A stretch of DNA of 26,677 nucleotides from a virus, in IMG/VR virus record IMGVR_UViG_3300044614_000589, positions 1 through 26,677 of that record; one strand, given 5' to 3'. Under the pieces are notes generated by a model. That model saw only the letters and a program-made list of their open reading frames with translations, was not told the origin of the DNA and made no database searches. Positions 1 through 26,677 of this stretch are shown here, in pieces (the stretch's first letter is position 1; every line of letters starts with the position of its first letter). The translations under genes were made by a program, and so were the position numbers.

Positions 1-7
1 AAGCTAA

Positions 8-544
8 ATGAAGCGCTCCGCCAGTAACTACGGTTGGACCTCTGGTACGCCTGATGAGTTCATGCATAAAATGGACAACCTCAGGCAAGCAGCTAGTATC
101 CTCCTGCGTAAACTAGATGTAAACACCATTGCCTTCAGTGGTAGCTCTGGTTGTGCTGCAGCATTCAGTATTGCCTGTGGTCTCCCCGTAGGTCTATGTT
201 ATGTCCGTAAACCTAGTGAAAAGAGTGAATCCCACGGTAACGAAGTAGAAGCCACTACTGAATTCATGCGATACATTATCGTTGACGACTTTGTCGCTAG
301 CGGTAATACTGTGCGTCGTATTGACAGTGCTATCCGAGAAACAGCTAAACGACTGTACACCAAATACGATGTACCTGTGTGCGTAGGTATCCTGACCTTT
401 GATGGTGCTCGTAACTGTAGTAGTGAACAAATCAACGGTAGCCAAGTACCCCTGTTCAACGCTAACTGGATCTTAGACAAAGAACAAGAAGATCCTAACT
501 GGCAACCTAATCGACCCTACAAAAGTACAGAGGTATTCGCATGA
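8..544 (+). CDS. Phosphoribosyltransferase-like protein
   Basis: 178 aa. The hydrophobic strand followed by VDDFVASGNT (about residues 90-101, acidic pair D93/D94) is the PRPP-binding signature of type I phosphoribosyltransferases. The preceding VRKPSEKSESHG segment (about 66-77) resembles the flexible loop of orotate and adenine phosphoribosyltransferases. The family moves ribose-5-phosphate from PRPP to a base, so a role in phage nucleotide salvage is inferred; the base cannot be told from sequence. The start codon directly follows a TAA that may end an upstream gene cut off by the window. The stop overlaps an ATG at 541. The fold assignment is fairly sure, the substrate unknown. Confidence 0.8.
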   Translation: MKRSASNYGWTSGTPDEFMHKMDNLRQAASILLRKLDVNTIAFSGSSGCAAAFSIACGLPVGLCYVRKPSEKSESHGNEVEATTEFMRYIIVDDFVASGNTVRRIDSAIRETAKRLYTKYDVPVCVGILTFDGARNCSSEQINGSQVPLFNANWILDKEQEDPNWQPNRPYKSTEVFA

Positions 545-579
545 GTAACCATAGAGTTAACACTACGGAGGTTGTATGA
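541..579 (+). other. Possible 12-codon bridging ORF
   Basis: ATG at 541 overlaps the stop of the phosphoribosyltransferase gene as ATGA. The frame reads MSNHRVNTTEVV and stops in a TGA (577-579) that overlaps the next gene's ATG at 576. It could pass ribosomes from one gene to the next by coupling. A good Shine-Dalgarno (CGGAGG, 566-571) for the next gene lies inside it, so it may have no function. Confidence 0.25.
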
Positions 580-863
580 TTGGCCTAACCTTCTACAAGA
601 AAAGTAAAGACAGTAACTACTCATGGTTCGATAGATGCAGCCTTCAGCGACTCTTCTTTCAACTCTCTCAAGCGGTCAACAAACACACAGCGTGGATGCC
701 TGTTGGTATCAGAGCGAAATATATCCAAATCAGAATCGATATGAGGACTGGTGACTTCCTAATCATGGATCAAGCAGGAGAAATTCTAACAGAGCAAGAT
801 CTTAAGAAATTGTTCCCTGATGTAACCGTCTCTGTTCTTCCTGAACAAGGAGCACCTAAATGA
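576..863 (+). CDS. Hypothetical protein (95 aa)
   Basis: I do not recognise a family. The protein has an aromatic and basic N-terminal half (SNYSWFDRCSLQRLFFQLSQ) and a C-terminal half with an FLIMDQAGEILTEQDL stretch like a small alpha/beta fold. It has no signal peptide or membrane segment. The start is supported by GGAGG about 5-6 nt upstream. Its 3' end overlaps the next gene by 4 nt (ATGA), so it belongs to one translational run with the genes on either side. Confidence 0.7.
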   Translation: MIGLTFYKKSKDSNYSWFDRCSLQRLFFQLSQAVNKHTAWMPVGIRAKYIQIRIDMRTGDFLIMDQAGEILTEQDLKKLFPDVTVSVLPEQGAPK

Positions 864-1105
864 AAAACTTCTATATCATTAAGAAAGTCAACATCTTCGG
901 TAAAGACGAAGTTAGCCTCGAAGACGATAGTAACAATCGGCAACAAGCTATCAACATTGCAAAGAAACTCTCCAAAGAACAACCCGGCAGGCAGTTCTTC
1001 GTAGCAGAAGTCAAAGGAGTAGCTGAAACAGTAATCCCTGATGCTCAATACAGAGAAATCGATGTTGATGCTAATCAAATTCTCTTCAAGGAACTCTTCA
1101 AATGA
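860..1105 (+). CDS. Hypothetical protein (81 aa)
   Basis: Unrecognised small soluble protein, mostly charged, with an amphipathic helix around residues 26-42 (NRQQAINIAKKLSKEQPG) between predicted strands. A Shine-Dalgarno AAGGAG lies about 8 nt before the ATG, inside the upstream gene. It overlaps its neighbours by 4 nt on both sides, which supports co-translation. No catalytic motif is visible. Confidence 0.7.
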   Translation: MKNFYIIKKVNIFGKDEVSLEDDSNNRQQAINIAKKLSKEQPGRQFFVAEVKGVAETVIPDAQYREIDVDANQILFKELFK

Positions 1106-1590
1106 TCGATCTCATTATCCATTCCACTATGTTTCCCCGTAAAGACCTCTGTAAGATCATCAAAGAATACGGAGTCCCTATCGAATTCTTTGAAGACACC
1201 CTCAATAAAATCAAAAAAGATCTCAAACAAGGTAAAACTAGTGGTTACCTGTGTCTTGCAATCACGTCAGAACGAGGTAAGACTTATGAGCCTACCTTTA
1301 GAGCTCATTTAAAATGCATGAAATGGATCATTCGAGAGCTCCTCGACGAAGATGGTCCTCGTTGCTCTACACTCGAAGGATATCTCGTCAGGCATAATCA
1401 TGTCCTCCTTGAGGATGTCTTCAAAACAGACTACTATAACTTTCGTAATCTTCGAGTTCAATGGATTGACTCTATGCTAGATGTCATTGATGCTCAAAAG
1501 AAAATCAACAAAGCTTATGAAATGCCTGTTGTTGGTCGGCTTGTTGCTAAGTACTTGAAGTTTAAATACAAAAACCTTCCGGTAATTTAG
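1102..1590 (+). CDS. Hypothetical protein (162 aa)
   Basis: Unrecognised soluble protein with a mixed helical pattern, a Lys-rich stretch at 37-47 (NKIKKDLKQGK) and a basic C-terminus (VAKYLKFKYKN). Four cysteines are scattered without a zinc-site spacing. It is the last gene of the left-hand + strand run and is followed by an AT-rich non-coding gap facing a minus-strand gene. AAGGAA about 10 nt upstream of its ATG can serve as the ribosome site. Confidence 0.7.
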   Translation: MIDLIIHSTMFPRKDLCKIIKEYGVPIEFFEDTLNKIKKDLKQGKTSGYLCLAITSERGKTYEPTFRAHLKCMKWIIRELLDEDGPRCSTLEGYLVRHNHVLLEDVFKTDYYNFRNLRVQWIDSMLDVIDAQKKINKAYEMPVVGRLVAKYLKFKYKNLPVI

Positions 1591-1611
1591 CTTCGCCGGC
1601 CGTAGGTCGTA

Positions 1612-1631
1612 GCAGGCCCCTAAAGAGAGTA
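1612..1631 (+). promoter_or_regulatory. Phage RNA polymerase promoter-like element
   Basis: GCAGGCCCCTAAAGAGAG. It shares a 9-nt block GCAGGCCCC and an A/T-rich purine continuation with sites at 12937 and 26227, and with 24027 at one mismatch. The CCTAAAGAGAG part resembles the T3 promoter core CACTAAAGGGAG, so this is inferred to be a promoter for the T7-type polymerase encoded here. It points rightward into a non-coding gap that ends in a terminator hairpin. Confidence 0.5.
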
Positions 1632-1757
1632 TACCTTAAAGAATTAATTAAGTAGATTAATAACAAAGAACTAACTACTAATTAAGTAGATACCTTTAAG
1701 GTAGTTCTAACATAAAGAACAACAACTAACTATATCCCTTTAGGGATCATAAATAAT
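1621..1757. other. AT-rich repeat region, candidate replication origin or small RNA
   Basis: By my count 34 of 137 bases are G or C (about 25%). The region holds an inverted repeat TACCTTAAAG (1632-1641) / CTTTAAGGTA (1694-1703), a repeated TAATTAAGTAGAT block, a small hairpin CTACT-AATTA-AGTAG and ATCCCT..AGGGAT. No gene is visible. In T7 the primary origin is tandem phage promoters followed by an AT-rich stretch, and a promoter-like element lies immediately left here. Alternatively, a short RNA of about 165 nt could run from that element to the terminator at 1758. Confidence 0.35.
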
Positions 1758-1788
1758 AAAGGAACCCTTATACTTTAAGAGTTCCTTT
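1758..1788. terminator. Bidirectional terminator between convergent genes
   Basis: A 13-bp stem with one C/A mismatch (AAAGGAACCCTTA / TAAGAGTTCCTTT) and a 5-nt loop TACTT. It lies between the 3' ends of the left + strand run and the minus-strand gene. On the minus strand the stem is followed by TTTATTATTT. On the + strand the T run is short. The position between converging genes supports termination from both sides. Confidence 0.6.
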
Positions 1789-1805
1789 AATTATTCCTTC
1801 AAAGA

Positions 1806-2321
1806 CTACTGAAGAGATTCTACCTTAGGTAGCTTCATCAATGCGTCTTTAGGCATTAGTCCTTCTTCAGCTAGCTTCTGTGCTAGTTCTTCATCAGTGA
1901 GATCCCTTGTCTTGTCTGTCACAACCTTCTCTACACGTTGTAGTTTAGGTTTCTCGTATTCAGCAAGCTCTTTAGCCCACCTAGCGGCTGTCTCATAATC
2001 GTTTTCCTGTAGAGCAAGGTGAATACACATGCGAATAACATCAATAGCACTCAATTCAGGAATATCTTTAAGTACCTTCTGATACGCTTTAGCGTTCCTC
2101 TTGAAGTTCCTCTGTAGCTGCTTATCCAGCAACATTGTTTCAGCTTGTTTCTGCCTACCCAACTTCCTACCTTCAGGAGTAAAAGCCCTAAGCTGCATTA
2201 GAGACCTTTCTTTCGGTGTAAGCTCACTCTCCGGCTTATCAAAGACGAATTGTCTATTGTCTTCTGTAGTTGGAGCAGTGTTATTCCTTTTAATCTTTGT
2301 TGGTTTAGTAATTCCTGTCAT
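1806..2321 (-). CDS. Possible small terminase subunit-like protein
   Basis: 171 aa, the only convincing gene on the minus strand. The N-terminus is basic and probably disordered (TKPTKIKRNN), followed by a helical domain and an ARWAKELAEYEKPKLQRVE segment. That segment resembles the helix-plus-'Y..PKL..VE' end of phage small terminase proteins. Small terminases recognise phage DNA and regulate the packaging motor, but no large subunit is in this window to confirm the call. The start has AAGGA upstream on its strand. It is divergent from SSB and convergent with the left run. It could instead be an unrelated DNA-binding protein. Confidence 0.5.
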   Translation of the reverse strand: MTGITKPTKIKRNNTAPTTEDNRQFVFDKPESELTPKERSLMQLRAFTPEGRKLGRQKQAETMLLDKQLQRNFKRNAKAYQKVLKDIPELSAIDVIRMCIHLALQENDYETAARWAKELAEYEKPKLQRVEKVVTDKTRDLTDEELAQKLAEEGLMPKDALMKLPKVESLQ

Positions 2322-2393
2322 TTAACCTATCCTTATAGATGAATGTTCCACAAGGAACTCTCTATAGGGACCACCTACTAGGACACATACATC
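2322..2393. promoter_or_regulatory. Divergent control region with T7-like promoter before SSB
   Basis: This 72-bp gap separates the minus-strand gene from SSB. CTCTCTATAGGGACC (2358-2372) is close to the T7 core CTCACTATAGGGA and points toward SSB. Just upstream is an inverted repeat GTTCC-ACAA-GGAAC (2345-2358). The upstream half does not match the GCAGGCCCC elements elsewhere, so polymerase specificity is uncertain. The minus-strand gene's AAGGA ribosome site also lies here. Confidence 0.45.
2378..2393 (+). promoter_or_regulatory. GGACACA-type translation leader (copy 1)
   Basis: CTAGGACACATACATC directly before the SSB ATG. It belongs to a family of five leaders (also before 3173, 4340, 8770 and 24515) of the form AGGACACA(CA)TATATC-ATG. 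AGGA would be the Shine-Dalgarno with a spacer of 10 nt here. Confidence 0.55.
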
Positions 2394-3047
2394 ATGGCTA
2401 ACGAAATCCGTAACGAAATCATCAAAAACGTCAAACTGTTCTGGGCCAAGCTCGACAAGCCCGTTGATCCCTTCGGTACCCTTCAGTGGGAACTCCAAGT
2501 CCGCTTCGGTAAAGATCGTGTTGAAGAAATGGAGCAATATGGCACCGTCAAACCCGTCAAAGACGAGAAAGGTGTCTTCCAACTGAACCTCAAAAAGAAA
2601 GCTGTTAAAGCCGACGGTGATGCTGCCGTCAAACCCGCTGTTGTCAATCGTGCTGGTGAAGCCATTGACCCGAAAACCCTCGGTAATGGTTCCGAAGGTA
2701 ACGTGAAGGTCATGCTCAAAGACTACGAGATCAAAGGCCCGAAAGGGAACGTCACCAAGCGTGGTACCAGTGTGATGCTCAGTGCTGTTCAAGTCACCAA
2801 GCTCATTAAGTACGAGCCGAAAGGTGGCGTTGACTTCGACTTCGAAGATGTGGAAGACGAAGAGATCCCCGAAGAAAACTTCACCGATGAAGCTGACGAC
2901 GAGCAAGAAGAAGCTCCTGCCCCTAAGCGTACTACTAAAAAGCCTGCTGCTAAGCCTGCAGCCAAAGCTCCGGTGAAAGCTGCTGCTAAAAAGCCTGCCG
3001 GTCGTCCCCGTAAGAATCAAATGGAAGATGACGACATCCCGTTCTAA
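2394..3047 (+). CDS. Single-stranded DNA-binding protein, T7 gp2.5-like
   Basis: 217 aa. Residues 1-140 look like an OB-fold core as in phage SSBs (KNVKLFWAKLDKP near the start; GNVKVMLKDYEI and VTKLIKY in the second half). A Lys/Ala/Pro linker follows (about 170-208), then the acidic-aromatic tip EDDDIPF at the C-terminus, nearly identical to the tip through which bacterial SSB and T7 gp2.5 contact replisome partners. It would coat single strands and recruit polymerase and primase-helicase. The linker is odd: it is histone H1-like and contains an AT-hook-like PAGRPRKN just before the tip. The gene has its own promoter-like site and a strong terminator. Confidence 0.85.
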   Translation: MANEIRNEIIKNVKLFWAKLDKPVDPFGTLQWELQVRFGKDRVEEMEQYGTVKPVKDEKGVFQLNLKKKAVKADGDAAVKPAVVNRAGEAIDPKTLGNGSEGNVKVMLKDYEIKGPKGNVTKRGTSVMLSAVQVTKLIKYEPKGGVDFDFEDVEDEEIPEENFTDEADDEQEEAPAPKRTTKKPAAKPAAKAPVKAAAKKPAGRPRKNQMEDDDIPF

Positions 3048-3084
3048 CCTGTATTAAGAAGTTTGTATTAAGCTCCCACCTAGA

Positions 3085-3145
3085 AGGAGCCGGTAAGAGT
3101 ATCCCTATATAACCCCATATAGAGCTCTTCCGGCTCCTCTTTTTT
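3085..3145 (+). terminator. Rho-independent terminator after SSB
   Basis: The outer stem pairs AGGAGCCGG(T)AAGAG (3085-3099) with CTCTTCCGGCTCCT (3125-3138), with one bulged T, followed by a run of T (3140-3145). Nested inside is a second perfect stem CTATAT (3105-3110) / ATATAG (3117-3122) with an AACCCC loop. The long GC-rich stem plus T tract makes intrinsic termination very likely. Confidence 0.8.
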
Positions 3146-3154
3146 CCATTTCAT

Positions 3155-3172
3155 TAAGGACACACATATATC
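3155..3172 (+). promoter_or_regulatory. GGACACA-type translation leader (copy 2)
   Basis: TAAGGACACACATATATC immediately before the ATG at 3173. It is identical, including the ATG (21 nt), to the leader before 4340. The AGGA-to-ATG spacer is 12 nt, longer than usual. Confidence 0.6.
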
Positions 3173-3940
3173 ATGCGCAAAAACCTCCTTATCTCGTTGA
3201 TTTCTATCGCCTTTGCTACGGCTTACGCTACTAGTGCCCAAGCTACCAACAAGCCGCCTGTTCAAACGACCCCTACCGTTACCAGCACCAACAGCAACCG
3301 TGTGGATAGCACCAATACGAACCTGAATGCCAACCACAATGCTAACAGTAATACTAATAGCAACACTAATTCTAGTCAGTCCAATTCTGCTGCTATTGCT
3401 GGCAGCCTTAGTAATTCTGTTTCTGCCGTCCGTAATAACGTTCGTATCGATAACGATAGCTCTGCTCGGAGCAATAGTGTTGCTACTGGCGGCAATTCCA
3501 ATAGCCGTTCTAGTGCTACTGGAGGACAAGCTACCTCGCAAGCTTCGACTGGCTCTTCGCAAGCTCAAACCGGCGATCAAGCTGTAACCGTCAACAACAC
3601 CACTGTCAACAGCCAACCCGATGATATCCGCATCCGCAATACTCCCAACGCCAGTGCGTGGGCCGCTGCCCCTTCCGCTACCTGTATCGTTACCGGCGGA
3701 GCGGGTGTTGCAATTCCCGGCTTCGGAGGTTCCGTTTCGGGAGGTCAAGTTGATGAAGGTTGTACTGCCCGTGAAAACGCTCGTATCCTGATGAGCATCC
3801 AGCCGCAAGCTGCCCTTCGAGTCCTCTGCGAAGCTGACATCAGGGTCGCCCGTAATGTCGCTGAGTGTGCTGACATTGCAGAGCGTCTTAAGCAAGAGAA
3901 AACTCGTGTAACTCACGGTATCACCCACATTCAAAACTAA
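3173..3940 (+). CDS. Secreted Asn/Ser/Thr-rich protein
   Basis: 255 aa. An N-terminal Sec signal peptide (KNLLISLISIAFATAYA, cleavage likely after SAQA at 24) leads into about 130 residues dominated by Asn, Ser, Thr, Gln and Ala with no clear fold. A conserved-looking C-terminal domain (about 165-250) follows, with four cysteines and a GG-rich stretch ending in GCTARENARIL. I know this C-terminal pattern from exported proteins of other phages and prophages, of unknown function. It should sit in the periplasm or at the envelope. It starts a run of envelope proteins and carries the repeated GGACACA leader, so strong expression is plausible. Confidence 0.75.
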   Translation: MRKNLLISLISIAFATAYATSAQATNKPPVQTTPTVTSTNSNRVDSTNTNLNANHNANSNTNSNTNSSQSNSAAIAGSLSNSVSAVRNNVRIDNDSSARSNSVATGGNSNSRSSATGGQATSQASTGSSQAQTGDQAVTVNNTTVNSQPDDIRIRNTPNASAWAAAPSATCIVTGGAGVAIPGFGGSVSGGQVDEGCTARENARILMSIQPQAALRVLCEADIRVARNVAECADIAERLKQEKTRVTHGITHIQN

Positions 3941-3944
3941 TAAC

Positions 3945-4166
3945 ATGACTAAAGTAGAAGTTCGTGTAGAAAAACGTTGGAGCTATAAAGAAAAACAAGA
4001 AGTGTTTGCTCCCTTCATTAACAACTGGAATGTGTGGGAATTCAATAAAGACGAATGGACACCTAACGTTCAACGCGCGATCCTCTACGCCTACCAACTC
4101 GGGCGTGAACACCAAAGTGCCCTTGCGCCCGAAGTCCCTCAAGTGCCTAGGAAATGGCCTAAATGA
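3945..4166 (+). CDS. Hypothetical protein (73 aa)
   Basis: Unrecognised small soluble protein. The N-terminus is charged (VEVRVEKRWSYKEKQE), the middle rich in Trp and Asn (NNWNVWEFNKDEW), the end Pro-rich (APEVPQVPRKWPK). It follows the secreted protein by 4 nt without a clear Shine-Dalgarno, so re-initiation is likely. It overlaps the next small ORF by 4 nt. Confidence 0.6.
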   Translation: MTKVEVRVEKRWSYKEKQEVFAPFINNWNVWEFNKDEWTPNVQRAILYAYQLGREHQSALAPEVPQVPRKWPK

Positions 4167-4324
4167 CCGCAACTATCACTACTATGTGGCTGCTTGTTAT
4201 TGCTAGCTCCCCTATGCAATCCCGTGAGTTTAAAACACAAACAGACTGCGAGCAAGTGCTGTCATTCCTGCTAAAAAGAAGTGTTAGCCCCGGTTACATT
4301 AAATGTTTTGAAATCCAAAAGTAA
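4163..4324 (+). CDS. Small exported two-cysteine protein (53 aa)
   Basis: Starts MTATITTMWLLVIASSPM, a short hydrophobic signal-like segment, then a mature part of about 33 residues with two cysteines (TDCEQ and IKCFE) that could form a disulphide in the periplasm. ATG overlaps the upstream stop (ATGA). Its stop lies inside the GGACACA leader of the next gene. The compact layout and signal-like start support a real gene; function unknown. Confidence 0.55.
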   Translation: MTATITTMWLLVIASSPMQSREFKTQTDCEQVLSFLLKRSVSPGYIKCFEIQK

Positions 4325-4339
4325 GGACACACATATATC
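4322..4339 (+). promoter_or_regulatory. GGACACA-type translation leader (copy 3)
   Basis: TAAGGACACACATATATC before the ATG at 4340, an exact copy of the leader before 3173. The TAA at its left end is also the stop codon of the preceding small ORF. Confidence 0.6.
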
Positions 4340-4651
4340 ATGACCGAATTCAACATCCGTGCTTACGACCAAAGCAACATTGAAATTCCTGTTGCTAAAG
4401 ATCGCTTCGGTAAGCAACTCTATGTCGGTGACATCATTGCTCTGCCGCAACGTCAAAGCAGCAGCCTTTGGATGAACCACTACGAAGTCATTGAGACCTA
4501 CAAACCGTCTCGTCACGGTGAAAAGCGTATGCTTGCTAAAATTGTCAGTAGCCGTCGTGGTGCTGTCAATACCTACGTCTACCTTAGCCTCTATAAAATC
4601 CATCGCGATGGTCTCCTTAGCTCGCACACTGCTATCCAACAAGCCGTCTAA
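4340..4651 (+). CDS. Hypothetical protein (103 aa)
   Basis: Unrecognised. The RFGKQLYVGDIIALPQ segment (about 22-37) looks like the start of a small beta-barrel of the kind seen in many phage accessory proteins. It is soluble and basic, with no signal peptide. The repeated GGACACA leader fixes the start. Confidence 0.7.
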   Translation: MTEFNIRAYDQSNIEIPVAKDRFGKQLYVGDIIALPQRQSSSLWMNHYEVIETYKPSRHGEKRMLAKIVSSRRGAVNTYVYLSLYKIHRDGLLSSHTAIQQAV

Positions 4652-4652
4652 T

Positions 4653-4859
4653 ATGACCCTCTATCGTATTAAAGACGTCACCACCGGTGCTTACTACGGT
4701 GGATACGACAACCCCACTAAATGCTTTAACACTATTAGTGGCGCTAAAAGCTACCTTGGTTCTATGCTTAAAGACAGGCAACGATACCCTTGGTTGTACA
4801 AAGACGCTGAGTTTCAAATCGAAGAACACGCTCTTACACTTGTTAAAGTGATTAAATAA
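4653..4859 (+). CDS. Hypothetical protein (68 aa)
   Basis: MTLYRIKDVTTGAYYGGYDN and then an amphipathic helix and a beta-rich end (FQIEEHALTLVKVIK). Soluble, no known motif. The frame is open further upstream, but this ATG, 1 nt after the preceding stop, is the sensible start; the longer version would run inside the upstream gene. The stop TAA overlaps the next ATG (TAATG). Confidence 0.6.
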   Translation: MTLYRIKDVTTGAYYGGYDNPTKCFNTISGAKSYLGSMLKDRQRYPWLYKDAEFQIEEHALTLVKVIK

Positions 4860-4942
4860 TGCCTCCCGCAATGTTCGCTGGTTTCTGCTCTGCATTCGTT
4901 ATTGTGTGGGGTGCATACACTATCTTCGAATATTTCTTCTAA
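4859..4942 (+). CDS. 27-aa membrane peptide
   Basis: Reads MPPAMFAGFCSAFVIVWGAY then TIFEYFF: essentially one membrane helix. The start overlaps the preceding stop (TAATG) and the stop lies 9 nt before the next gene's ATG, so it is packed like a real phage gene. Very short, so chance cannot be excluded. Function unknown. Confidence 0.4.
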   Translation: MPPAMFAGFCSAFVIVWGAYTIFEYFF

Positions 4943-4951
4943 AGGGTAATC

Positions 4952-5413
4952 ATGCAGCGATTCCATCGTACGCCACGAGCGCGGCTTTGCCGAAACCTCC
5001 TTGCACTCATTATCGGCTTGGCACTCGGTGGTTTCGCCGCGTGTAGTGCCGCCCAAGAACGTAGTATTGTCATCCACGGGTTCTCCTACCACAGCATCAA
5101 CAACAGCAGCTACAACAACGTCAACCCCGGTATTGCCTACAAGCACTCCAATAACGTCATTGTCGGTGTCTTGAAAAACTCCTACAGTGACCCGACTGTT
5201 TACCTTGGATACGTCTACCAACATAATGACTTCTTTTCAATTACACTTGGCGGTGCAGTCGGTTATGAAGAAGCTCCTGTCATGCCCCTCGTCGCTGCCA
5301 CCGCAAGCTTCCCTCTGGCTAATCGTCTACGGTTTAATGTCAGCACTCTTCCTATGCGTGCTGATGGCCGCATTGGTGTTGTCCTTCATTCTGGCTTGGA
5401 GTACCGCTTCTAA
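4952..5413 (+). CDS. Predicted outer-membrane beta-barrel protein
   Basis: 153 aa. The basic N-terminus and hydrophobic segment (LLALIIGLALGGFAAC) form a signal peptide; cleavage after SAA is likely, though FAAC might act as a weak lipobox. The mature part alternates short strands and turns (HGFSYHS, NPGIAYKHSNNVIVGVLKNSY, VYLGYVYQ, SITLGGAVGYEEAP) and ends GLEYRF. A C-terminal aromatic of this kind is the outer-membrane insertion signal. The NPG..Y / VGV.KNSY pattern resembles a widespread proteobacterial barrel family. On a phage it might alter the host surface or block further infection; that is inference. Confidence 0.7.
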   Translation: MQRFHRTPRARLCRNLLALIIGLALGGFAACSAAQERSIVIHGFSYHSINNSSYNNVNPGIAYKHSNNVIVGVLKNSYSDPTVYLGYVYQHNDFFSITLGGAVGYEEAPVMPLVAATASFPLANRLRFNVSTLPMRADGRIGVVLHSGLEYRF

Positions 5414-5619
5414 TGGATAAACTCCTACACCTCATTGTTGGCGCTATAATCGCTGGAACTCCCATCAAAGCTGAATACGCTATGGGCCTAGTCCTTGTTG
5501 CTGCTGTCGGTAAAGAAATCTACGACCATAAATCAGGTCGTGGTACTAAAGATCCCTTCGATACCCTCGCCACTGTAGCAGGTGGCATCCCTATCTTTGT
5601 CTACCGAATGGAGTTCTAA
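5413..5619 (+). CDS. Small membrane protein, YfiM-like pattern
   Basis: 68 aa. DKLLHLIVGAIIAG at the start, a hydrophobic middle, then VGKEIYDHKSGRGTKDPFDT and a final hydrophobic TLATVAGGIPIFVY. The order 'DK..H..G..I', 'GKE.YD', 'D..DT.A...GG' is like the YfiM/DUF2279 family of small envelope proteins, of unknown role. One or two membrane segments. The ATG overlaps the stop of the barrel gene (TAATG), suggesting coupled synthesis with it. Confidence 0.6.
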   Translation: MDKLLHLIVGAIIAGTPIKAEYAMGLVLVAAVGKEIYDHKSGRGTKDPFDTLATVAGGIPIFVYRMEF

Positions 5620-5620
5620 T

Positions 5621-5857
5621 ATGAAAATCGAAATCAAAGAACCTAAGTTTAGCCCCATCACCATTACCCTCGAACGAGTCGAAGAAGCAGCCATCCTTGC
5701 GTGGCTCATTGGCCACACCACTCCTGGAGAAAGAAAGCGAGGTGTTGATACTTACTACGGTATGTATGCAAGCAAAGTAGACGAAGAACCCTTCACTGCT
5801 CTGTATGGTAAACTTAATAGTCAAGTCCTCAGGCACAAAGATGAATCAAAATCGTAA
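5621..5857 (+). CDS. Hypothetical protein (78 aa)
   Basis: MKIEIKEPKFSPITITLERV then a helix (EEAAILAWLIGHTT) and a Tyr-rich stretch (DTYYGMYASKV). Soluble, no known motif. An upstream in-frame extension exists but lies inside the preceding gene; ATG 5621, about 8 nt after GGAG, is preferred. The last 17 nt overlap the start of the next gene. Confidence 0.6.
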   Translation: MKIEIKEPKFSPITITLERVEEAAILAWLIGHTTPGERKRGVDTYYGMYASKVDEEPFTALYGKLNSQVLRHKDESKS

Positions 5858-6191
5858 AACCATTCGAGCACTCGTAGCTAGCATCTTCATCCCACTCCTT
5901 GTCTTCAGCTGTCACGCGCAACCTTCTTACGCTGGTGTAGTTACTGTCGGAGACCTCGAACGTCTGCTGCAAGACAAAGAAACCCATAGGCAAACCTTTG
6001 CTACTGGCTACATTGTAGGTGTCCACGACGCTGGCCACGACCTGCTCCACTGTATGCCTAAAGAAATTGATCCTCGTGGCCTTATCGGTATTACCATTGG
6101 GTTGCTCCGTAAAGAAAAAGATAAAAACAAACCCGCTGATGTTGTTATTCTAGAGTTCCTTGTAGCGAGGTACCCATGCGTCCGAACGTAA
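5841..6191 (+). CDS. Exported Rap1a/Tai-like protein
   Basis: 116 aa. A Sec signal peptide (RALVASIFIPLLVFSC..., cleavage likely after SYA) precedes a mature domain with GYIVGVHDAG, HCMPKEI and LEFLVARYPC. This spacing of 'GYI.GV.D', 'C.P' and terminal 'YPC' is the pattern of the Rap1a/Tai4 family, whose bacterial members are periplasmic immunity proteins against type VI secretion amidase effectors. The two core cysteines probably bond. Protecting the infected host from competitors or inhibiting some periplasmic enzyme would fit; phage members have no assigned function that I know of. The N-terminal ATG after the overlap is chosen because it gives the signal peptide. Confidence 0.65.
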   Translation: MNQNRKTIRALVASIFIPLLVFSCHAQPSYAGVVTVGDLERLLQDKETHRQTFATGYIVGVHDAGHDLLHCMPKEIDPRGLIGITIGLLRKEKDKNKPADVVILEFLVARYPCVRT

Positions 6192-6415
6192 TCCCCGGTA
6201 AACTTCAGGACATCATCAATGAAACCCTCGAAAAAGACTACATCGAAAGACTCAAAGCCCACGACTGGTTCTACGAGCACTCCGACTCTTACCAAGTCTG
6301 GAAACGTGGTGAAGAAGAAAGGCGGCGGCTCAACGAAATCCGTAAGCAAATCGACTTCGACTACAAAATCTGGAACCAATATCGTCCAGGTGCCTTCAAA
6401 ACGCCCAACTACTAA
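6176..6415 (+). CDS. Conserved phage protein (79 aa)
   Basis: Helical, strongly charged. AHDWFYEHSDSYQVWKRG followed by a basic helix (EEERRRLNEIRKQID) and IWNQYRP matches a pattern I recall from small proteins of other T7-like phages ('HDW.YE.SDD..V..RG'), of unknown function. It overlaps the Rap1a-like gene by 16 nt and, depending on start choice, the next gene by 26 or nearly 200 nt. Confidence 0.65.
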   Translation: MRPNVIPGKLQDIINETLEKDYIERLKAHDWFYEHSDSYQVWKRGEEERRRLNEIRKQIDFDYKIWNQYRPGAFKTPNY

Positions 6416-6731
6416 CGACTCTAAGTCGCCACAGAGTGGTAGGGGCAACCCTAAAGCCCTCACCAAAGAAGTACAAGCTAAAGGCCAAGCAGCACTCGCT
6501 GTATGGCGTGCAGCTAGAGCAGCCGCTAAAGCTGAAGGTCGTCTTGAGGAATGGGAAGAAGAGCAGCGACTCCTTAAGCTCCAAAAAGGCCGTAGTCCTA
6601 CACAAGCTATTAAACAGTTCTGCCTAGACTGCGTTGGTGGTAAACGAGAAGACATCACCAATTGTACTGCTCCTAAGTGCGCCTTGTTTATTTACCGTCC
6701 TTATCAAAAAGGAAGTAAAGATGTCGATTGA
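6390..6731 (+). CDS. Phage protein with C-terminal four-Cys zinc-type motif
   Basis: 113 aa from GTG 6390. A Lys/Arg/Ala helical part is followed by AIKQFCLDCVGGKREDI, then NCTAPKCALFIYRPYQ. The CxxC...CxxxxC arrangement with 'GG' and 'YRP' is a recurring small phage protein of unknown function, probably zinc-binding. Start uncertain: ATG 6219 in the same frame has AGGA 8 nt upstream and would give 170 aa. The extra 57 residues are Lys/Ser/Thr-rich and overprint the preceding gene, which looks like a shadow-frame product. The stop overlaps the next gene's start region. Confidence 0.65.
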   Translation: MPSKRPTTNDSKSPQSGRGNPKALTKEVQAKGQAALAVWRAARAAAKAEGRLEEWEEEQRLLKLQKGRSPTQAIKQFCLDCVGGKREDITNCTAPKCALFIYRPYQKGSKDVD

Positions 6732-6981
6732 ATTCAACACGACTCCGTGGGCTAAAAGCGACTACTTCGATCCTCTATTCGCTATCTATAAACCGACCCT
6801 TTGCGAGCTCAGTTGTAAAAGTACCAATGAAAGCGTCCTAGCCCTCGTGTTTTCCTACGGAGTTATCTTCTTCGAAGACAACGGCTCTACCACTTACTCT
6901 GATCTAAAACACCTTCGAGAAAACTTCGCATTCATTCGTGAAATGCCTCGTGAATTTGAACTCACTATGAGAAACAAATGA
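6721..6981 (+). CDS. Hypothetical protein (86 aa)
   Basis: MSIEFNTTPWAKSDYFDPLF, then two cysteines (LCELSCK) and a hydrophobic strand (LALVFSYGVIFFED). Unrecognised, soluble. AAGGAAG about 6 nt upstream of the ATG is a good ribosome site and decides the start. The stop overlaps the next gene (ATGA). Confidence 0.65.
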   Translation: MSIEFNTTPWAKSDYFDPLFAIYKPTLCELSCKSTNESVLALVFSYGVIFFEDNGSTTYSDLKHLRENFAFIREMPREFELTMRNK

Positions 6982-7382
6982 TCAAAGCCTACCTTGCTGG
7001 TCCTATGGAAAACGTGACCGAAGAAAACATGTGTGCTTGGCGAGATAAAGCTAAGTACCTCCTCGGCCACGCTGGTGTTAAGTGCCTCGATCCTTGTAGG
7101 CGTCGTCATAGCGGTGAACAAAAGCACATGAAGCGTATCTTTGAGCTTGACCTCATGGATATCCGCAACTGTGATATTGTCCTTGTTAATCTCAATGACG
7201 ACAAACTCCCTAAGCATGGTACTGCTATGGAAGTCTTCTACGCTAACTTTGTACTGCACAAACCTGTTGTAGCCTTCAAAGAAACCCAAACTCGTTATCA
7301 TCCGTTCTTTGAAAGCCTCGTCACTGAGTGGCGTAGCGACGTTGAAAAAGCCTGTGACACTATCACCTCGGAGTACCTGTAA
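6978..7382 (+). CDS. Nucleoside 2-deoxyribosyltransferase-like protein
   Basis: 134 aa. AYLAGPM at the N-terminus, WRDKAKYLL, a DP turn after a predicted strand, CDIVLVNLND, then HGTAMEVFYA (E85) and KPVVAF. This is the Rossmann-like layout of nucleoside 2-deoxyribosyltransferases and their DNPH1-type hydrolase relatives, where the Glu of 'GT..E...A' attacks the deoxyribose. Members swap bases on deoxynucleosides or cleave deoxynucleotides. Here it would join the nucleotide-metabolism set; transferase and hydrolase activity cannot be told apart. Confidence 0.75.
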   Translation: MIKAYLAGPMENVTEENMCAWRDKAKYLLGHAGVKCLDPCRRRHSGEQKHMKRIFELDLMDIRNCDIVLVNLNDDKLPKHGTAMEVFYANFVLHKPVVAFKETQTRYHPFFESLVTEWRSDVEKACDTITSEYL

Positions 7383-7475
7383 TTGATCGCTAAAGTTTGG
7401 ACTGTGTTCTTGCTGTGCTGCTCTGCGTACTTCATCTACCTCATGTTCAAACCGTCTACTAAAATTAAGATTTAA
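7383..7475 (+). CDS. 30-aa membrane peptide, TTG start
   Basis: Begins TTG right after the preceding TAA and reads (M)IAKVWTVFLLCCSAYFIYLM with a basic tail FKPSTKIKI. One membrane helix with an N-out or N-in anchor and a short Lys-rich cytoplasmic end. The rare start and small size keep confidence low, but it exactly fills the gap between two real genes. Confidence 0.4.
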   Translation: MIAKVWTVFLLCCSAYFIYLMFKPSTKIKI

Positions 7476-7496
7476 CCACTTAAGGAAACTTTTTAG

Positions 7497-7787
7497 ATGC
7501 CTTACGTCCCTAAAGATCAACGTGTGTACATTGTCGACAGCCACCTTTGGGCTACCGACGGTAGTACCGCTCCCGGTGAACTAAACTACCGTATCTCTGT
7601 TCTCGTCAACGAGTACTTCAAAAACTACGGATTCCGTTACCAAACCATTAATGACGTCATGGGTGCCCTCGAAGGTGCCAAGCTCGAAATGTACCGTCGA
7701 GTGGCGGCCCCTTATGAGGACGTTAAGCGTGAACAGAACGGTGACGTCTATGAAAGCCAATTCGTCCACCCTGTACCGCTGAAATGA
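7497..7787 (+). CDS. Conserved phage protein, DUF6899-like
   Basis: 96 aa. GELNYRISVLVNEYF, NDVMGALEGAKLEMYRRV, APYEDVKREQNGDVY: this 'GELNY', 'GALE.A..E.YRR', 'PYE..K...NGDVY' order is typical of a small family found in many phages, whose function is unknown. The start is supported by AAGGAAA about 9 nt upstream. The stop overlaps the next gene by 4 nt. Confidence 0.7.
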   Translation: MPYVPKDQRVYIVDSHLWATDGSTAPGELNYRISVLVNEYFKNYGFRYQTINDVMGALEGAKLEMYRRVAAPYEDVKREQNGDVYESQFVHPVPLK

Positions 7788-8320
7788 GCCTCCTAGATCT
7801 ATACCAAGGTAGCGAGTCTCAGCGAGTATTCCTTAACGCACAAGCAGCTGAAATGGACGCTTACAAACCTAAAGAGGATACGCAAATGGGTAAAGCTAAA
7901 CCGAAGTATGAAGACGACTACGAGAATGTTCAACTCCGTAGATTCTTTAATGAGAAACGTGAACGTGAAGAAATCGTGTTTGATGTAGCTGAAAAAGAAC
8001 CTAACGAAATCAGCTTCGTTGAACAAAGTCAACCCGCTGAAAACCCCGCCTTCAAAACGTGGGAAGCTATCAGCCCCAAACACTACAAGGATATCATCCC
8101 CGGTTATGAGTATATGGACATGATGGAGCATATCCTCAGTCCTGAAGAAATGATTGGTCATCTTAAAGGCCAAGTCTTCAAGTACATGCTTCGTATGGGC
8201 AAGAAAGACGACATCCTCCTCGAATCCGGTAAAGTCGAATGGTACGCCAAACGACTCCACGACGTTATCAAGCGACAACGTGAAAGTAATAACTACCCTG
8301 TTAAAGCCAAACTGGCCTGA
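7784..8320 (+). CDS. DUF3310 protein, T7 gp1.7-like
   Basis: 178 aa. The N-terminal half is charged and variable. The C-terminal half (about 96-165) has SPKHYKDI, EYMDMMEHIL, GQVFKYMLRMGKKDD and KVEWYAKRL, the DUF3310 signature. In T7 this domain is part of gp1.7, reported to be a nucleoside monophosphate kinase for dTMP and dGMP with an unusual structure. A role in dNTP supply fits the neighbouring deoxyribosyltransferase and other nucleotide genes, but the activity of this divergent, shorter protein is inferred. Confidence 0.75.
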   Translation: MSLLDLYQGSESQRVFLNAQAAEMDAYKPKEDTQMGKAKPKYEDDYENVQLRRFFNEKREREEIVFDVAEKEPNEISFVEQSQPAENPAFKTWEAISPKHYKDIIPGYEYMDMMEHILSPEEMIGHLKGQVFKYMLRMGKKDDILLESGKVEWYAKRLHDVIKRQRESNNYPVKAKLA

Positions 8321-8342
8321 CAACTACCAACCTACTATTCGC

Positions 8343-8741
8343 ATGAAAAACATCAAGCAACTCCGTATCCAAAAAGTCGGTAAAGCCCTCCGCAGAGCTA
8401 TCTTTAACTTTGATGCTAGCCGAGACGCCGTGCGTGATATCCTCCGAGATACGCGTACTCAATGGAATGGCGGATACTTGTGCATTGACATCAAAGAAAT
8501 CGTTCGTGATCACATCCGTCAATGTATTAAAAACGGGGGTGGTTCCTATGATATCCATCGCATTGGCCTTGCCCAAGCTGCTATCCTCCAAGCCATCCAA
8601 GTGCAACTCGAATTCAAGTACACTATGGAGCAATGGCTTAACAAGAAAGGTTACGTCGGTCTCAGCTTCGATGAAATCAATGATGTGCGAAAACAAATGC
8701 TAAATGCTATGTGGAAAGAAGCTCTTAACTCGTATAAATAA
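8343..8741 (+). CDS. Hypothetical protein (132 aa)
   Basis: Unrecognised, mostly helical and basic at the N-terminus (NIKQLRIQKVGKALRRAIF), with a GGYLCIDIKEIVRDHI core and IGLAQAAILQAIQ helix. No clear Shine-Dalgarno precedes this ATG, which lies 22 nt after the preceding stop. Longer in-frame starts would overlap the DUF3310 gene heavily and are rejected. Confidence 0.6.
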   Translation: MKNIKQLRIQKVGKALRRAIFNFDASRDAVRDILRDTRTQWNGGYLCIDIKEIVRDHIRQCIKNGGGSYDIHRIGLAQAAILQAIQVQLEFKYTMEQWLNKKGYVGLSFDEINDVRKQMLNAMWKEALNSYK

Positions 8742-8754
8742 TCTACACACACAA

Positions 8755-8769
8755 TATAGGACACATATC
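8755..8769 (+). promoter_or_regulatory. GGACACA-type translation leader (copy 4)
   Basis: TATAGGACACATATC before the ATG at 8770, with the AGGA 8 nt from the start. The preceding ACACACAATATAGGAC loosely resembles a T7-type promoter core, but the match is too weak to call. Confidence 0.5.
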
Positions 8770-9150
8770 ATGGAACAAAACAACGTTCAACTCCTGCAAG
8801 AAATCGTCCGGGACGGCCGTGCTGTTCACTTCTTCGATCGCGACTATATCCACGAAGGTGGCTGCACGTTCCTCTTCGGTCGGCCCGTTGAAGGTCGTCG
8901 CAAATTTGGTATGAGTGTTTGCCGTAAAGGTGATGCATTCGAGCGTAAAGCGGGTGTGCTTATGGCTGCCAACGCTATGCTGCACTCGCCTAAGTTCGTT
9001 GACTACATTGATACTAACGAGCCTCTTCGAGACACTATCTACCGAATCCTCGGTGAGTTTGGTTTTGAAGATCTGAGTCAATGGCGCCTGCAATTCTTCA
9101 CTGATTCCCGCCTCGAAGTTCACCGAGCTATCTACGGCGCTAACAAATGA
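8770..9150 (+). CDS. Hypothetical protein (126 aa)
   Basis: Unrecognised soluble alpha/beta protein: VHFFDRDYIHEGGCTFLFGR near the start, a helix AGVLMAANAML, and RDTIYRILGEFGFEDL toward the end. The start is fixed by the GGACACA leader. The stop overlaps the next gene (ATGA). Confidence 0.7.
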   Translation: MEQNNVQLLQEIVRDGRAVHFFDRDYIHEGGCTFLFGRPVEGRRKFGMSVCRKGDAFERKAGVLMAANAMLHSPKFVDYIDTNEPLRDTIYRILGEFGFEDLSQWRLQFFTDSRLEVHRAIYGANK

Positions 9151-9530
9151 AAAAAGCAGGAAGGTCTTGCTTCGTATACTACAATATCCGTCGTAAGATC
9201 TTCTCTGTCAGGAACCTACGCAATGGTCTTGTCAGAGAGTACATTGAAAAAGGATGCGTATACAACTGTCTCTTTGAAGTAAGCCAATCAGGTCGTGCAC
9301 GAGTCCTCCGTGAACAAACAAAGAATATCCATGCAGGTATCCTCTGTGACACATGGATCATGAACGACCCTCGTATGAAGTCTCTTGAAGCAGTCCAAGT
9401 CACGTATAACCCTTATAAGTACGATACCTTCGTGACTGTACCTGATCTTAGACCCATTAAAGGAGCTCAATACGTTATGCTCGACAGTAAAGCTGACGTT
9501 AAGATGATTGCCTATGGACCCATTTATTGA
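9147..9530 (+). CDS. Conserved phage protein (127 aa)
   Basis: Basic, beta-rich protein: CFVYYNIRRKIFSVRNLRNG, then a central segment with SGRARVLREQTKNIHAGI and a C-terminal VTYNPYKYDTFV. The 'GR.RVL.E..KN.HA' string recurs in small early proteins of other phages; function unknown. It overlaps the upstream gene by 4 nt and the next by 17 nt. Confidence 0.65.
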   Translation: MKKAGRSCFVYYNIRRKIFSVRNLRNGLVREYIEKGCVYNCLFEVSQSGRARVLREQTKNIHAGILCDTWIMNDPRMKSLEAVQVTYNPYKYDTFVTVPDLRPIKGAQYVMLDSKADVKMIAYGPIY

Positions 9531-9699
9531 TTTCAAAGGACGAAAGTGGTACCCCTATCAGGTTGAGTTTAAAACTCCTGATGGCACCTTCGTTTTCACT
9601 ATCCATGCTCTTAACTTCGACCATGCACATATGGTTGTTGAAGAGCTTAAACAAACCGCTACCCTACAAGGACAAATTACCCATGTCGAATCTGCCTGA
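9514..9699 (+). CDS. Hypothetical protein (61 aa)
   Basis: MDPFIDFKGRKWYPYQVEFK with a mixed strand-helix end (HAHMVVEELKQTA). Unrecognised, soluble. A TTG six bases earlier could also start it. It overlaps the genes on both sides by 17 nt, consistent with the tight packing here. Confidence 0.55.
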   Translation: MDPFIDFKGRKWYPYQVEFKTPDGTFVFTIHALNFDHAHMVVEELKQTATLQGQITHVESA

Positions 9700-9937
9700 A
9701 GTTCAAATGGAAGTTCTCCAACCCGGTCACGTTCTCCTCGATAGCAACGGTATTCTGAATGTCTTCGGTTGGAAGATTAAAGACGAAGGGAATTTTAAAC
9801 AAGAAGACATGATGCTCGCCATCATGAATCATACTGCCCAACAAATCCTTAACGTCATTAACGAGATCAAAGCAAAGAAAGCTGAAGCTGTTGCTATTGA
9901 AGAACCGAAACCCCTCGTCATTACTGCTACTAACTAA
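9683..9937 (+). CDS. Hypothetical protein (84 aa)
   Basis: MSNLPEVQMEVLQPGHVLLD, NVFGWKI, then a long helix (EDMMLAIMNHTAQQILNVIN) and an Ala/Glu/Lys tail. Possibly a small oligomerising protein. AAGGA lies about 9 nt before the ATG. No known motif. Confidence 0.6.
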   Translation: MSNLPEVQMEVLQPGHVLLDSNGILNVFGWKIKDEGNFKQEDMMLAIMNHTAQQILNVINEIKAKKAEAVAIEEPKPLVITATN

Positions 9938-9938
9938 C

Positions 9939-10181
9939 ATGAAACGACTTCGCTACGTTCCTGACGAATACTACCGTGACTTCAACTACTCTGTTGATGT
10001 CGAATACATGGTTAATATTGCTAAAGCTCGTGGCTACATTGTAAGTCCTAGTGACGTTCGTCTTGCTTGGGAACATTATAGTGATAGTATGGCGGCAAGT
10101 TGGATGCTTGTCGACCATGATAACGAAGAACGAGTGTGGGCCACGCTTCGACCGCTACTTACTGATGACTACGGTGAATAA
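9939..10181 (+). CDS. Hypothetical protein (80 aa)
   Basis: Acidic, helical small protein with many Tyr and Trp (RYVPDEYYRDFNYSVDVEYM; LAWEHYSDSMAASWM). Unrecognised. It starts 2 nt after the preceding stop and ends directly before the DNA ligase gene. Confidence 0.6.
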   Translation: MKRLRYVPDEYYRDFNYSVDVEYMVNIAKARGYIVSPSDVRLAWEHYSDSMAASWMLVDHDNEERVWATLRPLLTDDYGE

Positions 10182-11063
10182 ATGAAACCCATGCTCCTGT
10201 ACCAAAAGAATCCGGACATCTACGTTGATGTTCCGTATCCTTGTATTGCTATGCCTAAGCTGGATGGTATTAGGTGTCTCACTACTAAATATGGCCCTGT
10301 CAGTCGTACCCTTAAGCTCATCCCAAGTGACCATGTCCGTAAACAACTTCAGCATCTGCCAGAAGGTTTCGACGGTGAGCTTATTGTTGGCGACCCTACT
10401 GCTGCTGACGTCTATAGGAATACAAACAGTCATGTAATGGCGCATGATAAAGTGTTTGACTTCACTTACTACGTGTTCGACATGTGGGGTGAGGACAACA
10501 CTGTGTACCATGAGCGACTCAACAATGTAATTGATCTTGTTCCTCGTCTCAAAAACAAACATGTTGTAGCCCTTAAAGGTGAAATCATCAATGACCCTAT
10601 TGCACTAGCTAAATACGAAGCAAAGTGTATTGATGAAGGGTACGAAGGCATTATTATTCGTAGTCGTAAAGGTATGTATAAATATGGTAGGACTACGCTC
10701 AAAGAAGCTAATGCTTTCAAGCTCAAAAGATTTGAAGACAGCGAAGCATACGTCGTCGACATGGTTCCTGAATACGAAAACACCAACGAAGCAAAACGAG
10801 GAGCCACCGGTAAAATCGAACGTAGCACCGCCAAAGAAGGGCTGGTAGCTAAAGAACGTATGGGTGCTCTACTCGTTCGTGATCGTGTCACTGATGTAGA
10901 GTTCCATATTGGTACTGGATTTACCGCTGAAGAACGTGAGTGGTGGTACCATCATTGGGATGAAGAGTCCATCATCACTTATAATTTCTTCCCTGTAGGT
11001 GTCAAAGAAAAACCACGTCATCCCGTCTACAAAGGTATTCGCTCTCAAGGAGACTATTCGTGA
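10182..11063 (+). CDS. ATP-dependent DNA ligase
   Basis: 293 aa, compact like other phage ligases (T7 ligase is 359 aa). Nucleotidyltransferase motifs are in order: motif I KLDGIR with adenylated Lys26, motif III FDGELIV, motif IV EGIIIR and motif V FKLKRF. A C-terminal OB-fold region (about 200-293) follows. It seals nicks, joining Okazaki fragments or repairing recombined DNA next to the replisome encoded downstream. The stop overlaps the next GTG start. Confidence 0.85.
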   Translation: MKPMLLYQKNPDIYVDVPYPCIAMPKLDGIRCLTTKYGPVSRTLKLIPSDHVRKQLQHLPEGFDGELIVGDPTAADVYRNTNSHVMAHDKVFDFTYYVFDMWGEDNTVYHERLNNVIDLVPRLKNKHVVALKGEIINDPIALAKYEAKCIDEGYEGIIIRSRKGMYKYGRTTLKEANAFKLKRFEDSEAYVVDMVPEYENTNEAKRGATGKIERSTAKEGLVAKERMGALLVRDRVTDVEFHIGTGFTAEEREWWYHHWDEESIITYNFFPVGVKEKPRHPVYKGIRSQGDYS

Positions 11064-11326
11064 TTAACCCCGACGACGTCGTTATTTGTGCAGACCTCCA
11101 AGATTATCTTGCAGGTATGACTACCCTACAAGCAGCAAATTACTTTAATGGTTTTGATAATGATTGCCGTATCGAAATCAAAAAAGATGGCCCTGCTTTC
11201 TATTCTTATCTCGTAGTTGTTCGTCCTCAGTCTCATGGGGAAAGACTCTATGCAGAACTTGTTAAAGCAGAAGCAGAAGTTGATCGTATCCGTAAAGAGC
11301 TTGTGCAATGGCAAACTCGCCCATGA
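11060..11326 (+). CDS. Hypothetical protein, GTG start (88 aa)
   Basis: Begins GTGA overlapping the ligase stop, with AAGGAG about 8 nt upstream deciding the start. Soluble, with a strand-rich middle (CRIEIKKDGPAFYSYLVVV) and a C-terminal coiled-coil-like helix (AELVKAEAEVDRIRKELVQW). Unrecognised. Confidence 0.65.
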   Translation: MINPDDVVICADLQDYLAGMTTLQAANYFNGFDNDCRIEIKKDGPAFYSYLVVVRPQSHGERLYAELVKAEAEVDRIRKELVQWQTRP

Positions 11327-11526
11327 AAGAGCTACCTTATGATTACGCTCGTTGTGGGAACTTTCGGTCTGGTTGTACTCGTGCTGATGTTTGCATGCGT
11401 AGTATCCCTACAAGGGTAGATCGACCCATTCCCTATGCCGCCTTCTATGTTAAAGGAGAAGTCTGCCAAAACTTCATCCCAATGGAGGGATTAAATGAGC
11501 CTCGACAAAGGGATCAAGCACGGTAA
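11308..11526 (+). CDS. Cysteine-containing small phage protein (72 aa)
   Basis: CGNFRSGCTRADVCMRSI followed by a hydrophobic stretch and EVCQNFIP. Four cysteines in this spacing suggest a small zinc or iron-sulphur site; similar short proteins occur in other phages without known function. ATG 11323 is an alternative start that overlaps the previous stop (ATGA) and removes five residues. Confidence 0.55.
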   Translation: MANSPMKELPYDYARCGNFRSGCTRADVCMRSIPTRVDRPIPYAAFYVKGEVCQNFIPMEGLNEPRQRDQAR

Positions 11527-11665
11527 AGAAAAACGAGAGCCGTACTTCGGTAGCAAACGATTCGATCGTACCTGTCGTAACAACGGTACTTGTAAATACT
11601 GTGAAAATAATCGATTGCATAACAGCAAAAAGAAACTACAAAAAGGTTTGCAAGATGAGCCGTAA
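11495..11665 (+). CDS. Conserved small Cys protein (56 aa)
   Basis: Basic protein: KREPYFGSKRFDRTCRNNGT, CKYCENNR and a Lys-rich end. The 'KAFDRTCRNHGSC.YC..NR' pattern is one I know from many tailed phages; probably a small zinc-binding or nucleic-acid-binding protein. GGAGG about 7 nt upstream is a strong ribosome site. It overlaps its neighbours on both sides. Confidence 0.65.
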   Translation: MSLDKGIKHGKEKREPYFGSKRFDRTCRNNGTCKYCENNRLHNSKKKLQKGLQDEP

Positions 11666-11945
11666 TGTTTGTGGTACATGCTGGTGTACTTATGATGAGC
11701 AGGACGGTAGTTGTGCCTGCTTCCCTATTAGTAGTAAACCCCTCCTCCCTGAAACTAAAATGGTATCGTTGCCTAGACCTACTCGCACCAACGAACTCGT
11801 AGAAGAAATCCTCAACAACCTCTCTACTGTTAAAGCTTTTAGCTCTGCTTACACTGATATGACAAAACAAGTAGATAAAGCTTGGCGCTCTGCTATCAGC
11901 AATCTCCTTGAAATTCGTAGAATTAATGACGTTGAAACCCAATAA
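11655..11945 (+). CDS. Hypothetical Cys-rich N-terminus protein (96 aa)
   Basis: The N-terminus holds five cysteines within 20 residues (VCGTCWCTYDEQDGSCACFP), then a Pro-rich linker and a helical C-terminal half (TNELVEEILNNL; KQVDKAWRSAISNLLEI). Looks like a small metal-binding head on a helical stalk. The ATG overlapping the previous gene is preferred over longer starts. Function unknown. Confidence 0.6.
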   Translation: MSRNVCGTCWCTYDEQDGSCACFPISSKPLLPETKMVSLPRPTRTNELVEEILNNLSTVKAFSSAYTDMTKQVDKAWRSAISNLLEIRRINDVETQ

Positions 11946-11953
11946 GGAACCCT

Positions 11954-12562
11954 ATGGAATACGTCAAGACAGTCCAGAAGTTTGTGGCTGGTAGTAACAA
12001 GTTCTTTGATATCTTCAACTGTACTGTTGACGAAGTCGAAGAGTTCTTGGATAGCTCTGGTCGCAAACAAATCCGTATTGTCGTCAACGGTGAAGAGATT
12101 AAAGGCATGCATAACAAGCGTGTCTTCGAACATCTCGTCGCCAATGAAGGTACTCCTTCGTTCGTCGTGCTGTGGAAGAGTAATAAAGGTAACTACCTTA
12201 TCTCTTACGCATGGGAACTGTGGGAGGCTTACATTAAAGGCGACGCCTCAATGGATGTCCAACCCGTCCAAGACACTGTTGAAAGTGAAGCAAGCTACGA
12301 AGCTTTCGTCTACTTGTGGGTTGACAAGAGCAACGATATGAAGTACATTGGTACCCATAAAGGTACTACTAATGATGGATATATTTGCTCTAATGATCGC
12401 ATGCTTGCTGAACACAAGAAACGACCTGAAGACTTTGTCCGTACCATCCTTGCCTATGGTACCCAAAAGCAGATGCATGAGCTTGAAACCCTCTTGCTAA
12501 TCCAGCTTGGAGCTGCTACAGGTAACATGTGGTACAACCTGAGTAACAACCTGCGGAAATAA
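11954..12562 (+). CDS. GIY-YIG endonuclease-like protein with N-terminal domain
   Basis: 202 aa. Residues 1-112 form an unrecognised domain with a SFVVLWKSNKGNYLI stretch. Residues 117-197 look like a GIY-YIG nuclease: FVYLW (in place of GIY), KYIGTHKG, DGYICSND, a helix with E178 where the metal-binding Glu is expected, and WYNLSN at the end. The GTHKG/DGYI/YNLS pattern is typical of phage homing-type endonucleases. AAGGAA lies upstream of the ATG. It may be a mobile insertion or a host-takeover nuclease. Confidence 0.65.
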   Translation: MEYVKTVQKFVAGSNKFFDIFNCTVDEVEEFLDSSGRKQIRIVVNGEEIKGMHNKRVFEHLVANEGTPSFVVLWKSNKGNYLISYAWELWEAYIKGDASMDVQPVQDTVESEASYEAFVYLWVDKSNDMKYIGTHKGTTNDGYICSNDRMLAEHKKRPEDFVRTILAYGTQKQMHELETLLLIQLGAATGNMWYNLSNNLRK

Positions 12563-12566
12563 TAAG

Positions 12567-12794
12567 ATGACTAGCATGATTGAAGCGACTAGGTACTGCC
12601 TCTACGATCGTAAGCATAAGGAATTCTTTAACGCATACCAACAAGAGTGGCGTAGTCACTTCGATCTTTCCAGCCTCTTTTACGACATCAATGACGTTGA
12701 TGACTTTCTTTACTACTTTAGTCAAGACAAGGCTAGTAAGAAACGAGACGTCTTTGTTGTTCCCGTCAACCTCTCTTATGTACTACCAACATGA
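12567..12794 (+). CDS. Hypothetical protein (75 aa)
   Basis: Acidic and aromatic small protein (CLYDRKHKEFFNAYQQEWRS; FYDINDVDDFLYYFS). Unrecognised. A second ATG nine bases in could also start it. The stop overlaps the next small membrane gene by 4 nt. Confidence 0.55.
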   Translation: MTSMIEATRYCLYDRKHKEFFNAYQQEWRSHFDLSSLFYDINDVDDFLYYFSQDKASKKRDVFVVPVNLSYVLPT

Positions 12795-12937
12795 GCAGCT
12801 GGCTTATTGTACTGACAGGTCTCATCTACCTGTGTATCTCTGCTGAACAGATGTACAAAGGCAACCCCGGAATGGGCATTACCTACTTCGGATATGCCCT
12901 TGGAAACGTTGGTCTTTTCATGCTTGCCACTAAATAG
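12791..12937 (+). CDS. Small two-helix membrane protein (48 aa)
   Basis: MSSWLIVLTGLIYLCISAEQ, MYKGNPGMGITYFGYALGNV, then GLFMLATK: two hydrophobic helices joined by KGNPG. The 'EQ..KGN.GM...Y.GYA.GN.GL' pattern recurs in small phage membrane proteins of unknown role. The TAG stop overlaps the promoter-like element that follows. Confidence 0.6.
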   Translation: MSSWLIVLTGLIYLCISAEQMYKGNPGMGITYFGYALGNVGLFMLATK

Positions 12938-12955
12938 CAGGCCCCTAAGGAGAAC
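12937..12955 (+). promoter_or_regulatory. Phage RNA polymerase promoter-like element
   Basis: GCAGGCCCCTAAGGAGAAC, sharing the 9-nt block and the A/G-rich continuation with the sites at 1612 and 26227. It overlaps the stop codon of the upstream gene. Its AAGGAG also serves as Shine-Dalgarno for the deaminase at 12960, so a transcript starting here would have a very short leader. Confidence 0.5.
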
Positions 12956-12959
12956 ATGT

Positions 12960-13376
12960 ATGAAGTCCCGTGAAAGCTGGGATAATTTCTTTATGGCTCT
13001 AGCCCACAAAACGAGTGAACTGTCTTACGACGATCTTGTTAAAGTGGGTTGCATCATTACTAAAGGTGAGAACATTATTTCGTTCTCCTATAATGGCACC
13101 CCTCGTGGTACTAGTAATGTCATGCGTGATACTGATGGGAAGACTAGAGAAGAAGTTCTCCATGCAGAAGCCAATGCACTCCTTAAAGTAGCTCGGTCTA
13201 ATGAGTCTACTGAAGGAGCTACTCTCTATAGCACCCTCTCCCCGTGTAAGGCCTGCGCCAAGATGATCTATCAAGCAGGTATCCGACGGCTTGTCTATAA
13301 GAAACTCTACAAAGACGATGAGTCTATTGTTGATTGGTTAAAAGATCTGGGAGTACTCGTGACTAGGATTCAATAA
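12960..13376 (+). CDS. Deoxycytidylate deaminase-type protein
   Basis: 138 aa. Zinc-dependent cytidine/dCMP deaminase motifs: HAEANAL with H68 and catalytic E70, and PCKACAKM with C96 and C99. NGTPRG upstream and the GIRRLVY strand after the zinc site fit the dCMP deaminase (ComE-like) branch. It would convert dCMP to dUMP for dTMP synthesis; no thymidylate synthase is in the window. AAGGAG 5-6 nt upstream supports the start; a nearby ATG at 12956 is out of frame. The stop overlaps the next gene (TAATG). Confidence 0.85.
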   Translation: MKSRESWDNFFMALAHKTSELSYDDLVKVGCIITKGENIISFSYNGTPRGTSNVMRDTDGKTREEVLHAEANALLKVARSNESTEGATLYSTLSPCKACAKMIYQAGIRRLVYKKLYKDDESIVDWLKDLGVLVTRIQ

Positions 13377-13558
13377 TGGAAATGCTTATTGTAGCTCTGA
13401 TTATGTTCGGAGTGTATATCAACTACCTACAAATCATCATCTCGCGACAAGAAGAGCAGATCGAAACGATGAATGAATCTATCTTGAGCTTGATTGAACA
13501 GCTCGATGAACAAGGATCAGAAAATGTCTTCATCGCTAAAACCCCTCCTTCCTCGTAA
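13376..13558 (+). CDS. Single-pass membrane protein with coiled coil (60 aa)
   Basis: N-terminal membrane helix (LIVALIMFGVYINYLQIII) followed by a coiled-coil-like acidic segment (RQEEQIETMNESILSLIEQL). The layout recalls a small inner-membrane spanin, but no outer-membrane partner or other lysis gene is adjacent, so that role is not claimed. The ATG overlaps the deaminase stop, and the 3' end overlaps the peptidase gene by 35 nt. Confidence 0.55.
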   Translation: MEMLIVALIMFGVYINYLQIIISRQEEQIETMNESILSLIEQLDEQGSENVFIAKTPPSS

Positions 13559-14057
13559 CATTACAGTCAGTACAGCTGTCCTTGGTAAGATCGACAACGA
13601 ACTTAAAACCCTCTTTGGACTCATCTATACTGACTACGTCAAACGATTCAAAGTAAAACCCATCCCCGGTAAGCGTCACGTAGCTATTTCTGGTGTAGAA
13701 CCTAATGCTACCTGCTTGGAGGGGCACTCCGGTGTAACCATCATTATGGAAGACCGAGTGCTTATCCAGGTGGAAGACCCTTACATGGAGTTCGAAGACG
13801 AGCTACCTACCCACAACTTTATTGCTGTAAAATTTATTGAAACACTGTGTCATGAAATGGTGCATGGTGTTCAAGCTATTACAGAGCAGAAAGGTAGGCG
13901 TCGTCCTCGTATCCCACATAATGCTAAAGACGGTGTTGAAGCTTATTACTTCGACCCCGATGAAGTAGAAGCTAGATACCTAGAGAGCTACTATGCTGCA
14001 ATGTTTGGTGGACCTCTACTGATTAAGAAACTAACCAAACCTAAAGATGAAAAATAA
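13524..14057 (+). CDS. Zincin-type metallopeptidase-like protein
   Basis: 177 aa. ETLCHEMVHGVQ carries the HExxH zinc-binding motif with its catalytic Glu. About 40 residues later, DPDEVEARYLESYY supplies acidic residues where a third ligand may lie. The order resembles SprT-like and related small intracellular zincins found in phages. There is no signal peptide, so it should act in the cytoplasm. Substrate unknown; DNA-protein crosslinks or host regulators are speculative. AAGGA about 10 nt before the ATG sets the start. It ends 2 nt before the DNA polymerase gene. Confidence 0.65.
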   Translation: MSSSLKPLLPRNITVSTAVLGKIDNELKTLFGLIYTDYVKRFKVKPIPGKRHVAISGVEPNATCLEGHSGVTIIMEDRVLIQVEDPYMEFEDELPTHNFIAVKFIETLCHEMVHGVQAITEQKGRRRPRIPHNAKDGVEAYYFDPDEVEARYLESYYAAMFGGPLLIKKLTKPKDEK

Positions 14058-14059
14058 TC

Positions 14060-15943
14060 ATGGCTCTTGTCTTCGACATTGAGACCGATGGATTCTGGCC
14101 TGAAGTAAAGAACATCTGGTGCTTGAGTACTGAAGACACTGACACTGGTGAACAGCTTCAATATTCAGACTATGATCCTGATCTTCCTAGCCTAGCCGAA
14201 GGTCTCAAATCACTCTACAAAGCTAAAATCCTAGTTGGTCACAACATTGCAGGCTACGACCTTATGGTCCTAGATTATCTGCTCGGTTGGAAACCTAAAG
14301 AGGATCAAATCATCTATGACACTTGGGTAATGTCCCAAATGGTGTCATACAAACGTAACCACAAGCATGGCCTCGAAGGTTGGGGTAGCAAGCTTGGGTA
14401 TCCTAAAGGTGACTTCAACGACTTCAGTAAGTACTCTAGGGAAATGCTTGAGTACTGTATTCGTGACGTCCACCTCAACGTACTGATCTACAAACAACTA
14501 GTTGACGAGATCAAAAAGATCGCCAGCGTTAATCCGCTAATCGGTAAAGGTCTCATGGTTGAGTGTGAGTTTGCTCGTGTTGAAGCAGAAATCCGTATGG
14601 ATGGCTGGAACTTCGACATGAAAAAAGCTCAGAAGCTCCTCGCTGAAATCTCTGCTCGTATGGAAGAGATTGAAAACGAGATCAACCCCATGATTGGTCT
14701 TATCACCATGAAGGTCGATAAGGCTGATGAGTACAAAGAACCTCTCATCAAAAAGAACGGTGAATACGGTGCTAGTACTTGTAAATGGTTTGAGATTGAG
14801 CCTGATAACGCTTTGAAAGAGCGACTTGTTGTCGGTCCTTACTGTCGTATTAAACTCGAACAAGGTAAGCTCAGCTCCGATAAGGTGCTTAAGCAATGGC
14901 TCTATAGCCTTGGTTGGGAACCTGACGACTGGAATGTTGAGCGCATCAACGGTAAGTTTGTTCAGAAAAGTCCCAAGCTCACGGAGAGTTCCCTCGAACC
15001 TCTTGGAGACATTGGTCTCAAGATCAGTGAATACAACAGCATCTCGAATCGACATGGAATTCTCAGAGGCTGGATTGAAGCAGCTGAGTACGATGGTAGG
15101 CTACATGGTCGTATGTGGACTATTGGCACTCCTACCTTCCGCTGTCGCCATGAAGTAATTGCTAACCTACCGTCTGTCCAGAAAGATAAAGAAGGTAACA
15201 TCCTTTACGGTAGTGCCGGCGGTTATGGTTATGAAATGCGTAGCCTACTGTTGCCCAACAAAGGTAATGTCATTGTTGGTGCCGACAGTGCTGGTAACCA
15301 AATGCGTGGTCTCTGTCACTACATTGGTAATGACGAGTTCACTAATGAGGTTATCAATGGTGACGTCCACACTCGAAATGCCAACACCCTAGCAGAGTTC
15401 ACTGACGGACCTAACCGTAAGACTGCTAAACCTTTCTTGTACGCTTTCTTGTTTGGTGCTGGACCGCCTAAGCTTGGTCTAATCCTGAAAGGTATTCGGG
15501 ATGCTGTCATTGGTAAGCTTGCCCTAGAGAAGTTTGAGAACTCGATCCCCGGATTGGGTCCGCTTCGAGAGCGACTTGTTAACCAGTGGGAGCGCACTCG
15601 ACAACGCTTCGGCGATGAAAATGCTTGTATCCGTGGTATTGACGGTCGCATTATCTTCGTCGGCAGTAAGCATCAGCTGCTTAACTATCTCCTTCAGACC
15701 CTTGAAGGTATCACTTGTAAAGCTGCTGCAGTTTACTTCGCTAAAGAAGCTCGTAAGCGTAAGATCCCGTTCCGTTTCCGACTCCACTATCACGACGAGT
15801 TCGCCATTGAGACTCATCCTAAGTACGCCGAAGAATGTAGGCTGCTTATGATTGAAGCCTTTACGGAAGCTCCTAAATGGTTCGGAGTTATGTGCATGAA
15901 CGGTGACGGTAAAATTGGGAGTAATTATGCCGAAGTCCACTGA
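14060..15943 (+). CDS. DNA polymerase I-type (family A, T7-like) replicase
   Basis: 627 aa (T7 gp5 is 704). The 3'-5' exonuclease domain has FDIETD (D6, E8), a GHNIAGYD segment (D67) and YCIRD (Y132, D136), all apparently intact. Polymerase motif A is GADSAGNQMR (D409), motif B RKTAKPFLYAFLFGAG (R453, K457, Y461), motif C HYHDEF (D579). Tyr461 matches T7 Tyr526. Oddly, motif A has Gln414 where T7 has Glu480. It copies the phage genome, probably with host thioredoxin or another clamp; the thioredoxin loop could not be identified. It is followed in overlap by the exonuclease gene. Confidence 0.9.
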   Translation: MALVFDIETDGFWPEVKNIWCLSTEDTDTGEQLQYSDYDPDLPSLAEGLKSLYKAKILVGHNIAGYDLMVLDYLLGWKPKEDQIIYDTWVMSQMVSYKRNHKHGLEGWGSKLGYPKGDFNDFSKYSREMLEYCIRDVHLNVLIYKQLVDEIKKIASVNPLIGKGLMVECEFARVEAEIRMDGWNFDMKKAQKLLAEISARMEEIENEINPMIGLITMKVDKADEYKEPLIKKNGEYGASTCKWFEIEPDNALKERLVVGPYCRIKLEQGKLSSDKVLKQWLYSLGWEPDDWNVERINGKFVQKSPKLTESSLEPLGDIGLKISEYNSISNRHGILRGWIEAAEYDGRLHGRMWTIGTPTFRCRHEVIANLPSVQKDKEGNILYGSAGGYGYEMRSLLLPNKGNVIVGADSAGNQMRGLCHYIGNDEFTNEVINGDVHTRNANTLAEFTDGPNRKTAKPFLYAFLFGAGPPKLGLILKGIRDAVIGKLALEKFENSIPGLGPLRERLVNQWERTRQRFGDENACIRGIDGRIIFVGSKHQLLNYLLQTLEGITCKAAAVYFAKEARKRKIPFRFRLHYHDEFAIETHPKYAEECRLLMIEAFTEAPKWFGVMCMNGDGKIGSNYAEVH

Positions 15944-17090
15944 GCAATTCGATGTTGCTCTAATCGATGTAGACTCTCTGGTGTACTCAGTAGCATGGAC
16001 TACCATCAACAAGCGAGCAGCTGAAAAGAAGCTCGTACTTGCTGTTGAGTCCATCATTGAAGACCTAGATAGTCCTAGTAACGTCTATGTGTTTGTAAAA
16101 GGTAAAGACAACTTCCGCTACGGTGTTGACCCTGAGTATAAAGCTCATCGTCGTACTGTGCTTCAGCCCGATGTTGCCGATAGAGTCAGTGATCTCTACG
16201 AGTTCGCTCAAGGAGAGTTCATTGCTTCTGATGGTGGCGAAGCTGATGACTACTGTAGCATCTATGCTTACAAAGCAATGGAAGAAGGTCTTAAACCTGT
16301 AGTGTGCCACATCGATAAAGATCTTAACATGATCCCCGGATGGCACTGGAACTTCAAGAAGAAAGAACTGTACTACACTAGTCCACAAGACAGCTTTGTG
16401 TTCATGTCCCTGCAGCTACTCACCGGCGATGCTGCCGACAATATCCCCGGCATTTGGGGTATTGGTCCTAACAAAGCCGAAAATATTCTGCAAAACAAAT
16501 TCCTCCATGAGTTCAAGGATAGGATCCTTACTCAATGGCGAGACATCAATCTCAATAACAAAGGCCAGCCACAAATTGGTAGTGTACGTTATAAAGATTG
16601 GGAGAATCGCTTCTACAAATCAGCCAACTGTCTTATCATCCGCGAAAGCCTTGATGAGCTACGTGAGCTGTCTAAGGAAGAGATCCAACACAAGATGTCT
16701 TGGAATGCTACTCACGAAAGGTACATGAAAGGTATTACCTTTAATGAAGCCTTGATCGCTAACTCTATTAGCCTTCGATTGTCAGATCTTAAGACAGGTA
16801 AGGTTATCCCTGATGAGGTTAAAGAATGCCCGGAAGAAGTACTGCTGTCGGAAAATCATGGCGACTCGGACATTGGGTCTGGCGAGGTGTTGACGGACCA
16901 GACGTCACCGAGTTCACCACGGCGAGGTCGGCCGAAGGGTTCCACGGCTTCATCTACCAAATCGAAGTCGACGACTACGAGGGCGGCTACCTCCGCTACA
17001 TCGGGAAGAAAGCCTTCCACCGCTACAAGAGGACAAGGCGCATCGGCGAAAGCAACTGGCAAACGTACACGAGTTCTTCGAAAGAAGTAA
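15927..17090 (+). CDS. 5'-3' exonuclease, T7 gp6/FEN-like
   Basis: 387 aa. DVALIDVDSLVYSV at the N-terminus, acidic DGGEADDYC, CHIDKDLNMIPG, then LTGDAADNIPGIWGIGPNKA, the metal-binding and helix-hairpin order of the flap-exonuclease family to which T7 gp6 belongs. It would remove RNA primers and degrade host DNA. The last 88 codons are a basic Ser/Thr/Lys-rich tail with an AT-hook-like RRGRPKGS. This tail overlaps the next gene in another frame and is locally GC-rich. GGAG 6 nt upstream of the chosen ATG supports the start. Confidence 0.8.
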   Translation: MPKSTEQFDVALIDVDSLVYSVAWTTINKRAAEKKLVLAVESIIEDLDSPSNVYVFVKGKDNFRYGVDPEYKAHRRTVLQPDVADRVSDLYEFAQGEFIASDGGEADDYCSIYAYKAMEEGLKPVVCHIDKDLNMIPGWHWNFKKKELYYTSPQDSFVFMSLQLLTGDAADNIPGIWGIGPNKAENILQNKFLHEFKDRILTQWRDINLNNKGQPQIGSVRYKDWENRFYKSANCLIIRESLDELRELSKEEIQHKMSWNATHERYMKGITFNEALIANSISLRLSDLKTGKVIPDEVKECPEEVLLSENHGDSDIGSGEVLTDQTSPSSPRRGRPKGSTASSTKSKSTTTRAATSATSGRKPSTATRGQGASAKATGKRTRVLRKK

Positions 17091-17326
17091 ACCAACGTAT
17101 TGCTGATGGGGCTATCTATAAGTGCTCCATGCTTATGCTGTGTCGTACTAAGAGCATCTGGTCTCATGCAGAAAATAACATCCTGCAAAAGCTAGATGTT
17201 CTTACGCGCATCAATGAACATGGTAAGCCTTTGTTCCTCAATAAACAAATCGGAGCTACTAGGTGGGTTCCTAAAGACTACCCTACTAATAGCGTTAACG
17301 AACTCGTTTATAAAATTTACTGGTAA
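16826..17326 (+). CDS. GIY-YIG family endonuclease
   Basis: 166 aa. After a 38-residue N-terminus comes GFIYQIEVDD, YLRYIGKKAF, ESNWQTYTSSS, then CRTKSIWSHAENNILQ and LNKQIGA. This matches a phage GIY-YIG family with 'Y.YIGKK.F' and 'ESDW..Y.SS', the Glu in the late helix being the metal ligand. It sits between exonuclease and primase-helicase, where T7 relatives carry accessory genes. The first 265 nt overlap the exonuclease tail, and no later in-frame start precedes the domain, so the overlap is real if the gene is expressed. Confidence 0.65.
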   Translation: MPGRSTAVGKSWRLGHWVWRGVDGPDVTEFTTARSAEGFHGFIYQIEVDDYEGGYLRYIGKKAFHRYKRTRRIGESNWQTYTSSSKEVNQRIADGAIYKCSMLMLCRTKSIWSHAENNILQKLDVLTRINEHGKPLFLNKQIGATRWVPKDYPTNSVNELVYKIYW

Positions 17327-17339
17327 TAAGTGTAACCAT

Positions 17340-17510
17340 ATGAAAGACAAATATAAGTTCGATCCGAGGGACTTCCTTCAAGAAGATGACTTCGAGAAAG
17401 CATTCCATAAGCGTAAGCTCGACCCACAAGATCAACAAGCAGTAGAAAAAGCCCGTAACAAAGCTCAACGATCGCAGAAGCGTGAGGAAAAGAAAGATGG
17501 GAAGGCGTAA
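17340..17510 (+). CDS. Hypothetical charged protein (56 aa)
   Basis: Very charged helical peptide: KFDPRDFLQEDDFEKAFHKR then a Lys/Arg/Glu-rich C-terminus (ARNKAQRSQKREEKKDGKA). Unrecognised; perhaps a small nucleic-acid- or protein-binding accessory. A longer in-frame start would overlap the endonuclease and is not preferred. Overlaps the next gene by 14 nt. Confidence 0.55.
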   Translation: MKDKYKFDPRDFLQEDDFEKAFHKRKLDPQDQQAVEKARNKAQRSQKREEKKDGKA

Positions 17511-17811
17511 GCTGTATCACACTAGGCGTAAAAACCTTGGTACTTACCAGCGAGCTTGTGACCTAGCTGACGTCCTTGAAGAAACGCTCAAGTATAAAGA
17601 CCTTGATGCTTACATTTCGCTCGACTCTGATGAAGATGATTCTGACTACAAAGTAATGTATCTTTGTTGGTTGGAAGAATACTCTGAAGAAGATTATCAA
17701 AAGCATAAAGAAAGTCTTAAACGTTTAAAGAAAGCTGTAAAAGAAAAAGAGCAAAATGGTAAGCAAGCTCGTTATAATGAATACCTTAAACTAAAGGCTG
17801 AGTTCGAGTAA
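17497..17811 (+). CDS. Hypothetical protein (104 aa)
   Basis: Basic start (GRRKLYHTRRKNLGTYQRAC), an acidic middle (SLDSDEDDSDYKVMY) and a long Lys/Glu coiled-coil-like end (HKESLKRLKKAVKEKEQ). Unrecognised. AGGAAA upstream favours ATG 17497 over GTG 17482. The stop overlaps the primase-helicase start (TAATG), suggesting coupling to it. Confidence 0.6.
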   Translation: MGRRKLYHTRRKNLGTYQRACDLADVLEETLKYKDLDAYISLDSDEDDSDYKVMYLCWLEEYSEEDYQKHKESLKRLKKAVKEKEQNGKQARYNEYLKLKAEFE

Positions 17812-19457
17812 TGAGTCAATGGAATCATATTCCCTGCCCGAATCCTGATTGTGGATCGTCCGATGGACTTTCTTTCAAAGACGGAGACGAGTGGGGTTAT
17901 TGTTTCGTCTGTAATCAAACGTCTAAACTAGACGGTTCTGTAACCTCTACTAAAAAGAAACCCATGCGTAAGAAAACAGTTGTTGCTACTAGTGCCTTTA
18001 CTGTTGAGGAAATTGCTGAGTTCCCTGTTCGAGGTTTCCAAGAGCGCAACATTAAGAAAAACATTGCTGATCATTATGGCGTTAAAGTTGCTTATGCTGA
18101 TGATGGAGAAACCATTGCTAGCCACTTTTATCCGTACACTAAAGAAGGAGTAATTGTTGGCTACAAAGAGCGACGTCTCCCTAAAGACTTTATCATCCAC
18201 GGAGATGCTAAAGGTAACGGCCTTGAGTTGTTCGGTACCAATGTGTCTGCTGGCGGTACTAGGATTGTCATTACTGAAGGCGAGTTGGACTGTCTCGCAG
18301 TCGCTCAAGCTCAATACGACAAGTACCAAAAGTTCTACCCGGTAGTTAGCCTCCCTAGTGCTAGTCAACTTAAGCTGCTTATCAACCAACGTGAATGGCT
18401 TCGTGGTTATAATGAAGTCATTATCATGTTTGATCAAGATGAACCCGGCCAGAAAGCAGCTGTTGAAGCAGCTAAGATCATTGGCTTTGATAAGGTCAAG
18501 ATCGCTAAACTTACTGAGAAAGACCCTTGTGATGTGCTGATTAAGCACGGTAGTGAAGCTCTTCTTAAAGCTGTCTTTGATGCTCGTCCTTATAGCCCTG
18601 CTGGTATTGTCCGTGGTGAAGCTATTTGGGAACAGTACCAAGAGCGTCGTAATACTGTCAGTGTTCCTTATCCTAAGTGCATTGATGGTATCAACGACAA
18701 AACCAAAGGCATGAGAATGGGTGAAATCGTACTGTTCACTAGTGGTACTGGTAGCGGTAAGAGTACGGTCATCAAAGAAATCATCCTTGACCTGAAAGAG
18801 AAGACTGAAGATAAAATTGGTATCATCTCCCTCGAAGAGTCTGTCGGTGATACGGCCGAGAAGTTCATTGGCATGTACCTCCGTAAGAACCTCGAAGATC
18901 AAAAAGTTACTGATAAGGAAGCTCGTAAAGCTTACGAAGCAGTCTTCGGTGATGAACGTATTGTACTGCTCGATCATCAGGGTTCTGTGAGTGATGATAG
19001 CCTTATTGATAAGATCGAGTACCTTGCTTTGATCGGTTGTAAGTACATTGTGCTTGACCACATTACTATTGCTGTCAGTGAAGGTGCTGACGGTAAGACG
19101 GGTAATGAAGCAGTCGATTATGTTATGTCGGCATTGCTTAAGATTGTTAAGAAGCACAACATCTGGCTTGGTGTTATCAGCCATCTTCGTAAGAGTGGTA
19201 GCGGTCAAAAGCCTTTCGAAGAAGGTAACCTCCCTTCTATGGATGATATTAAAGGTAGTGGCTCTATCAAGCAGATCTCTTTTGACATCATTGGCTTTGC
19301 ACGTAACATGATTGCTGATGACGAGAAAGAACGTAACACTATTAAGTTTCGTGTGCTGAAGTGCCGTCGTACTGGTAAGACTGGTAACGCTGGTACGGCA
19401 GTGTATAATGAGAAGACTGGTCGTCTTAGTAGTTTGACTCTAGCAGACTTTGAATAA
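17811..19457 (+). CDS. DNA primase-helicase, T7 gp4-like
   Basis: 548 aa (T7 gp4 is 566). N-terminal zinc motif with C9, C14, C31, C34; TOPRIM primase core with ITEGELD (E156) and FDQDEPG (D208); a linker; then a RecA/DnaB-type helicase domain with Walker A SGTGSGKST (K317) and Walker B YIVLDHI, followed by SHLRK. It unwinds the fork and makes primers. The C-terminus LADFE is acidic and aromatic, as in T7 where the tail contacts polymerase, but shorter. It sits upstream of the RNA polymerase gene, with 10 nt between them. Confidence 0.9.
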   Translation: MSQWNHIPCPNPDCGSSDGLSFKDGDEWGYCFVCNQTSKLDGSVTSTKKKPMRKKTVVATSAFTVEEIAEFPVRGFQERNIKKNIADHYGVKVAYADDGETIASHFYPYTKEGVIVGYKERRLPKDFIIHGDAKGNGLELFGTNVSAGGTRIVITEGELDCLAVAQAQYDKYQKFYPVVSLPSASQLKLLINQREWLRGYNEVIIMFDQDEPGQKAAVEAAKIIGFDKVKIAKLTEKDPCDVLIKHGSEALLKAVFDARPYSPAGIVRGEAIWEQYQERRNTVSVPYPKCIDGINDKTKGMRMGEIVLFTSGTGSGKSTVIKEIILDLKEKTEDKIGIISLEESVGDTAEKFIGMYLRKNLEDQKVTDKEARKAYEAVFGDERIVLLDHQGSVSDDSLIDKIEYLALIGCKYIVLDHITIAVSEGADGKTGNEAVDYVMSALLKIVKKHNIWLGVISHLRKSGSGQKPFEEGNLPSMDDIKGSGSIKQISFDIIGFARNMIADDEKERNTIKFRVLKCRRTGKTGNAGTAVYNEKTGRLSSLTLADFE

Positions 19458-19467
19458 GGAGCTTTAA

Positions 19468-21681
19468 ATGGACTTGGTCGAGTACCTTTCCAGCAAAGTA
19501 AGTAAAGTTGTCCTCAATAACAACAAGACCTACAATGAAGGTGCTCGCCTCCTCGCTAGCTTCCCTGATTGGGAGATCCACTTGGATCGGCTCGTGAGTG
19601 AAGCATGGGGTACTCTTCTTAAGTATTGTCTCCACAACAAGCAATCTAACTACGTGGCACAGGTAAAGCTGACCTTCGTCAGTGATCGTGTCGGTAAAAG
19701 GGTTGCTCAAGAGATCGGTGAAGATGAGACTGACGTTAAGAAAACTCTAGCCCTTGGTGACATTATGCTTGAAACTTTCCTTCAAGCTAATCTCATTGAG
19801 ATCTTCAGGGAATATGACGGTTGGCGAGCACCGCTGATGGTCCAGATCGTAGGAGACATGGATGCTATTAAACCTGTGCTTGTTGGTACTAGCTTTACTC
19901 CTCTGGAGCCGATCAAAGGTCTGAGGAGTCCGCTTACCAAAGAGCCTTTCATTAAAGGATGGACTGATGGTAAGCTATTTCATCACTACCTACACGCACC
20001 CTTTGTACAAGCCCTCAACAAGATCCGAGCACAATCTTGGAAACTTAACATCCAAGTACTTGAGGCGCTCAAGGCTAACCCGCCTGATTCTGTTATTGAT
20101 CTTGTCGACGCCGATGGTGTAATCTATAAGTTCGACATCAGTAAGAATAACAAAGAGCTTCCTAAAGGTCTGAAGCATATGGATGGCACCGACTTCTTCG
20201 GTTCCAAAGATGCTAAGGTTCAGCGGATGCGTAGTAAGCTGTTCGAGTACAATCAGGTCGTTGCTAAAGCAGACTTGGTTGCTACCTTCAACAAACCTTT
20301 CTACCAAGAAGTCTCTTGCGACTACCGTGGTAGGCTGTACTATGCAGAGAACTTCCTTGACTTCCAAGGTAGTGATATTGCTCGTAGCTTGTTTTTGTTC
20401 AATGATACTAAACGAGTCACTGAGAACGGCTTCAAATGGTTCCTTATTCATGCTGGTAACTCCTACAACAAGAGCTACAGTATTAAAGAACTGAAAGCCC
20501 TTAAGTGGCTTACTACCGATTACGCTACTCACTTGAAAACAGAAGGTCTCGAATCTATTTCTGTCGACAAGATGACTCTAGTTGATCGTGAGGAGTGGTC
20601 TAGACAGAATCTTGAAATGATTCTAAAGACTGCAATGCGAAACACTGTTCATAAGGATGCTGAGAAGCCCTATGCGTTCCTTGCTGTTTGTCATGAAATC
20701 AAGAATTACCTCGAAGCTAAAGCTGACGGGAAAACCTACCGAAGTGGACTGCCTATTCCTATTGACGGCAGCAATAACGGCTGGCAGCATCTGGCAGCAA
20801 TGTCTAAAGACAAGCAAGCCGGTGCTCTGGTTTCTCTAACGCCTGCTGAGTTGCAAAATGACTTCTATGTTGCTGTAGCTAAAGACCTCATCAAGCTTAT
20901 GCCTGAGTGGTTTGACGAGCGTGGGATGCCTATGAAGCATATCCGTAAGGGTATTGCTAAACGAGGTTCTATGACTCGTGCCTACAGTGCTGGTAAGCTT
21001 CGTATTAGTAAGAACATGTACGATGATTGCCACGTAGAAGGCTTCACTGCTAAATACAACATTACCGAAGGAGACTGCAACAAACTCGCTGAGAACCTTA
21101 TTAAAGCTATTAATCAAGTCTGTGCTGGTCCGTTGCGTACTACTAAGTACCTGCAAAAGATTGCTGCTCACGAGCTTGATAAAGGCCGTAAGGTTATTGA
21201 ATGGTCTACCCCGAGTGGCTTCCCGGTCATTTACAAAGCTTACCTCCAACACGAGCGTAAGTTTAGAGGTTCGATCAAAGGTATTAAAGGTGGTAACAAA
21301 GACGGTCGTATCCGTCACGTCATTCGTGTAGATGTCCTTGATAAAGACAAACAAAAGGTGCCTTGCCGTAGGTCGTTTGCCAGCGGTATTAGCCCTAACT
21401 TTGTCCACAGCATGGATGCCGCTCACATGATGAACACTATCAATGCTTTCGAAGGTAACTTCGCTGCAGTCCACGACTCGTTTGCTACCCATGCAAGTGA
21501 TGTTGATAAGCTGCAAAAGGTTACTAAAGAGACCTTCATTCAGATCTACGATGTGCCTAACTTCTTCGACATCATTGAAGCTACTGTGATGTTGTATAAG
21601 GAAGATTTCAAGGTAGAGCAACCTCCGCTCGGTAATCTTAACATCAAACAGGTAAAACAAAGTGAGTACTTCTTTTGTTAA
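19468..21681 (+). CDS. T7-type single-subunit RNA polymerase
   Basis: 737 aa (T7 is 883). DYRGRLYY (about 285), PIPIDGSNNGWQH with catalytic D433, KRGSMTRAY (the K631-Y639 region of T7), ISPNFVHSMDAAH and AVHDSF with catalytic D670 are all present in order. The C-terminus SEYFFC resembles the T7 'foot' SDFAFA. The shortening is almost all N-terminal of DYRGR, where T7 has its promoter-recognition and RNA-exit elements. It should transcribe phage genes from dedicated promoters, probably the GCAGGCCCC elements. AAGGAG precedes the ATG. Confidence 0.92.
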   Translation: MDLVEYLSSKVSKVVLNNNKTYNEGARLLASFPDWEIHLDRLVSEAWGTLLKYCLHNKQSNYVAQVKLTFVSDRVGKRVAQEIGEDETDVKKTLALGDIMLETFLQANLIEIFREYDGWRAPLMVQIVGDMDAIKPVLVGTSFTPLEPIKGLRSPLTKEPFIKGWTDGKLFHHYLHAPFVQALNKIRAQSWKLNIQVLEALKANPPDSVIDLVDADGVIYKFDISKNNKELPKGLKHMDGTDFFGSKDAKVQRMRSKLFEYNQVVAKADLVATFNKPFYQEVSCDYRGRLYYAENFLDFQGSDIARSLFLFNDTKRVTENGFKWFLIHAGNSYNKSYSIKELKALKWLTTDYATHLKTEGLESISVDKMTLVDREEWSRQNLEMILKTAMRNTVHKDAEKPYAFLAVCHEIKNYLEAKADGKTYRSGLPIPIDGSNNGWQHLAAMSKDKQAGALVSLTPAELQNDFYVAVAKDLIKLMPEWFDERGMPMKHIRKGIAKRGSMTRAYSAGKLRISKNMYDDCHVEGFTAKYNITEGDCNKLAENLIKAINQVCAGPLRTTKYLQKIAAHELDKGRKVIEWSTPSGFPVIYKAYLQHERKFRGSIKGIKGGNKDGRIRHVIRVDVLDKDKQKVPCRRSFASGISPNFVHSMDAAHMMNTINAFEGNFAAVHDSFATHASDVDKLQKVTKETFIQIYDVPNFFDIIEATVMLYKEDFKVEQPPLGNLNIKQVKQSEYFFC

Positions 21682-21690
21682 GGAAATGGA

Positions 21691-22080
21691 ATGCGTCTAA
21701 TTGTTGCTGGTAGTCGTAAAGGTTTTACTAAGCAAGAAGTCTTTGATGGTATTGAACAGTTTCTTACTGAGCGTAACATTGGCATGACTCAACTTGTTAG
21801 TGGTGATGCAGTGGGAGTAGACACTTGGGGTTGTCTCTGGGCAACTAAGAATGATATCCCCATTAAACACTTCCCTGCACAGTGGTATCCTAATGGTAGT
21901 AACAAGCTAGATCGAAGTGCCGGTCCTAAGCGCAATAGTGAGATGGCTTCTTATGCTGATGGTCTCATTGCGTTTTGGGACGGTAAGTCTCCCGGTACTA
22001 AAGACATGATTACTAAGATGGAAAAACAAAAGAATAAGTTTGTGAAAGTGTATATCAAGAAGCAGGCCCCTAATACCTAA
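21691..22080 (+). CDS. SLOG-family (DUF2493/YspA-like) nucleotide-binding protein
   Basis: 129 aa. RLIVAGSRKGF at the N-terminus, LVSGDAVGVDTWGCLWA, FPAQWYPNG, AGPKRNSEMASYADGLIAFW and SPGTKDMI. This is the YspA/DprA-related SLOG Rossmann pattern that binds nucleotides or related ligands. The role in phages is unknown; its place beside RNR suggests nucleotide metabolism or signalling. AAGGAA precedes it and a competing ATG at 21686 is out of frame. The C-terminal KKQAPNT is encoded by a GCAGGCCCC element. Confidence 0.75.
   Translation: MRLIVAGSRKGFTKQEVFDGIEQFLTERNIGMTQLVSGDAVGVDTWGCLWATKNDIPIKHFPAQWYPNGSNKLDRSAGPKRNSEMASYADGLIAFWDGKSPGTKDMITKMEKQKNKFVKVYIKKQAPNT
22062..22080 (+). promoter_or_regulatory. 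Partial GCAGGCCCC element before RNR
   Basis: GCAGGCCCCTAATACCTAA has the conserved block but lacks the G at the expected initiation position, so promoter activity is doubtful. It overlaps the 3' end of the SLOG gene, 27 nt before the RNR start. Confidence 0.3.
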
Positions 22081-22106
22081 AACTAAAATTACAACAGGAA
22101 AGATTT

Positions 22107-24014
22107 ATGCTTAATACCTACCAAGAGTTCATTGCTAAGTCCCGATACTCTCGATATCTCCCCGAACAGTATCGTCGTGAGAGTTGGGATGAGACTGTGG
22201 ATCGTTGGGAAGACTTCTTCCATGGTTATCTAAAAGAAAAGTATCCTGAAGCTTGGCCCAAGCTTGAAGATACTTTCAATGAAGCTGTTCAAGGTATTCG
22301 TGTGATGGATGTTCTTCCGTCAATGCGTAGTATCATGACAGCTGGTCCTGCACTGGCCCGCAATCATGTCGCGGCCTATAATTGTTCTTATCTTCCGGTC
22401 GACCACCTCTGGTCGTTCGACGAAGCAATGTTCATTCTACTGTCTGGCACTGGTGTCGGCTTTAGTGTTGAGCAGAAGTATGTTACACTTATTAATGCTG
22501 ATGTTCTTCCTAGCATCCCTTGGCTAACTGAAGAAGATCGTACAATTGTCGTTGAGGACAGCAAAGAAGGATGGTGCTATGCCTTTCGAGATCTCATTAC
22601 CAGTCTTTATGCTGGTCGGGTTCCTAAGTGGGATACTAGTAGGGTTCGTCCTGCTGGTGCGCCTCTTAAAACGTTTGGTGGCCGAGCAAGTGGGCCGGAG
22701 CCTCTGGTAGCCCTCTTCGAGTACACTATTAATAAATTCCATAATGCTGTCGGCCGTAAGCTTACCACCATTGAAGTCCATGACATCATGTGTAAGATCG
22801 GCGACATTGTTGTCGTTGGTGGTGTTCGTCGTAGTGCTATGATTAGCCTTGGTAATCTTGATGACCACCTTCATGCTCTTGCTAAGAGTGGTGAATGGTG
22901 GAAAACTAATCCTGAGCGCCGTCTTGCTAACAACAGTGCTGTCTACGAGACTAAACCTACTATTGGTCAGTTCATGAAAGAGTGGGTTAGTCTTTACGAG
23001 TCTCACTCTGGTGAACGAGGTATCTTCAACAGGGAAGCTAGCAAAAAACAAGCTGCTAAGTTTGGCCGTCGTCCTTATGATGTTGACTACGGTACCAACC
23101 CTTGCTCTGAGATTATCCTTCGTCCTTATCAGTTCTGTAATCTGTCTACCGTAGTTGTTCGTCCTACTGATGATAGGCAAGAACTCTATAGGAAAGTTCG
23201 TCTGGCTTCTTTCATTGGTACTATTCAGAGTACACTCACTGACTTCCCGTACCTACGTCCTATCTGGAAAGAGCAGACTGAAGCAGAAAGGCTTCTTGGT
23301 GTGTCTATGACTGGTATTCTTGGTAACAAATTTCTGCTTGAAGACAGCCCTACATTCTTCCTAAAAACTCTCCTAGAGACTCTCCGAGATGCCGCTGTCG
23401 AGACTAACTTTACGTTTGCTGACATGATTGGTATTCCACGTAGTGCAGCTGTTACTTGTGTGAAGCCTGAAGGTACTGTTAGCCAGCTGACACTTACTGA
23501 AAGCGGTCTTCATGCTGGTCATGCTCCTTACTACATCCGTCGAGTCAGGCAAGACTTCAAAGATCCTCTTACTCAATTCCTCATTGATGAAGGAGTTCCT
23601 AATGAACCCTGTGTCATGTCTCCTAAGTCTACCTGTGTATTTTCCTTCCCTATGCGTGCAAGTGGTATCACTCGTCACGACCTTACTGCTATTGAACACC
23701 TAGACATCTGGCTTAAGTTTCAGCGTCATTGGTGTGAGCATAAACCTTCTATCACTATCAGTGTTAAAGAACACGAGTGGATGGAAGTAGGTGCTTGGGT
23801 TTGGGAACACTTTGATGAATGTACTGGTATTAGTTTCCTACCGGATGACGGTGGTACCTACCAGCAGGCCCCTTATGAAGACATCACTGAAGACAAGTAC
23901 AACGAACTAGTTGCTGCTATGCCTCATGTTGATTGGGCTAGGTTCTTTGAGATTCAAGATAATGTTGAAGGCGCTCAGATGCTAGCTTGTACTAGTGGAG
24001 GATGTCAAATCTAA
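22107..24014 (+). CDS. Class II (adenosylcobalamin-dependent) ribonucleotide reductase
   Basis: 635 aa, a monomeric RTPR-type enzyme (Lactobacillus enzyme 739). AYNCSYLP gives C93; TNPCSEI gives C333, the thiyl-radical Cys, and QFCNLS gives C344, exactly the 11-residue spacing of C408/C419 in the Lactobacillus enzyme. The tail CTSGGCQI supplies C628/C633, the shuttle pair with the usual spacing. It reduces ribonucleoside triphosphates to dNTPs and needs no oxygen or small subunit, but needs cobalamin from the host. AGGAAAG precedes the ATG. All catalytic cysteines are present, so it looks functional. Confidence 0.9.
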   Translation: MLNTYQEFIAKSRYSRYLPEQYRRESWDETVDRWEDFFHGYLKEKYPEAWPKLEDTFNEAVQGIRVMDVLPSMRSIMTAGPALARNHVAAYNCSYLPVDHLWSFDEAMFILLSGTGVGFSVEQKYVTLINADVLPSIPWLTEEDRTIVVEDSKEGWCYAFRDLITSLYAGRVPKWDTSRVRPAGAPLKTFGGRASGPEPLVALFEYTINKFHNAVGRKLTTIEVHDIMCKIGDIVVVGGVRRSAMISLGNLDDHLHALAKSGEWWKTNPERRLANNSAVYETKPTIGQFMKEWVSLYESHSGERGIFNREASKKQAAKFGRRPYDVDYGTNPCSEIILRPYQFCNLSTVVVRPTDDRQELYRKVRLASFIGTIQSTLTDFPYLRPIWKEQTEAERLLGVSMTGILGNKFLLEDSPTFFLKTLLETLRDAAVETNFTFADMIGIPRSAAVTCVKPEGTVSQLTLTESGLHAGHAPYYIRRVRQDFKDPLTQFLIDEGVPNEPCVMSPKSTCVFSFPMRASGITRHDLTAIEHLDIWLKFQRHWCEHKPSITISVKEHEWMEVGAWVWEHFDECTGISFLPDDGGTYQQAPYEDITEDKYNELVAAMPHVDWARFFEIQDNVEGAQMLACTSGGCQI

Positions 24015-24060
24015 GCACACCTTCTAGCTGGCCCCTAATAGGAAAACTAAAGGGTGTGCT
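24014..24060 (+). promoter_or_regulatory. Inverted repeat enclosing a promoter-like site, before homing endonuclease
   Basis: AGCACACC (24014-24021) and GGTGTGCT (24053-24060) are perfect 8-bp arms. The right arm ends at the base before ATG 24061 and includes part of the AAAGGG ribosome site. The 31-nt loop holds GCTGGCCCCTAATAGGA (24027-24043), a one-mismatch copy of the phage promoter-like element. Full-length RNA would fold and hide the ribosome site; RNA begun at about 24041 would lack the left arm. Confidence 0.6.
24027..24046 (+). promoter_or_regulatory. Phage RNA polymerase promoter-like element
   Basis: GCTGGCCCCTAATAGGAAAA. It matches the sites at 1612, 12937 and 26227 with one change in the conserved block, and CTAATAGG resembles the T7-type initiation region. 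It lies in the loop of the inverted repeat before 24061. Confidence 0.5.
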
Positions 24061-24501
24061 ATGCCTAATCAATATTCAAATAATGAGCTACGAAAGGGAG
24101 AACAGTTCCGTAATTGGACTGTTCTTTCTTTTTCGCACAAAGGTTCTAATGGTAATTGGTACTATAACTGTAAATGTAGTTGTGGTAATAAACAAGCTGT
24201 TAAGGCTTCTAACCTACGTACAGGTAAAAGCTCTTCTTGTAAGTCTTGTGTAGCTAAAGCTAATGGTCGTAAGGGGCTTAACATACAGGCTAAGCAAGAC
24301 TTGTATATCATCAAATGCGGTAAGTACATCAAAATTGGTAGCACAGATAATATAGAACGTCGTTTAAAGAATATCCAACATAGTAACCCGTTCAAAATTA
24401 CTTTGCTATATCACGGTGTAGGGCTAGGATATCTAGAATCTACGCTACACAATATCCACAAAGACGATCACCATCACGGTGAATGGTTTCACCTAAGGTA
24501 A
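24061..24501 (+). CDS. Zinc-finger GIY-YIG homing endonuclease
   Basis: 146 aa. The N-terminal half (GEQFRNWTVL; NWYYNCKCSCGNKQAVKASN; SSSCKSC, with C37, C39, C41, C60, C63) is the Cys-rich DNA-binding unit often found on phage homing endonucleases. The C-terminal half (LYIIKCGKYIKIGST, NIERRLKNIQ, LESTLHNIH with E126, GEWFHL) is a T5orf172/MUG113-type GIY-YIG nuclease. It is freestanding, directly after the intact RNR gene, a common landing place for such elements. Its translation seems controlled by the hairpin that ends at its start codon. Confidence 0.8.
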   Translation: MPNQYSNNELRKGEQFRNWTVLSFSHKGSNGNWYYNCKCSCGNKQAVKASNLRTGKSSSCKSCVAKANGRKGLNIQAKQDLYIIKCGKYIKIGSTDNIERRLKNIQHSNPFKITLLYHGVGLGYLESTLHNIHKDDHHHGEWFHLR

Positions 24502-24514
24502 AGGACACTATATT
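24500..24514 (+). promoter_or_regulatory. GGACACA-type translation leader (copy 5)
   Basis: AAAGGACACTATATT before the ATG at 24515. It is the most divergent copy of the leader family, with AGGA 9 nt from the start. Confidence 0.45.
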
Positions 24515-24712
24515 ATGACTTTCAAAACTACTTCTCTGACTGTTATACTCACTTGGTTTGGATTTCTAATCCTTGCTGCTGCAGGATATGTTATGAACGT
24601 TGTTGAGCTCATCACTATGGGTTACAATGCTGAACAAGCAGGAGAATTCATTGGTCGTATCGCTGGTGTGTTTATCCCGCCCCTCGGCGCTATCCTTGGT
24701 TGGTTCATGTAA
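24515..24712 (+). CDS. Small phage membrane protein (65 aa)
   Basis: Two hydrophobic helices (LTVILTWFGFLILAAAGYVM and RIAGVFIPPLGAILGWFM) joined by a polar loop. The 'Y..N.V.L...G.......RI.GVF.PPLGAI.GW' pattern recurs in many phages; function unknown. It could be holin-like by topology, but no endolysin is nearby. The GGACACA leader suggests good expression. Confidence 0.65.
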   Translation: MTFKTTSLTVILTWFGFLILAAAGYVMNVVELITMGYNAEQAGEFIGRIAGVFIPPLGAILGWFM

Positions 24713-24714
24713 TC

Positions 24715-25011
24715 ATGGCTAGGTCTACTAAAGATTATCTCAACTGTAAAATGCAGCGTAATGACGCTGGTGCTAAAACAGTCAAAGAATACTTTCGAAA
24801 CCTCCTACTACAACTTTACTACGAAGGTGAGGGGTTTAGCGGTAAGCGACCTTTTGGTAATTCCAATTGGGAATATGAAATCTATTCCGCGTGGGTTGAA
24901 GCAGGTCTTCTTAAAGGTACTTTTGATAAAGATGGTTACCTAGAAGACTATGACTCCACAGCAGGTAATATCCACCTTCTTCGTTGCCTTAAAGCGGCTT
25001 ATAAGGATTAA
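24715..25011 (+). CDS. Conserved phage protein (98 aa)
   Basis: TVKEYFRNLLLQLYYEGEGF, SGKRPFGNSNWEYEIYSAWV, GTFDKDGYLEDYD. The 'FSGKRPFGNS.W' and 'D.DGY' strings recur in small phage proteins of unknown function. Soluble, probably helical. ATG 24715, just after the preceding stop, is preferred over an upstream in-frame start inside the membrane-protein gene. Confidence 0.65.
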   Translation: MARSTKDYLNCKMQRNDAGAKTVKEYFRNLLLQLYYEGEGFSGKRPFGNSNWEYEIYSAWVEAGLLKGTFDKDGYLEDYDSTAGNIHLLRCLKAAYKD

Positions 25012-25013
25012 CA

Positions 25014-26054
25014 ATGTCTGAACGTAAAATGGCTACCTTCCGTGTCATTAAAGATCTTCGACCGATCCCTGATGCGGCCTTTATTGAAACAGCTATTGTT
25101 GACGGTTGGGAAGTTGTAGTTAAGAAAGGAGACTTTAAAGTTGGTGAAGTCGTTATTTACCTTGAGATTGACTCTTGGGTTCCTATTGAGCTTGCTCCTT
25201 TCCTCCGTAGCAACCAAGATAAGAAGCGTATCTATAACGGTGTTGATGGTGAAAGGCTCCGGACCAAAAAGCTTAAAGGACAAATTAGTCAAGGGCTTGT
25301 ACTACCTCTTTCTGTCCTTGCTGCTCCTGCTTGCTTCAAGCCTGATATGGCTTCTGATCTGAGTCCTCTTCTTAATGTTCAGAAATGGGAAATGGAAATC
25401 CCTGTTCAGCTCCGTGGACAAGTAAAGGGTAGCTTCCCTTACTTCATCCCGAAAACTGACCAAGAGCGAATCCAGAATTGTTGGAATGAAGTCTTTGGTT
25501 TCCAAATGGATTGGCAGTTTGAGATCACCGAGAAGCTTGATGGTAGCTCTATGACAGTCTACCTTAAAGACGGCGTCTTTGGTGTCTGCAGTCGTAATAT
25601 TGACCTGAAGTACGATCCTGAGAATGCTTTCTGGAAGGCTGCTGAAAAGTACAACCTACAAGAAAAGCTTATGATTCTCTCTGAGTACACAGGCTACCAT
25701 GAGCTTGCTCTCCAAGGTGAACTAATTGGTCCTGGTATTCAAGGTAACAAATACGACAGGAAAGAACTTGAATTCTACCTATTCGAGATCTACGACATCA
25801 CCGACCAGCAATACATGACGCCTCAAGAGCGTACTGCTTGTGCTTGGAAAGCTAAAATCCCTCATGTTCCCATCCTAGAACCTGACTGTTTCTTCGAAGC
25901 TAACACTATTCACGATGTCCTCGAAGCTGCTACTGGTCCTAGTGCTGTTATGAACAGTAATGTTCTCAGGGAAGGTCTTGTGTTTAAGCGTGTTGATGGT
26001 CAATACTCTTTCAAAGCTATCTCTAATGAATGGCTCCTTAAGTACAAGGACTAA
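25014..26054 (+). CDS. RNA ligase, DRB0094/Rnl5-like family
   Basis: 346 aa. An N-terminal OB-like region (ATFRVIKDLRPIPDAAFIET..., DGWEVVVKKGDFKVGE, YLEIDSWVPIE) precedes the nucleotidyltransferase core: motif I TEKLDGSSM with adenylated K174, a VCSRN segment, GELIGPGIQGN, motif IV GLVFKR and motif V SFKAISNEWLLK. This N-terminal OB plus Rnl2-type core is the layout of the Deinococcus DRB0094 ligase family, which seals nicks in RNA-containing duplexes. Its place just upstream of the tRNA genes suggests repair of cut tRNAs. AAGGA precedes the ATG. Confidence 0.85.
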   Translation: MSERKMATFRVIKDLRPIPDAAFIETAIVDGWEVVVKKGDFKVGEVVIYLEIDSWVPIELAPFLRSNQDKKRIYNGVDGERLRTKKLKGQISQGLVLPLSVLAAPACFKPDMASDLSPLLNVQKWEMEIPVQLRGQVKGSFPYFIPKTDQERIQNCWNEVFGFQMDWQFEITEKLDGSSMTVYLKDGVFGVCSRNIDLKYDPENAFWKAAEKYNLQEKLMILSEYTGYHELALQGELIGPGIQGNKYDRKELEFYLFEIYDITDQQYMTPQERTACAWKAKIPHVPILEPDCFFEANTIHDVLEAATGPSAVMNSNVLREGLVFKRVDGQYSFKAISNEWLLKYKD

Positions 26055-26056
26055 CT

Positions 26057-26251
26057 ATGAGCACTAGACAGCTACAAGTTGGTGACTGGATTAAATACTG
26101 GAATGGTACTCAGTTGAGAATTAGTGAAATCAATTTTGTAAGTGACGTTGGATACAACAGGGTTTACTATACTTTCGATAGTGACATGGTACCTCCCGAT
26201 AAGGTTCTTGACTATCGGCCTATGAAGCAGGCCCCTATAGAGAAACACTAA
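26057..26251 (+). CDS. Hypothetical protein (64 aa)
   Basis: LQVGDWIKYWNGTQLRISEI, then a beta-rich RVYYTFDSDMV and DYRPMKQAPIEKH. Likely a small beta-barrel; no function known. Starts 2 nt after the RNA ligase stop. The codons for KQAP are part of the promoter-like element that faces the tRNA cluster. Confidence 0.6.
   Translation: MSTRQLQVGDWIKYWNGTQLRISEINFVSDVGYNRVYYTFDSDMVPPDKVLDYRPMKQAPIEKH
26227..26246 (+). promoter_or_regulatory. Phage RNA polymerase promoter-like element before tRNAs
   Basis: GCAGGCCCCTATAGAGAAAC: the conserved block followed by CTATAGAG, close to the T7 and SP6 initiation region CTATAG. It overlaps the last codons of the 64-aa gene and would drive the three tRNA genes. 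Confidence 0.55.
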
Positions 26252-26346
26252 AAGTGCTTCAATAGAATCCTACTACCTTAGGTCCGTTAACGGATCGGCC
26301 AACCGTCAATGGGGTGTGAAGCCCCTCTATATTCTTTCAGTACAAT
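26252..26346 (+). other. Structured non-coding gap before the tRNAs
   Basis: No gene seen. It contains a perfect 12-bp palindrome TCCGTTAACGGA (26283-26294), a GGGG-TGTGAAG-CCCC hairpin (26311-26325) followed by a pyrimidine-rich stretch, and a long-range GCTTCA (26256-26261) / TGAAGC (26317-26322) match. It may be a leader or processing structure for the tRNA transcript, or a weak terminator. Confidence 0.3.
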
Positions 26347-26421
26347 TTCCCGGTAGTTTAACGGCAAAATGCTGGTCTCCAAAACCATGCGATCGCGGTT
26401 CGAATCCGTGCCGGGTTGCCA
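26347..26421 (+). tRNA. tRNA-Trp (CCA anticodon)
   Basis: Cloverleaf of 75 nt: D arm GTTT/AAAT, anticodon loop CTCCAAA, 5-nt variable loop, T arm CGCGG-TTCGAAT-CCGTG, discriminator G and encoded CCA. G73 is the usual Trp identity base. The acceptor is odd: TTCCCGG against CCGGGTT leaves positions 1-72 and 2-71 as T-T mismatches. The top of the anticodon stem (27-43) is C-T. Confidence 0.8.
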
Positions 26422-26428
26422 TACACAT

Positions 26429-26504
26429 GCTGGTTTAGCTCAGATGGCAGAGCAGGCGCCTTGTAAGCGTCAGGTCGTGGGTTCGATGCCTACAACCAGC
26501 ACCA
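26429..26504 (+). tRNA. tRNA-Thr (TGT anticodon)
   Basis: Full cloverleaf of 76 nt: acceptor GCTGGTT/AACCAGC, anticodon stem GGCGC/GCGTC around CTTGTAA, T loop TTCGATG, discriminator A and encoded CCA. Reads ACA. All stems pair well. Confidence 0.9.
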
Positions 26505-26512
26505 ATCATTAT

Positions 26513-26587
26513 TGCAGGTTAGATCAGTGGTAGATCAAGGGTCTCATAAGCCTTCCGTCAGTAGTTCGATTCTACTACCCGCAACCA
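26513..26587 (+). tRNA. tRNA with CAT anticodon (Met or Ile2)
   Basis: Cloverleaf of 75 nt: acceptor TGCAGGT/ACCCGCA with one A-C mismatch at 4-69, D stem GATC/GATC, anticodon stem AGGGT/GCCTT, T arm AGTAG-TTCGATT-CTACT, discriminator A and encoded CCA. The 1-72 pair is intact and the three G-C pairs of initiators are absent, so it is not initiator tRNA. Elongator Met or a lysidine-modified Ile tRNA are both possible. Confidence 0.85.
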
Positions 26588-26677
26588 AAGAAATTCTTCG
26601 GCTACTTCTTACGGGCATCCCGGAGGGATGGTAAAGACAGCAGATTCGTACCCTGTTATAAGTTTTTACAAGTATGT
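26588..26677. other. Non-coding end of window
   Basis: No gene recognised. A perfect 6-bp hairpin CATCCC-GGA-GGGATG lies at 26616-26630. I could not fold a fourth tRNA from the remaining bases, though one could begin here and continue beyond the window. Confidence 0.3.

Follow-up and report, generated by a model that had tools for sequence, protein, structure and literature searches.

A candidate promoter-in-hairpin gate on a putative mobile nuclease gene in a phage with a single-subunit RNA polymerase

Between the gene for a class II ribonucleotide reductase (RNR) and a small nuclease gene, the viral DNA analysed here (the window, all 26,677 nt of IMG/VR virus record IMGVR_UViG_3300044614_000589) holds only 46 bases from the RNR stop codon to the nuclease ATG (GCACACCTTCTAGCTGGCCCCTAATAGGAAAACTAAAGGGTGTGCT). 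This short stretch contains a phage promoter-like element inside a predicted hairpin that reaches over the ribosome site of the nuclease gene. Does this arrangement silence the nuclease on RNA reading through from RNR and leave it to be expressed from its own promoter? The first-pass annotation proposed as much, by analogy with I-TevI of phage T4. Late-promoter/hairpin control is described for T4 I-TevI, I-TevII, I-TevIII and segB and for mobE of phage Aeh1, and the I-TevI protein binds an operator overlapping the late promoter of its own gene (PMC2988022). The start sites of T4 genes e, soc and 49 are masked in early read-through RNA, and their late transcripts lack the 5' strand (PMC3014915). 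Our analysis, in which all evidence for a gate is computational, finds the anatomy described earlier to be right and supports its interpretation. We put the probability at about two in three that a promoter-in-hairpin gate acts on this mobile nuclease gene, with the logic of T4 I-TevI and another polymerase. The features of the locus are collected in Table 1.

Table 1. Features of the polymerase, RNR and nuclease region, in window positions.
Feature	Position	Strand	Remarks
Single-subunit (T7-type) RNA polymerase, 737 aa	19468..21681	+	Pfam RNA_pol PF00940, E 8e-64; phmmer match to T7 RNA polymerase chains
Phage promoter copy 5' of RNR, AGCAGGCCCCTAAT followed by AC	22061..22076	+	Candidate source of RNA reading through RNR into the nuclease gene
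Class II (B12-dependent) ribonucleotide reductase (RNR)	22107..24014	+	Pfam RNR-II_ins_dom, Ribonuc_red_lgC
RNR stop codon TAA	24012-24014	+	
Hairpin left arm, AGCACACCUU	24014..24023	+	In read-through RNA only
Putative phage promoter in loop, AGCTGGCCCCTAAT followed by AGG	24026..24042	+	Likely +1 A24040, or G24041
Hairpin right arm, AGGGUGUGCU	24051..24060	+	Over most of the Shine-Dalgarno (SD) sequence; adjoins start codon
Nuclease gene, 146 aa	24061..24501	+	ATG 24061-24063; MUG113/T5orf172 matches

The loop element (AGCTGGCCCCTAATAGG, 24026-24042) is a well-supported candidate promoter for the single-subunit polymerase that the phage itself encodes. Other copies stand at 1611, 12936, 22061 and 26226, all sharing the form AGC(A/T)GGCCCCTA, and the exact GGCCCCTA occurs five times on the + strand of the window and not once on the - strand. 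A search with the window polymerase yielded 75 relatives; in 54 of the 64 whose post-polymerase junction was available, the polymerase gene is directly followed by GGNNCCTAAT(A) or a variant of that form, and 90-odd intergenic copies in the relatives lie 5' of genes and tRNAs. Polymerase and element vary together. Between phages with.CCCC promoters and those with promoters of the GGTACC type, polymerase residues 599 and 616 (also 119 and 728) differ without exception and residues 607, 611 and 612 nearly consistently; in the alignment, residues 599-616 fall on the specificity loop region of the T7 enzyme. The window polymerase is overall closest to those of GGTGCC phages, yet its loop residues and its promoters have both changed, a joint change that is expected of a polymerase and its own promoter. 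The protein itself is only about 25-30% identical to any polymerase of an isolated phage, the best match being that of Roseobacter phage CRP-7. Across L002-L075 the recognition bases run through GGTACC, GGTGCC, GGAACC, GTCCCC, GACCCC and GGCCCC with matching specificity-loop changes, a natural series that is useful for orthogonal polymerase-promoter pairs.

T7-type promoters are compact and oriented, end in C-TAAT/TATA/TAAA right before +1 and are read by the specificity loop; an end of C-TAAT followed by A is the layout of those that start with A. The window element resembles the T7 phi2.5, T3, SP6 and Syn5 promoters in being compact and oriented, with probable specificity-loop recognition, but differs from T7-type promoters in its recognition bases, which in these phages are GGCCCC or GGTACC. 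A polymerase gene is present together with a repeated, oriented and polymerase-matched element, and the element is of this single-subunit-polymerase type, not a T4 late promoter (sigma gp55, TATAAATA). The hairpin gate would thus work like that of T4 but stand outside the T4 lineage. Alignment with T7-type promoters places the likely +1 at A24040 (CCCCTAAT followed by AGG), one base before the start near 24041 given in the first-pass annotation; 24040, or 24041, is the likely transcript start.

Some promoter copies stand in other settings. One precedes a cluster of three tRNA genes (26226-26584 in the window), and many relatives carry a promoter before tRNAs and after a thioredoxin-like gene. 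The copy at 1611-1640 sits in a 200-base gap between opposite-strand genes, where no protein start is obvious shortly downstream. In L228, three near-identical copies follow one another in tandem within about 100 bases (5123-5223, - strand).

The hairpin around the loop promoter has perfect 8-bp arms, AGCACACC (24014-24021) and GGTGTGCT (24053-24060), separated by 31 nt, just as the earlier annotation had it. U24022-G24052 and U24023-A24051 extend the stem inward to ten pairs, one of them G-U, and the predicted fold has a minimum free energy of -18.5 kcal/mol (z -2.6; 4 of 200 shuffles as good). The right arm was said to touch the start codon and cover part of the ribosome site; it does reach the ATG and takes in most of the SD AAAGGG (24049-24054). 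On read-through RNA, the SD and start codon are predicted to lie in a stable helix. A terminator reading of the hairpin was rejected, as the + strand holds no terminator-like site from RNR to the nuclease gene and the stem is not followed by a U-run. Membership of a known RNA family was also rejected, the RNA-family matches in the window being tRNAs only.

Chance could produce such a structure. The promoter would then merely drive the nuclease, and both the repeat and the pairing between promoter and SD would be accidents of a GC-rich promoter beside a purine-rich ribosome site, with no regulation involved. Inverted repeats with perfect 8-bp arms and 3-40 nt loops number 18 in the window, against 16.0 +/- 4.7 in shuffled sequence, so the repeat by itself is unremarkable. 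Of the 18, however, the repeat at 24014-24060 is alone in having its right arm over a start site and alone in enclosing a promoter copy, and an equally long arm arose in none of 300 reshufflings of the upstream flank.

How much each part of the structure contributes can be read from the cost computed for opening the start site. In read-through RNA the cost is about 13.7 kcal/mol. It drops to 9.7 kcal/mol if the left arm is absent and the promoter kept, and to 9.5 +/- 0.2 kcal/mol if the left arm is scrambled; RNA from 24032 on costs 4.8 kcal/mol and RNA initiated at 24040 only 2.1 kcal/mol. With other fold boundaries the read-through cost is 8.9 kcal/mol, and the masking gain, which varies with context, therefore amounts to 7-12 kcal/mol. 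In the window the SD is masked both by the left arm and by GGCCCCU of the promoter. The promoter supplies much of the masking, which adds to the earlier reading. As the left arm ends at 24023, a transcript begun at 24040 or 24041 would lack the 5' strand of the helix. No masking of the start site was computed at the RNR promoter at 22061 (difference -0.5 kcal/mol). When the far upstream flank alone was shuffled and the promoter kept, 25% of shuffles masked as strongly as the window; the promoter's own pairing with the SD makes the window unexceptional by this measure. For the same reason the flank shuffle was rejected as sole null, and nuclease junctions were instead compared with the junctions of other genes.

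The gene downstream probably encodes a free-standing homing endonuclease. Its 146-aa product matches MUG113 (E 2e-7) and T5orf172 (E 1.5e-6), both above cut-off, and has no match to PF01541 at E 0.001; it would thus be a T5orf172/MUG113-type relative of the GIY-YIG nucleases and not a canonical PF01541 member. An N-terminal zinc-finger-like part, CxCxCG...CxxC, in which it differs from the T5orf172/MUG113 branch, precedes the C-terminal T5orf172/MUG113 part of this putative nuclease. AlphaFold2 modelling with two input sequences gave a pLDDT of 38. In viral and genome collections and phage records we found a single close homologue, in L033, which is 53% identical, exceeds the cut-off of the same two models and occupies the same site after RNR. 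The exact element AGYTGGCCCCTAATAGG occurs in the viral collection on the L033 contig only. L033 also has the promoter at the same place after RNR, as the sole carrier of the nuclease gene among 37 RNR junctions of relatives; in all 36 nuclease-less junctions the element is absent from the 80 nt after RNR. In L033 a thioredoxin-like gene follows the nuclease gene, whereas in other phages it follows RNR directly, which indicates that promoter and nuclease gene came as one insertion. This patchy presence at a conserved junction, with a clean insertion in L033, fits a homing endonuclease gene. The site just 3' of RNR is also a hot spot for nuclease genes more widely, with T5orf172-type genes in the window and L033 and Endonuclease_7 genes in L259-L262.

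A lack of conserved arms in relatives that carry the gene had been named as a finding that would count against the gate, and here the outcome is divided. Taken literally, that finding is made, as the window's particular arms are absent from L033, but the promoter is kept, and promoter and flank pair with the SD region with a masking gain of +7.0 kcal/mol in this one homologue. L033 thus retains promoter and masking through other pairings, which suggests that the function is shared and not the arm sequence. The missing arms count in favour of chance pairing. They also bear on a DNA-level account, in which the arms form a palindromic site where the nuclease or another protein represses the enclosed promoter, as I-TevI does. 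The operator of I-TevI overlaps its own late promoter (PMC2988022) and the arms in the window are symmetrical around the promoter, but L033 has no such arms there while RNA masking persists. We consider an operator of this kind very improbable.

The masking gain in read-through RNA was computed alike at the promoter-gene junctions of the relatives; the window was excluded from the statistics, and the L071 and L074 sites, which have overlapping ORFs, were added by hand. A gain above 3 kcal/mol occurs at 8 of 16 nuclease junctions and at 4 of 76 others (Fisher 5e-5; Mann-Whitney p 0.017). With related leaders merged, the counts are 6/12 and 2/27 (p 0.006; Mann-Whitney p 0.09), and merging by protein family leaves a weak excess (Fisher p 0.048, Mann-Whitney p 0.14). 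Exact 8-bp arms around a promoter and over a start site are present at three of 92 junctions, all before nuclease genes (3 against 1.03 expected over all junctions, p 0.08). These are the window, L060 (arms CCATTAGT; a gene with a GIY-YIG sequence motif and NUMOD3) and L214 (arms ACATTGGT and ACCAATGT; Endonuclease_7, PF02945, E 1e-19), and their arm sequences are unrelated.

L071 and L074 have homologous GIY-YIG ORFs within the RNA polymerase gene (9268-10042 and 354-839, respectively), and a scan of L071 gave a group I intron match (RF00028, E 1.7e-22). The GIY-YIG ORF of the L071 intron has its own putative phage promoter and a promoter-core hairpin over its ribosome site. In both phages the predicted masking arm is the promoter core (CUAAUA/UAUUGG and CCUAAUA/UAUUAGG), and the stem is kept despite diverged leaders, with gains of 9.3 and 8.8 kcal/mol. 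At L071, L074 and L014 the pairing runs through the promoter itself, which suits pairing in RNA and not a separate operator. The strongest masking at a gene other than a nuclease is found at position 1069 of L204 (- strand), where the SD pairs with the promoter core (CTAATAGATA/TATCTTTTAG); the masked gene is promoter-driven and belongs to the same family as genes of L221, L232 and L236.

Half of the promoter-driven nuclease genes of the relatives are without masking, those of L040, L073, L004, L217 and L188 among them. This, together with the weak statistics at the level of protein families, is what chance pairing would lead one to expect. Against it, masking is enriched at nuclease junctions without the window and with related leaders merged, exact 8-bp arms stand at three different types of nuclease, and the L071 and L074 homologues retain their stem although the leaders have diverged. 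On balance we regard chance pairing as unlikely, though it is the strongest of the alternatives. A lock of this kind appears to have arisen several times among the related phages. Whether promoter-in-hairpin gates arose repeatedly and independently on mobile nucleases, both intergenic and intronic, with a promoter that doubles as anti-Shine-Dalgarno strand and so silences when transcribed and activates as promoter, we rate as an even chance.

Translational coupling offers another account of the RNA structure. The hairpin would be closed by default, ribosomes finishing RNR would open its left arm, and nuclease would be made in proportion to RNR translation. Since the left arm starts on the final base of the RNR stop codon, it would be covered by a ribosome that terminates there, which could leave the start site partly open. 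Coupling leaves unexplained, however, why a promoter lies in the loop and travels with the gene, and the masking arms of the L071 intron are located within the promoter core instead of at an upstream stop codon. We therefore think it improbable, if somewhat less so than a DNA operator.

The promoter-in-hairpin gate could operate as follows. The sequence shows an insertion behind the RNR stop codon that carries a putative phage-polymerase promoter together with a GIY-YIG-type nuclease gene, whose ribosome site can pair with the promoter and with sequence upstream of it. RNA entering from upstream, made by the host polymerase or by the phage polymerase from 22061, would fold over the start site and yield little nuclease. 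A transcript starting in the loop, near 24040, would have neither the left arm nor the pairing half of the promoter, so that its 20-nt leader would be open and translated. Nuclease output would in this way be tied to the gene's own promoter, hence to the presence of the phage polymerase, and uncoupled from transcription of the essential operon; to make nuclease synthesis dependent on the one and independent of the other is the likely purpose. Since RNR and the nuclease gene have promoters of one class, an early/late switch as clean as that of T4 is not evident, and dosage control is as likely a role as a strict early/late switch.

The predicted gate shares three features with the T4 I-TevI group. 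The ribosome site is sequestered in RNA from upstream promoters, the transcript of the gene's own promoter lacks the 5' strand of the helix, and a mobile GIY-YIG or HNH nuclease gene lies in or beside a gene of nucleotide metabolism (td, nrdB, nrdD and nrdA/nrdB there, RNR here). However, T4 relies on a late sigma factor of its own combined with the host polymerase, whereas here the polymerase is a phage-coded single-subunit enzyme; promoters and hairpins of T4 and the window are unrelated in sequence, and in several relatives, unlike T4, the promoter core is itself the masking arm. The T4 cases are experimentally tested, whereas the gates of the window and its relatives are predicted from sequence. 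T4 e, soc and 49 differ in being structural, lysis or recombination genes under another polymerase and promoter, yet gene 49 encodes endonuclease VII, and L214 likewise has an Endonuclease_7 gene with its promoter between 8-bp arms. In the open-access literature, an incomplete sample, we found reports of the mechanism in T4-type phages only and none in phages with a single-subunit polymerase.

Thus, that gating of the I-TevI type evolved separately in single-subunit-polymerase phages is the best reading of these sequences, supported by the fall in opening cost and by recurrence at unrelated nuclease genes. One sequence serving as both promoter and masking strand would make a very compact switch, an on signal as DNA and an off signal as RNA. 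The T4 gate has been read as a late-gene timing device. If our reading is true, the same architecture with an unrelated polymerase, at several types of nuclease and in a split RNA polymerase gene, interrupted by a group I intron in at least one phage, would show general selection against making mobile nucleases from read-through RNA, and these phages would provide a natural comparison that separates timing from dosage or splicing-protection explanations.
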